Shown here one piece after another: positions 1 through 64,000 of a stretch of 64,000 bases of DNA. This stretch comes from Fistulifera solaris. Lineage: Eukaryota > Bacillariophyta > Bacillariophyceae > Naviculales > Stauroneidaceae. Within the stretch, counting starts at the first letter, position 1. Each line of letters begins with the position of its first letter. The stretch spans positions 868,001 to 932,000 of the forward strand of contig AP026128.1 in NCBI GenBank assembly GCA_030295235.1, written 5' to 3'. The notes below the pieces were generated by a model. That model saw only the letters and a list, made by a program, of their open reading frames with translations, ran no database searches and had not been told where the DNA came from. Made by a program: the position numbers and the translations under genes.

Positions 1-1319
1 CGGCAATTGGAATTTATAGTGGTCGACCTTCGGAGCGTAATGATCTCGTAAGCGGTGCTGTTGACAGCAAGGTATCAGAGCACATCGCCAATTTTCATGA
101 TGAATTGAGCTTTCTTCTGCTAGAAGGGGTTATCGCCGAGAAAAGTGAAGACGGTGCTCAAGCAAGTGATACGTCACTTGGGGAGGTGTATCGAAAGAAA
201 TTACAAAAACTGCTCAAATCTCCCCTGGCTCGAATTCGTTCCGAGCGCTTTTTGGCCACTTTACCTCCTTCCTTTTTACAGGAAAAGGCGTTAATGCTCG
301 GTCGTGTTGGTCGACACGAAGATGCTCTTCGAATCCTATACCAGGAGCTTGATAGCTTGGAGTTAGCTCTCGAGTACTGCGATGATAGATTTGAGCAGCA
401 GCGAATCCTACGGGATCGCAGGTATCAGCAGCAGCAACAACAGCTCACTAGTGGGATCGATCAGTCGTTCGATATGTCTACTTTGATTTCCGGTGAAGAT
501 AATGCATATCTCCCTCTTGTTCGCGTTGCCTTGGAGTCAAAAGATCAAGAACGAGGAATAAGGGCGGCAATTCAAATCCTGGCTCTTCGTCGCAATGCGA
601 TCGATCGAGCGGCAGCTTTGCGTTTGTTACCATCCGGCATTCCCGTCTCTGCAGTGGCACGCCCGTTCCTCATTCCGGCTTTGGTGGACAGCGAGTCCCA
701 GGAGCGCCGGTTGACAGTGGTCGCTGCCTTGATGCGAGCCAGATATTTGAGATTGAAAGAGGAACTGACGGTTGCGCAATTACGGTCGCAAGCTTCTCTC
801 CAGGCAGTTCCACAGCTTCGAAGTCTCAATCTTGGTGAGCCTCTATATTCGAGCAAGGCAGTACGAGCCCGAACCAATGCAGCGGCGAGCGCAACAATGC
901 CCGATGTCATGATAATCAAGCACTTCTTTCCCCGAAATGTTGTAATTCAAGCGAAAGTGACGAACAATACGGGCGGAGATTCGTCGGACTACCGACTGTC
1001 AACACATGGTCGGGTTGGGCGAACTTTTACCGAGATTGCGTTTGTGGTGGCAGAATCTTCCGAAGAAGCCATTCAACCTCTTTTCATCGTACCAATAAAG
1101 GTTTTACCACAAAAGCTATCAGGGTCGGCTTGGTGTGTATTGGAAGCTGCGCCTGCCCGGATGGATGGAGCAGTGGTACAGCTTACGTGCGAATTACGGT
1201 ACACGGTTCAGTCTGTGGAGAGTGCTGGTCTCATCGGCAGCCCCGGTTCCGGTGTAGCGGGTCGGACCTTTGTCGAAGAACTACAGGACTTGGAAGTACA
1301 TGCAGCTCATTTTTCGTAG
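1..1319 (+). CDS. VPS39/VPS3-type vesicle tethering protein, 3' part only
   Basis: The frame is open from base 3 to the stop ending at 1319, so the gene begins upstream of the window and only its C-terminal ~438 residues are seen. The stretch ALMLGRVGRHEDALRILYQE followed by LELALEYCDD is the signature of the VPS39/TGFBRAP1/VPS3 C-terminal region, an alpha-solenoid repeat in which an organelle-tethering subunit contacts its HOPS or CORVET partners. Known members act on late endosomes and the vacuole with Rab5/Rab7-type GTPases. The tail after about residue 300 is beta-rich and shows no zinc finger. VPS39 and VPS3 cannot be told apart without the N-terminal CNH domain, which lies outside the window. 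No intron is visible in this part. Confidence 0.7.
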   Translation, partial: AIGIYSGRPSERNDLVSGAVDSKVSEHIANFHDELSFLLLEGVIAEKSEDGAQASDTSLGEVYRKKLQKLLKSPLARIRSERFLATLPPSFLQEKALMLGRVGRHEDALRILYQELDSLELALEYCDDRFEQQRILRDRRYQQQQQQLTSGIDQSFDMSTLISGEDNAYLPLVRVALESKDQERGIRAAIQILALRRNAIDRAAALRLLPSGIPVSAVARPFLIPALVDSESQERRLTVVAALMRARYLRLKEELTVAQLRSQASLQAVPQLRSLNLGEPLYSSKAVRARTNAAASATMPDVMIIKHFFPRNVVIQAKVTNNTGGDSSDYRLSTHGRVGRTFTEIAFVVAESSEEAIQPLFIVPIKVLPQKLSGSAWCVLEAAPARMDGAVVQLTCELRYTVQSVESAGLIGSPGSGVAGRTFVEELQDLEVHAAHFS

Positions 1320-1420
1320 ATAGAAAATAGGCTGAAGAGGGTATATATGGAAGCGGTTTATCATATTTTTCCGTTATTATGTTGTGAACGAATGACTAAA
1401 TGTATGAATAAGTAAGAGAC

Positions 1421-1648
1421 CTAAGAGTTCTCCTTCTTGTGTTGCGCCCACTGTGAAGATAGCTTTTTCTTGCGTTCCGCTCGTTCGGCTTGTTTCAGTT
1501 GGTAGTCTTCAGCGCGCTCGATGGCTCGCTGATCACGTTCCTTCTGCCCTGGCTTGGTGGCTGTTTGTGAGGCCAGGCCTTCTTTCGCGTCCTTTAAAAC
1601 GCTTTCGATTTGGTTCTTCGCCGCCATTTGCGATGCCTGATTGCCCAT
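1421..1648 (-). CDS. Small charged helical protein with possible N-myristoylation site
   Basis: A 75-residue protein starting MGNQASQM. Glycine 2 with serine at position 6 fits an N-myristoylation signal, which would tether it to membranes (inference). The rest is strongly charged and predicted helical: residues 38-70 alternate Arg/Glu/Lys/Ala (RAIERAEDYQLKQAERAERK) and end in SSQWAQHKKENS. I do not recognise the family. It converges on the VPS39-like gene with about 100 bp between the two stops. An amphipathic, possibly acylated adaptor is the most that can be said. The composition and clean reading frame support a real gene. Confidence 0.5.
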   Translation of the reverse strand: MGNQASQMAAKNQIESVLKDAKEGLASQTATKPGQKERDQRAIERAEDYQLKQAERAERKKKLSSQWAQHKKENS

Positions 1649-1739
1649 GTTGTGTGATAATTGTCAAGCAGAGCAGAGGTCTACTGGTTTGTTTGAAGAA
1701 GAATGCAATGAAATGCAACGGGCGGAAATGACCCGCAAC

Positions 1740-2776
1740 GAAGGCTCATGACTGAAATCCAGTCATGGCGAAATTCGCTTACACTTTGTCCTATAGTAAT
1801 TACAAAACAGATCGTGAAATTGGTACAACCATCTGTTTGGATCATAGTAAGAACATGAAGGTCAGGACTCGAAGACATTGCCGGCTGATATTGCAATTGC
1901 GCGAAATTTCAAGGTTAGAGAATAACTAGCTTTCGATTTATTATTGTAATGAGACTGTAATCAAACGCGACAAAGACGAAAAATTCGCGCTGCAGGCTGC
2001 ATGCACAAAAGGATTGATGCAGTCTCATGACGAAATCCAGTCGTGAATTGGTGCAACCATCTGTTCGGATCATAGTAAAAACATGAAGGTCAGGACTCAA
2101 AGACATTGCCGGCTGAAATTGCAATTGCGCGAAATTTCAAGGTTAGAGCATAACTAGCTTTCGATTTATTATTTTAATGAGACTATAATCAAACGCGAAA
2201 AGACGAAAAATTCGCGCTGCAGGCTGCATGCACAAAAGGATTGATGCAGTCTCATGACGAAATCCAGTCGTGAATTGGTGCAACCATCTGTTCGGATCAT
2301 AGTAAGAACATGAAGGTCAGGACTCAAAGACATTGCCGGCTGAAATTGCAATTGCGCGAAATTTCAAGGTTAGAGCATAACTAGCTTTCGATTTATTATT
2401 TTAATGAGACTATAATCAAACGCGAAAAGACGAAAAATTCGCGCTGCAGGCTGCATGCACAAAAGGATTGATGCAGTCTCATGACGAGATCCAGTCGTGA
2501 ATTGGTGCAACCATCTGTTCGGATCATAGTAAAAACATGAAGGTCAGGACTCAAAGACATTGCCGGCTGAAATTGCAATTGCGCGAAATTTCAAGGTTAG
2601 AGCATAACTAGCTTTCGATTTATTATTTTAATGAGACTATAATCAAACGCGAAAAGACGAAAAATTCGCGCTGCAGGCTGCATGCACAAAAGGATTGATG
2701 CAGTCTCATGACGAAATCCAGTCGTGAATTGGTGCAACCATCTGTTTGGATCATAGTAAAAACATGAAGGTCAGAG
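1740..2776. repeat. 227-bp tandem repeat array, about 4.5 copies
   Basis: Unit boundaries taken at the shared AAGGTTAGAG fall at 1911, 2139, 2366 and 2593, giving periods of 228, 227 and 227 bp. A diverged partial unit lies before 1911 and a truncated one ends near 2774. Internal units are almost identical, so the array amplified or was homogenised recently. Each unit carries a degenerate form of the GACTG..CAGTC hairpin and CATAGTAA box that is dispersed in other intergenic regions here. The short open frames on the minus strand repeat with the unit and are not genes. Confidence 0.93.
1750..1799 (+). repeat. Dispersed hairpin + CTATAGTAA module (copy at array edge)
   Basis: GACTGAAATCCAGTC (1750-1764) can form a GACTG/CAGTC hairpin. 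It is followed by ACACTTTGTCCTATAGTAA (1781-1799). The same two-part module recurs at about 38.7, 38.9 and 39.15 kb in this orientation, and at 49.25, 49.5 and 53.3 kb in the opposite orientation. Confidence 0.75.
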
Positions 2777-2957
2777 CAGTCATTTTCGTCTGACGGACGA
2801 CGGACGCATTCTTGACTTTATCGTCAATCGTCACACACGCAAAAATGCAAACATCGTCTTCCGGCTTCGGGAGGTTCGGCGTTTCTCATCCTTTTGTTAT
2901 TATTCTTTCATACATTCCTTGTGTTACTAATATCGTCCCGCTACAATACTAAGAAAA

Positions 2958-3703
2958 ATGGCATTAACGAAATGGAGGACTGCAGTCGCTATTCTTTTGT
3001 GCCTGGAACCGGCGGCAGCGTTCGTGACGACGAACGGCGTAGCCAGAAGACCAACGTTTGTCCGAATGGCCGACATTATTTCCCCATTCGATGATTCCGA
3101 CAATAAAAGCGCTTCTACGAAAACAGCCACCGACGATGGTCCTCTCGACTTGACGTGGGAGAATGTAGAACTTGTTTTGGACTCGATGAGATCGTATTTA
3201 ATTCAAGATGGTGGGAATGTTGTGATTAGTGAAATTGACGGACCGGTGGTTCGTTTGGAGCTACAGGTAAGTCGTTTGTGAGCAAATACGTGTCTCTTGT
3301 GCTTTTTGAATTGTATTGATGGATGCATCGCGGTTTTCGTTCGATCTAGGGTGCTTGTGGAACATGTCCTTCATCAACACAAACGATGAAGATGGGATTG
3401 GAGCGCGGTTTGAAGGAACGTATACCAGAAATCCAGGAAGTCGTACAAAAAATGCCAGAAGGACCCGAACTCACGGATGAGCAAATCAATGTCGTGTTGG
3501 ATGGTGTGCGACCCTTTCTTCAGGTGGCGGGAGGAAGCATTGACATTGATCGCATTGAAGGCAAAGACGGACTGCAGCCTGCGATTTTCCTGAACATGCG
3601 AGGTTCCAGTGCTAGTCTGAACTCTGTCAAACTGGAGATTGCGCAACGGTTGCAACGACACTTTATGATGGCTGGATTAAGGATCGAGTGGGTCAAGAGT
3701 TAG
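2958..3703 (+). CDS. NFU: Plastid NFU-type Fe-S cluster scaffold protein
   Basis: Two exons, 2958-3266 and 3350-3703, are separated by an 83-bp GTAAGT...TCTAG intron; splicing rebuilds the NifU motif GACGTCP. The product is 220 residues. A hydrophobic N-terminus ending in AAAF resembles a diatom plastid presequence. The first NifU domain (about residues 45-130) has the cluster-binding CGTC pair of cysteines. The second (about 145-220) keeps the fold but has no cysteines, as in plant chloroplast NFU1-3. These proteins assemble 4Fe-4S or 2Fe-2S clusters and pass them to targets such as photosystem I. Plastid location is inferred from the presequence. Confidence 0.88.
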
Positions 3704-3829
3704 ATAGCAGGTGACAAAAATACTGGACCTATCTTTCTTCTTAGTAAGACAATTGCAAACTACATTCCAAAACGCGTTATGTGTTGTGTTGAATCATTTT
3801 ATTACCTAATAAGGAAGGACGTATGAATT

Positions 3830-6800
3830 TTACCTTACTTTTAGCCTTTTCCAAGCCGGCTGCTCGTCGTCGTACTCCTCCACAGGGTCTTCGTCTTCGT
3901 CATCATCCATGGGTGAAACGCCATTCTCAGCGTCACTCATGTGCTCGTCTTCCGAAAAGGATTTCATATCATCTGGGAGGCTAGTAAGAAGTGCAGTGCC
4001 CTTGGGAACAAAACAAAAATACATTTCGCCGCTGTTTTTATCGTACTGAATTCGGTACGAAGCGTTAGCTGCAATAGCAAAACAGTGCGCCCGTGCACTC
4101 AAAGGATCGACCCTTGGCAGATGGCAATAATCATAGAGATGCAAAATGGCGTCTTCTTTCGCGGTCTCAATTAACGCTGCTGCGCATCGCTCGACAAATT
4201 TCGCCATAGCCGCAACTTGGTGAACCGTATCCGTTGACACCTTTCGAGCTATAGCTTCCAAGTCTTTAGCTTCCATTTTCCACTAACAACTTTGTTTAGT
4301 CCATCCAAAATGCCGGCAAAATCAAGCCGACTCTGAGGTAAGTCCTTGTTCTCATTGCGCCTAAAAGGATTATGGTAAGTCTTTGACGGGTCCACCGGCG
4401 CCGCAGACTTCGTACAGCACTCTCTTGTATCTCTCAGCAACGCGCATAGCAGTAAATATTGTCGCAGAAAAATGTACATGCTTTCCGTGCCAAAAACAAT
4501 TTTGTAGCGATCACTCAACTGCCCTTCCGAAGTCAGCTCTGTGACAATAGTTTCATCGCGAACCATAACGCCATCTCGGCGTACGAAAGGTGTATCTTGT
4601 GACGCCTCTGAAAATAGTATTGCGGCTGGATTGAGAAAGGCAAGTCCGTAGGGCATTTTGACCTTGTATTTCGAAGAAGTATCGCCAGTCGTTTTTACAA
4701 ACGCAACAATAGTTCCTTCACCGTAAATTGTAACAACTCGCTGTCCAGGCGAAACTGCGAACAAAAAGTAAACATTAGAAGCAAACATTTTACAGCGCTT
4801 CGGCTAAGCGTTCGCACTTACATTTCACGACATTCGGGCTTAGTGTCCCACTGAAGCTGTTTCGCAACTCGTCTGCGACCCAAAACGGAGGATAGTCGAA
4901 CCAAGGGACGACAAACTCAGCCCAGATGCGTCCAATTCTTTCACGGTGAAGACTGCTTAGGCTTGAATCTAACTGAATGCGTTTGGTTACTAAGGAAAAT
5001 ACGTCGCGGTGCGAAATGTCCGGCTTAGCTTTGACGGATACGTAAGATTGGAAAAGTAACGCTTGGTTGTCAGAATGCGAAGTAGCATAGTCTGGTAGAA
5101 ATTTGACAACAGTTGGATTTCTGCTTTTGTTCTCACTGCTTCGAGCATGCGAACGGGCACGGATGCAATCATCGCGCAAACGATTGAGAGTCCCTAATCG
5201 TTCCAAGGCCTTGCGTTTGAAATAGCACTGTGTATCAAGAGTCCCCTCGTAATGGGCTGCCGTGGAAGCATTTAACTTCGAGTTCAGATCAGCCTTTGCT
5301 TTCCTCCATTCTGTATCTTTCTGCTTCAGGCGTTGGTAAACAATTGGAAGGACAGCAAGAGGATTCCGCAGCAAGTGCTGTAAGACCTCATCTCCACGAT
5401 CACCATAAAGCCTAGCAATGGCATTGGTGTGTACTGAGTTAAGAGTATGCCGGTTCAATCTATACTGCAGCCGTCCAATCGGTTGACCATCTTTTTCTTC
5501 CTGTTCTTTCAAAGCTTGAACCTCCTCTGCCAGTGGCTCAATCTGACGAAGAGCTTGCGCGTTGCGCTCTATGGCCATGTCAATTTCGTAGCGTTCTTCC
5601 TCGATTTGCATCATCGCTTCCTCGTAAGCATTATGGCGCTCTGCGATACCGTCATACGATTCGATGGAATGAACGTTGCGCTCGCCAGTAGGTTTTCCGA
5701 CGCAAATGACGGTTTCGTTCAGCACTTGTTTCTCCCACTTCGTTTGCCCCGGATGCGAAATGAGCATGCTGTGCGGGTAGTCACTAGGATACGAAAAATA
5801 GGAAGGAGTGTGGTTGTCGCAATTCGACAAATCAAAATCGAAGGTTCGCACGGATCCATACTTTGACTTGTCTTTGAGAGCCGATTGTTGAGCAGCGTAC
5901 TTTCCGCGTCCATTCATTAATTGTTCCAGATCGCGGATTAACTCATTGGCGTCACTCGTAATGGCCGACGACATTCCAGTAGTGGAACTGGTTCCGCTTT
6001 TGGGTGCATGTCCGTACATGAAAAGACTCTTCAAAAGCATGAGTAGCTCATCGCGACTAAGAACGCCTGCTCCGAACAAATGTAAGCACTTCAAGAATTC
6101 CACGTAAGGAGTGTGCCTGCGCGAGCCAGTGGGTTTGTCGGAACGAAGTTCCCGGCGTTCCAGATGTTTCTTTGTTTTTTGCAAAAATGCAGCTTCCGCG
6201 GTGTTCGGTTGTTTCGGAAGCGGGGGAATAGTCACGGGACGGTTGACCTTTGTAGCTGCCTTGGAAGGAGTAAGATCACCTCGTCGCGGCGGGCGGACCG
6301 CGTCGAACGACACGACGCCGAAATGGGCCCCGCGAATAATCATCTGCTCTTGATCTTCGGTGCGCCCTTGAACGGCACCGTACGGTACATGAATGGTCTC
6401 TCGATCGTACTCAGGCTGCTTGGATCGAGAAGGGTTCTGTGCTTGTTTCTGCATACCATGAGCTGTGCTTAAAATAGCTTGCTTCGCCTGTGCCCGCTTT
6501 CGCGCCTCCGCCTCTTTGCCACCTGATCCAATTGTGCCTTGGCCTGACCCTGCACAGCATCCGGCAGAAAGTAGGTAAACTCTTTCAGAAGATCCGGATG
6601 ATCGGCAAATAGTTTAGAGACTTCATCTAGCACTTCCTTGATCCCTCGTTGTTCTTTCTGATACGTGTGCAAAATCTCCAAAAACTTTTTGTAAATCTCC
6701 GGTTCGGTAGCGAACCGTTTCTTGATCGTAGTGACGTAGTTAATGGCATGATCGAATTCCATGGGTTGCTGTGCTTGAGCCGCTGCTGGTGGTTGGGCGG

Positions 6801-7545
6801 CTTTCGATCCACTGGCGGTAGCTCCGTCGTTGGCTGCGGGCGGCTTGGCGTCGCGCGCCGCCACTGGGGCATTTGGTGACTGCTGTGCGGGCGGCACACC
6901 GCTGGTCTGGTTTGGTCGAGTCAATCTCGCTGTGGGTACTTGTCGCTGATCTACTAAAGGTTGTGGCTGTCTCTGTAGCATAGCTTGCGACGGCACGTGT
7001 GACGACATGACCTGCGGCGCTAAATTTGGAGCAAATGCTTCCCCAGCCTGCGGTAGACGAGCCGCGTGAGGAATCTGAAGATGATGCTGACCGTGGGGTT
7101 GACGCAAAGCGGGGGAATGACCATGCGGCGGCTGGTGAAGTTGGGGCTGTCCGTGTGCTAAAAGTGACGGGTGTCCCTGCTGGGGTGGTTGTGAAGGAGG
7201 TTTCTGCGGCATGGCCGGGGGCATTTGCGGAGAATCTCCTTCTCTAAGAATTTGGGCGACGTTTGACCCTGGAGCTCGATAAACAGCCACGGGAGGGCCG
7301 TTTCCGTCACTCGGTAATTCGATTTGGTATCCTTCCGGAAGGAAAGTATTAAAGCCTAACACCAACCTTCTGTTTCCTTTGAACAGATTTGAAACCCTAC
7401 GAATGACTCCAGGCGTGTCAATTTGCTGCGTCTTGAATGTTTTCATGATTTCAAGAAACTCGTTGTAGATATGAGGGCGGTCGCCGAACTCGACTTTGAC
7501 CTGATCGAGGTAAAGAAGGGCATCTTCAACACGAAGTTCCCTCAT
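3830..7545 (-). CDS. SIN3: SIN3 transcriptional corepressor scaffold
   Basis: Read from 7545 downwards, the gene encodes PAH1 (about residues 1-60, ALLYLDQVKVEFG), a Pro/Gln-rich linker, PAH2 (about 265-330, AINYVTTIKKRFA), the histone-deacetylase interaction domain (TPSYFSYPSDYPHSMLISHP region) and a SIN3 C-terminal domain. SIN3 bridges DNA-binding repressors to HDAC complexes in the nucleus. A 67-bp intron (4755-4821, GTAAGT...GCAG) joins VVK to FSPGQRV. Two apparent frameshifts remain, at TTT 6515-6517 and TTTT 4276-4279 (A runs on the coding strand). In each case one extra A restores a continuous, family-like protein, which points to sequencing error. The C-terminus is acidic (DDDEDEDPVEEYDDEQP). 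Confidence 0.9.
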
Positions 7546-8519
7546 CTTTGACGATTGCGATACGTGCTGTCAAAGGGACTCGATTGACTATTTTCTCTCT
7601 GTGACTGAATTATGGAACGAAGGAAGAGAGTAAGAGACTGAAGCGGCAAGAATCTCAAAGCAATGTCAAATGAATGAATGCTTTGCGAGACGAGAGAGAT
7701 TGAAGCAAAGACCGACAACCGTTCGGCCCCATCGGATTTCAACGAAGAAAATGATTACGACCACGCGCGCGCGGTTTTGCGCAACCGAACTCTTTGACGT
7801 CACTGAAAAAAGAGCTAAATTTCTCTCACGATACGATCTTTCGTGAATCAGAAGCTGCCGTCGACTTTGCGAGACCATGAGGATCGACGCAACGAATGGT
7901 TCTTTTGGCGACAATACCAATTGCTTTGGTCCTCCCATGTTATTCCATGAGCTCTCAAAGGTCATGCTGACAAGCGAGCGAAAGAAGAAGGCGACGAAAC
8001 GAGTGTTACGCGACTTCAAACTTCCGTGCTCATTTCTCTCGCCAACAGCGTGCGACACCGTACGAGCTTTACGTAAAGAGCACCGGAAGACACAGAACAA
8101 CAACGATACGAAATTGCCGGCATGCCTTACTTCTCAAGTCCTATTCCTATCAAGAAACACACTCGATAACACAACTTCATCACTCACCTAAAAGACAATT
8201 ACACGGCAGGTTCTCTCGGAACGACGCTGTGTAATGACAACTGCGCGCCATGCCCGATGCCTTTTTTGGTGGGAGGAGTGTCGACGAACAAGAACTCGGA
8301 TCGCGCGAACGCGCGACATTATCATGTCGCCGTGGTGCGCCACTACACTCTATCATACAGTAAATTGAAAATCGTCAACCGTCAACTGCCTCTACTTAAA
8401 GAGGTATAGTAGTGCCGCTCTAAGACATGAACCTCTTCTTCGAAACGAACGACATGCAATTTTTTTGCGCTTCATTACAAAGCTTCATTGCACATAAGAA
8501 CAGCACATTCATTGACATC
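7546..8519. other. Divergent intergenic region between SIN3 and the Jupiter-like gene
   Basis: About 970 bp shared by two divergent genes. It contains a perfect TGACGTCA site and runs of short open frames on both strands with no recognisable protein, so no gene is called. A short inverted GCGCGAACGCGCG stretch lies near 8305. Confidence 0.6.
7795..7802. promoter_or_regulatory. Perfect CRE-type bZIP site
   Basis: TGACGTCA lies about 250 bp upstream of the SIN3 start. In Phaeodactylum, TGACGT elements are known to mediate CO2- and light-dependent control through bZIP factors. Function here is inferred from sequence alone. Confidence 0.4.
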
Positions 8520-8987
8520 ATGGCAAGTAACATTAGTTGCAACGACAATCAAAATTACCTCGTCAAACAGGGACGAACGACAAGCCGAGTGCTGGCCCCG
8601 CCGGAGGTTTCACTTCGCTTTCGTTTGGATGCGAGGCGCCCGCACCGAAGAAAAAAAGAAGGTACGAAGCAGCAGGGTCTGAAAGCGTTTATCAATCACG
8701 CGTTTCTCATCTGTGTATCGAAAGAAGCAGTAGTAGCGCCCAGTGCGGCGGTGCCGGCAACGACAGAAACCGTTGCAGCTCCGGTGGTCAAGGATGAATC
8801 ATCGTCGGTTCCTGCCTCGAACATCCCGGGGCCAAAGGAAACACCTGTGCCACCCAAAGAAGTACCGATATCGAGCAACGCATTTGCCAGTGGAAGTAAT
8901 ATGAATGGCGCCCAGGTGATGACGGGCCGTCCGACTTCGCGAGTTCTCGCTCCACCAGGTGGACACACGACGATCAAACTCTGGTGA
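8520..8987 (+). CDS. Jupiter/HN1 (JPT)-like microtubule-associated protein
   Basis: The protein starts MASNISC and carries two copies of the motif SRVLAPPGG, near its N-terminus and at its C-terminus, as in Jupiter/HN1 proteins with their repeated VLRPPGG boxes. The first box continues as FTSLSFG only if one G is added to the GG at 8603-8604, so a homopolymer frameshift is likely. The region after 8661 (AAG then GTACG) looks like an intron ending near 8724, but I could not fix the boundaries consistently with the frame. The middle is Pro/Ala/Val rich. Family members bind microtubules, and function in diatoms is unknown. Confidence 0.5.
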   Translation: MASNISCNDNQNYLVKQGRTTSRVLAPPEVSLRFRLDARRPHRRKKEGTKQQGLKAFINHAFLICVSKEAVVAPSAAVPATTETVAAPVVKDESSSVPASNIPGPKETPVPPKEVPISSNAFASGSNMNGAQVMTGRPTSRVLAPPGGHTTIKLW

Positions 8988-9219
8988 GAACGCAGCAAAA
9001 TGCCCTGGTAGCTTTGATCGATCAAAGATGGTTCAGCGTAAGTTCTAGAGATACTGGAATACATAAAAATGATGCTATAGATCATTATTTTCACCGAAAC
9101 TTGTCCTGTGATGAGATGATATCATGCGCAAGAAAGGATTTATCTTGAAGTTCAAAGACTGATGAAAGTTCTCCCGGGTACTCGATACAAATGTCTTCTC
9201 CTCCAACCGAAAAACAGCT

Positions 9220-10727
9220 CTACTCCCAATAGTCCGCAATGAACGCAGTAGCATCACCGGATTCAGTTTTATGCATTTCATCAGAACGATTCCCAATCTC
9301 TTCTGAACCTGGTGCACAGTTTACATCGATGTATCTTTTGCGCTTTTCGGAAACAGAATGATCTGGATGATATATAGGCCCACCCCCGCCTGTGCTTTGT
9401 TTGACAGGGACGTCCAACGCTCTGGTGTTACCTTTGCTGGAAGTCGGCGATCGCAGAAACCATCATTCGTCGTGGATAGCACAGCGTTCGTCTCTCCTAC
9501 AGAATCGAGTCCCTGCGAAGCTCGGAGCGCTTCACCCAGATAAGAGCCCTTCAATGCCCGACTGTCATAAGAGGAAGGCGGTGGTTGTGCGCTACGTTGA
9601 AAGCTATGCTTACTGGGAAAAAGATGGGAGCGTCCGTAGTTGTCGGAAGAACCGTGACTATCACGGGCGTCCCGCTTTGGCACACCTTCATGGATCAAGA
9701 GGGGTGTTGGATCCGTAGCATCTAGCTGGAAGGAATCATCTTGTTTCTCGTCATTAATAGGCACGACCGAAGATGGAATACCCGCTGAAGATCTCGATTC
9801 GGAGGGGCGGTACGGCCAGAATATGTTTTCAATCAGAGACCATGCCAGAAACGCGAGAAGAAGACCAGTGATGACTTGAACAATGAATATCAATCTATCG
9901 ATTTCATCCAGTTCACTCTGGACCATATCCTGTAGTATCTGAAGTTGCTTTTCACCAAAGTGTGGATAATTTGGGCTGTTCTCTGGATAGCTGCAAGTCT
10001 CCGTTCGTTTAATTGATGTTGGCTTTACTGATTCCGTCGTAATCGGAGGATTTCGCTCCTGCGCAAAACTGGGGACCGGCTCATCCAATATCACGCTCCC
10101 TGGGTCTGTGCTATTTGCATCAGAAGAAGCAGTACCGGTACCTGTGGCGGTGACATCGTTGTCGTAACTTTCAATCCATAAACTCATTAGAATGCGCTCA
10201 GCTGGCACCAAATCGATGGTGATTGATGCCTCCGTCATGAATATGTTCGAACTGAGACCAGATTTTGCACGGCTGTTCCATTCAAACGACACCGTATCAG
10301 CCGAGACTTCAAAAGGAGAACTTTGCATGATATCTTCGGACATGTAAAGTGTCGAAGTCATCTTTATATCCCAAATGCAGTTCGAAAGACCAAGTTGAAA
10401 TTTCAAAGAATCTCCATGTTCGTATTCTTGCAAAAGAGGGAAAAGAAACATGTTCTCCTGTCCACATGGTAGAATTTCTTCGCGAGGAAATTTGAAAATA
10501 TCCGGTGAATCTTCGGAAAGTAAGATCATATCACAAACGAACGTCGAAGATGTCAGAAGATCTTCCCATGGTGCGTCAAAAGATCTTGCCCCAACGTTCG
10601 TGCTATCTTCGCTTACGATTGCGGAGGCATTAGTTGATGAATATATATTCTGTAGAAAAGCCGCAGAGAAACCTTCGGAGAGACATAGTGTTTTGAGCAG
10701 AAGAATAGAATTTGCGTCGGACATCAT
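9220..10727 (-). CDS. Single-pass membrane protein of unknown function
   Basis: About 500 residues from the ATG at 10727. The N-terminal ~290 residues are soluble-looking and Ser/Asp rich, with scattered cysteines. A clear membrane segment (LIFIVQVITGLLLAFLAWSL) lies near residue 290, followed by FWPYRPSE and a polar tail. The tail stays open to 9220 if one C is added to the CCCCC run at 9383-9387, giving a Gly-rich then basic stretch (GGGPIYHPDHSVSEKRKRY). Without that base it ends at 9321. No family is recognised. There is no convincing signal peptide, so the orientation of the anchor is open. Confidence 0.55.
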
Positions 10728-10787
10728 GATCACTGATTGAGCGTGAACTGAACAACACACCTCGAATTGTCTTGCGGTTTGCTGCAC

Positions 10788-11160
10788 TGCTCTGCACAGG
10801 ATAAGCTATCAGAGAAAACAAAGGCAACGATGGATGGAGACTCGTTCTCCGTTCTATCCTTTGCATCGTTCTACCATTGCCGTCGAAATCAAAAATGGCG
10901 GCATGAAGTTTTTTGCGAGTGGCTTTTTGCTTGGAGAATGAGACATGAGACACCTGCAGAAATGAGGAGAGTAAAAAATAAAGTACGGTTTGACTACCGG
11001 TTCACTGTCTTTATAAAACGATGTGGAGAAGTAGTATACCGGTTTGATGATTCGATTTTACAATAATCCACAATCCCCAAATGCCATCATCGCTATCTTC
11101 GGCATGGAAAGTACGTACCAACAAACTATTATCAACACCAATGTGACTTCAATACGTGAA
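10788..11160. other. Intergenic, no gene seen
   Basis: AT-rich sequence between the membrane protein gene and the satellite array. I see only short open frames without family features. Confidence 0.5.
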
Positions 11161-12326
11161 AAGCATAAAAGATGCAACGCTTCCAGTGTCTACGCGAATT
11201 TCACGTAGCCGTCGTAGGAAATTTATCTCTGCAGGGGTACCCGGATACTAAACAATTCGCCATCATCCAATTCTTATATTTACAGTGCACAGATATCAAC
11301 ATTTTTCTTGCGCAATGTATTGGATTCATATAGGTAAGCAATAATAGCCATCGATTTGAAAACAAAACGTTCATGGAACGGTTGATGCAACGCTTCGAAT
11401 GTCTACGTGATTTCACGTAGCTCTCGTAGGGAAATTTATCGACATAGGGGAAACCCGGATATTGCGTAATTTCGATCACACCATTATTCGCGCCTTTCGG
11501 ACACCAGTGTCATCGATACTTTGTCCATCATCGCTAATGCATGTCATTAAGCAATAATCAACTTAACTTTGATTTATCACTGAATCATAAAAACATAAAA
11601 AGATACAACGCTTCCAGTGTCTACGTGAATTTCACGTAGCCGTCGTAGGAAATTTATCTCTGCAGGGGTACCCGGATACTAAACAATTCGCCATCATCCA
11701 ATTCTTATATTTACAGTGCACAGATATCAACATTGTTCTTGCGCAATGTATTGGATTCATATAGGTAAGCAATAATCGCCATCGATTTGAAAACAAAACG
11801 TTCATGGAACGGTTGATGCAACGCTTCGAATGTCTACGTGATTTCACGTAGCTCTCGTAGGGAAATTTATCGACATAGGGGAAACCCGGATATTGCGTAA
11901 TTTCGATCACACCGTTATTCGCGCCTTTCGGACACCAGTGTCATCGATACTTTGTCCATCATCGCTAATGCATGTCATTAAGCAATAATCAACTTAACTT
12001 TGATTTATCACTGAATCATAAAAACATAAAAAGATACAACGCTTCCAGTGTCTACGCGAATTTCACGTAGCCGTCGTAGGAAATTTATCTCTGCAGGGGC
12101 ACCCGGATACTAAACAATTCGCCATCATCCAATTCTTATATTTACAGTGCACAGATATCAACGTTTTTCTTGCGCAATGTATTGGATTCATATAGGTAAG
12201 CAATAATAGCCATCGATTTGAAAACAAAACGTTCATGGAACGGTTGATGCAACGCTTCGAATGTCTACGTGATTTCACGTAGCTCTCGTAGGGAAATTTA
12301 TCGACATAGGGGAAACCCGGATATGG
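11161..12326. repeat. 431-bp satellite-like array, 2.7 copies, with internal palindromes
   Basis: The same sequence returns every 431 bp (palindromes at 11190, 11621 and 12052, and again at 11403, 11834 and 12265). Each unit contains two related half-units of the form CGCTTC..TGTCTACGTGA..TTCACGTAG..CGTAGGAAATTTATC..CCCGGATA. At the heart of each half-unit is a palindrome, CTACGTGAATTTCACGTAG (19 bp) or CTACGTGATTTCACGTAG (18 bp). Copies are nearly identical. The repeated minus-strand open frames follow the unit and are not counted as genes. Confidence 0.93.
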
Positions 12327-12533
12327 TGTAACCCGCCATCATCCATTTCTTGAAATTGCTTTGAAGGAGTGCTAACCTAAAACGTATTGTTGTGCGCAAT
12401 AGACATTAGAAATAAACCACTCGCACACGTTATATTGTTTTACTGCCGCGATCGTCTTCTGTCATCATTTACACGGCAGCACCAGCTCGTACTACTCCTC
12501 ACGGCTACCACGTATCATTCCCTCTTGCAACAA

Positions 12534-13646
12534 ATGGATCGATCCAACACATTCTCTGGCCTGCATTTCGATGCGCTCAAACTTGAAATAGACTTGATCC
12601 AGAAGGTGATGACTCGAAACCGGTGCAGCCACGGTAAAGCAAAGTACTTTAGGCTTCTAGCCATAGCCTGCTCATCTCTGAGAAAATCGAACGTGCTTGA
12701 ACTCTTTGATGAAGTGACCGGACTGCTTCAGGACATCCCAGCAATGTGCAAATCGTACAAGACGAAACGAAAGCGCCAAGAAATTTTTTGGGAATTTCAA
12801 CCGTCAGAAGAAACGAGTGAAATGAACGAAAATGACCTCCATCAGTTGTCCCAACGAATCGACCAAGTGGCAAATTGCTTTTCTTGTCAATTGCCTGTCT
12901 GCTTGTCGAAGTTTGTTTATGCTTCGAAATTCTTCTTCTTGGAAATCTCAAGAGGGTTTTTTCTTCCGTTTTGCGTGGTTACCATTGGTGCTATCGCACG
13001 TATACGGACTCTTTTAGAGCAATTGGGACGATACGTGTCACGAGAGTGCTGGTGCACACTTGAATCGAGTTGGCAGGAATTCCGCGATTTACATGGAGCT
13101 GAGAAACGTTCTTTAATCGCTTTTACTGGCTACAAAGAAGAGCTTGAAAAAGCACGCAGTATTTTCGCTCAATCACTCGTACCGGTTGACTACAGTAATG
13201 CTCTTTCGAAAGTAGACCGCGCCACTACAATATTACAAGATCTTGGTATCCACGTTAAGCTAAGCAAGAAAAATAAAAAGGAGAACAAAAGTAAATCAAG
13301 TTCAGAGGATCTTGATGACCCTTTTGGGTTATCTAATCTTGCAAAGGACGATGATTTTTACGACCGTGGTGAGGTTGTTAAGACTGCCGACGCCTCGTCT
13401 TCAGCCCATACAAAAGAGACCGCGGCATTTGATGAGAGTGCAAGCACTTCAGCTCTTCGACATGGATCTGACTTGTTTCAAGTCGATCGTAACTCTGAAA
13501 TCTTGGAAAAGATGAAAGGAAAGAAGGCCAAGCAGAAAAGGTCTTTATCCAGTGCAGTGGATTCATCGAAGCCAAAGAAGAAACGAAAAGAGAAGAGTAG
13601 TAAGAAGGTAACGGGGGACTTCTTTGACGATCTTTTCTCGCGCTGA
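12534..13646 (+). CDS. NEPRO/RMP1-like nucleolar protein (putative RNase MRP/P-associated)
   Basis: From the ATG at 12534 (MDRSNTFSG) the protein has 370 residues. The N-terminal helix region LKLEIDLIQKVMTRNRCSHG..YFRLL resembles the RNase MRP-associated RMP1/Nepro domain. The C-terminus is lysine rich with nuclear-type signals and ends in GDFFDDLFSR, a motif like the acidic-aromatic end of the family. A hydrophobic stretch near residues 130-160 (FFLEISRGFFLPFCVV) is unusual for a nucleolar protein and may be a retained in-frame intron, although no clear splice pair was found. Known relatives help process pre-rRNA. The assignment is tentative. Confidence 0.45.
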   Translation: MDRSNTFSGLHFDALKLEIDLIQKVMTRNRCSHGKAKYFRLLAIACSSLRKSNVLELFDEVTGLLQDIPAMCKSYKTKRKRQEIFWEFQPSEETSEMNENDLHQLSQRIDQVANCFSCQLPVCLSKFVYASKFFFLEISRGFFLPFCVVTIGAIARIRTLLEQLGRYVSRECWCTLESSWQEFRDLHGAEKRSLIAFTGYKEELEKARSIFAQSLVPVDYSNALSKVDRATTILQDLGIHVKLSKKNKKENKSKSSSEDLDDPFGLSNLAKDDDFYDRGEVVKTADASSSAHTKETAAFDESASTSALRHGSDLFQVDRNSEILEKMKGKKAKQKRSLSSAVDSSKPKKKRKEKSSKKVTGDFFDDLFSR

Positions 13647-13783
13647 ATGCCGGAACGTCATTAGGTTTACAGCTGCGGAATTGGATTCTGCTTCGATGGA
13701 GATGCAAAGTTGATTTCTATCTAAGTCTTATGTAAATCAGATGAGCCCATGAATTCCCGAAAAGTCATGCACGGCTTACTTTG

Positions 13784-15442
13784 CTACTTTGGGATATTTT
13801 TCGTTCGGCGGACCGGGCGATCGATGTGAATAGTGTCAGTCTGGGCATTGTGGTAGGCGAAGAACGGACGAGGAAGATCTTCGCAGAAACGTCTCATCTT
13901 CTGCTTTGCGTCCGGGAGGGATTCGGCGACGAAATATACCGGCTGGTAGCGAGTAATTGGAAATTCTTGTTTTGACGCAACTTCAGGGTCCCACTGTTTG
14001 AATATCGGTGCTGCATCCGCTCCTGGGTGTTCGGGATTGCAAGCATACTCTAATTCACCGAACGATGATAGAAGGCCGGCGCCGTATGCTTTATTTGCCC
14101 CGCCTTCATTGCACACACCGAATTCAACTGAGTGCCAGTAGCACTGATTTCAATCAAAAGAAGTTAGAGTCCCCGCAACTAATCACAGCAATCAATACTT
14201 ATGCAAGACTGTTGCACTTACTCGGGCTAGCTTGTCAATGTCTTCGTCACTGGCCCCCAAGCTTGCCAGACCAATCTCCTGTGAGAAATCACAGAAATCC
14301 CGATCCGCAAACATCGGAGCGTGTCCGAGTAACTCATGACAAATATCAGGCTCTGGCGTATATAAGGGTACCGAATGATGCCGAATGTACTGTGTGCAGA
14401 AAAAGACACGAAAAGCGAGCCCACTGAGAAAATCGCGACTGCTCAACAGTCCAGCAACAGGTCTTAATCGAAAATCAGTGTGCTGCTGCAAGAAGGTGCT
14501 TATGTCCTGTTGCTGAGGAATTTCTTCCCGTGAATATCCACAGTGCTCTTTCATGAGCTCAAAGGCTTCGATGAACTCCTTGCAAGCATATGAGTCATAG
14601 AGAGGAATCATCTTGTCCCAAACCGCACTCCACACCGTCTTCTCGTCGTCATTGTACTGAATACGTGGAATCGGCTTCTCAATGGAATGCTGTTGAGCAT
14701 GCACCGCAAGCTCAGCTCGACGTGCGCGGTACTCAGCATCATGGAAACCGGGGTGATCAGACTCGAGGTCCTTGCCTAATGAAAAGCAATGTGAGTGTTA
14801 ATTCTGTAACCGAGACAACCGCGAATGGATTCTCGTTTACGCACCAGCATCCAAAACTCGACTGACAACCATGTCCAGCTCAGAGACATGACGGGGAAAC
14901 CAGCTTACTTGCTTTTCGTCCAAGATTAAGAGCTTGTCGGTGATAGGCTTCAACGCTTCTAGTAATTGTTCAAACTTTGAGTCCGACATTGACCCCTCGA
15001 GATCTACATAGAAATCGAATCGACGCTGCAAGCCTTTCGTGACTACAGGTCGACTTTCAATGCGACAAATGTTGACATCATGCTTCCAAAAGTGACGGAG
15101 AACGTCGTGCAAGATTCCCACTCGATCGGTAAGCTCCATCAACAACGAAATGCGTGGTGTCTCGCCGTATTTTGTCACGTCATCCTCTACGTGAGCTCGC
15201 TTGAGAATTGGAACATGGTCGCGATAAAAACCTTTCTGAGTAGATTTGTTATAATAAACGATACCATCGCGCGTGTTATCGTCCGACATTTGGGTCTGTG
15301 TAGATTGCAATCGCAGCGAAGCGGCGGAGAAGATTGTCGATGGTGAGAGCATGCATCCGCGTGTTGCTTGCCAAGCAGATCGCTGACAGCGCTTCATCGG
15401 AAGGTCGAGTAGACGACCAATTACCGATCTGTTCGTTATCAT
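13784..15442 (-). CDS. PAH: Aromatic amino acid (phenylalanine-4-) hydroxylase
   Basis: Three exons read downwards: 15442-14845, 14775-14222 and 14143-13784, with introns of 69 and 78 bp that keep frame, giving 503 residues. The N-terminus ([20 protein letters not shown]) is basic and amphipathic like a mitochondrial presequence. An ACT regulatory domain follows ([20 protein letters not shown]). The catalytic domain has the iron ligands in [12 protein letters not shown] (two His) and the Glu of [14 protein letters not shown]. The enzyme uses a pterin or folate cofactor to turn Phe into Tyr. Strict Phe, Tyr or Trp specificity cannot be read from sequence. The ACT domain suggests allosteric control by phenylalanine. 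Confidence 0.93.
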
Positions 15443-15847
15443 CTTACTTTTGAATATCTCTTGGACCCTTTTTACTCCGCAGCAACAAACAATGACATGG
15501 ATAAGGACGACAATGCTTCAACAATTCGCAGTTCTTTGACAGAACAGAATTCGAGGGAATAATGACAGTGTCACGTTTCGAAAGTCGTACAGGTACCGAA
15601 CCTCCGCACAACTGACATTATACACTATAGTCAAAGTGGGGTATAGAAATTTTAGTTACCGGTAGTTTACGCGACGTCCATACGCACGTCGTCCAGACGA
15701 TATTTTTGCGTGATCTTCTCCTCCACCCATGACAAGAAAGTGTTTGTTGATTATTTTCCTTTTATTTTATTCCATGAGAAATTTCTTCTCGTTTGTTTCA
15801 ACAAAGCCGTAATTCTAAACATCAAGAACCAGTCGACAAGAGAGAAG
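15443..15847. other. Divergent intergenic region
   Basis: About 400 bp between the divergent hydroxylase and NOP14 genes. It holds ACTATAGTCAAAGTG at 15624-15638, an inverted match to the CACTTTGGCCTATAGT box of the dispersed repeat module, without the hairpin half. No gene seen. Confidence 0.5.
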
Positions 15848-18800
15848 ATGGGAAAACGCAAAACTAGGTCGAAGCGGTCTGCTTCGTCGCTTCCAAAAGG
15901 CCTCCCTGTTCGAAATGTTGGCGGAAGCAACCCATTTGAAGTATCGGCGGCTCACAAGCGTCCAAAATTTCAAGTGCACAATCGCGTTACATCCAAACAA
16001 CCTCAGGCCCCTTCGAAGCTTGCACAGGCACTGCAGAAACGAAAACATCAAGTTCAGAGCGCTTACAAAGCATCGAAAAAGGCCAATGTGTTTGCCGATA
16101 ACCGTATTGGTGAATACGACGATACGATGACAGCCGAACAACAAAATCTCGCTCGTTTGGTCAGGGAACGAAGTCGCCAATCTAAAAAACATGCGAAATA
16201 TTCTCTTGAGGATGACGATATCTTGACGCATCGCGGAAAAGCTGTGGACCAGATACAACATCATAATATTGTTCTGTCGGATGATGAAGACGAGGATGCC
16301 GGTAATTTAGACGCTGCGGATACGGCGCTGCATTTTGGTGGGGGCGAAAACTCAACGAAGGAAAAGTTTGATTATTATGGCAATCAGGCCGAGGGCACTG
16401 CGGAACGAATGGCTCAACTCTACGAGAAGCGAAAGATGGATTTGGACGACCTTATTCTGCGTCGAAAGATATTGAAAGCGGAGAAGATGCAATCGAAGGA
16501 GCATCAAGCCGAACGATTCGCCGCGTTGGATGAGTCGTTTGATCAAATTGCGGCGCAACTCCAATTCCGCGACAAAGAAAAGGAAATTCGACAGCACTTG
16601 GCTTCCAAACGTGAGGGGACGCTGTCTCCTGAGGATGCTGAAATGGCGGACTGGGACAAGGAAATGAAAGAGTATTTACATGTCCAACGTAAAGTCAAGG
16701 CGAGTGACCGAACTAAGACGCCAGAGGAGATCGCGAAAGAGGAAGCAGAAAGATTGCACAAGCTTGAAACTCGACGTTTGGCTCGAATGAACGGTGACTT
16801 TGAAGATGATGACTTTTCTGATCTTTCCGATAATGAGACGAAAGGGAAAAGGAAAAGGCGGAAGAAAGACAACGCAAATCCTGAAGAACTGTCAGATTCC
16901 GATGATGACGAAACAGATGACGAAAAGGTTACAACACGCTTTACTGCCGATGGGTTGGTACGAGTAAACAAGGATGGAATAGTTGTTGGGAAAGCAGGAG
17001 AAGAGATTGATGGCAGTGACGAAGATGACGAAGAGGATGATACGCCCAAAGAAACTCCCGCGCTTGATTTGCCAGCTCCATTGGAAGTTAGAACTAGAGT
17101 TAATGCTAGTTACCGTGCGAAGGAACAGTATGATGGTAACGAGTCATGGTTCACAGGTATCGTCGAAGCCGTGCACAATGATTCAAAGGGCGGTTTCAAA
17201 TATGATGTGAGATATGATGACGGCGATTTCGAGGAGGAAGTTGAACCCCAATTTATCAGAGTCTTAGCCAGGTCGGCAGAAGAACTCGAAAAGGAAGACG
17301 AAGCGACAGCGAAGGATTCGGATATAAAATTCAAGCGACAATTAGCCAAGGAAAAAGCTAGGTATGTTTTCAAAAATGTTTTGTTGGTGTTCGCTCCGGC
17401 TTCGCGTTTGCAAGAGATTTCTCTTGATTGCATTTGTTCTGGTCAAGGTGTGGGCGTTTTGCTCTACGCTTGGGCTACGATGAGAGCTTGCACCCATAGT
17501 GATTTATGTCACAATAGTACCTTTGAATAAGAGACGTCATTCATTGGTCTCCTTGACAGGCACATTACTCACGTTCGCCCTTAGGTCTCAGATTCCTTTT
17601 GTTTTCGAAGTACCTACCACACTTGAAGCATTACATGATATCATTGCAACACATGCGACTACTGGTAAAGAAGCTTCACTCATTATGAGCCGGATACACA
17701 AAGCTAATTCTGTGAGACTTGATCGAAGAAACAGCGAAAAGATGCAGAACTTTTATGATGTTTTAATTCGTCGATTTATCGCTGTCGGTGACGCGATTCA
17801 CAAGTCAGGCGATGGCGGTGCTGAACTTGGTCGTTATGCGCAACTTGACGCATTGGTCAAACTAATGTATGATATGGCACAGGATGCCCCGGAGAGCGCG
17901 GCGGCTGTTTGGAGTCGTAGGCTTGGGTTCTTCGAAAACGCGCACGCCAAACGTTTGAGGGACTCAGAATTTGTGCGCGATGACGGCGAAGAAGCATTTT
18001 CAGCTTGGCCTTCGACAGGAGTTTTTCTAGCGCTCCGTGCTCTCTGTCATATATTCCCTGCAACTGATCTTCGACACCAGATTGTTACACCTGCGGTGTT
18101 GCTGCTTGGGCAAATTGTATCTCACACACCTGTTGCTACAACACACGACTTGGCAATGGGCATCCTTCATGCCGGTTTGCTAATCGAATACACAAGAGAA
18201 GCGAAGAGGGTATCACCGGAGGCTCATGGATTTCTTGCCGGTGTAATTCGGCTGTTTGCAGCGAAAGAGGAAGAGCGCCGACTTCGGCAACCAGTTCCAA
18301 GTTTGGAGCATGCTGCTGAAGAATCCCATTTCACACATCTTCGAATCGGTGCGTCGCGTTATACCGGCGAAGACTTACCGCAACTTTCACTAGAGAAACA
18401 GTTTCTTGATGACGATTCTACTCCAGCCGCTTTGTTGAATACGGCCTTACAGCTAGCGCAAGTTTCAGTGCAAAATTTGAACGCGTCTTTGTTTTCAGCT
18501 GGAACGGAAGCATTTTTCGAATTAACGGCAAGCATCCTTGCTATTGATCCTAAAGCCAAAAATGCCCTCTTCCTTCGGTGATACAAAAGCTGTTGCCTCT
18601 TCGGCGTCGTCTCTGTCGCTTTGTCTGAGCTCTGCACGATCTCCATTGAAAAGACGACAAGGATCTTCTATTCAAGAGAAAGCAATCAAGACTCTTGCTC
18701 CTCGACTTGAAGATCCCGAGAGGTATTCTATGTCGAAGGATAAGGGGAAAAGTGCAACACAAGCGGCTGCTGATCGTGTGCGCCGCGAGTACAAGCGTGA

Positions 18801-19056
18801 GCACAAGGCTGTCGCCCGCGAATTGCGAATGGATGCAACCATGGTCGAGAATGAACGTCGACACGAGAAACAAGCGAAGGATTCAACCGAGCGAGCTAAG
18901 CGACACAAGGCTTTTGCTTGGATGGAAAATGAGCAGGCGACAATGAACCAGCAGGTTCGACAAGGTGGCGGTCTTCTCCAAGGTGGCGGCATGGGGGCCG
19001 CCAAAGCAAAGGCTGCTTCTGGCAAGCTAGGAATCAAAAAGGGTGGAAAATTCTAA
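15848..19056 (+). CDS. NOP14: NOP14 ribosome biogenesis factor with an internal Tudor-like segment
   Basis: Starts at MGKRKTRSKRS. Exons 15848-17361, 17585-18577 and 18630-19056 keep one frame and give 977 residues. The first intron (223 bp, GTATG...TTAG) is clear. The second (52 bp, GTGATA...TGAG) is short, and a one-base change in the AAAAA run near 18558 would be the alternative. NOP14 acts in the nucleolus in the small-subunit processome with NOC4 and EMG1. Conserved pieces include NVFADNRIGEYD, a central helical repeat region and a C-terminal basic end (YKREHKAVARELRMD..). The acidic linker contains an extra segment, about residues 415-470, with YDVRYDDGDFEEEV, typical of Tudor/Agenet-like folds and not a usual part of NOP14. 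The length exceeds the usual 810-860. Confidence 0.9.
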
Positions 19057-19205
19057 GATGATTGAAAACAATGATAAAAATGAACAATGATAAAAATGAC
19101 AAGCATTGCAAGTTAGACAACAGTTTAAGTTTGCGATTTTCGGTTGTTGATTGTAATGACGGTAGATGTAGATCTCATGTAAATATTCACTGCGGAAAGT
19201 CTTGG

Positions 19206-19890
19206 TTACACCCCGAATAACTGTGGCGTGAATACTAAGCCAGCTATAGCCAAACAGATTGCGGCCGCTTCCAGGCTTTCTTCGTCAAAAGCCGCCTCTT
19301 GCTCCACAGCTTTAATTTCCGCACTCTTGACCATACTTTCAGCTTTTTGGAAGAAGTCATCTGCATCCGTAATAGAATCCTTTTTCTCGTCAGGCTTTAG
19401 ATGAGGCAGTTCCGGCATATCTGCCTCAAGTTCAGGGAACAGAGTAGGATCCGGTGTGTTTTGTTTCAAAAGATGTAACTGCATATCGAGCTCTTCTTCG
19501 ATAACGAGCTGGTTGAGAGCTTCTTCTGAAGCAACAATATTATCGCTTCCAAACATGAATTTCTGTAGTCGTTTTCTGTGAAGATCTAGAAGAATGTTGC
19601 GTCAGTTTCAGCACTTCACACGTCGAGCAATCTTTCTTTTCGCACTCACTATTTCTGAGATGTTCCATTTCCTCAATGCTGCACTCTCCAAAGTTTTCAG
19701 CGCACTGTTTCGCACGTTCCATATCTATAGACTGATAGTCTTCCATTGGATCGTATGCAAGGCCGTGGGTATCCTTTTCGATATCCCACATGACGGTGCG
19801 AGCTTTACCTCCGATTCCGACAGGTTTGACGACGAACGAGGAGGCAAAGGATGTTCCACTGAGGATGACACAAATGATGCGGGTTAGCAT
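19206..19890 (-). CDS. Conserved-looking plastid-targeted protein, function unknown
   Basis: The N-terminus MLTRIICVILSGTSFASSFVVKP is a signal peptide followed by an ASSF motif, the diatom plastid entry signal. The first part has DYQSIDMERAKQCAENFGEC and a cysteine cluster (SECEKKDCSTCEVL). The second part, in another frame, runs KRLQKFMFGSDNIVASEEALNQLV to a hydrophobic C-terminus (AAAICLAIAGLVFTPQLFGV) that may be a membrane anchor. The frames join either by a short intron of about 46 bp (GTGTGAAG...TTCACAG) or by one base less in the AAAA run near 19578. The small cysteine cluster suggests metal or redox binding (inference). I do not recognise the family. Confidence 0.6.
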
Positions 19891-20384
19891 GGTTCGTTAG
19901 ACTGAATGGTATATGAGGATGGCTCCTAGTCTGAGGGAGTTGTTAGCTGTTTGAGTTCAAAGCGAGAAAATGCTCACAACATGGCGAAGCGATGAAAGAA
20001 AAAGATCGCGGACGAGGTTCTCTTTTTCGCGTTCTTCGCGAAAATGTGAGAGAAATAATGCGAACACAAATGTCATCTATGACATCACGAACGTTATTAA
20101 AAATATTTTGCAATCCCGTCCGAAAAAAATGATTACGGAGTACAAGGAAGAGCCAAGTCCTAGTCAGTTTCAGAGCCCTGCTATCACATCACGCAACGAC
20201 CTATTGCTGTATCGTTGCAGTTGATGTAGTAGCGTCACTTTCGTTGGTGGTCATGAAAGCGTTACTTTAACCTCTCGGCGACCAACCTTTAGAACCATCT
20301 GCATACGCAACGACTATTCGAATACTTTTGTTTATTCAGTAGCTTTATTTCTTGCACGAGAAAAGTAAACGATTTTTAATAGAT
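19891..20384. other. Intergenic, no gene seen
   Basis: About 490 bp between two leftward genes, likely the promoter of the plastid protein gene plus the terminator side of the Tic22-like gene. It includes TGACATCACG near 20079. Short open frames lack family features. Confidence 0.5.
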
Positions 20385-21593
20385 CTAGCGCATTGGACGA
20401 AGGCGGGCTTTGCCATTACCTCTTCGCGAAATTCTCTCTTTGTAATCAATGGCGCGACTGCTTGGAACAAACGTAATGTCTTGTAAGTCCGGAGGTTCCA
20501 ATTTTCCGAATCTTCGCTTCAATGGAGAAAGGATTGCTGCGGCTGACGGCTTCCAGAATACTGCATTCTTCCTTTTATTCCAAGCATCCTTGTCCATGGA
20601 TGCCAAGACATCCCACATGTTAAAGACTTCCACATTTTCTGGCTTGTCTGGCATGTTTCGTTTCGCCTGACGCTGCTTGAGCTGATTCCATGCTGCCTCT
20701 AAATCCTCATAGTTGAAGAAGAGTGGAGTTTCTTGTCGTTGACCCGTAATCAGTCCTTTAATGGGATGTCGCTTCCGTAACGCCGGACAATGAAAGACAG
20801 GAATACCGGTGTATCCTTCCATATGTGCCGTACCCGGGGGCGCTGTGCTGGCTCCTTTTCGTTCTCGTTTATTACGGCGGCGCATAATGTTCAGTCCCTC
20901 CAAGGCCGAATTCCCCAATATGACAGTTTGCGCATCTTGTGCTGCTGTTTCACTTTGCAGTCCCACTCGTTCTCTTCCCTTGCAGCGAGCGGCGTAAAAC
21001 AGTTGTCGTTTGGGAGGTACAATTTTGTAACGAAGCGAAGCACCCTGAGACGTGTCAAATTTTCCCGTGAGAGCATCCGCGGGCGCCCCGGTGGGTAACC
21101 CACTGCCCAGGTTGGTCGCTTGTCGCAACGCACGAGTCAAACTGAGTGAAGTAACGCGAACATCAGTAGATTGCATGGCGTCCATCTGTTTCATTTCCGC
21201 ATGAGCCGCAATGGCGTCGTCGGGGTCCATGTAATACAAAGCTACCGTCCGAACTTCGGTCCGCTCTTCGGAAACGCTCTGTGGGTTGGAAGACGATGCC
21301 GCGGCCCGCGATTCTTGCACAACTTCATCCAAATCACTCAACTTTTCCATACTCATGTAGGGACTGCCCCAGGGCGTTGTAACGGCAAAGACGGGATGAC
21401 CCGCCACGCGTTCGTAGGGAGTGCGTGCATACGTTGCCGATCCAAACAACGAACCGAAATTCAAGAAACGGCGCGTCGATGTCAGCACAGCGTTGGGCAA
21501 ATTTTCGGCAACGACTGCTTCGGTTACCAGCAGCGCAAGTAGCAGAGGATGGAGTCTTGGTTTCATTTTGATGTGTCTTGTGTTGGATAGCAT
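20385..21593 (-). CDS. TIC22: Tic22-like plastid protein import component
   Basis: 402 residues; an alternative start at 21566 (MKPRLHP) places the hydrophobic LLLALLVTEAVVA at the very N-terminus as a signal peptide. The middle shows the Tic22 pattern: a first repeat with DPDDAIAAHAEMKQ...VRVTSLSLTRAL and a second with GIPVFHCPALRKR...PLFFNYEDLEAAWNQLK. Tic22 is a soluble intermembrane chaperone that passes precursors between the outer and inner translocons. In diatoms it would lie between the inner plastid membranes. The C-terminal ~90 residues are basic and extend beyond the usual family length. Single exon. Confidence 0.75.
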   Translation of the reverse strand: MLSNTRHIKMKPRLHPLLLALLVTEAVVAENLPNAVLTSTRRFLNFGSLFGSATYARTPYERVAGHPVFAVTTPWGSPYMSMEKLSDLDEVVQESRAAASSSNPQSVSEERTEVRTVALYYMDPDDAIAAHAEMKQMDAMQSTDVRVTSLSLTRALRQATNLGSGLPTGAPADALTGKFDTSQGASLRYKIVPPKRQLFYAARCKGRERVGLQSETAAQDAQTVILGNSALEGLNIMRRRNKRERKGASTAPPGTAHMEGYTGIPVFHCPALRKRHPIKGLITGQRQETPLFFNYEDLEAAWNQLKQRQAKRNMPDKPENVEVFNMWDVLASMDKDAWNKRKNAVFWKPSAAAILSPLKRRFGKLEPPDLQDITFVPSSRAIDYKERISRRGNGKARLRPMR

Positions 21594-21905
21594 ATAGATT
21601 ATAGTCTATGAAGTTTACAATCTTTTAAGTATAATCACATCATCATTCCACTTGGAAGTGTGGGGGTCAAAATTGATCGGCTTTGTTAGTACCGAGACGA
21701 CACGTGTCTGTTATAATTTATGAAACAAGACGCACCACATATAGCAGAGACCATTCTTGTATTACCATAACAGTAGGCGGCATGCCGAAACGCTCGCGAG
21801 CACGAGCGACGACACACGCGAGGACAGGGGGAAATTTTGCATTGCAATAATAACCGATGCGTTGCATTGTTGTCTTCCATACAACAATAATTCAGCAAGA
21901 GCAAC
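21594..21905. other. Divergent promoter region of Tic22-like and ARF-GEF genes
   Basis: About 310 bp with no gene. It contains ACGCTCGCGAGCACGAGCG, a small inverted element near 21790. Confidence 0.5.
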
Positions 21906-24900
21906 ATGTTTATCACAGAAAAGTTGTTTGGTAGTCGCAGGACTGACGAAGAGGATGGTACAGCGAATGGTTTCTTTATTCAAACGCAATTATTACCACT
22001 TCTGATACAGTTGCAAAAGGAAACGCGAGGACGTCGGTTTCGAGTGAGTAGATCATCGTAAATATTTTGTTATGCTCTGTTAACGCTCGTTATTCTCACT
22101 TTTGACCTCCCTCTTGTAAACAGGAGATCCAAGCGCCACTGCAAGAAGCACTGACGGCTTTGCTGGCCTTTCAAAGTGAGGAATGGCCTCCCAAAAAACA
22201 GAATCAATCATCGGATGATAAACGACAAATAGACGAGGATGCTATCGAAGTTTCGACTACAGCAACTGACGTGAGCGAGGTATCCGAGGCTTCAGTTGAA
22301 GAGGAACCTTCTTCAGTCAAATCCGTAGAACAGAGTGCGCCAGACGACGACTTGCAAACCAAAGAACCCATGCACGAATCAGTCATTGCCGTCTGTGAGG
22401 CACTTATGTCCGTCGTGACACATCCGTCCCGAACACCCACTGTTTGTGAATTGGCTTTGGATGGAATCACACGACTGGTCAATAAAGGGTATGTTTCCGG
22501 TCGAGCGGGGAGTTCGCGAGACGAGGCTTCCGAACAGTCGTTGCTTCATCGGATTTTTGGAGAGTGTCACAAAATGCAACGAAATGACAGCAACAGTCGT
22601 TCAAGCAGCAGTTCTTTCGACGCTTCGAGCCATTTTGACGTCCCCGAAATGTGGTGTGCATGAAAACGCGTTGCTGATGGTGTTAAGAACTACTTTTCAT
22701 GTGTATCTCGTTGTTACTGATGACGCCAATAAAGAAATGGCGAGAGAAACACTGCAGGATATACTTAGAGTTGCTTTTACACGAATGGAAGAATTTGATC
22801 AAAAATATCAGGGATGGAAATCTGAGCAACACGTTGATCCAGTATCGAAAGATGAGGTTGTCGAAGCGGACGGTGTGACTTCCCAAAGTAAAGCGACAGA
22901 GCTCGTATCCGGTCAGGGAAGAAAAGGAGGGCGCCCTCCCTGATTCAGCCGCGTTCCCTTCACAATATCATAGTGATTGCTACGCTTTGTTTCGAATACT
23001 GTGCAAAATGAGTTCAAAAGAACTTCCTGCGGATACTGCTGACGAACCTGACCGGGCTCGACTTCTATTCGTTTCTTCACAAACTCAAACCGATCCTTTG
23101 GCACTGAACAGCAAAATCTTGGCCTTGGAGTGCATTCTTGTTGCCTTGGAATCGCATTGCGGACCAGCTTTTTGCCAGAGCGATCGATTCGGCCATCTGG
23201 TTCAGCACTACCTTTGCGTCTCGTTGCTCAAGAACTGCGTTTCCCACCACACGCAAATTGCATTCGTGTCGCAGAAGATCTTTGTTGTCTTGGTAAGATT
23301 CGTCTGCGTGCTTATGTGCTTATCAATGGGCGTTCTCACTTTCCTTCCTTCCGCTTTCTTAGATTCACAAATTCAGAGGCCAGTTAAAAGAAGAAATAGC
23401 GGTATTTCTTTCCAACGTATTTTTGCGGGTACTCGATTCCCCAAACATGTCATTCAAACAAAAGGCTGTTGTGTTGGAGTCACTACGTGGCCTTTGTGGG
23501 AACCCATTCTTACTGACCCAAATCTTTCTTCATTACGATTGTGATTTCGATGCCCCGAACCTCTATAAAGATATTGTACATTCGTTGACCAAATTGGGAG
23601 GAAAGGCGACAGCGTCTACTCCTCCAGTGAATAAGAAAGAGGCTGAACAGGAGTTTGAACTCAGCCTTGCTGGTATGGAAGTACTCGTTACAATTCTCAA
23701 GGCGTTCTTGCAAGCTCTAGGATTAAATGTAGACGGCGAAGAAGACGCGGACGATTTGGCAGGTGGGAAAATCCGTGAAATGCTAAACTTGAATGTGAAG
23801 TTGGATAGTCAAAACAACAATTCAAGCAATGGTCATAAGCAGACATCAGATGAGAGCGTCGCGTCGAGTGATATGCCTTCTCAGCCTGCATTTCCGAAAG
23901 CAGCGAAAGCGGTAGAAACCGAAACCAGCGCCGAAGGTGCTGGTCGAATCGTAGATGCGTTTGAGACCAAGCGAAAAGCGGAGCAAAATTTTGAGATTGG
24001 AGCGGTGAAATTCAACTTGTCTTTGAAGAACGGTTTGTTGTTTTTCATCGAGAACAATTTTGTTGAATTAGATGCTCGCGCCATTGCGCGCTTCTTCCTC
24101 GTTAATAGAGATAAGCTCGACAAGACACAAATGGGCGAAGCGCTAGGACGCGAACCTGATGCTGCTTTTGTAAAAGAAGAAGGTATCGATCCAGATAAAG
24201 GCGGGCCTGGATTTTGGCTTCGCATCCTTCATCATTACGTGGACGCTCAGGAATTTACTGGACTTATGTTCGACGATGCAATCCGGTCATTCCTTTCAGG
24301 CTTTCGACTACCTGGAGAGGCCCAGAAGATAGATCGCATCATGGAGAAATTTGCAGAAAGGTTCACAGCACAGAACCCTGAAATATTTCCTTCTGCTGAT
24401 ACGGCGTTCATTCTTGCGTTTTCCGTGATAATGCTGAACACTGACCTTCACAACCCAAGCATCAAGCCGGAAAAAGAATGACGGCCGATTCTTTTGTGAA
24501 GAACAACAGAGGCATCGGAGAGAACGGAAGCGATTTGCCGGAAGACTTCCTAAAGGGAATATTTGAACGGATCAAAGATAGACCATTTAGTCTGAAGGAG
24601 GATGATTTGGCAAGAGAACGTGCTGGAATTCAGACTCCAAGACAAATTTTTGACGCATCCGCATTTTTGACGGTTCTGCTCTTTTTGGTGCTGCCGATAC
24701 CGAGGAGAAGAAGCGGGAAAGATTCAAACAGGAACGAGATGAAATGATGGCCGCTACTCAAAAGCTTATTCGTCAGAGACCAGCTACATCGGAAAAATCT
24801 TCTTTGGATGCATCCAAGCTGACGGACTCTATCCCTCCTGGCGATGTTATTAAGCCCATGTTTGATGTTACGTGGGGCCCGATGATAGGTATCTTATCGC

Positions 24901-27900
24901 AAGTCCTCGAGTGTACAGACGACGAGCGCATGGTCTCAGTCTGCCTCCACGGATTTCAATACGCAGTCAAGCTGGCGTCCCCAAATCACATGTCTCTTAC
25001 ACGTGACACTTTTGTGTCTTCTCTGGCTAAGTTTACGTTTCTTGGCTCGATCAAAGAAATGAAGCAGAAAAATGTCGAGAGTATTCGCACGCTATTGGAG
25101 ATTGCGATATCAGATGGCGAGCACCTCGGTGATAGTTGGGGATCTGTGTTACGATGCATATCTCAACTAGCTAGACTTCGATTGAGTGCGTCTGGGCTTG
25201 ATTCAGACGAATCATTTTTGATAGAAAAGGATAAATTCAAGCCTAGCCCTACTGCCCCTAAGATGGGCGGCTTTTTTCGTTCAAGTTCTTCACGAAGCCA
25301 GCAATTCAAAATCGATTCAGCGAGAGAGACCGAAGAAATGAACGGACGGGCGGTTCTCGAATCAATACAGGAAGTGCTCATCGACAAAGTATTCTCATCA
25401 ACTGTGAATTTGTCAGCTCGAAGCTTGGCACATTTCATATCACAGTTAATTACTGTCTCTTCCACCGAAATCGATCGCTCATCGCATAGAAGTATTGCGG
25501 GCGTTGAATCTCTCAGTGGTACAACAGCAATATCAGACGCAAGTAGGAGAGGCAAAGGGGATGGACCAAGCATCTTCTCTCTTCAGAGACTTGTCGATGT
25601 AGCCGATTACAACATGGACGTTCGACCCAGACTGGTCTGGACTCAGATATGGGAGTTGATGGCCGACTATTTTGCCCAGAACGCTTGTCACTCGAATGCA
25701 ATGGTGAGCGTTTTCGCGATCGATTCCTTAAAGCAATTGAGCTTCAAGTTTTTAGACAAGCCGGAGCTCTCCGAATTCAACTTCCAGCGTCTTTTCCTTA
25801 ACCCTTTCTTGGTGGTGATGGAGAACAAAAACAGCAGAGAAGATATCCGTGATTTGGTTCTGCAGTGTGTCGACAACATCATCCGTACCAAGGCGTGTAA
25901 TCTTAGAAGCGGCTGGAAGGTCATTTTTTCAATTCTCACATGCTCCGCAAACGACCCAAGCGAGAAAATTGAAACCCTCGGAATTGCAATACTCCAGCGG
26001 TTACTGGACGAGCACTTAGACGATGTGTTCAGAGTTGAAGGAGGAACAGACGCTTCGCAGGAAAATGCGGACCTTACTATTACCGAGAAACGAAATAGAA
26101 ATGTTCACACAGAAGATTTTGTAAATCTATGCAAGACATCTCTCTCATTTGTGATAAAGGAAGAGTTCGACTTACCGCGTCCAGTTGGGCTGTCTATGAG
26201 GGCCCTTTGTCACACTGCCATCTACGCCGACTTACTGGCTGCACGTCGTGTTTTGCCCCCGGAAACGAGTATTCAGGTAAGTAATTATTAAGAACATCGA
26301 CTCACAGTTGTTGATTCACAGTCCTGTCTCACTTCATCGCTTATTTTTCAGTTCGACAACGAAGCAGGTCATGGCTTTACTTATTCAGGACTTTCACAAA
26401 AAGAAGCATCGGAAATGGTGTTGTGGCGTCCAATTTTCGACGGTCTTGCGAAAGGGGTTCAGATACTGGCTCGTGGAGACGAGGGTGGTGTCGGGTGTCT
26501 TATTGCCCGGTCTAGTTTGCTGGCTATCAGAGCAATCTTGTTGAGGCATCATGAGATCTTTACTGCTAGTCAGCTCTCCGTGATTCTCGATCAAACAATA
26601 ATTCCGTGCTTTGAGGCCGCTGTTGAGAACGATAAATCGCATGTCAGCAGAATAATATCAGAATCACCTACAGTTTCTAACGTGGATTTCGTTGAAACAC
26701 CTTTACCACCCCCACCTCCCGTTGACGACCCTAAATTATCTTTGTTCGAAGAAATGACGTCTCAGAAACGCAAATTAGGACCTGCAGAACTCATGCTAGA
26801 AGCAAGCTTTACGGATTTGCGGCATGGTGGGGACGGAGATCTTCGTTATGCTTACGAACTCGCCAAGAGAGACGATGTCGCTAGTATTGAAAACAGCGTA
26901 CAACCGTTCCCGGATAGTTGGATCGCAACAACTGCTGTCTTCGCCCTGGGACTTTTGACGGATATTACTTCTCTCATCCTGACAGAAATGTCGGCTTCGG
27001 ACATAGAAAAGATTTGGCCGATCATTGCCCAGGTTTACAAACTGTGGTTTATAGGAAAGCAATCGCCACAAAGATGGCACCCTTGTGAGGCTCTCGTCCG
27101 CATCTCGTGTCAGGAAATTGGGAGATTGTCCGAGCGGATACTTGACAAGGGAGAAAGCAAAATCTGGATGTCTCTACTTTCTTCCATTTACTACGACCTT
27201 TTGAAGGAAAGCCGAACAAGTCAAGTTAATGGGCATCGAGATTTGCTGACTAGGAAGGAAGCAGTTGTTGCGAGACCTGTCATGCCAAGATTGGCGGGAC
27301 AGTTATCGAGCAGCGTCGGGTCAGAGATCGAAACGGTGTATGGCATCGGAGAAATTGTAGAATTACGACAAAACGAGACGGACAAAGACCTAGAAATTCT
27401 CGTTATCACTCTGCAGTGGAATGCGACACTTTTCTTTACAAGAGAGCGCAACGAGGATTCTAACGATAGAGAATCTTTGGGGACAGAGCAAGGTACGTCA
27501 TTCATCTTTCGTATGGACCAAACATTTACTCGATCTGACGCAATTTCCTTCAGCACCACCTATGGCTTACTATGAGGCAACAGTGCCTTTTCTGAAAGTC
27601 CGATGCATTGGTGCATTTTGTTTGAATCAGTCGATTCTTTCGACGCTCCCCTTTTGATCCCAAAGTCGACAGACCGCGAACTTGTGTCGTCCCTGCTGCA
27701 AGGTGTGCTAGAATCTCGCAACGTGGCTGCTGACTTGTCCGCCGATGAAAATATTGCCACTGCTTTCCAAGAGTCTTTGGTCAGCGATTGGGGCGACGGT
27801 GTTGCCATGCCCGATGTCGAATCTGCCGCGCGAGAGTCGCTGCACCACGGGAGTGCGGTGTTCTTTCTCGCGCAGGAAGCTGTCGCTGCCAAAGCAGCAG

Positions 27901-28297
27901 TTCAACTTCTTTCCATGCTGTATGTATGTCCCGGCATCGAAAATGGTTGGTCCAAGCCTGACTTTGCCGAACCGTTTTTATTGGAATTTTCCAAGATACC
28001 ATGAAAAAGTTTTTAGATTCCGAATACTCTCAAGGCCATCTGGTGGACCCAAATGCTTGGCGATATGCCGGTGAGCGCAGTGGAAAGCCAGCCCTGTACT
28101 GCACCTATTTCGTTCCCGTCATCAAGGAGCTACTAAAGATGGTCAACGACATGTCGATGGAGCAACTTGAACGTCACAAACAAATCTATTATACCACGTT
28201 ATGTAAACTGATCCGCGTCCGAAGCGAGGATATTCGTTTTTTGGTCCAAGGAATATTTGAAACAAAGATAGCACCAATGATTGGCGCTACTCTGTAA
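21906..28297 (+). CDS. Large ARF guanine-nucleotide exchange factor, BIG/Sec7 type
   Basis: Starts MFITEKLFGSRR at 21906. Clear introns are 22044-22123, 23293-23362, 26277-26351 and 27493-27553. Domain order: DCB/HUS region (SDCYALFRILCKMSSKEL; SLRGLCGNPFLLTQIFLHYDC), Sec7 domain (about 24030-24640) with the catalytic glutamic finger in FRLPGEAQKIDR and VIMLNTDLHNP, then HDS repeats to the end. BIG proteins activate ARF GTPases at the trans-Golgi to start coat assembly. The frame breaks at about 22.57, 22.91, 24.47, 24.67, 27.62 and 27.99 kb. The last four sit on A or T runs (for example AAAAA 24471-24475, TTTTT 24664-24668, TTTT 27616-27619, TTTT 27987-27990), where one more base restores an unbroken family-like protein. 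About 1,900 residues are expected. Confidence 0.9.
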
Positions 28298-28812
28298 CAT
28301 AGACAGTAAATTCGAATAAATGAAGCCTTGTTAATTAAAGCTCAACCCAATGTTCGAAGCAGTCATAATCGTTTCGAGTTTTGAAAAATGATCCAATGCA
28401 TTTCAACAAGAGCGACTAACTTTTTCTTTACAGTTTACTGTGATTTATTTATTCACCCCTTAGCTTATCTTCACCCCTTTAGCTTTCCAGCTATTTTCCT
28501 TGGATCTGGCTCGCTTTCAAATGTCGCATACGACATATTCCACCACACTATTGCGTATTGGTACTCATGATGTCTAAGCACTAAACGTGATTACTTAAGG
28601 GAGGTTTAGCGTGTGACGAACGGTATCGTACATCGTACTAAATAAATCGAACATCGTCTTGTGTCCAAACATTTAGCTCTGAGCAAAATTGTACAACGGC
28701 TCTTGTTCAGTGGAACGAACAAGGCGTAAAACGAAAGTGACTCAAAACAGGTGACCAGTCCAATGCTTTTGTTTTCACATCATCAACTTCATTCAAGACC
28801 ACTCTTTCATTT
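28298..28812. other. Intergenic, no gene seen
   Basis: About 515 bp, AT-rich, between the ARF-GEF stop and the ceramide synthase start. It holds the 3' UTR of one gene and the promoter of the other. No repeat or RNA gene noticed. Confidence 0.5.
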
Positions 28813-30186
28813 ATGTTAAAGTGCTTGCGCATGGGAAAACAGAAAGTTGGCTTTACTATCGACCCTTATCACGGCTTTGTTTTTTGTTTTGTTGTCTTTG
28901 TGGGAGTCGTTAGCAATACGGATTTGACCATGACTGTTTTTGAGTTTAGTAATAATATTCGTATTGATTTAGAAGACTATCCACCCGCACCGGTGACATG
29001 GTTGACTGCTACAGTTGACACGGTTTGTTCTTTATTGCCATGTAATGACTGGAGAGAATCATTTGGAGTGCAAGACGACCCGTGGCTCTCTATGAGAGTG
29101 CCTTCTCTGAAAGAAGCGAGGCCAGAACTCTTGTCGTATTCGCAATTTTGTCACGACACGGGCCTCCCCCAAACATCCGCTTCTTCACTTTATCAATATG
29201 CCTTTGAAACGCCTTCGACGACACTGGGAGATCTGGGAAATCAATCGGCACTTTTGGCTACTCTAGCGGTTCTGATTGTATTGAGACTCGTAAAATCGGT
29301 CTTGTTGCCGTTATTCAGCTCCTACGGACGTAAAGCTGGGAGACTCACACACGGTGTTCAGTGGGAGAAAGATAACGAAGAAAGGATTCAAAAATTTGGG
29401 GAATATGTTTATCGACTTCTGTTCCACTCGGTGATTTCTATTTTCGGAATCCTTTACTTCCGAGATACCGAATGGTGGCGCCGCGAAGGATTCAACTTTG
29501 TCGGTACAAAGTCTCTATTTGAGAATTATCCAGAGCAGTCCATTGCGCCGAGTCTGGCATGGTATTACATTGTTCAAGCCGCATACAACGCAGACGCCAT
29601 GATTTCGCTACTCGAAATCAGCTTTGACGTGCAATTCCAGAATCCGTTCGCCAAGTCCAAGTCCAAGTCCAAGTTTCAATCACCGGTCGCATTCCGGTGG
29701 AGCAAAAATGTGCGCGGAGACTTTTCAGAAATGTTCGTGCATCATATTGTGACCAACGCGCTTTGTTTCGGTAGCTCCATCTGTCGATTGAATCGCACGG
29801 GCAGTATGGTGTTCCTACTTCATGATGTTTCAGATGTGCCTGTCGATCTCAGTAAGCTTGCAAACTTTTTGAAATGGAAGGTGACCACCGTGGTCTTCTT
29901 TGCAACCATGACACTGACATGGATGGTAACTCGACTCTACCTCCTTCCCTTTGTCATCTTTTCGGCTGCGTTACGTTACTCCCACTACACTATGCAAACC
30001 GGAATGGACCCCATGCTTTGGGTGTGTTATCGTCACTTTTTCTATGTCATGTTATCGGTTCTCATTCTCCTTCATCTTTCCTGGTTCACCATGTTCATTC
30101 GCATGTTCCTTACGCTTGTTACAAAAAATGAGTGCCACGACTACTCAGAGCATAAGAACGGCGAACAGAGCCACCCTCAACGCTAG
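28813..30186 (+). CDS. Ceramide synthase (TLC/Lag1 domain)
   Basis: 457 residues with several membrane segments. The Lag1 motif is present in GDFSEMFVHHIVTNALCFGS, with the adjacent His pair, and in FLLHDVSDVPVDLSKL, with the two Asp needed for acylation of sphingoid bases. The enzyme sits in the ER and joins fatty acyl-CoA to dihydrosphingosine. The long N-terminal part (about 160 residues before LLATLAVLIVLRLVKSVLLP) has no Hox-like domain. A 6-bp microrepeat (four AAGTCC units near 29651) encodes KSKSKSKF just before the TLC core. The called stop gives a polar tail. One base less in the AAAAAA run near 30123 would instead give a basic tail ending GKKKTS at 30241, so the C-terminus is uncertain. 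Confidence 0.88.
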   Translation: MLKCLRMGKQKVGFTIDPYHGFVFCFVVFVGVVSNTDLTMTVFEFSNNIRIDLEDYPPAPVTWLTATVDTVCSLLPCNDWRESFGVQDDPWLSMRVPSLKEARPELLSYSQFCHDTGLPQTSASSLYQYAFETPSTTLGDLGNQSALLATLAVLIVLRLVKSVLLPLFSSYGRKAGRLTHGVQWEKDNEERIQKFGEYVYRLLFHSVISIFGILYFRDTEWWRREGFNFVGTKSLFENYPEQSIAPSLAWYYIVQAAYNADAMISLLEISFDVQFQNPFAKSKSKSKFQSPVAFRWSKNVRGDFSEMFVHHIVTNALCFGSSICRLNRTGSMVFLLHDVSDVPVDLSKLANFLKWKVTTVVFFATMTLTWMVTRLYLLPFVIFSAALRYSHYTMQTGMDPMLWVCYRHFFYVMLSVLILLHLSWFTMFIRMFLTLVTKNECHDYSEHKNGEQSHPQR

Positions 30187-30344
30187 TACAACGAATGGGT
30201 CGAGCGTCGGGGTGAAGAACGGAAAGAAGAAAACGAGCTAACCTACTTGAAAATAATAATCAACGTAAATTTCTCTATTGTACACCAATTTTGTAGTCTA
30301 ATTGTCGGGGACAAAACGTCGAGAACCGTCATGTCTATTGTATT

Positions 30345-32504
30345 TCAAAGTTTACGGCTCCGATCCTGCTGAATTAATTTTGCTGCTCGACTTGCCACAA
30401 CGCAGATGGTGCTATGAGTGTTACCACTCGGGACAAAAGGGATGATTCCGCCATCTACAATACGCAATCCGGTGACACCGCGAACACGTAGACGCCCGTC
30501 GACAACGGCATTCGGATCATCCGAAGCCCCCATCTTGGTTGAACCAACCCAGTGGGCGTTCGGAAGATGATTTTCGTGCACATGCCTCAGCAGGTTCTCT
30601 CCAGTCACATGCGCTCCAGGATATGTTTCCGTTCCGGTGTGTAAAGACAACGGCGCCGTCGATTGAATGCGACGGACCTGCTCCATTCCCCAAACCAGTC
30701 GTTGTATATCTCGACTAGATAAGTACTCTTTCCGTTCGACAGGCAGATCAATGACAGGGAGCTTGAATCCTTCGAGAGACAAGCGCTCAATGGTATTCTC
30801 CGACTGACTTGGCACATCATAAGCTACTTCCTCAATGTCATTGAACGGATGATTATCGCGTGATGTATTCCTTGTAGCCGGTTCACTACTAGCATGAACC
30901 TGATAGCGTGCATCAGGACTAAGAAGTGCAACAGTCACCAACATTGTACTAGCACGCAACTTCTTTAATTCCATGTGATTGGCGTAACGAAGAATGTGAG
31001 GCTCTGTAAGCCGCGGGAAAAGAGTAAGTTGGATGTCGGGCGTTTCGTCTGTCGCCCAAGGAGACCGCAAGAAACCACCAGCAGAAAACCCAGCCGAGCC
31101 AAGCGTCCCCAATTTTTCGGAGAGAAGAAGTCTGTCATTCTCTGATATCTTTGTCACATTCGCGCCCAGGTTGGTTAGTTCCTGGACCGCCACTAAATAA
31201 TCTTCCAGTTCGTCGCCGATCGTATAGATCGACGTCGCTTCCATGGCTAGCTCAGGATGGATAGCAAAGGACAAACCAACAACGGGATGATCTTGAAGAT
31301 TTTTTCCTACACCAGGAAGGTCAAGCGCTTTCCCGTTTGGTCCGATTCCTGAGTTCACCAAAATCTGAGGCGTCATGATAGCTCCCGACGACAAGATGAC
31401 TTCAGCATGGGTTATATCAGTGAGCATATATTTTCGGACGTTCCCCATTTCGGTTAACAATTCGACACCGCATGCACGTAATCCAAGCGGACCATTTCCA
31501 AATAAGACCCGTGTCACTGTCAATCCAGTTCGAATCACAAGATTAGCCGGTGGCTTTCTTCGTCCTAACAGAGCCTGCGCAACGGAATCACGTACACCGT
31601 CCTTAATGTTAAACTCGTAGTAACCCATTCCCAGGCGTTCTTCACCGCTGTTGAAGCCTTTCAATAAAATAGGCCAGCCCGTTCGGTTAGCAGCTTCCAA
31701 AAAGAGAGGAGTAATAGCGTCCACGACTTCCGCCGTTGGATAAGCAGTCGCTATAGGTCCCTCTGAGCCCCTGCCTTCGACCTTCCCCATCTTTGCTTCG
31801 AAGTCTTCCAATTGAATGTATTCCTCCAAAGCAGTTTCCCATGTCCATTCAGACACGTTCCAGGCTTCAATATCTTGTCGTAAGGCACGCACATTGATCA
31901 TGGCATTGTGCAAACCACTGCCTCCTAAGCCGCGCCCTAACAAAGTTTTTTCAATAGGCCAGTGATGCCCCGACGCAAACGGCATGGGAAGAGCTTGCTG
32001 TCGATCTCTAGCACTTGCCACACCGCTCCAAAAGAGCGGTATATCCATAAAATTTAAGTTTTTATCGTTGAGAACGGCAGCTTGACTCGCGGTTCCCGAT
32101 TCAATGAGAACCAGCCGTAAATCGGGAAAGGCTTCCGCGAGTTTGGTTGCGACCAGAATCCCGGCCGGCCCTCCACCGACAATGATGTAGTCAAAGTAAC
32201 TCGTTGTAGTAGAAAGTGACGTGGGTGGACGATGGAAGAGAAAGGAGTGCAGTAAGACGCTCAAAGTGATGACAACAAATATTGTGCCCAACCACAACAT
32301 CCAATGCAATGACCACTTTCCTCCTTTGTGACCCGGATTTTCTCCCTTTAGAAGCGGGCTACTGTCTTGCTGCTCGATGGCTTCAAAAGGAGCTTTCTGA
32401 AGGGGAGTAGATTGATGCTGATACGATCCATTTGGCTCGTCGTCTAAATCGTATTGCGTTCGGGGATACGTCGTGTCGTCGTTGCGATCTTCGATTAAGC
32501 TCAT
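30345..32504 (-). CDS. Membrane-anchored GMC-family FAD oxidoreductase
   Basis: 719 residues, single exon. A cytosolic-type polar N-terminus precedes one membrane segment (about 68-90, MLWLGTIFVVITLSVLLHSF), then the catalytic domain begins with the FAD motif YIIVGGGPAGILVATKLAE at about 106. GMC signature stretches follow: LGRGLGGSGLHNAMINVR and LSSGAIMTPQILVNSGIGP. Near the C-terminus the active-site His lies in NAHWVGSTKMG and a second in PSGNTHSTI. GMC enzymes oxidise alcohols, choline, glucose or long-chain alcohols. The substrate cannot be read here. The signal anchor suggests type II insertion with a luminal or extracellular catalytic domain (inference). Confidence 0.9.
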   Translation of the reverse strand: MSLIEDRNDDTTYPRTQYDLDDEPNGSYQHQSTPLQKAPFEAIEQQDSSPLLKGENPGHKGGKWSLHWMLWLGTIFVVITLSVLLHSFLFHRPPTSLSTTTSYFDYIIVGGGPAGILVATKLAEAFPDLRLVLIESGTASQAAVLNDKNLNFMDIPLFWSGVASARDRQQALPMPFASGHHWPIEKTLLGRGLGGSGLHNAMINVRALRQDIEAWNVSEWTWETALEEYIQLEDFEAKMGKVEGRGSEGPIATAYPTAEVVDAITPLFLEAANRTGWPILLKGFNSGEERLGMGYYEFNIKDGVRDSVAQALLGRRKPPANLVIRTGLTVTRVLFGNGPLGLRACGVELLTEMGNVRKYMLTDITHAEVILSSGAIMTPQILVNSGIGPNGKALDLPGVGKNLQDHPVVGLSFAIHPELAMEATSIYTIGDELEDYLVAVQELTNLGANVTKISENDRLLLSEKLGTLGSAGFSAGGFLRSPWATDETPDIQLTLFPRLTEPHILRYANHMELKKLRASTMLVTVALLSPDARYQVHASSEPATRNTSRDNHPFNDIEEVAYDVPSQSENTIERLSLEGFKLPVIDLPVERKEYLSSRDIQRLVWGMEQVRRIQSTAPLSLHTGTETYPGAHVTGENLLRHVHENHLPNAHWVGSTKMGASDDPNAVVDGRLRVRGVTGLRIVDGGIIPFVPSGNTHSTICVVASRAAKLIQQDRSRKL

Positions 32505-33059
32505 TCGATTGCCGTGTGTATCATATCAGGGTCGCAGTCTGCAATTGATAAACGATGCTTATGAAGTTTTGGGCACGCTAAATCAAAGAGGAAGGAACGA
32601 AAACAAACTAAAGACAATAACGGAGCTCACATGAAAGATAATAATGCGAAAAAGATTGCATAGAAAAAGATCGAAAACACAAATGAGCCGTCATCTATGT
32701 CTTTGCCTTACATAATACTTCATAGTTTGGTGCTGGTGAGACATTCTCTGCGGTGGTCACGTTTACCATGTTTTCGCTAGGATGACCCCTCATTAGTCCC
32801 TCTTAGATTCTACAGGATTCTACCTCACTCCCCACGCGACCTCCCTAAAAAGTGCCCCAGAAACGGTTAAAACACTTGAAGATATGACATAGCTGGAATC
32901 ATTCCATGCTCCGCGATACAACACCATTACATTGAACCGAACGTATCTTTTTGCAATAAAGGACGCCTATTCATAACGCAACTTAATCTTTTTGATAATA
33001 AAAAGAGTGTTTTTGCATGCTCTATTCTGATTGATTCTCTCTATAATTAACTCTTTTGT
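32505..33059. other. Intergenic, no gene seen
   Basis: About 555 bp between two leftward genes, AT-rich with no open frame of interest and no repeat noticed. Confidence 0.5.
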
Positions 33060-34263
33060 TTATGCGGTAAATCCAACATGTGTTGCTTGCCAAGCGTGAG
33101 CGTCGCGAACAGTCTTTCGTTCCGGGTAGTCTTTCTCCGCTTTCTTCCAGCCTCCACCTCTCTCCCTTCCTCCCGGAACATAGTCACCAAACATTTTCGA
33201 GACTTGTAGTGGATCGAAATTCTGTGCCTGAACGCTACCAAAAACATGCCATGAAGGCTTTGTGGCCAGTTTGAGACTCTTTCTGTTCGAGTGTTCGGCA
33301 GCGCGGTATACATATTTTATTTGCCAAACATCGTCAAACGTGCGTCCTTTGTAATCCAGCTGTAAAAGAATGAAGCCAAGAACGGTTAATTGTATAGGGT
33401 GAGGAAAGGAAGACCAGATATGACTCAGATTGATAAACGCAAAGAACACTTACTGGGCACCCTTCAAAAGGACCGCAACCCAACTTCCGGGCTAGATGAG
33501 CTATTTCCGAATGTTTCCAAGAAATGACCGTCAGCTTGCCGCACATTTGACCCGACTGCAAGAACGTAAGGATCTCGTTGGTCATTTCCACTGCACGGTG
33601 AACAGGGTATGAATCATCAATGGTGACACCGGCTTTGGTTGCCAGTGGCTCTACGGTTTCGATTTCACGAAAGTTCATCTTGCGTGCATTGTCACGACCT
33701 GAGGGACTCAAGGCAAAAATGTAACTCGGCATGGGCCACCGATCGTTCTTTTCATCACCGAATAAAGAAGCAAGAAAGACGGAGCGTTCAAATCCTTCGT
33801 ACGAGCAATGCTCTCGGATATCTCCTTTTTCACAGTGACGAACGATCATCACGGTTGCCTCGCAGCCATCAGCAACCGGCATGTAATGTGTTTGTCCGTG
33901 ATCGTCTGTTATTTTCCTTGCATACTTGTTTTTCGGGTCAAAGTCTATCAGACGGGCGGCGCGGAATGAATCTGCAATCCTCTGCGCTTCTCGGATGTTT
34001 TTCGTCGTTTCGACAGTCAGAGTGAGACCGTGCGTCTCTGCTATGTCGCGTTCACGTTCGGTAGGCCAGTATTCAACGAATTTTGTCACCGTGGAGACAA
34101 CCCACATGCAGCAGCAGCATAACAGAGAAAAAGCCAATGCCCATCGAAAGGAAACTCGGATGGCGCGAATGTTTTTGCGCCCTGAAACGAGCTCCGATGT
34201 TTCGTCTTGCTGATCGCCATCTTCCGCAAGGTCAATGCGAGACTTCTGGTAAGGTTGATACAT
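33060..34263 (-). CDS. Membrane-anchored histidine phosphatase (phosphoglycerate mutase-like fold)
   Basis: Two exons read downwards: 34263-33454 and 33359-33060, with a 94-bp GTAAGTG...TTTTACAG intron, giving 369 residues. A membrane segment (WALAFSLLCCCCMWVVSTVT) near residue 50 anchors the protein. The catalytic motif is VMIVRHCEKGD, with Cys where most members have Gly (RHG). The second conserved His is in ISWKHSEIAHLARKLG. The C-terminal exon adds about 100 residues containing DYKGRTFDDVWQIKYVY. Such enzymes transfer or remove phosphate through a phosphohistidine. Four consecutive cysteines in the membrane segment could be acylated. Substrate unknown. Confidence 0.75.
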
Positions 34264-35026
34264 GTTGAATGTTTTCTACGCTTTATATGAGTGAATAAAT
34301 GACAAAATGAATGAAAGCTCCTCCGCGTTTGTTCACTTCTTCGTCTCCCACCTCCCACGTGGTTCACGTCACGGAGGCTGTCCTTTTTTGAATCTTTGGA
34401 ATTCGCCACCGTGGAGTACTGAAGGTTTTATACGTGGTGACATCCAGTGTCTTATGAATTGTAGGACCCCACGCGAGCCCCTCTTCAGTTTACTTTATAA
34501 CCTATATCGAAATTGACACTACTTTCAAATGTAGGTTCAGCGTAGATTGATTACCGGATGAGCGGAGATAACAGACAACACGAACATTCGTGATTTACAA
34601 GTCAGTCGTGAAGGCTCAAACGTCATTCCCTTTCAATAATATCTACTGTAAAGACTTTGACCAATCTTTCATTGTTTTCACATTGTAAAGGGAAAACGTT
34701 TGAGGTCGAATGGAAAACCAAGACCTCTAGAGAGCAATTATGACTGAATTATAATGGTCGGCGTTTCTCCTCGAGGAGGAGTCAGTCGTGTGTAGAAAAA
34801 CTGCGCATCACGCAAATAACTGGCACTTGAGTGTCGTACAGCGACCCGCTTGCCAATCGGCGTCACAAAATTATGAATGGCGTCAACTGCAAGTGCAACA
34901 ATAATTTGCAACCAACAAACCATCACAACCATCAAGAACCACAGAACAGACACGATCTTGACGTGATATACGACTATTAACGCTCTTTCTGTGTAGAATA
35001 GAATCATGTTAGAGTTTAACAGCAAA
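34264..35026. other. Divergent intergenic region
   Basis: About 760 bp between the phosphatase and kinase genes. One leftward open frame (34738-35007) encodes a hydrophobic ~89-residue peptide that might be a small membrane protein, but the support is too weak to call. Confidence 0.4.
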
Positions 35027-36343
35027 ATGGCTTCCTTGGGCGGCAATGTTTTCCGCCGTTTCATGATAGTTCGACGACCTCGACTGATGTCTCGGTGCAA
35101 CGGCTATCGGAGGTGTTTTTCGACGAATTTTCTAACGCAAGAGGACGGTCATTGTGATGAAATACCGTCCAACATTGAGCATGTTCTTCAAGAATATTAC
35201 GAGAAACAGCAGACCAGTTCGTCGATTCAAATGCTCATGAAGACCGGTAGGGGCGAGATGCTTGGCAAGACCTATAAAAGCGAAGCGTTCATGGGACGAC
35301 TGGGCCATCAGTTAGCAACAAATCGCATTCTGATTCAGTTTGCTTCATTTCTATCACAAGAAATACCCATTCGATTGGCTCATAGGATCCGAGATCTGGA
35401 TCAAGTTCCTATTTTGAGAGACATGCACGCCGTACAGCAGGTGAAAGCAATCTACATTCGTTCTTTCTTGGAGATGATTGACTTTCCGCCTATTCTAAAC
35501 TCAAATGATGAACAGAAGTTCGCTCATATGCTAGGAGATCTGTATACGAAACACTCGGGGGTCTTGGTGCAGATGGCGAAGGGTGCGTATGAGCTGCGGG
35601 AAGGTATTCGATCGGGGGACATCAATGTCTCAAAAGACGTGGACGACGATTTTTCACTGGAAAGTCTGATCGACTGCCACCGATGTCTGGATCGCTTCTA
35701 CATGAGTCGGATAGGAATTCGTGTTTTGGCTGGGCAGTACTTAGCAATGCGACAGGAACCACAGAACAATTATATTGGTATGATATGTCAAAAGACGTCA
35801 CCTTCGGCCGTGGTGAGAGAAGCGGCAGCCAATGTGACCAAACTTTGTACTGAACGATACGGAAGAGCGCCCGAGGTTCAACTGATAGGACGTCTTGACT
35901 TGACATTTCCGTATATTCCCACGTACTTGCATTACATTGTGCTAGAATTGCTGAAGAACGCCTTGAGAGCAACTTGCGAAAAATTCGAACTCAGTTCTTC
36001 GCTACCTCCTGTGGTAGTTGTCATTGCCGACGGTACCGATAATGAAGACGTTGTTATTAAGATCACGGATGAAGGAGGTGGGATTCCAAGAAGTCAGATT
36101 GAAAAGATTTGGAGTTATTTGTATACGACTGCAGGTTCAAGCCTTCAGAAGGCTGTCTTTTCTGGGAAGGATCATAGCGATATGTCACCAATGGCTGGAT
36201 TAGGCTACGGGCTACCTATATCAAGAAGCTACGCGCGTTATTTTGGCGGAGATATCGACTTGATGAGTATGGATGGACACGGCACCGATGTATTTGTCTA
36301 CTTGAAACGCCTAGGTGATACAAAAGAACCCATTCCTGTATAA
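35027..36343 (+). CDS. Mitochondrial 2-oxoacid dehydrogenase kinase (PDK/BCKDK family)
   Basis: From ATG 35027 (MASLGGNVFRRFMIVRRPRL) the N-terminus is basic and Arg/Phe rich, a typical mitochondrial presequence ending near RRCFSTNF. The mature part has the family's helical N-terminal domain (LRDMHAVQQVKAIYIRSF; IDCHRCLDRFYMSRIGIRVL) and a GHKL ATPase domain with the N-box HYIVLELLKNALRA, the G1 box ITDEGGGIP and the G2 box GLGYGLPISRSYARYFGG. These kinases phosphorylate and switch off the pyruvate or branched-chain dehydrogenase E1 subunit. PDK and BCKDK cannot be separated confidently by eye. Single exon of 438 residues. Confidence 0.9.
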   Translation: MASLGGNVFRRFMIVRRPRLMSRCNGYRRCFSTNFLTQEDGHCDEIPSNIEHVLQEYYEKQQTSSSIQMLMKTGRGEMLGKTYKSEAFMGRLGHQLATNRILIQFASFLSQEIPIRLAHRIRDLDQVPILRDMHAVQQVKAIYIRSFLEMIDFPPILNSNDEQKFAHMLGDLYTKHSGVLVQMAKGAYELREGIRSGDINVSKDVDDDFSLESLIDCHRCLDRFYMSRIGIRVLAGQYLAMRQEPQNNYIGMICQKTSPSAVVREAAANVTKLCTERYGRAPEVQLIGRLDLTFPYIPTYLHYIVLELLKNALRATCEKFELSSSLPPVVVVIADGTDNEDVVIKITDEGGGIPRSQIEKIWSYLYTTAGSSLQKAVFSGKDHSDMSPMAGLGYGLPISRSYARYFGGDIDLMSMDGHGTDVFVYLKRLGDTKEPIPV

Positions 36344-36400
36344 TAATTTTATGATACGAAGTGCGTGTATGTTTTTGCTTATAAATACAATATGCCGACA

Positions 36401-37689
36401 TTACTCTATTTTCTTTTGCGTTGTCCTTATACCAGCCGCATCCATTATGCGATCAATTGCGAAAACAATTAGAAGGACGACTGTCATGTACAAAGTCAAA
36501 AGGAGGAAGGCGGCAGAGTGATCGACCTCGAGCGTGTTGACCGAAAGATTGACCAATCCAGTCATGAGGTTCGCGACCACGAACGTCACGAGTCCATTTC
36601 GATTTACTAAATGTATTAATTTCGGTGCAGCTAATGATTTGGAATGCGTCGATACATAATCGATGCAAGTGAGCTGTATAAAACATACAAACAATACCCA
36701 CACACAATAGGATGCGTTGGTGGTCCGACGGGAAACCGGGACACCAAGGTACGCCAACAAACTCCATAGCAGTCCGAGAACAACGGTAACTTCCAACAAA
36801 CGCTTGTTTTTCCAAAAGAAATGATGTGCAAGAAATTCACTTGCCAAGTATAAGGACGTGTAGCCCAAACAGCCTAAGATACCTTCTCGGTTGGCTACGA
36901 ACAGGCTCCAGCAGACTTCACCCGGAGTACATGTGCGAGGAGCATTTTCGACCCATTCTTGAAGATGTTGTGATAGTACATATTGGTAACACGCCATTAT
37001 CACCACGGGTATCGAGCAAGTGGGCCCGGGTAGGAAAGGAGCCACCATAGTCAAAAAAGCCAAGGTACAAAAGAAATTCCAGTGCACACCGTACTCGGAA
37101 GCATGTTCCGGATATTCCAGTCCTTTATGCGTCAATAATCGTAGTAGTCCCATGAACAATAACGGCAAGATTCGTTTCCAGTTCATCCGTGGTGTTGCTT
37201 TGGGCGTCGTTCCGTGACGCGCTTTGGGGGAAACGAGTCCAGCGGCGACAACAAAGGAGGCCGCTCCTAAATCCATGAGACTGTATCCTTTGACTTCTGT
37301 TTTACAAAATCGTCTAGGAAAGAGACGGAAGTCTACAGCAAGTATAGCGATGATTGTCAGATACATGAGACCCGATCGGAAAACGGTGATGGTGGCATGT
37401 TGCGTATTATTTGACGTCAAGTCGGATGACGGAGGAGATTTGAATCGCGTGACAAAGGTCACCACAACTTGTACCAAGAGCAACAAAATCCCATGAGGGT
37501 ACAGCCATTCACTTTGACATATTATCATGGGAACAATCCATGCCGAAACCTCGGTAAAAATTGACTTGGGCAGGGCCGTATAGCAATACCAACCGATCGG
37601 GACCGTACTTGCTATCAACAGTAACTCGACGGGTGTCGTACCCTCGTGGCCACTGACAAACGCTTCTTTTGCTCTTTCCAATCTGTCAT
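36401..37689 (-). CDS. GWT1: GPI-anchor inositol acyltransferase (GWT1/PIG-W)
   Basis: About 429 residues with many membrane helices, acting in the ER to acylate the inositol of GlcN-PI during GPI-anchor assembly. The signature FPRRFCKTEVKGYSLMDLG and the N-terminal KEAFVSGHEGTTPVELL match the family. The ATG is at 37689 (MTDWKEQ). It reaches the main frame only if the TTTT run at 37667-37670 has one more T, so a homopolymer error is likely; otherwise no ATG precedes the conserved N-terminus. The first ~50 bp around the start codon are duplicated at about 39.02-39.07 kb. The gene converges on the kinase gene with a 57-bp gap. Confidence 0.88.
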
Positions 37690-37802
37690 GTTTGTCGGAA
37701 ACGATTTGCCAGGGAGTAAAAGAAACGTTGTAAATAATAATAATTCACGCGATAGATGATATAAATAGATTTATTTTGAAGACGCGAGCGTTCCTTTTTT
37801 TA

Positions 37803-38664
37803 AGACCCCGTCCGGCGAAATTGGGGCCCTTTGGGGGTTAAAATTGCTAGAAACCGTGATAGTGAAAAACACGGTTTTGTCTCCTAGCGTATAAAACATG
37901 ATAAAAATAAAACAACATTCTTCCTATTAAAAAACGAAATCGAACGATATGTCGGACGTCTCCAACGCCCAAAAATTGAGCAAAATACGACCATTACCAA
38001 ATTCACAACAAAATGTGAAGTGATTATTGAACGCTACGTAAATCCTCTAATAACTGCTGCTTCTATAAACATTTAACAGGGAATAGTCCACAAGTGACAC
38101 TTAAAGAGGATGTTTAACGGTCGATTGTTGTTTGGGCCGCTGTGAAAGAGAAAACGAAGCAGAAAGAGCGACCCCAAGATTTTCAAGACGACAAAATCAA
38201 CAATAAACCCTTCTTTTGTCACCGTGTGGCACAAATCTTTGCCCCCAGCACTAGCATTCCATCAACCACGTTATGGGGATCATATTCTACCAAAAGAGCG
38301 ATCTGAAAGTGGTCTTTCAAGTCAATTTTAATCAAGTTTCTTGCTCAGCGGCCGAATGTTTTTGAGCGAGAAGTCGCGTTGGCGATGACGAAGCGGTATA
38401 AAAACGAAACGAAATTCTACAATGTGACAATGTGTTTTATGCGCAGCGGTACCTGTCTATGCTTCGACCGTTACAAAAAGTCTATGTTTTTGCTTCAAAA
38501 TTTAGTTAATATCGACGAAACTAGCAAAAGTAAAATTATACATCGCAATAACTTTTTAAAAGCTATCGATTGATGTAATTTTTATCAAAATCGAAGAATT
38601 TTTTTTTTCGTGGGAAGTCAGATCCTAGCAATTTTCGGCACCCCAAATTCGCCGGACCGGGTCT
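37803..38664. mobile_element. Non-autonomous DNA transposon (MITE), 862 bp, TA target duplication
   Basis: The left end AGACCCCGTCCGGCGAA and the right end, read inverted, AGACCCGGTCCGGCGAA form terminal inverted repeats. These continue through AATTGGGG and, after a gap, a shared AAAATTGCTAG. Each end is flanked by TA (37801-37802 and 38665-38666), the target duplication used by Tc1/mariner-type elements. The interior is AT-rich and shows no transposase; a 64-residue open frame at 38379 lacks any family feature. The TIRs differ at few positions, so the insertion is moderately young. Confidence 0.8.
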
Positions 38665-38691
38665 TAATAAATAAAAAAAATCCATTCATGC

Positions 38692-38744
38692 GACTGGAAA
38701 ATGCATTATTGGTGCAGCTAAAATCACACTTTGGCCTATAGTAA
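38692..38744 (+). repeat. Dispersed hairpin + CTATAGTAA module, degenerate hairpin
   Basis: GACTGGAAAATGCA followed by ACACTTTGGCCTATAGTAA at 38726-38744. It lies just outside the right end of the MITE. Confidence 0.6.
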
Positions 38745-38880
38745 AAACGGATGATACTATTTCGCCAGGATTTATCAATCTGAATAATCAAAGCGTGTAC
38801 TTCAAATGCTGCTAAAGGTGATTCATTGTGGTTTTGGTCTAATAAGCTTACCGAATAAGCAGAATGAACCCAATTAAAAT

Positions 38881-39252
38881 AGTAATATATCTCGGCGAAT
38901 TTGATTCTTGACTGAAATAATGCAGTCGTGGTTTCCGTAAACTAACACTTTGGCCTATAGTAAAAGTTTGAAGAAAATGATCCGCAAGGCTTTCAGGACG
39001 ACGTTTAGCCCCAACACGTGCCTTCTGCTCTCTCCAATCTGTCATATTTGTTGGATACGATTTGCTAGGCGGTCCAGTATTGTCGAGTGTAATCTAACCA
39101 ATTGAGAAAGTAATATATCTCGGCGAATTTGATTCTTGACTGAAATAATGCAGTCGTGGTTTCCGTAAACTGACACTTTGGCCTATAGTAAAAGTTTGAA
39201 GAAAATGATCCGCAAGGCTTTCAGGACGAAAAGCACCAACACGTGCCTTCTT
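38881..39252 (+). repeat. 228-bp tandem duplication carrying two hairpin + CTATAGTAA modules
   Basis: AGTAATATATCTCGGCGAAT begins at 38881 and again at 39109, a period of 228 bp, with the second copy truncated near 39252. Each copy holds GACTGAAATAATGCAGTC (38910 and 39138) and ACACTTTGGCCTATAGTAA (38945-38963 and 39173-39191). The first copy also contains a near-copy of the GWT1 start region (about 39020-39071). The period matches the unrelated-looking array at 1.7-2.8 kb. Confidence 0.85.
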
Positions 39253-39479
39253 CAAGTGAACCTGATGCTCCTGAATTCATTGGATTGGGGTTCATATACT
39301 TGGTTCATCTTTAGGTTCCACTAAGTCACTATAAAAAGTGTGGCGACGAGGGACAGCGTTACAGGATACGAGTTATAAGCAAGGTTCGTTGATCTGGCTT
39401 CGTCAGTTGAAACAGTATTCATGGATTGCTCTGTAGCTTTGCGACGGACGATATGGCGAATATTAGTGCGCGTTCTCCG
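39253..39479. other. Intergenic spacer after the repeat cluster
   Basis: No feature seen beyond the end of the HAD-type gene. With the MITE and 228-bp repeat it makes a gene-free block of about 1.8 kb. Confidence 0.4.
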
Positions 39480-39974
39480 TCAGCTTTTTGCCAGTTGTTG
39501 TTGCAAGAGTCGAATCGCCAGATCGGCGTCGGCATTCGTCAGACCCACCGGACTACTGACCGCGATGGCGCGTCCCTCAAAATAATTTCTATATCGCTCT
39601 AAAAGCAAATCTTCATCTTCGAGAGCAATCCATGCTCGAGGTCGATTGTTCTGTAGGTATCGATATATTTCATACTGTCGTTCGTCGTGGTAGGACGTGT
39701 CCGTCAAGTCGTAAAACTCCGTGATCCGAGCAAGAGGACTGTCGTGAACATTGCCGTATATTTGAAAGGATTCGATGATATCATCAATCATATTTTTCTG
39801 CGCCCTCCAAGTTGACGACAAAACCAGCAAGGCGTCAGGGACGGCGTTGAGAATTTGTGAGAGCGCATGCAACGTCGCGTCAGGAAATATGGCTCCGCAC
39901 GTAGAGACTGGCGGGTTTGGAAATGGTAGCAGCACTCCATCTATATCTAAGAAGATCAGTATTTTTCCAGCCAT
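39480..39974 (-). CDS. HAD-superfamily protein with DIDGVL motif
   Basis: From ATG 39974 (MAGKILIFLDIDGVLLPF) the protein has 164 residues and begins directly at HAD motif I, where the first Asp is the nucleophile. SSTW (motif II position) and a late acidic stretch, WIALEDEDLL (motif IV position), follow. This compact layout resembles the HAD domain linked to Swiss-army-knife RNA repair proteins. An upstream in-frame ATG at 40202 would add 76 residues of low-complexity sequence without clear targeting features. Likely a small phosphatase or hydrolase; the substrate is unknown. Confidence 0.7.
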   Translation of the reverse strand: MAGKILIFLDIDGVLLPFPNPPVSTCGAIFPDATLHALSQILNAVPDALLVLSSTWRAQKNMIDDIIESFQIYGNVHDSPLARITEFYDLTDTSYHDERQYEIYRYLQNNRPRAWIALEDEDLLLERYRNYFEGRAIAVSSPVGLTNADADLAIRLLQQQLAKS

Positions 39975-40523
39975 CCTTTCGTCCTGATTGGGATTGTATG
40001 GCGATGGCGGTTTTGAGTGGAACATTTGTGAGAGTGCGATTGATGGAGAAGAACAGGTACCGGTACGACCAATGACTGCTACTATCCAATCGATGTCTGG
40101 CCTGCACTGCGGATGACCGGCGATCTCTCCACCGCACGCAGTGGCGTTTGCAGGCGACGATGGCTGCTTGCAAACGCAAGACAAAAAAATAATCGGGGAC
40201 ATTCACAGCACTTTGATTGAGATCGATTTACAATGGTAAGCAGTGTTGGTAACCAGAGCTATCCTTTTGATGTGTCATATTTTGTAAAGAGGTCTGTATT
40301 ATTGCTGTCGACGGGGAACAAATAGACACCGACAAAAAGCTGGTCAACGTCAACGGTCTCGGCGATCGGAGAACGCATTTGCGAGCAGGTTTTGAAGGCA
40401 TTGTTCCCGCATTTCTGATTCAATTCTTCCTCTGAAGCGATGCGATGTTCCCATAGTTGCGTGATGCTTTGTGGTGTCCAGATTGTCAAAAATTGTGCTA
40501 CTTCGTTGTTGTGATGTCTCCTT

Positions 40524-40757
40524 ATGTCTTTTTCAACGTCTGCATCAATGCTATTACAGGCCACTCAAAGACGCGCAGCAGCTAGACAAGCCGGAGGTGG
40601 CGGAGGACGTCCCGCTGGTGCCGGAAATAACATCTTGCAATTTTACACCGATGATTCGCCGGGTTTGCAGGTAGGACCTACCACCGTCTTGGTTGCTAGT
40701 TTGTCCTTTGTGGGGGTTGTCGTACTTTTGCACATCTTGGGCAAATTCAGATCGTAA
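40524..40757 (+). CDS. SEC61B: Sec61 translocon subunit beta
   Basis: 77 residues, a usual length for this tail-anchored protein. The cytosolic part is Arg/Ala/Gly rich (RRAAARQAGGGGGRPAG), followed by the invariant NNILQFYTDDSPGLQVGPTT, then one membrane segment (VLVASLSFVGVVVLLHILGKF). It sits in the ER membrane with Sec61 alpha and gamma and supports protein translocation. Single exon. It lies divergent from the HAD gene, with about 320-550 bp between depending on that gene's start. Confidence 0.95.
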   Translation: MSFSTSASMLLQATQRRAAARQAGGGGGRPAGAGNNILQFYTDDSPGLQVGPTTVLVASLSFVGVVVLLHILGKFRS

Positions 40758-41355
40758 AAGTTTAAATAGCATTTATAGTTTGAAGTTATGTTGCCGATGC
40801 ACATGTGGTTGATTTCAAAATAGATGTCTAAAACATCTTGACTAGTCCCAATACTCGTTTCGAGTTACTTCTAGCAGGCGTCTACTCTGATAAAGCTTAT
40901 TTCTCACCGAGCGGCCATAATCATTTCAATGACATTTGTAGTAACGACAAAGTGCACAAGTTTATAGGGAAAACTCCACAAAACCATTTCTGACTCATCC
41001 ATCACATCCTCTCGAGACCACAGCAAAGCCGTGTTCATCTCATTTCCCACGAGCTCTCTGAAGCTGATACTAGCACAGACGAGGTCTTTAAGGAGCTGAG
41101 TGATTCTTTCTATTAGTAATTAGCTCGTCTATCTCATTGAGAATCAATGGTTGAAAAATCTTGCTAGTGCTCTCGATCCGTTATCGGAGAAATGCTTTCG
41201 ATGCATAGCAAATGGAGATGAAAAATTGCGGTCTCATGCGTGGGGAGTCTGGTAATCCCAGATCAGGGATACCGGAAGCTCAAAGATTGTTTTACGATAA
41301 ATGATTGCGCTTCTGTGTGATGTGAAATTGTGACGTATCCTTTGACAAACAAAGC
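40758..41355. other. Intergenic, no gene seen
   Basis: About 600 bp between convergent genes. I see no open frame, repeat or RNA gene worth calling. Confidence 0.5.
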
Positions 41356-41841
41356 TTACGAAAGCCAATATTCTGGGTTATCTGTGCCCATGACTTTCGC
41401 CTGCAGCTCGCCAATACGAGCCGCTCCGTATTCGACTGCCTTGGCCCATGGGTTATCCTTGTGAGAAATCAATTGAAGGTGAAGATCTTCGAGATTATCA
41501 TCGTCGAATCTTGCCGTCGTTTGTAGTCGGGGTACATTTGGTCTTGAAGGATCGATTTCTGTTTCCTCTGGCGGATTAACGATAGTAGCAAAAGTAGGGA
41601 AATACTGCTTGTCTTTTCGGAATCCTGGGCAATCAAAGTCGCGTGCAGCATGCAAAGGATCCAACGAAGCAGCATCTCGACTCTCCCGTATCGTCGCCGC
41701 GGCAAGTGAGAAATATTCTGCCACCATTGCGACTTTTACTTCTCTTGTAAACAAATCAGTTGGCTGGACAAGGAATGCTTGAGCAACACTGATGATTGCC
41801 ATGGAAAGAACAAATAGATTCATTTTCATTGACATGGTCAT
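41356..41841 (-). CDS. Small plastid-targeted protein, function unknown
   Basis: From ATG 41841 (MTMSMKMNLFVLSMAIISVAQAFLV) the protein has 161 residues. The N-terminus is a signal peptide ending in AQAF, a diatom plastid motif. The mature part is hydrophilic with RESRDAASLDPLHAARDFDCPGFRKDKQYFP and ends in NPWAKAVEYGAARIGELQAKV...PEYWLS. I do not recognise the domain. Upstream in-frame ATGs extend the frame to 41895 but put extra residues before the signal, so the inner start is preferred. Confidence 0.6.
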   Translation of the reverse strand: MTMSMKMNLFVLSMAIISVAQAFLVQPTDLFTREVKVAMVAEYFSLAAATIRESRDAASLDPLHAARDFDCPGFRKDKQYFPTFATIVNPPEETEIDPSRPNVPRLQTTARFDDDNLEDLHLQLISHKDNPWAKAVEYGAARIGELQAKVMGTDNPEYWLS

Positions 41842-42543
41842 GCGGCGCGTTGTGATGGAAATTTTGTGAGGGAGAATGATGCAAATTGCCGTCATGTGCC
41901 AGCTAATTTCAACGAAATTCCCGAATAGATCGTACAGTAGAGCAGCACTCTACCGGCAGCAGGCAAAAGATGACGTGTACTACAGTTTTTATACACTCGA
42001 ATTCCAGGCATTGAAGCCGTTGTTCCGTGAGATCACGTCAGCACATTTCCTTGCATTAGTATAACAATTTATGTAGCAGTCATGACCACCGAACACAGAG
42101 AATTGAATACCGTTTCAACCTCCGCGCTTGCTTTTGTACATTTTAAGGGAGAGTCAATGAATTACCACATTCACACCGTTACAAAGCGCCCGTCAAGTCG
42201 TAAGATTACAGATTAAGTGACACTCAATAAAGATTCTAGTCACACCGTCACAAGCACATAAGGTTTCAAGACTGAAGACAAAGACAAGACCCAATGTATT
42301 TCCTGATTCCCTAATGAACAAGACTGACTCGCAGTTTGTATTATTTCGTCTTTCGTCGCCCCGCGCCGCTTTTCATTCATTCGACTGACTTCTTTCATTG
42401 TAACAAAATCCAATTGCTTTGTTATCGGTTTATCTCTTCTCGTGAACAGACAAAGCGACAAGGTCGTTGATTGATAACGTAACGAAGAGCGCTCAGCAGT
42501 TTAAATTCTTGGTTTCGTTTCAGAGACATATTCTTGGGATAAT
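41842..42543. other. Divergent intergenic region
   Basis: About 700 bp between the plastid protein and PDZ-PUB genes. AT-rich, no convincing gene. Confidence 0.5.
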
Positions 42544-43652
42544 ATGGATAAATTTTTGGATCGATTTAAGCCGAAACAGACGAAGGCAAACAATGGAAAT
42601 TTGCTCGGAAACCTGTTTGGCGGCAATAATACCTTCGCGGGCCAAGGCCATTCACTTGGTGGGAGCCACGGCGGTGAGACTATTCCTATCGAGCTTTCGG
42701 AAGCCGGTCCTTTGGGGATCAAAATAGAGAAAAGACCGAACGCTGCGGCGATTGTAAACATGGTTGTGGAAGGTAGTCAAGCGGAAAAAGCAGGTATACA
42801 ACGAGGGGATGTTTTGTGTTTTGCCGGAACTTCCGGAAAGGAAGAAATTATGTACGACGAGTTTCTGAGTCTAGCCAGATCATCTCAACGCCCTCTTGCT
42901 TTTGACGTGAGACGAATAAAAACAAAAAATGCTCCGAAAGATAGTGAGCAGATGTCGGCAGATTCGTATGCCAGAAAGCAAGCGATGATCGCTGCCGCGG
43001 AAGCAAGAGAGAAAGCTCACAAAAGATGATGAAACCGATTCGGAAAAGTGACAGCAAAGTGTCGGAAGCATCGTCGACGATATCCAACGATACTCAGCAA
43101 CCTTTATCCGAAGAAGCAAAACAGGCGATAGCAGCTGCCAAGTCACAAGAAGAGAAATTAGCAGCCGAATTAGGATACAATCCCTACGAGACAAACAAAA
43201 TGAATGCAGGACAAGCACGAAACGCTACTGTAGCTCTGAATCATGGCTCAATGCATGCAAAAGAAAGCCACGAGCCCTCACAAACTCCTCCTTTACCTGC
43301 ACACAGACCGTCTGAGCAATTTCAGCAAGCTTTCGAATCAGTCGTTACTGGGAACGATCATGCTAATGTTGTTAAGAGCTTTCTGATATTAAAGAAGCTG
43401 ATTGTCAATGCAACAACAAAGGGTCAGTTGGATGCTGAGGACTCGAGTAAATTCCGCCGGATACGTCTGGATAATACAAAGATCAACGAAGCTGTGGTGC
43501 AAACCGAGGGCGCTCTGGACTTGCTTTTGTCTGTTGACTTCCAGTTGGCCGAAGATGACGGGACATCATTACTGGTGTATCCACCGGGAAACACTGGACC
43601 TGTCTGGCTCGTGCAGGCATTGGAACAGCTTGAGCAATATGCCAAGTCGTAG
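42544..43652 (+). CDS. PDZ-PUB domain protein (putative p97/ubiquitin pathway adaptor)
   Basis: The first frame encodes a Gly/Asn-rich start and a PDZ domain (about residues 47-120: IELSEAGPLGIKIEKR...MVVEGSQAEKAGIQRGDVL). The second encodes a charged linker and a PUB/PUG domain (VVKSFLILKKLIVNA...RRIRLDNTKINEAVV..ALDLLLSVDF), the fold that binds the tail of the AAA ATPase p97/VCP. The frames join at AAAA 43021-43024 if one A is added, giving one protein of about 369 residues. PDZ domains bind C-terminal peptides, so the protein may recruit a client to p97 (inference). Both domains are clear by motif; the combination is unusual. Confidence 0.75.
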
Positions 43653-43796
43653 AGATGTGGGTGAACCGTAAACTCAAACGCTGTCTAATTTTACATAAAG
43701 GTCTTCGATTTGAGTAGAGTAGCGTGGTCCACATATACAAAGATTGAAATTGATGAACGCTAATAAAAATAATATAAAGGCAACGTCGAAACTCTT

Positions 43797-45329
43797 CTAA
43801 ACACCATCATCTCCCCAGTCATCACCCCAGTCGTCCGTATCGTCGTCCTTGCTTCGAACCTTTTCAATCTTGGGAGAATCGACTTTGACACCAGTGGAAA
43901 TTGTATCAGGAGAAGTAGTTCGTACTGGACTTGTATCAGGACGTGCTTGTGCTTGAACTAAGTTCAGCTCAGCTCCCAGTTTTTCGATTTCTCTTTTTGC
44001 GTCGTTGAGAGCCGAGGACACCTCCTCTTTTTCTCTGTTTGCTTCATCTGCGCTTTCTATTGCTCTAGTGAGCTTCTCTTGCATTTGTGTGATTCTGGCC
44101 TCAACATCGGCGCTCGTCATTTGCAGTGTTTCTTCGAGACTATTTTTCTCCATGGTCAACGACTGAACTTGATTTTGCAATTCCTGTAACTGACTTTCGT
44201 TGTCGCAGCCGCCTCCCTCCTGTAATTTTTTTTACTTGGTCAAGTAACTTTCTTTTTTCTTCCTGTAACGCATGGACAACGCTCTGAGCTTCTTCAAGCT
44301 GTTTAAAAAGTTTCGACGATTCATCCACATGACGTGAAACTTCAGCCTCTTTCTCGCTGAGCGCGTTTCGTAAGGTTTCAAGTTGTTTTTGTTGTTGGGT
44401 CACTTCTGACTGCTTTTGAAATAGCTCGTCCCCGACTTCTTTCATGTCAACAGCCCCTTCAACCACATGCTGATCAACTGAGATATCAAGCTGGCCCAGT
44501 TTCAACGCAGCAAGTTCCGACTCTCGTTCAAATAGCTGCATTTGAAGTTTCTTGATTTCCGATGACCCTTCGCTCGCGCTACGGTGCTCTAACAACTCTT
44601 TTTCTGCATCTGTACCGTTTGCTGCAATAAATCTCGTTCCTCCAGAGCTTGCTTCAATTCGTCCTTGAGTTTTTCTTTCTCTTCGTCTTTGAAAACAACA
44701 ACGTCTTCTTCTTCTTCTTCCTCCTCATCGTCTTCCTCATCCTCTTCATCACCCCAGCCAAGCTCCTCGTTATCATCGCCATCTGACAGAGCAGTGTTCA
44801 TAACAAACGGAGGACGGGAACCCGTGAAGAAAGAACTCGACTTATTCCCATCAATCGCTTTGCCTTCGTCATCTTCTGCCAGTGTCTTCGATACTGCCTT
44901 TACCGCGTCTCCAAGGAGGTGCCCGATCGCATTCATAGGACCTTCTTCTTCAACACTTGAATTCTGCCATTCTGCCATAATTCTTTGTGGATCACAACGA
45001 TAAAAGTATCGCTGCCAAAATTCTGCGTAGCTGACATGATCCGGCACCAATTCATCCAGAAACGTCTTCAGCATATCGTGTTTCTCCAAATTCATACTGA
45101 TCTCTTCGCCTTTCTCTTCTATATTGAAGTCTTTCAAAAACTGCTCCGCTTCGGCATCATCCTCGTTCAAAGGCGTCGTGTAGGTCTCTTCTAGCTTCAT
45201 GCGGCGGAGGGCTTCCGCCTCCTCCTCGGAAAGGTCAAAGTTCTCATCCATATTGTTCAAAGCAGCGGCGGCATCTTCGGTCACCGTACTTACAAACTCA
45301 GTTAAATCTCTACGCAAAGCGCTCCACAT
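43797..45329 (-). CDS. BSD-domain protein with long coiled coil
   Basis: Read downwards, the N-terminus MWSALRRDLTEFVSTVTEDA is followed by a BSD domain (FLDELVPDHVSYAEFWQRYFYRCD, about residues 85-120, with the paired aromatic residues), an acidic run, and about 250 residues of coiled coil rich in Glu/Gln/Lys/Leu. The end is acidic and tryptophan-containing (DTDDWGDDWGDDGV). Three frames join if one base is added at TTTTT 44599-44603 and at the T8 run 44226-44233 (A runs on the coding strand), giving about 510 residues. It resembles BSDC1/SYAP1-like proteins linked to membrane traffic or signalling, though the exact family is uncertain. Confidence 0.75.
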
Positions 45330-45967
45330 TGTTGCGGATTTTGTTGTTACAAAGAAATAATACAGAACGCGTCAGATGGTCCGTTCGAAAACCCCTCAAG
45401 GCGATAGGAATGAAACTCGAATAACTTTTCCCGGGCACCAAGACCGGAACGCACTACTGTATCTGGTTGACTAATTCCTTAAAGAGTTGGTGACGGAAAC
45501 GCTTCTCGTGAAGAGAATTGCTATTTGTTGACATCAAACAAGGAATACATAAGGGGCGGAGCAACAAGCGGCTTTTTATTTATTCGATGCCTCGAGCCTC
45601 GAGCCTCGACGAACACGAACTTCGAATTCGTACGTGCGTACGTCGTACGTCTGATAAAAAAAAGTATTCTACTTTTTGGCGGATAATACGGTGGGAGGTT
45701 GTTGTTTACATAAGGCCGGATGATTCCGGAGTACTCTACGCCCTACAGAATGATTCAAATTAGATGCGCTGTCACAGTTGTTTCATTCTTAGATGCAGGA
45801 AAGAGCTTCGATTTTTCTAGTTAAGATGTTTCTGAAGCCAACGGTCCTGGATAACATTCTCCATCCCATTTTCACTTGATCGAACGATAAATCCCTCCTC
45901 ACAACATGACCATAACGTTAATTGAAAGATCATTGTGCCCTCTGCAACCATTTACATCCGTTTCTTA
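45330..45967. other. Divergent intergenic region with short sequence repeats
   Basis: About 640 bp. It holds a small triplication of CCTCGAG/GCCTCGA near 45588-45608 and palindromic CGTACGTGCGTACGTCGTACG near 45630. No gene called. Confidence 0.5.
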
Positions 45968-47820
45968 ATGTGTCATTTAACTAGACGAGGAGTAGTCGCG
46001 GCTATTGTGCTCCTATGCGCTGCGCAAACATGTGCTAGAAAATCCTCCACAAGGCGGCTACATCATGATTATGGTTTCGTTAAGAAAGATCGAGGATCGC
46101 GAAAGGATACAATTCTCTTGCAATATGAGGAAACCGGGGATCCGGCTCCTTCAGAGCAAGTACTCACACAGACAGAGCTAGGTGTTGCCTGCATAAGACG
46201 CCATGGTAAAGGTAACGGAAAGGGCGATGGCAAACGTAATAGCAAGTCGAAGAAAAGCAAAAGCAGCACATATTTCTGCTCAGAGATTGGTGAAATTCCA
46301 GATGAAGAAAGCGCCGCTGTTCCCATATCGACTTCATCTCCCGTTCTTGCTCCAATATCCGTTCCAAGCTCTGACATTGTCGACCTTCCCACGTCTGAAA
46401 TCAGCCCAACTACCGTTTCGACTGCTCCATCTATAGCCGTTCAAGAATCCTTTACGAGTATACCCACAAATCCATCTTCATCTCTAGCTCCAAGTGCAGC
46501 GACCAGTGTCTCACCAAGTAAAGAGAACACATTCACAGAATCGGGGCAAATCCCTGTCGTTATTCCGAGTAAACAGCCTGTGGAGATTCCATCATCCGAC
46601 AACACGTCGGTACCCACTCTCGACCGACCGAGCACTGAGCAAGCTCCTCTTTCCCGACCAAGCTCGGCACCTGAATCAACCCCAACTACTTTGTCCAGTC
46701 CATCGTCAGCGCCACAAGGACGAAGTCTCTTCCCTTCGCCAAGACCGTCGCAGTCGATGAATCCTGAAAGTGGAGTTCTCCCTGATGATAACGCTCTGGT
46801 AAGAATGTGTAATTCTTTCCTTGCTGGGGCTGCTCCCACCTTCGGCCCAAAAGTTCAATTTCAAGGGAACCTTGTCCTTCTTTTAGATGGAACAGCCCCA
46901 ACACAGCGCATTCTAGTCGATATGTATGACATTCTCAACAACGAGGTTGCCCTAACTTTGATGGGTTGCTCGAGCCTCAACATTGGGGGATCAGGCCGAC
47001 AACTTCAAATGGTCATCTCTGGTCTACGAAATGTCGTCTTTGCCGTTCCAACCGAAAGTTCTGCAGGTGAGTGAAAATCATTGCAAAATTTATTCGTGCA
47101 TCGGCAGTATTTGACACGCGTGTTTTGCTTTTAGGTGTAACGACTATTAGTGGATCTGCTTACTATACTGGGGAATACCCAGAAGGACTTTTTGACGTGT
47201 TAAGAAGTGTCATCTTGAACAGCGCTATCACTAGCATTCCAGGATTGTCGGGTGTCGGGACCGATTTTGAATTTGTAGCTACGAATAGTGGAGTTGCGTC
47301 TGACGAAGCTCCTTCAAGTGTCCCTGCAGATAATAACGTTTCGGGAGTAAGCGAGCAGCGAACAGGGGTACTTGTTGGTGTCGTAGTCGCAGGAATGTTC
47401 GCTGCATTGTCAATGATTCTTGTTGTTCGTGTAAGCAAACGCCGACGGGAAATGGGACAGCAATCGAAGCATCACAAACTGGAAGACATCTTGACGGACG
47501 AAGAATCAAATGGATATTCAAAGTCAGATCATGATACAGCTCCGGACGCCGGGGAAGACATGTGGTTCGCTAACATCATGGACGACAGCGATTCGGGCAT
47601 CATCACTTGGGGCAGTCACACACCTTCAATCGCAAGCCATCGATATACATCACGCTACTATCCCTTAAGAGGAGCCCAGTTTGACGAGGGCCACGAATGC
47701 ACCGATCCTGATTGTAATATATGCTGGGAGAAAAGTCAATCTAGATATGCAGTAACTTCAGTGGCGCCGTCCTCAAGATTCCGCAAAGAATATGCAGTGG
47801 AGGACACCGTTGATTTATGA
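45968..47820 (+). CDS. Type I membrane protein with Ser/Pro/Thr-rich stalk
   Basis: Exons 45968-47066 and 47135-47820 flank a 68-bp GTGAGT...TTTTAG intron; the product has 594 residues. A signal peptide (MCHLTRRGVVAAIVLLCAAQTCA) leads to a basic Lys/Gly stretch, then about 150 residues dominated by Ser, Pro and Thr, probably O-glycosylated. An extracellular beta-type domain (VQFQGNLVLLLDGTAPTQRI...) follows, then one membrane helix (GVLVGVVVAGMFAALSMILVV) and an acidic cytoplasmic tail with HECTDPDCNICW, a possible metal-binding cluster. The layout fits a cell-surface or frustule-contact receptor or adhesin (inference). No family is recognised. Confidence 0.7.
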
Positions 47821-47939
47821 GTCGCCCTTGTCGAGAAATTCGCCATCCAACAAATTCATCCGAAATGATCAAGTTAATGACACACAAGTACCAGGTAGAT
47901 GCATACTCTAACCGTCTATTATCGAAAAAACTCTTCGAT

Positions 47940-48977
47940 CTAATTGTCAACTTGATTGCGAATAGACTTCGACATTCCTTGATTCGTCGCCCTTACAGAT
48001 GTAATCAAGGATCCGTCGATTTCAACTGTCGACACGGCCTCATATCCCTCAGGAAGAAGGTCGTTGTCGTAGTCCGGTCTCGAGTAAGTCGCGCGTTGCT
48101 CGAAATCGAAGCCGTGGCATGTTTCAACGACCACGTAGCTGTCCTCCCCGCGGTTGTACAAGTGACTTACGGGTTGCACACCAATTTGGACCTCGTCCGT
48201 ATAACCGTAGTCTGCATGTTGCGACTGAAGCCGCTCTTTCGTCTCCGACGTGCATTCCGACTCATAGTGACCCCATTTTTGGCAAACAAGACACTGTCTA
48301 AATCCCGGATCTATCGGGAGCGACGACAAAGGGGCTATCGATCCCGCCACCCAATTTGAAATAGCAATCAATGAACATTCATTGTAAAGTAGCGATACAA
48401 TCTGGCCGGACGAATCAGTCTCGTGGCCTCCACTAGTATCATGCCTCTGTGCGGTCTGTTCCTCTGACTGTTCAAGTTCTAACGCAACATACCCGGTTAG
48501 CTGTGATTTTGCCTGAACAATTGGGTTCCCATTGTTCGAAAGACTTTGCGGCATTTGACTTGAAGTGGTGTGAACTCTTTTTCTTTTTCGCTCCTCACTG
48601 ATTGTAGCATTAGGTCCAGGCGATCGGTCATTCAAGGCTCGCGACAACAAAGTAAACACTTTTTGTTGATTTTCCCCATCGTTACAACCAGAGATTGTTT
48701 CGAAGGCATGATTATGCAGCTGCAACAAAGAATCATCGTTTCTCAATACTTTTTTCGGTCTCATCGAAGCGCTATTACCGTACTCTTTGAACTGGAAAAG
48801 GTCGATAGTCGGTACAAGAAGGCTACGATCCGTAACTGAACTCTTTCTTACGTTGGAGGAATAGGAATGGCCCCTGTCACGATGTGAAGGCATGCGTAGG
48901 CTTGACGGAAGGGCCGCCGGTTTACGGTCATCTTCATTTTCGTCAATATCGCAGGGGACGTTCTCCTCCGGCGTCAT
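47940..48977 (-). CDS. Zinc-knuckle (CCHC) protein, function unknown
   Basis: 345 residues, mostly low complexity and polar, with one CCHC zinc knuckle, CLVCQKWGHYESEC, near residue 230. Such knuckles usually bind RNA or single-stranded DNA. A basic patch (EERKRKRVH) could be a nuclear signal. No reverse transcriptase, protease or capsid-like sequence is adjacent, so this reads as a host gene rather than an element relic. It converges on the membrane protein gene with about 120 bp between stops. Confidence 0.6.
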   Translation of the reverse strand: MTPEENVPCDIDENEDDRKPAALPSSLRMPSHRDRGHSYSSNVRKSSVTDRSLLVPTIDLFQFKEYGNSASMRPKKVLRNDDSLLQLHNHAFETISGCNDGENQQKVFTLLSRALNDRSPGPNATISEERKRKRVHTTSSQMPQSLSNNGNPIVQAKSQLTGYVALELEQSEEQTAQRHDTSGGHETDSSGQIVSLLYNECSLIAISNWVAGSIAPLSSLPIDPGFRQCLVCQKWGHYESECTSETKERLQSQHADYGYTDEVQIGVQPVSHLYNRGEDSYVVVETCHGFDFEQRATYSRPDYDNDLLPEGYEAVSTVEIDGSLITSVRATNQGMSKSIRNQVDN

Positions 48978-49246
48978 TCGATTCTACCGGTACAACATGC
49001 CCCACTACACTACGACCATCTTCTAACCAATCTTGAAGCATTTTAAATGAACAACGTTTACTAAACCTTAGTCTAATTGTTGATGTCCGTCGAATACGGA
49101 GTAAATACAAAAGGTTGACGATGTCGGAAACAAACTTTTGAAAAAGTGTTGACAAAGTTGTTTAGACTATATTCTAACGTGTAGTCGGAAAGGTCACGGG
49201 TGTATCACCGGTACTCGTACAGTATCGAACCAATGTGTTGTGTATG

Positions 49247-49299
49247 TACTATAGTCTAAAATGTTTTCCGTTTTTCACCACGATTACATTTCAGTCATG
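49247..49299 (-). repeat. Dispersed module, inverted orientation
   Basis: TACTATAGTCTAAA followed by CACGATTACATTTCAGTCATGA. This is the two-part module read from the other strand, with a weaker hairpin. Confidence 0.55.
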
Positions 49300-49455
49300 A
49301 GTACTGTAAATAAATCAGACTGCTATTTGCTATTTGACCTCCGTTTGTCCTTCATATTTGAAACAAGATGATGCAATTACCATTTGTGGTGTTTGGGATG
49401 CCCGTCTCATTTTAATAATGACGAAATTCATTTGACGTTCGTTGTCTTTCGATAT

Positions 49456-49511
49456 CACTATAAGGTTACAGTCAAAGTATTGGATCAACTAACCACGACT
49501 GCATTTCAGTC
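49456..49511 (-). repeat. Dispersed module, inverted orientation
   Basis: CACTATAAGGTTACAGTCAAAG, then CACGACTGCATTTCAGTC at 49494-49511. The GACTG/CAGTC hairpin with a 5-base loop is perfect here. Confidence 0.65.
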
Positions 49512-49744
49512 GCGAACAGAAACCGTTGAAAACCGAACGCAGCGCGAGCAGCGAACGAGAGACACCATGAACCATGACGCTTCTATTCATTTCGCCGGCA
49601 TTTCACAACAACTTCGACTGATTTGACCATTGAATTCTTATTTGCTTGGTTGAAAGGGACTTATTAAGTTTAACTGCTGAAGCCGGGTTTCATCGACGAA
49701 CCGCCACTGCATTTCAAAAACCTCGTATAGCATTCCGCCGCAAC

Positions 49745-50542
49745 ATGCCACCACGATTGCCATCCACGCACTCGCCTGCAAACCTATCATTAGATTCGGA
49801 TCACCGTGTCATGACTCCGAAGTCATCCATGAGCGCAAGGCGAAATGAGACTGCGGAAGAAGGGTTGGTAGAAAACACCGAGCGACAAGACACGGCCGCT
49901 TTACTCAATACAAACAACAATATTGTCGCCAACAACAACCCGTTTCATACCACGAATTCATTCGGCATGTACCCGGGAGGTAACTTTGGAATGGGCGGAA
50001 TGGGAGGCTTCGGGTATGGCAGTCCCATGCTTGGTGCGCCGCTGATGGGCATCGGCGGCCCGCTGAATTCGCTGAATCAATTTCTATTCAGTATTCAAAA
50101 TGTGATTTTCTCTTTGAGTCAAGCCGTCCAAATTGTTGGTATGAACGCACAAGGACTGCAGCAACTACTGGAATCGGGAACGGCAATGTTTGATCACATT
50201 GTAGCGTCATTACACGAATTGGTAGAACCCCAACGAGCGGAGAGTCCGGAAGAACGAAAACGGCGGAGAAGGATCCGAGCGTTGCGGTGGGCTGCAATTA
50301 CGGCTATTACGTATGCTGGCTACCGAATACTTCGCTCTTTTCGACAACGCCAGCAGCGAAGCGCCATTTCAGCTGGTCCGGCGCCATATCAACAACAGCT
50401 TTCCTATGGCAATTCCTACGGGTATGGTGGCTATCCTCCACAGCAATATGGTGCTCCTTCCTACGGTGGCGGATACGGAAGTGGATACGGGTCATGGGGC
50501 TCCTATGGAGGGTTCAATGGCTCTGGTGGTCAATTATATTAA
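49745..50542 (+). CDS. PEX13: Peroxin 13-like peroxisomal import protein without SH3 domain
   Basis: From ATG 49745 (MPPRLPSTHSPANLS) the protein has 265 residues. It shows the Pex13 pattern: a Gly/Tyr/Met-rich N-terminal part (NFGMGGMGGFGYGSPMLG), a conserved helical region (LFSIQNVIFSLSQAVQIVGM...LQQLLESGTAMFDHIVASLH), a basic stretch (RKRRRRIRALRWAAITAITY) with a membrane helix, and a C-terminal Gly/Tyr-rich tail (YGGGYGSGYGSWGSYGG). Pex13 docks the Pex5 receptor at the peroxisome membrane, and its YG-rich regions form a selective phase in the import pore. The SH3 domain of yeast and animals is missing, as in plants. Single exon. Confidence 0.8.
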   Translation: MPPRLPSTHSPANLSLDSDHRVMTPKSSMSARRNETAEEGLVENTERQDTAALLNTNNNIVANNNPFHTTNSFGMYPGGNFGMGGMGGFGYGSPMLGAPLMGIGGPLNSLNQFLFSIQNVIFSLSQAVQIVGMNAQGLQQLLESGTAMFDHIVASLHELVEPQRAESPEERKRRRRIRALRWAAITAITYAGYRILRSFRQRQQRSAISAGPAPYQQQLSYGNSYGYGGYPPQQYGAPSYGGGYGSGYGSWGSYGGFNGSGGQLY

Positions 50543-51217
50543 CTGCATTTGGCTTTTAATCGTACTAAGGCTTTTATTTCTTCATAAGCCAAATGATCGC
50601 ATTCTGTTACACATTGTAATCTTTTCTCGTAATTGATAAAATTAGTCTTGAGAGGAGTGAAACTGCTCATTGTTGCTCACTATTTTGCGAGACTAGTCGT
50701 ACGCATTCAACCTTAGCTCTCTTCTTTTGCCTTTTGCTGAGAGCTGAGAGTCGTCCTTCCACTTGTCCTTTGTCTTTTCCGGTCGACTGACAGATCAAAG
50801 TACACTTTGTCATATTCAAAGGTCTACCCTCTACACTTTGAGTCATACTCGGACTTTCAAATCATTTTCCCTCCTTTCCACTGTGATTTCCCCGTGGTTT
50901 TCGCGTTGCTGGGTTCTGCACCTCCACCAACCTTCTGCGGGAGAGGACAACAACTCACCGCACGACAAGAGAATTTGATTGAATGTGTCACAAGGTTGAA
51001 AGAAACAATAGCTGTTTCTTCTTGTGCCCGTCTCTTTCCTTCTCATGTCGTTGTACACCTTTCACTAATCTAGCTGTAGAAATTTCTTTTGGAATTCGTT
51101 GATAGCAGCGGAAGCACCGCTATATCATCGATTTTCCTAACCGTCGTCCGTCAACAAGGTCTATGGCTCGTCTTGGTCAACAGTGATTGCAGTAGAAACA
51201 AACAAAAAGCCCTGACT
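50543..51217. other. Intergenic, no gene seen
   Basis: About 675 bp between the PEX13 and ubiquitin protease genes, pyrimidine-rich before the latter. Open frames here lack family features. Confidence 0.5.
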
Positions 51218-53064
51218 ATGACGGCGTCGAATCCTTTGAGCAGTGGGGCCAGTCGTACCGTCGCGCGGCCGATAGCGAACCTCGGAAACACATGTTACAT
51301 TTCCGCAGTTCTTCAAGCACTCGCTCACGCCCCAGAATTGTGTTTGGCGATGGATTGTGAATCGCATCGTTCACAATGCCCCATTGCCGCTGGAAGACAA
51401 AGTCACTCTCCAGAGCCTTCTCCCGATTCCGGCGGGTCTACACGAAAATCACAAAGACGCAGCAGTCCGGTGCAAATCGATAGTTTCTGCACGCTCTGCG
51501 AAATTGAAGATCATATTCGTCGAGTGCACGATGGCACCGATGACAAACCCGTGGCGCCTTCCACCTTCGTGAACGGTTTTATTGAGCACGTCGCTCCTTG
51601 GTTCAAGTTGGGCGTGCAAGAGGACTCGCACGAATTTTTGCGGCTTCTCATTGATGCGATGCAAAAGTCGTGCAAGACTGCTCGCCGGATTGTGAATTCC
51701 AGTTCGTTACCTCACGATGTAGGAGCTGACGAAGACGCCACGAACGACGGAGATTCAGACCAAGAGTATCCGTTCGCTTTATTCCGAGGAACGGTGGAGT
51801 CAAGAGTTACTTGTGATTCGTGTGGTGCAACGAGTTCCACGAAGGACCCCATCGAAGACATCGGCCTCGAAGTCTCTTTGCCCAACGACGTGGCTGCTTC
51901 GACCAATTCTTCTCGAAATGCAAGTCGCGGGAGTCGCAATTCATCACCCATTCCACCAGCGCTTACGGATGTACAACAAGCGTTCAAACGATTTGCGCGA
52001 GTCGAGGCGCTCGATTCAGGTTACAAGTGCGAAAAGTGCAGTAAGGTGGGACGAGCGACCAAGCAAACACGCTTGGCAAGTATTCCTCCGATATTGACGT
52101 TGCAACTCAAGCGCTTTCGTTACGGAAGCGAAAATCCGACTTTGCCAGCCCGTCGGTCGGGAAGATCCTCGGACCCGGTCCAGGTGACGGCCGGAAAGTC
52201 CGGAAGCGCCAAGATTGAAGGTCACATCAAGTTTGAGTTGTTTTTTGATCTGCATCCGTACTTGACGACGGAACTCCAAGAGAAGCACAAGAACATGTTT
52301 TGCAGACTCTTTGCAGTGATTGTTCATGCAGGAAAGAATTCTCATTCAGGTCATTACATTGCGTACGTCCGCAACATTGCCATGAATGAATGGTGGAAGA
52401 TGGATGACGCGCGCGTCACAGCTGCTACAGAGAGTGAAGTTCTTCAAGCGGAAGCCTATATACTATTCTACCGTATTGTGCAGCATCCAGTTTCAGTGCG
52501 TCTCGAACAATTGAATCAGAAGAACCAAGACCTCAAGCGTCAGAACCAGAAACAAGAAAGCGAGGTCCAGTCCATTACTGACCCGTCGCCCGTAAGCGAG
52601 GACGTCCCAATGCAAGACATGAAGCGAGAAGAGCAAACTAAGAAGGCTTCAAGAAAGCGCTTGCTCACAATCGACGCAGGTATTGAATGGGCTCGATCCA
52701 AGACCAACATACCTATTCATTTGATTCGGAAAATACAAGACCTTGCCTCGGAAGAAATAACGTGGACACCGGAGTTTGTCAAGAAGATAACTTCTTCCGG
52801 GAAAGACGTCCCCAAACGCGCGAGCGGTGAGTCTCAAACAGCAACACCTTGCAGCTTTGCGCCACTCCGCGATTTCTTATGCTTTCCGTTTGTATTTTTA
52901 AATCCTCAGACGAGGATGTTAGCGGCGGTACCGAGAAGCTCCGATCAAAGATAATGAACGCACTCTTTCAAACCCACAAGGCTGGCCTTTGGGTCAGCGA
53001 CGCTAGCCAAAATATTGAAAAAGTCGTCGCCGTCGTGGAGGCGGAAGACGCCGACTTACTCTAA
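51218..53064 (+). CDS. Ubiquitin-specific protease (USP36/42-like class)
   Basis: Exons 51218-52826 and 52910-53064 flank an 83-bp GTGAGT...CCTCAG intron; 587 residues. Catalytic Cys 26 lies in the Cys box NLGNTCYISAVLQALAH and the His box is NSHSGHYIAYVRN with WWKMDD. QEDSHEFLRLLIDAMQ and the zinc-finger-like CDSCG..YKCEKC pairs are typical of the USP fold. It removes ubiquitin from proteins; the C-terminal coiled region (LEQLNQKNQDLKRQNQKQE) and the last exon are likely regulatory. Two Ser-rich insertions lie within the catalytic domain. The start at 51218 is chosen because sequence upstream of it in frame is not protein-like. Confidence 0.9.
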
Positions 53065-53634
53065 TCAAGTACGGATCCTAGATGCAGCAACTTTAAATAA
53101 CAATGATGTATCACCTCTAGGCCCTTTACCTTCCTCTTTTTATACTGCTACCTAATCTCTGTTCTTTTTATAAGTTTGTCGTGCTATATCATTTGCAAAG
53201 CAAGCATCATTAGCCTCAGTCAAGGTCGAGAAGCTCGGCAATAGTTATCTTCCATATTTACTATAATATCGAAGTGTAGACGACCTTTGCCCCGACTGCA
53301 TTTCAGTCATGAATCAATAATCTTCCAAGTTAGGCTTCGACCTAAGGACACCTAAGTTTGCTTTTTTCTCCTTCTTCTTCATCTACGACTTGTTCTTTCA
53401 AATATTTCAGTATCACAAGTGTTTTCAAGTCGTATTAAAAACGTCGATTAGCCACTTACATCCAGCAGTTTTCCGCGCGCCACAGGCGTCCGCAAAATTT
53501 TTCGCAGCTCATAACCTGATAAAAGCTCCCCTCATTTTGCTGCAAATACAAGTAAAAAATTTATTGCAAAGCAACGAATCATTGATAAACAAGAGTCTCA
53601 TTCAAATCCTGTTTTTGCAAGAAAGATAAACTAA
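53065..53634. other. Intergenic with one inverted module
   Basis: About 570 bp between the protease and eIF3d genes. Only the dispersed module near 53.28 kb stands out. Confidence 0.55.
53258..53308 (-). repeat. Dispersed module, inverted orientation
   Basis: TTACTATAATATCGAAGTGT followed by GACTGCATTTCAGTC at 53294-53308, with a perfect 5-bp hairpin stem. Confidence 0.65.
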
Positions 53635-55275
53635 ATGCCGACATCCTTCAAAATACCTTTCGTCACGGCAAACCCCAACTCGTGGGGACCGCCGTCGGAG
53701 ATTGATGAATCGAACACGGACGCTGGCCTGGTGGCGAAGTACGCTGCCTTGCCCTACTCTCCGTTCGGACGCAACGATCGCCTCGGCCGCGTCGCTGACT
53801 TTACCTCGGGCAACAAATTCATGGCCGGTCGCTACAATCGTCGCACACAGCATGCTTCGGAAGAGGATGAGGAACAAGCCTTCCAATTGGTCGACACCAC
53901 GAAAGCACAGCAATCGCACAAACGATTTGTCAACCCCGCCAGCAAACGACGCATGCACAGTCAGCGCTTGCGTCAAATCAATGCTCGTCGTCAACAGGCA
54001 ACGGGTCATCAGTTGGATAAAATGACACGCGGTGCCCCCGCGGGTCGTTTCGGAGGCCGAGGAGCCGGACGGGGTGGTCGCGGTGCCGGCCGTGGTGCGG
54101 GGACCTTCAACAACCGCAATGTCGATCGACAGCCGTCGGTGGCCGTGCAGAGTGATTGGGTCAAGGTGGAAGAGCTCGACTTGCAAAAGATTAACAAGCA
54201 TTTGGGCATTCCTTCTTCGATTCCGACTCCTGAAGATGTCTTGTGGTGTGGTTTCGTCGATACATACAATGATAGTTACGACAAGGTATCAGCGAGACAG
54301 CCGATTAACTTGAAACGAATGGAAAACAAGCTGTTCTACCCTGTTACAACGACAGATGATCCGGTGCTCGAGAAATTTGCCATCGATGAGGCGGCACAGG
54401 TCTTTGTGACGGACACGATCATGTCGCATCTCATGTGCTCGACGCGATCGGTCTATCCATGGGACATTGTCGTGCAGAAGCTTCCCAATGGAACACTCTT
54501 CCTCGACAAGCGCGACAACTCTCAGTTCGATTACCTCACAGTCCACGAAACTGCCTACGCCACGCCGTCACCATCGGAAGACGAAGGCATCAATTCGTCC
54601 GGTCGCTTGTCTTTAGAGAGCACGATGGTGTGCCAGAACTTTAGTCAACAGATTCTCAAGAAATCAGGCCGCAAGCAAATGGATCTTCCCAACCCGTTCT
54701 ACGACGAAGAAGACGCCGAAGAGGTGATGGAGCCAGCCAGTGTGGCGTACCGCTACCGAAAATGGCAGTTGGACGATGGCACCCGCGTCATGTGCCGTAC
54801 CGAATTGCATGGTTTGGTCAAGAATACGCAATACATGACTGCCTTTGCGTTGAACGAGTACCCGGCCGGTAGCTGGCGGGATAAGATTGATGCACAGCGG
54901 GGTGCTGTCTTGGCCACGGAACTCAAGAACAATTCCTTCAAGCTGGCCAAATGGACGACACAGTCACTCTTGGCCGGTGCCGATCAAATGAAGATTGGGT
55001 TCGTGGCTCGCGCGGCTCCGAAGAATCCGTACGAACACCAAATCTTGGCGACACAGTTCTACCGGCCCAAGGACTTTGCTCAGCAAATCACCCTGAATGA
55101 AGGAAACATGTGGGCCATGTTTCGCTTGTTTGTCAACATGTTTCAGAAGCTTGAAACAGGCAAATACGTGCTGATGCGCGATCCCAATAAGCCGATCCTT
55201 CATCTTTACAGAGTCCCACCTAACACCTTTGAAGACGACGAGGAGGATGAAGAAGAAGAAGAGAAGGAAGAATAA
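53635..55275 (+). CDS. EIF3D: Translation initiation factor eIF3 subunit D
   Basis: 546 residues, close to the family's usual length. The N-terminus ([18 protein letters not shown] and [17 protein letters not shown]) and core blocks ([59 protein letters not shown]) match eIF3d, the cap-binding subunit of eIF3. An RGG-rich tract ([18 protein letters not shown]) sits near residue 145 and may bind RNA or be methylated. The C-terminus is acidic ([14 protein letters not shown]). Cytosolic. Single exon, no break. Confidence 0.95.
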
Positions 55276-55559
55276 GGCCCTATAGGTTATGCCGAAGAAA
55301 GGGTTTCGTTAGCATATGCTCCATTTTTATTGCGGCAAGTAATTATAATTCCATTTAGATAAATCATGGATATGATATCGCTTTTTGCTCGTAGTTGTAG
55401 AGATGCGATGACTTTATTGAGCTTAAGCAATGCAATTTCTACACGATAATATTGATTAAGAAACGATGCTCTAGCAAAGGTTTATCATTAATTGTGGGTC
55501 GACACAGTTTCTAGCACCATTACTTCATCTTCAAAATACTGAAGAATCCACTATTCCAT

Positions 55560-56100
55560 TTACTCGTCAGCCAAGGGAGGAGAGAGGTAAAGGATGAGGG
55601 CACCCAACAAGGTAAGTCCGGCCACTGGGTAGAAAGCACCACCAAAGTCACCCGAGCTGGTAGCGATCACGTTGGCGTTCTGTGCGAATGTGCTGATCAT
55701 ATCGACATCCATAACAACCTCGGTCATCTTGGGGGCAGAAGTTCGGGCGAACGCCGGGGAAGAGACTGCATTATTGAAGAGAAACGGCACAACAACAAAA
55801 AACGGTGAGAAAGGTACATTCACGAAAGACACTGGCTCAATGACAAAATTATTGACGTCGAGGATCAACAGACTTCGAACTCTCATTTCAATAAAAGTAA
55901 ATTGCAGTTTGGTGCTAGGAAGATGCCGCTATCAACAGATTTATGGGTCACAGCTCAAAAGCCATTTCTCAAATAATCGCAGCACCTCTCCGACAAAACG
56001 TGCTCGACGGCACAATCCACTCACCAGCGTTGCTAGCCGGGGCAACGAAGGCCGAAGCGGCGGCAATGATAAGAGCAATGAAGAAAAGAACGCGAGCCAT
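55560..56100 (-). CDS. Small plastid single-helix membrane protein (thylakoid candidate)
   Basis: Exons read downwards: 56100-56025 and 55765-55560, with a 259-bp GTGAGTG...TGCAG intron; 93 residues. The start MARVLFFIALIIAAASAFVAPA is a textbook diatom plastid presequence with the ASAFAP-type motif. The mature part has a polar region, then one membrane helix (FYPVAGLTLLGALILYLS) and a short acidic end PPLADE. The size and layout resemble small photosystem subunits, but I cannot name one. The intron sits just after the presequence, as often seen for nuclear-encoded plastid genes. Confidence 0.7.
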
Positions 56101-56499
56101 GTTTACAGTTGGTTATAGAGGATGTGATGCAACAATTGAACTTCTCGAAGATGATGCGGTGATCGTCTCGTCGTTTGCGGCCAGGGCGATCTTCATCTTC
56201 ACCTTCGAAAAATTACGAAACGCTGACGTTGGTAGGTTTTCAACGAGATTTTTTACGGCAACAGTACGTAAGACGTACGTACGCGGGTGGCGATCTTTCG
56301 GGTTCAACTGTCATTCATTCGCGATTCAGTCACGTATGGTTCGTGATCCAGGTGCGTCTGTCTTGTGTCCGGACAAGCTTGGCCAATGAAAAATGAAAAC
56401 CGCGCGACGTGACAACGATCGATTTTATTCTTTTCGTTTGATCGTTATGTCTTCGACTCTTATTATCAACTTCATTGATGTCGAGTCGCTTCAGCGACC
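56101..56499. other. Divergent promoter region
   Basis: About 400 bp between the plastid membrane protein and the NPPY methylase-like gene. Includes the repeated trinucleotide-like CGTACGTACG near 56275. No gene seen. Confidence 0.5.
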
Positions 56500-57616
56500 A
56501 TGGGTAAAAACAAGCGTTCAAAAAGGAAACAGAGGGCGCGGGGAAGCCAAGGCCATGATGTGAAGGCGGCGGCGACGGAGGGAAACAAAGAAGAATCTTC
56601 TGCAACTTCTATAGGGGAAAAGAGAAAGCACATTGTCACGGAATCATGCGCGACATCGGCTGCCAAACGACCCAGACAAGGTACGTTTCAAAAGCCATTT
56701 GTTTCGCACGCTTCGAAGCCGAACTCGTTGTTTTTTCTCCAACGTGTCACGGTCAATATGATGTGCCAGATTGAAGCATTTCGAAAGGCAAAATGCCATT
56801 CAGAAGTGCTCTGAATTGCGGGTGTGATATCTGTATTATTTACAATTCAAACTTAGATGTTCTCAATAGCAATTTAGATAATTTTGAACTCCATTCTAAC
56901 GATTACTTGCTCGTCAATCGTTTGAGACAGAAACGGAAGGTCCGAGCCAGAGTACACAAGAAGAACCCAGTTTCCCTTATCCCACTGATCCGGACGATCA
57001 CTGCGAATCACCGATCGACTCGTATCAGGATGTTCTTCCACTCCTTCGCTTGCTTCGAAATAACCGACAGCCTGACGCATTTACAATCTACGATCCTTAC
57101 TACTGTGATGGTGCTGTAAAGGACAACTTTGCCAAATTGGGCTTTCCCAACGTTTACAACCAGAAAGAAGATTGCTACAGCATATGGACAGATGCTCACA
57201 AATATCCAAAGTTTGATGTATTTGTGACAAATCCTCCGTACAGCGGCGATCACATCGAAAAGCTTATGAAGCATGTCACGTCAAAAGAATTTGGCAATCG
57301 GCCTTGGTTTCTGTTGATGCCCAACTGGGTCCACAAAAAGGACTATTTTGTGAATTTAACAAAAACACTCAATGTGTTTTATATAGTTCCAAGAAAACGA
57401 TATGTGTATAAACCTCCCCAGAATTTCCGAGAGTCCAAGAAAAGCGATGTTCACAAGAAATCATCGCCGTTTGTGAGCATGTGGTACATTTATGGAGGAA
57501 ATGAAGCCATGAACAACAAACTGATACAACATTTCCTTCGCTCCGAATCGGCCAATTCCTGTGACTTGGCACGGAGCAAAAGTGCTCTGCGCGATTTGCG
57601 GCGCAAGAAGCGATAA
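56500..57616 (+). CDS. Methyltransferase-like protein with NPPY motif
   Basis: Exons 56500-56680 and 56931-57616 flank a 250-bp intron (GTACGT...ACAG); 288 residues. The basic N-terminus (MGKNKRSKRKQRARG) suggests a nucleus or nucleolus. The second part has an AdoMet-type layout: AFTIYDPYYCDG, then FDVFVTNPPYSGDHIEKLMK, where NPPY is the signature of N6-adenine and related methylases. PWFLLMPNWVHKKDY follows and the C-terminus is basic (RDLRRKKR). The NPPY motif argues for a nucleic acid or protein-glutamine methylase. The glycine-rich AdoMet loop is not obvious, so activity is uncertain. Confidence 0.6.
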
Positions 57617-58431
57617 TGCCGTGCTTTTGGCAATGCAATGCATACGTGTTGGGTCATCCGCACGCATCTTCTAGACCTGTATAGTCATGTATAAATTCAT
57701 AGGGGCTTAGCTTAGGTGCATTTCATCTATTCGAGACGTCTATTTTTCTGATTACGGCCGCCAATCACCATTGTTGTTGAAGCCCGCCATTCCGGTTGCA
57801 TTTCAGATTATTCTTTAAGCCCATCTCGTCGTCCTGCATAGATTATTAATTCTTGCGACTTGCGAGTCAGCAATCAAGTTATGAGCCAGTCTTAAGCGAC
57901 CTCATCATTTGCCTTCGCATCTGGTTTCTGGTTCATCAATAAGGTTACTACGAGTGCGACTGATGTGAAATAATGTGAACTGAGAACTGTAATGGCAAGA
58001 CCTTTGGGCAAGACTTCTTCTGTTCTTTTTTCTCGACAGAGACTTATTTAGTTAAGGTTTGGACGAACTCTTCCCCGAAAATGACGATTACCGTACTGCC
58101 AGCCTCGCAGTAGTCCGGACAAACTGTGCATTGTGCACTTGAAGTCGTTGTGCGCGATCTGCCGTTGTTTGACTCTCACTGGACGGATGGATGATGCATG
58201 CATGCTGCTCCATAGGCACGGCGCACGGCGCATGGCGCATAATCCATCTGCAAACGACTTTCCGGTCGGTCGGATTATGTCATTCCGTCAGCATCTTTCA
58301 ATAGAAAGTCCGTAGAAGAGATCGTAGATAGAGCATTCTCTCTCTTTGCACTTTTAACGAATAAAACAAGCACTGCTAAAGTCACCGTGTCGGGTGTTTT
58401 GTATTGCCTCAGTTGTTCGTAAAGGACCACG
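57617..58431. other. Intergenic, no gene seen
   Basis: About 815 bp upstream of the sensor kinase pair, with GGCGCACGGCGCATGGCGCAT near 58218. A weak match to the dispersed hairpin half (GGTTGCATTTCAG) lies near 57794. Confidence 0.5.
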
Positions 58432-61400
58432 ATGTCAATGTCTAATTCGTTTTCGACAAACTGGCGCATGAAACATCCCTCGCTTCCCAAAACACTACTT
58501 GATGACGAATCAGACGAGCAACTAAAGCATGTGAACAATCTGTTTAAAAAGGGATCTTTGATAGGCGCTGCTATTTGGGTGTTTTTGCTCTTTCTAGTTC
58601 TCCGCTACTCGCCTGCCGAGAGCTATGAAGAACCTTGGGGACTAGAACAAACAACACATCTTATTGTCTGCGTTGTTCTTTGCGCATCGAATGGATCAAG
58701 AATTGTGCCGATATTTCTACGAGAACTGAATTTCCGCTTTATGAAAAGTGGTTTTCTCGCAAGTGCTTTATCTGTACAAGTGATTGCTATCGTTTCGAAT
58801 TTCATCATGTGGTATGTTCCAAGTCCAGTGCTGGTTGATGAATACAGCGGTTTGCGGTTTCACATGGTGCGCTGGGCAGAGTGGACAGCCTTGGCATTTA
58901 TCATGACGTTCTTGACGTGTAATCTCAACGCAACGAGCGGCTCAGAACAGGGAAAAGTAAACTTTGTCTATCCCACATTGCTAGCACTGAGTACGCTTTG
59001 TGGAATGCTTTTTCCACTATGTCATGACGCTACCTCATGGTGGATTGTTATGACATTCGCGTGGCTTTCTTTCAATGCGATCTACGTCCTCAGTATATCG
59101 ACGAAGAAAAAACGTACGCTTTTCATCAGAAGACTATCGAGAATACAACAAATTCATCACCTCACGAAGCAAACATTGACCTCTCTCGATCTGCTTACAA
59201 TTTGGCGCTTGCGTGCGCGTCGACGTGGACGATGCTCTCTGTTGTTTTCACCTTTATGTGCTTTACCAATAAGGTTGCTCCGCCTGAAAGCTGGTTGAAT
59301 CATCCTGCGAATCCAGTAATATTCACTCGCGACCTTCGAGGTCGCATCGAAGGTGATCTACCTTGGCTGTGTTTTTGATACATACGACAAGGTGTTTGAC
59401 GAAAAAGCTATCGCACTTCGCCGTTTAGAAGAAATGAGAAACTTTATGTGTGCGGTGTGGACGTCGTCGTCAGATGCAATTGTTTACGTTCTGGATGGAA
59501 ACGATCACATAAGCGCCAGAATCAGTCCTGCTTTTCTCAGGTTGATTGGAGTTGCCAGCGGAAGAGCTTGTTCGCTTTTGAGACGAGGAGATGTTTCGCT
59601 GATTATCGATATATCACCCAGCAAAGGTATCTTTCACGTTTTCGCCATGGATCTGACAAAAGAAGTAACACGGGAAGACGTTACGAACGCCCTTAACGCA
59701 AAAAAGTTAGTCTTCGAGCAAAAGGAAGACCTGACAATTGACGAGGCAAACATCGTGGGCGTCGCCGAACTTATTCTTCATGAGACGAAAGTGCCTGGAC
59801 GAACCATGAAAGTCTTTCATAAGATCGAAAACGACCTAAAAGTGAGCATCCCGTGCGAGGCGACAGTGGCGGATCTTGAAGGGAACAGCAGGGTGGTTGT
59901 TCTTCGTGATATCTCTGATAGGCTGCAGCGCTTTGAAGCCGAAAAGCTCTTAATTGAAGAAGTGACATCGCGAAAGAAAGACACCGAAGCGAATAACTTC
60001 ACGCGACATGAAGTAAAGAATGGCATCTTGGCCTCCATAGGCATCCTAGACCATATCAGAGAGCTGATGCCCCAGGTGACTGTACCCAAGGGTGCAAGTG
60101 AACCATTCGTGGAGGGTTCTAGCCAAAAAGATCAAGTAACTGATGCACTCACCGAGCTCGACAGCACCCTCCGTGACATACTAGACACGATTCATGATGA
60201 AGCAATGGCAAAGAAATCATTTACGGCGAATACGCCCCCAGAAAAGATGTTTTAAGAGTCCGTGACGTTTTGGATTCAATACGACAGTGTGGAGCATCAA
60301 AAGGTTTCCTTTGCATATCAAACCCCACTTTCCTCGTGTGTATCTCGACCGTCAGCTTCTCCGGTACATCTATCGAAACGCTCTATCCAATGCATGCAGG
60401 TATGGGCAGCACGGTGGAACCGTGGAAAGTTTTGTGCACTACGACCAAGGCACGCGTATTTTTACCCTGAAAGTGACAAATCTACCCGGGGAAGGTCATG
60501 AAGAGCTTTTGGAGTTGGATGATGACCAAGTACGCAGCATATTCGAACCGGGCGTGCGACTTGCTCAGAACCACCACCCTTCTGCCAAGAATGCACAGGC
60601 TATCAACAAAGAATCATCGGGCAATGGTGCGTGGATCATGCAGAAGTGCGCAGAATGTCTCGGCGGCTCGTGCAGTATGCAATTTGACGAGAACGGTGCA
60701 ACTTTCACCTTCGTATGTACAATCGACGCTGAGGAACGCCCGTCGCCGACATCAAAAACCACATTCTGTCTTCCAGCAGGCACATGGGGTATCTTCATTG
60801 ATGATTCTGGAATTCAGCGGAAGCTAATGGATCGATTTCTTGCTCAAGCAGGAATTGAGCAGTCCCGACGAGTTATCCTCGGTGCCAACGCCGACGAAGT
60901 TTACTGCTTTGTCGACACCGTAATCAAGCTTGTGAGCGAAAACCCGAATGACAAGTTTCTGCTAATAGCTGACGAGAATCTGGACATCGAATTCGATGGT
61001 CAGAGGAACGCTACTGTTTCTGGTTCCTTATGTGTTGAACAAATCATAGGGAAGCTCGATGAGAAGTCGGAGAAGCGACTGCTTGCGCTTATTCGGAGCG
61101 CGAATGACTCTTTGTCAGATCTGAACCTTTACAGAAATCGGTCTCATGGCGTTTTAATGAAGGAGCCATTTAAGAAGGGGGATGTCCTCGGCATAATTAA
61201 ACCGTTCTGGTATAACCGCTTTTCAGAAGAAGAAACAACAGATACCGCTGAATCTGCAATTTATGAAGGTAGCGATGAATTTCAGCTACACGGGCCCTCT
61301 GAAGAGGATCTGCGCGAATCTTTACGGGTAATCAGAGCACTGTTGTCGGTTGAAAACAATGAAAAGCTGCGAAGAAGATGGCACCCTCTCCGTGACCGTC

Positions 61401-61570
61401 TGCACGCCCTGAAAGGGGATCTTATGAGCATGATGGCGAAAGATAAACTTGCTGATGTAATGAAACACATTGATAAGTTCCTCGCCTGCTCTGTATTTCC
61501 TGAAAGCTTTTTGATTGATTGGGAAGCAGTCGAGCAGATTGTGGAGTACGCTCTCGCGGAAAGTCCTTGA
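58432..61570 (+). CDS. Rhodopsin-like hybrid histidine kinase, copy 1
   Basis: About 1,045 residues across frames. Eight membrane helices form the N-terminus. Helix 4 holds RWAEW (Arg codon 58870, Glu codon 58879) and helix 8 holds EVASK (Lys codon 59350-59352), the places of the counterion and retinal lysine in microbial rhodopsins; the extra first helix matches enzyme rhodopsins. A PAS-like region follows (VVVLRDISDRLQRFEAE), then the dimerisation His in NFTRHEVKNGI (codon 60007), ATPase boxes NALSNACRYG and GNGAW, a receiver (FIDDSG, LIADEN, MKEPFKK) and an HPt-like HALKGD (His codon 61403). Frames rejoin with one base added at A6 59107-59112, T4 60250-60253 and A4 60299-60302; another break lies near 59325. 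Confidence 0.75.
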
Positions 61571-62355
61571 GACCTTTATAATAAGGTAAACCGGCATAAA
61601 ATTAGACAGCATTTTGTAAACAAACGTTTCAGCCTGATTTCTCTCCTCTCATCTCCCACCATTAGCGCTCAGAGGTAGTTAAAACGAATTTTTATTTCTA
61701 CCGTCCGTCGAGGTAATATGGTCGCTCATGAAGATTGTCGAGTGCGAGCAACGAAGCCGAGGGGAGAGGTACGTGATGCACCTGGTAAGCAGCAGGCCGT
61801 TTTTGGGCTGCGGTCAATCAAGAGACCGATGATCTCATTCTCCCGCGCTTCATGAGTTTGCGTCTCGTTATGGGAATTGTTGGAGCGCAGATGCAAATCA
61901 TCATAATTACCTTGGCAATACGTCAACAGTTGTAATGCAATGGAATGTCATAATCATCGAGACGAGGGTGGACGGATGGAGCGGGATTCAAGCATCAAGC
62001 AAGACTCAAAACTCAAATGACTGGAAAAGGTATCTGTATTAGGTAAAGTGTACACAACTTTTTCTAAAAAAGACTACTCAGAAATCAGAAGTTACTCCGG
62101 TCTACAAACACACTTTAAACGTCACAGTACACGTGGGCGTAAATATGAATTAATTACGGGAAAGAACATGGCGATGACCGATTGCCCACGCCAATCGACA
62201 ATACCTGGTAAAATAATGCTCCGCGATCTCCGATTCTCATGAAACTCCGAACGAATAAAGCTTTGCTTTCCTCTTTAACCTCCTTTCCTTCACAGCTACA
62301 TCACAATCCGTAATTTGCCGAGTTACGACGCCACAAGAGTGGATCCGACTCGACC
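61571..62355. other. Spacer between the two sensor kinase genes
   Basis: About 785 bp. No gene or repeat seen. It does not resemble the 815 bp upstream of copy 1 at a glance, so the duplicated block may start near the coding region. Confidence 0.45.
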
Positions 62356-64000
62356 ATGTCCTCTTCAAGCATCGCCAGCGGTCGAACAAGGCATCCATCG
62401 TTGCCGAAAACATTGCTTGATGATGAAGCAGATGCAAGAGTAAAGGTTGTTGATCGCCTCTTCAAAAAAGGCGCTTTGATAGGCGCAGCAATTTGGTTGT
62501 TGTTGCTCTTCTTGGTCCTCCGTTATTCGCCAATCGATAGCTATGAAGAACCGTGGGGGCTGGAGCAGGCTACGCATTTCATCGTCTGGGTTGTTCTGTG
62601 CGCATCGAATGGATCAAGAATAGTCCCCCTTCTTCTCCGCGAAATGGATCTCAGCTTTATAAAAGTGGTTTTCTCGCAAGCGCCCTTTCTGTGCAAGCAA
62701 TTGCCATTGTTTCCAATTTCATCATGTGGTATTTTCCGAGTCCAGTGTTGATAGATGAGTACAGTGGCTTGCGGTTTCACATGGTGCGCTGGGCAGAGTG
62801 GACAGCCTTGGCATTTATTATGACGTTTTTGACGTGTAATTTGCAAGCAGCTGTCCAGCAAGGAGAGGGGAAAGTGAATTTTGTCTATCCCACATTGCTG
62901 GCATTGAGTACGTTTTGCGGGATGCTTTTTCCACTTTGTCGTGATGCTACTTCATGGTGGATCGTTATGACAGTCGCGTGGCTTTGTTTCAATGCAATCT
63001 ACGTCCTCGTCTATCGACGAAGGTCAGTTTATTATCTTCACAAAATAACTTTCGAAGACGCGACAGTTTCATTACCACACGAAGCAAACATCGACCTCTC
63101 TCGATCTGCATATAATCTGGCGCTAGCTTGCGCATCGACGTGGACGATGCTCTCCGTTGTCTTTACATTCATGTGCTTTACGAACAAGCTTGCCCCGACC
63201 GACAGCTGGCTGAATCATCCTGCAAATCCAGTAGTATTCACCACGTTTTTCGAGATTGTATCCAAGGTCATTTACCTGAGTTGCATCTTTGAAACGTACG
63301 ACAAGGTGTTTGACCAGAAAGCTATCGCATTTCGCCGTCTAGAAGAAATGAGGAATTTCATGTGTGCGGTGTGGGCGTCGTCGTCAGATGCCATTGTTTA
63401 CGTGCTGGATGGGAACGATCATATCAGCGCCAGGATCAGTCCTGCGTTCCTTAAGTTGATTGGGGTGACCAGCGGAAGGGCTTGTTCTCTTTTGGGACGA
63501 GGGGATGTTTCTTTGATTATCGATATATCACCGAGCAAGAGTTCCTTTACTGTCTTCGCCATGGACTTGACGAAAGAAGTAACACGCGAGGACGTGACGA
63601 ATGCCCTTAATGCGAAGAAGTTCCTCTTTGAGCAAACAGAAGACGTGACGGTCGACGAAGCAAACATTGTGGCAGTCGCTGAGTTGATACTTCACGAGAC
63701 CAAGATACCCGGACAAACCATGAAAGTCTTTCACAAGATCGAACATGACCTGAGAGTGAGCATTCCGTGCGAGGCGACAGTGGCTAATCTTGAAGGCAAT
63801 AGCAGAGTGGTTGTTCTTCGCGACATTTCTGATAGATTGCAGCGCTTTGAAGCCGAAAAGCTACTTATTGAAGAAGTGACATCGCGAAAGAAAGATACCG
63901 AAGCAAATAACTTCACGCGGCATGAAGTAAAGAATGGCATCTTGGCCTCCATAGGCATTCTGGATCATATCAAAGAGTTGATGGCTCAACGAAGGGTCAT
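62356..64000 (+). CDS. Rhodopsin-like hybrid histidine kinase, copy 2 (5' part, runs off window)
   Basis: Starts MSSSSIASGRTRHPS and is very similar to copy 1 from HPSLPKTLLDDE onward. One apparent break at AAAA 62661-62664 is cured by one A; after it the frame is open to the window end. The eight-helix region is complete: RWAEW (Arg codon 62787, Glu codon 62796) and EIVSK (Lys codon 63264-63266). The loop before the last two helices differs from copy 1 (VYRRRSVYYLHKITFEDAT). The PAS-like region and the H-box (His codon 63921) are present. The ATPase, receiver and HPt parts, if kept, lie outside the window. Confidence 0.75.

Follow-up and report, generated by a model that had tools for sequence, protein, structure and literature searches.

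Does a diatom carry a photoreceptor in which rhodopsin, histidine kinase, receiver and HPt domain form a single chain? The question is raised by a stretch of Fistulifera solaris DNA (the window, 64,000 nucleotides of contig AP026128.1), in which an initial annotation had tentatively read such a protein from its motifs. The locus holds two related genes:

58432–61570, + strand: sensor kinase gene copy 1 (three-frame translations, alignment to copy 2)
62356–64000, + strand: copy 2, a tandem paralogue, cut in DHp by the window end (blastn)

The copies share 82% DNA identity across 1597 bp (blastn). Positions 58432–61570 do not form the single protein frame that had been assumed, as copy 1 is interrupted by at least five 1-bp shifts. 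Its frames run A-B-C-A, with changes at about 59092, 59112 and 59328 and at least two more between about 60243 and 60300; helix 7 and the ATPase–receiver–HPt part lie in frames that differ from that of helices 1–6. Copy 2 has one shift, a 1-bp deletion at about 62659, and its helices B–G share one open frame. Introns were ruled out as the cause of the frame changes in the membrane part because the copies align through them with 1-bp gaps. The neighbouring genes are eukaryotic and include one for a Tic22-like plastid protein.

Each copy begins with eight hydrophobic segments, with bounds set by eye. Kyte–Doolittle analysis of the joined readings returned six segments in copy 1 and seven in copy 2 at a threshold of 1.6, and seven and eight, respectively, at 1.3. 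KK ahead of the first helix and YRRR behind helix 6 fit an N-in topology (by eye). The relevant elements are as follows:

58552–58614, + strand: proposed extra N-terminal helix TM0, residues 41–61 (hydrophobicity, bounds by eye)
58870–58884, + strand: RWAEW (R147–W151) in helix 4, the proposed helix C (hhalign register on RYADW)
59035–59098, + strand: helix 6, the proposed helix E, spanning the first frame change (translations, profile alignment)
59190–59264, + strand: helix 7, the proposed helix F, with W265 at the W182 position and S269 at the P186 position
59313–59385, + strand: helix 8, the proposed helix G, spanning the frame change at about 59328
59338–59352, + strand: E302-V-A-S-K306 in helix 8 of copy 1, proposed second counterion and retinal Lys
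62787–62801, + strand: RWAEW of copy 2
63252–63266, + strand: E-I-V-S-K in helix 8 of copy 2, in the same open frame as helices B–G

The motif placement on which the initial annotation was built was borne out in both copies: RWAEW sits in the fourth of the eight helices and E-x-x-S-K in the eighth, and a rhodopsin-like helix order with both carboxylates and the Lys is supported in each. The R-x-x-[DE]-W of the third rhodopsin helix is present as RWAEW, whose E150 aligns with the BR D85 position (hhalign register on RYADW). The last-helix Lys is preceded four residues earlier by an acid, here Glu, and the helix count from RWAEW to ExxSK equals that expected from C to G. Lys306, Glu302, Glu150, Trp151 and Trp265 are kept in both copies. 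When residues were shuffled within helices, the broad helix-C motif class arose in 0.12% of cases, [DE]xxxK in 7.2% and both together in 0.008%, frequencies that refer to motifs chosen post hoc.

A histidine kinase is joined C-terminally to the membrane part, in frames joined by eye:

59455–59950 (approximate), + strand: PAS-like domain between membrane part and kinase (hhalign, 60 PAS_4 segments)
59950–60252, + strand: DHp with RHEVKNG, proposed phospho-His codon 60007–60009 (hhalign, 27 HisKA segments)
60347–60715, + strand: catalytic ATP-binding domain (Pfam HATPase_c, E 6.3e-7)
60377–60406, 60479–60499 and within 60614–60640, + strand: N box, NLPGEGH and GNG motifs of the ATPase
60764–61225 (approximate), + strand: receiver-like domain (motifs by eye, weak hhalign)
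within 60782–60808, 60971–60973, 61094–61111 and 61160–61162, + strand: receiver DD, Asp, Ser region and Lys
61274–61567, + strand: HPt-like domain with LHALKG at 61400–61417, His at 61403–61405 (hhalign)

The kinase motifs reported earlier fared unevenly. HATPase_c was recovered by Pfam, and the DHp-like and HPt-like segments outscored every shuffle in hhalign (0 of 150 and 0 of 200 reaching the score), but the receiver-like segment was weak (7 of 200). Pfam Hpt stayed below its cut-off at E 0.13. The score of the PAS-like segment was reached by 1 of 150 shuffles, over 30 aligned columns only. Scores against their own families, which come from segments of differing lengths and are not directly comparable, were 17.5 (PAS), 20.0 (DHp), 18.2 (REC) and 19.8 (HPt); values this low place the protein near the limit of the method throughout. 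ATPase, receiver and HPt come from copy 1 alone; copy 2 is cut off within its DHp. A second AlphaFold job, on the hybrid kinase/HPt question, gave a pLDDT of 39. The sensor-kinase architecture is supported by sequence, the putative PAS, DHp and HPt identities are supported but not proven, and that of the candidate receiver is only weakly supported.

The membrane part was compared with rhodopsins using a two-sequence profile of copies 1 and 2 as the hhalign query, with shuffling done within helices. Against template 'bac' (12 rhodopsins) it scored 36.1, compared with a shuffle mean of 15.5, and 0 of 200 shuffles reached this value. Template 'mix' (16 sequences) gave 29.1 (shuffle mean 15.9; 0 of 200), 'bacdiv' (8 sequences) gave 29.0 (1 of 200) and A5 (13 sequences) an hhalign probability of 40%. 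The 'mix' alignment spans helices C to G and lays RWAEW on RYADW, W265 on W182 and Lys306 on K216; with one template the register through helices F and G was as expected. None of 69 control membrane ORFs, which are single sequences from six-frame ORFs and some perhaps not genes, reached the 'bac', 'mix' or 'bacdiv' scores, their maxima on these three templates being 21.8, 23.7 and 23.9. With RWAEW, E302 and K306 held fixed, the 'bac' score remained above 149 of 150 shuffles. With helix C alone shuffled, the mean fell to 19.3 for 'bac' and to 20.0 for 'mix', indicating that helix C carries most of the rhodopsin signal. Kinship of the sensor to rhodopsins is plausible but not proven, and we put about even confidence in the reading that the tandem genes encode strongly diverged 8-TM histidine-kinase rhodopsins.

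The initial annotation's rhodopsin reading holds to the extent that small, diverse templates beat shuffles and controls, but Pfam and PDB gave no match and larger templates failed. It is quite possible, although we do not favour it, that the genes encode an 8-TM sensor from a family outside the libraries, unrelated to rhodopsins, in which RWAEW and ExxSK are coincidental and ligand binding or membrane sensing feeds the same kinase relay. Such a sensor would fit the outcome of the profile search proposed at the outset, in which Pfam at E 10 yielded no rhodopsin, and of a PDB sequence search at E 10, in which none was found. It would also fit the failure of larger rhodopsin templates. The rhoall score was reached by 24 of 200 shuffles, in a differing register, and by 8 of the 69 controls; the rhoeuk score by 13 of 200 and 4 of 69; and that on a 91-sequence, halo-heavy template by 4 of 300 shuffles. 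In global hhalign mode, 280 of 300 shuffles reached the score. Outside the motifs of the initial annotation, helices A, B, D, E and F alone carried no rhodopsin signal (Fisher p 0.35), and a cross-helix table showed no preference for matching helices, its best z of 3.1 pairing query F with template G. Holding the motifs fixed, shuffles reached the real score in 18 ('mix'), 13 ('bacdiv'), 64 (rhoeuk) and 41 (chr) of 150 cases.

MAFFT alone placed RWAEW in a different register, and threading of helices B–G on rhodopsins was dropped because of this difference and because it would have been circular. AlphaFold modelled helices B–G without confidence (pLDDT 43, pTM 0.30), and a Foldseek search with this low-confidence model, whose 50 listed matches (of 119) included no rhodopsin, was of no value. 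Channelrhodopsin kinship specifically was not favoured, as templates chr (12 of 200 shuffles) and euk4 (62 of 200) gave no clear signal.

By tblastn, the window proteins had no relatives in viral_contigs or genome_contigs. Among queries with known rhodopsins for template sequences, ChR2 returned none in viral_contigs and A5 one relative. The MVRWAEW pattern occurs in seven stretches of viral_contigs, namely three frames of 20–26 residues and four long ORFs (ASRPG-MVRWAEW) that are presumably of tyrosine-recombinase type; the motif is also found in unrelated ORFs on four contigs of this collection. Of the long open frames around haloarchaeal rhodopsins, three were inspected, one of them GC-rich and without rhodopsin in the part viewed, the other two with rhodopsin behind an apparent read-through stretch.

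Against an unrelated sensor stand the register-correct profile match, which exceeds shuffles and all 69 control ORFs on three templates, and the fact that each copy carries Glu, Trp and Lys in the helices, and in the sequence, that a rhodopsin would predict. No match to another family emerged from the Pfam scan or from comparison with HisKA_7TM (template of 29 sequences; score 17.8, reached by 26 of 200 shuffles) and heliorhodopsin (7 sequences; 13.5, reached by 156 of 200).

Improbable, in our judgement, is a rhodopsin descendant that kept the fold while its pocket drifted, and that senses otherwise or retains the Lys for another reason. Of the near-invariant residues in the 13 rhodopsins of A5 (Y57, R82, Y83, W86, P91, G122, Y185, P186, G195, D212 and K216), R82, W86, G122 and K216 are retained. 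Y83 is conservatively exchanged for W and D212 for E, Glu302 of copy 1 standing at a position that is invariant in all 13 sequences. Lost are Y57 (N), P91 (F), Y185 (L) and P186 (S), and the W189 position is F; these replacements also weigh against the rhodopsin reading itself. Drift is suggested by the replacement of the P186, Y185, P91 and Y57 equivalents under strong selection (membrane part dN/dS 0.079, 250 codons); it is opposed by the retention of Lys306, Glu302, Glu150, Trp151 and Trp265 in both copies at a dS of about 0.8. On a helical wheel of helix 8, E302 lies 151 degrees and K306 111 degrees off the hydrophobic direction, with a variable-residue test of this orientation not significant (p 0.16). 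The hydrophobic moment of helix 7 is very weak, and W265 is 57 degrees and F272 37 degrees away from it, which does not favour a place in the pocket.

Purifying selection acts on both copies. Across 495 compared codons, stop-free in the joined frames, dN/dS was 0.074; both copies thus look protein-coding, and the frame shifts in both probably stem from assembly errors. Within the membrane part every shift is single-base, one lying at an A run, as would be expected of uncorrected long-read assemblies. A decaying pseudogene pair, to which the frame changes (at least five in copy 1, one in copy 2) might point, is very improbable given this selection, the absence of stops and shifts that resemble those of such assemblies.

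If the genes do encode histidine-kinase rhodopsins, the predicted order would be TM0 plus seven rhodopsin helices, a short linker, a PAS-like part, DHp–ATPase, receiver and HPt, with both ends of the 8-TM domain cytosolic. Lys306 of the last helix would bind retinal, and Glu150 of helix C and Glu302 of helix G would serve as counterions. Retinal isomerisation may shift helices F and G, a movement that could reach the DHp by way of linker and PAS-like part and there set autophosphorylation of its His. From this His the phosphate would travel first to the receiver Asp, then to the His of the C-terminal HPt and finally to a response regulator outside the protein. We consider it somewhat unlikely that all of the following hold together: an undescribed 8-TM HKR branch in a secondary-plastid alga, with a full sensor-to-HPt phosphorelay, a NeoR-like double-Glu counterion, a tandem pair possibly forming a heterodimer, and a response to unusually red light.

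Were this true, a photoreceptor class that excerpts of the literature describe for green algae would reach another algal lineage, with an entire phosphorelay within one chain. The locus would show how much drift a retinal pocket can bear and that such proteins can escape profile libraries, and would allow the double-Glu counterion, tied to the extreme red shift in NeoR, to be tested in a further protein.

Among known systems, HisKA_7TM (PF16927) likewise couples a histidine kinase to a membrane input of several helices, but its profile did not match, as described above. Bacteriorhodopsin-type proteins and channelrhodopsins share with the sensor the helix order and the register of RYADW/RYAEW, W182 and K216 ('mix' alignment), but true divergent members score far higher on the same template (77–111 on 'bac' for ChR2, HcKCR1 and GtACR1). 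HKRs (among them Chlamydomonas HKR1/Cop5 and Ostreococcus Ot-HKR) carry an N-terminal membrane sensor in the same chain as a histidine kinase and a receiver, according to excerpts of PMC7693036 and PMC12558739. A similar chain of sensor, kinase and putative receiver is predicted here, judged from those descriptions, whereas a PAS-like domain precedes the kinase, an HPt-like end stands where HKR has a cyclase, Glu occupies the D212 position, the helix-F Pro is absent and divergence is too great for an HMM match. SrRh-PDE, in the excerpted account, has 8 TM with TM0 and Glu164/Asp292/Lys296; a proposed TM0 plus seven helices, a helix-C Glu-Trp and an acid four residues before the last-helix Lys recur here (PMC7644710), but the output domain is another, and SrRh-PDE was not among the PDB sequence matches at E 10. 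For NeoR, a Rhizoclosmatium rhodopsin-guanylyl cyclase, excerpts of PMC7655827 describe Glu counterions E136 and E262, with K266 four residues on. Its third acid, D140 (T89 position), is Leu154 here and its output is a cyclase, whereas two Glu at putative counterion positions with a Lys four residues on are common to both as far as that description goes, and the tandem pair could form a heterodimer, the arrangement in which NeoR works with partner cyclases.

The proposed sensor-kinase gene has a tandem paralogue; we call the two genes copy 1 and copy 2.

58432-61570: copy 1, the proposed sensor-kinase gene
62356 to the window end and continuing past it: copy 2, the tandem paralogue
62553-63998: open reading frame (ORF) within copy 2, readable unrepaired

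The two copies are 82% identical at the DNA level over 1597 bp. Copy 1, which the initial annotation had treated as encoding one protein, is not a single open frame: frame A covers helices 1–6, B and then C carry helix 7 with the loop preceding it, A resumes from helix 8 to the DHp, and the ATPase, receiver and HPt are read in B. Aligning the copies gave six gap positions of one base each, four of which alter the frame while two cancel mutually. Copy 2 carries only one shift, in the loop ahead of proposed helix B, so that helices B–G, the PAS-like part and the DHp start can be read directly. Across 495 codons of the joined frames, compared in blocks free of gaps, we found no stops, a dN of 0.062 and a dS of 0.83 (dN/dS 0.074); both copies have therefore experienced purifying selection. 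The shifts are most likely assembly errors or very recent. Those in the kinase part of copy 1 are placed only roughly, because the window holds no second copy of this part. Despite a synonymous divergence of about 0.8, 50 bp at the start of helix C are identical between copies (58852-58901 and 62769-62818), reflecting either gene conversion or extra constraint.

Judged from its genes, the window is eukaryotic nuclear DNA. Pfam matches above cut-off among 20 scanned ORFs include Sin3, Nop14, Sec7-like HDS, GWT1, eIF-3 zeta, ubiquitin hydrolase and a Tic22-like plastid protein (20388-21593, minus strand), whose N terminus resembles, by eye, a signal peptide and would fit a secondary plastid. The Nop14-like gene (15710-18581) is divided between two overlapping frames, owing to an intron or another assembly shift. 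The ORF at 57050-57616, to which an ORF at 56500 may also belong, carries FVTNPPYSGDH, with an N-P-P-Y motif of the kind present in methyltransferases.

The tandem pair under selection encodes eight-transmembrane sensor kinases; the one copy readable to its end has PAS-like, receiver-like and HPt-like parts. The proposed ATPase was clear in Pfam (HATPase_c, E 6.3e-7). Of the other kinase parts proposed, DHp and HPt had scores that no shuffle reached, and the receiver signal was weak; Pfam Hpt stayed under cut-off (E 0.13). The DD, D, S and K motifs of a receiver occur in order. The score of the PAS-like part was reached by 1/150 shuffles. AlphaFold prediction of 427 residues from a single sequence decided nothing (pLDDT 39). 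At the ATPase–receiver junction (60743-60811), 23 residues matched Nup188_SH3-like above the family cut-off (E 7.4e-5), probably by chance.

Eight hydrophobic segments were seen by eye in each copy; a hydrophobicity scan of the joined readings gave 7 and 8 segments in copies 1 and 2 at a threshold of 1.3, and 6 and 7 at 1.6. Translations of both copies confirmed RWAEW (R147–W151) in helix 4 and E-x-x-S-K (E302 to K306) in helix 8. If the first helix is taken as the extra helix of enzyme rhodopsins (TM0), the fourth becomes helix C and the eighth helix G, as initially annotated. The copies show no amino-acid differences in helices 4 and 7, and eight in helix 8. Helical-wheel evidence is mixed overall: E302, S305 and K306 lie 151, 148 and 111 degrees off the hydrophobic direction of helix 8, where the test on variable residues was not significant (p 0.16); E150 lies 89 degrees off in helix 4; and W265 and F272 lie 57 and 37 degrees off a very weak direction in helix 7. 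ASRPG-MVRWAEW also occurs in ORFs from a viral collection (stretches L230, L231, L232 and L235), so RWAEW arises in proteins of another kind too.

Searches of the membrane part found no rhodopsin match in Pfam or in PDB sequences, whereas hhalign, queried with a two-sequence profile of both copies, was positive for three rhodopsin sets (bac, mix and bacdiv) and weak or null for the others.

Table: hhalign comparison of the membrane part with rhodopsin sets
Set (sequences); score; shuffle mean; shuffles, control ORFs and motif-fixed shuffles reaching the real score
bac (12); 36.1; 15.5; 0/200, 0/69, 1/150
mix (16); 29.1; 15.9; 0/200, 0/69, 18/150
bacdiv (8); 29.0; 15.3; 1/200, 0/69, 13/150
rhoeuk (49); 20.4; –; 13/200, 4/69, 64/150
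rhoall (45); 18.6; –; 24/200, 8/69, –
chr (2); 20.5; –; 12/200, –, 41/150
euk4 (4); 16.5; –; 62/200, –, –
halo-heavy set (91); 23.8; –; 4/300, –, –

The mix alignment spans helices C to G, placing W265 opposite W182 and Lys306 opposite K216 (bacteriorhodopsin numbering); the register was as expected with rhoeuk and differed with rhoall. As controls we used 70 ORFs with at least five hydrophobic segments: 800 kb of a Halobacterium genome supplied 69 and the window one. Exclusion of an ordinary rhodopsin left 69, all single sequences and some possibly chance frames (an earlier run used 28). Known divergent rhodopsins scored far higher on bac (ChR2 110.8, GtACR1 98.9, HcKCR1 77.4). The same test argued against HisKA_7TM (17.8, reached by 26/200 shuffles) and heliorhodopsin (13.5, 156/200).

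When RWAEW, E302 and K306 were kept and the remainder shuffled inside segments (motif-fixed shuffles), the real score was reached by between 1 (bac) and 64 (rhoeuk) of 150 shuffles. When only helix C was shuffled, the mean fell to 19.3 with bac and 20.0 with mix, slightly over the full-shuffle means. Individual helices gave p values of 0.69 (A), 0.14 (B), 0.09 (C), 0.50 (D), 0.67 (E), 0.12 (F) and 0.24 (G), combining to 0.35 for A, B, D, E and F and 0.18 for all seven, and a cross-helix comparison showed no preference for matching over non-matching helices. The motif-fixed and per-helix tests thus add little evidence for a rhodopsin beyond the motifs first noticed. When compared with their respective families, the PAS, DHp, REC and HPt parts scored 17.5, 20.0, 18.2 and 19.8, indicating that the method is close to its limit on this protein. 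AlphaFold prediction of helices B–G from a four-row alignment was uninformative (pLDDT 43, pTM 0.30), and Foldseek with this low-confidence model returned nothing at E 0.001 or better. We consider a rhodopsin the best single explanation of the membrane part, with roughly equal chances of being right or wrong.

Histidine kinase rhodopsins are described from algae, with Chlamydomonas and Ostreococcus named in the passages available (PMC7693036; PMC12558739). The main text of PMC7693036 lacks 'diatom' and 'stramenopile', its table giving further species as abbreviations, and that of PMC10627834, on a diatom xanthorhodopsin, lacks 'histidine kinase'. Among the matches listed (titles, abstract starts and passages), none reported a histidine kinase rhodopsin in a diatom; subscription literature lay mostly outside this search, leaving novelty unproven.

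In the hhalign alignments, the proposed retinal pocket retains R82, W86, G122, W182 and K216, and has Glu at the D85 and D212 positions (E150 and E302); Y57 is changed to N, P91 to F, Y185 to L, P186 to S and W189 to F. According to PMC7655827, NeoR has counterions E136 and E262, its Lys (K266) four residues further and a third acid, D140, at the T89 position. The double Glu with a Lys four further is common to NeoR and this protein, whereas the T89 position holds Leu154 here. NeoR is described as functioning as a heterodimer with partner cyclases. For TM0 and an N-in/C-in topology, the model is SrRh-PDE, as far as described in PMC7644710.
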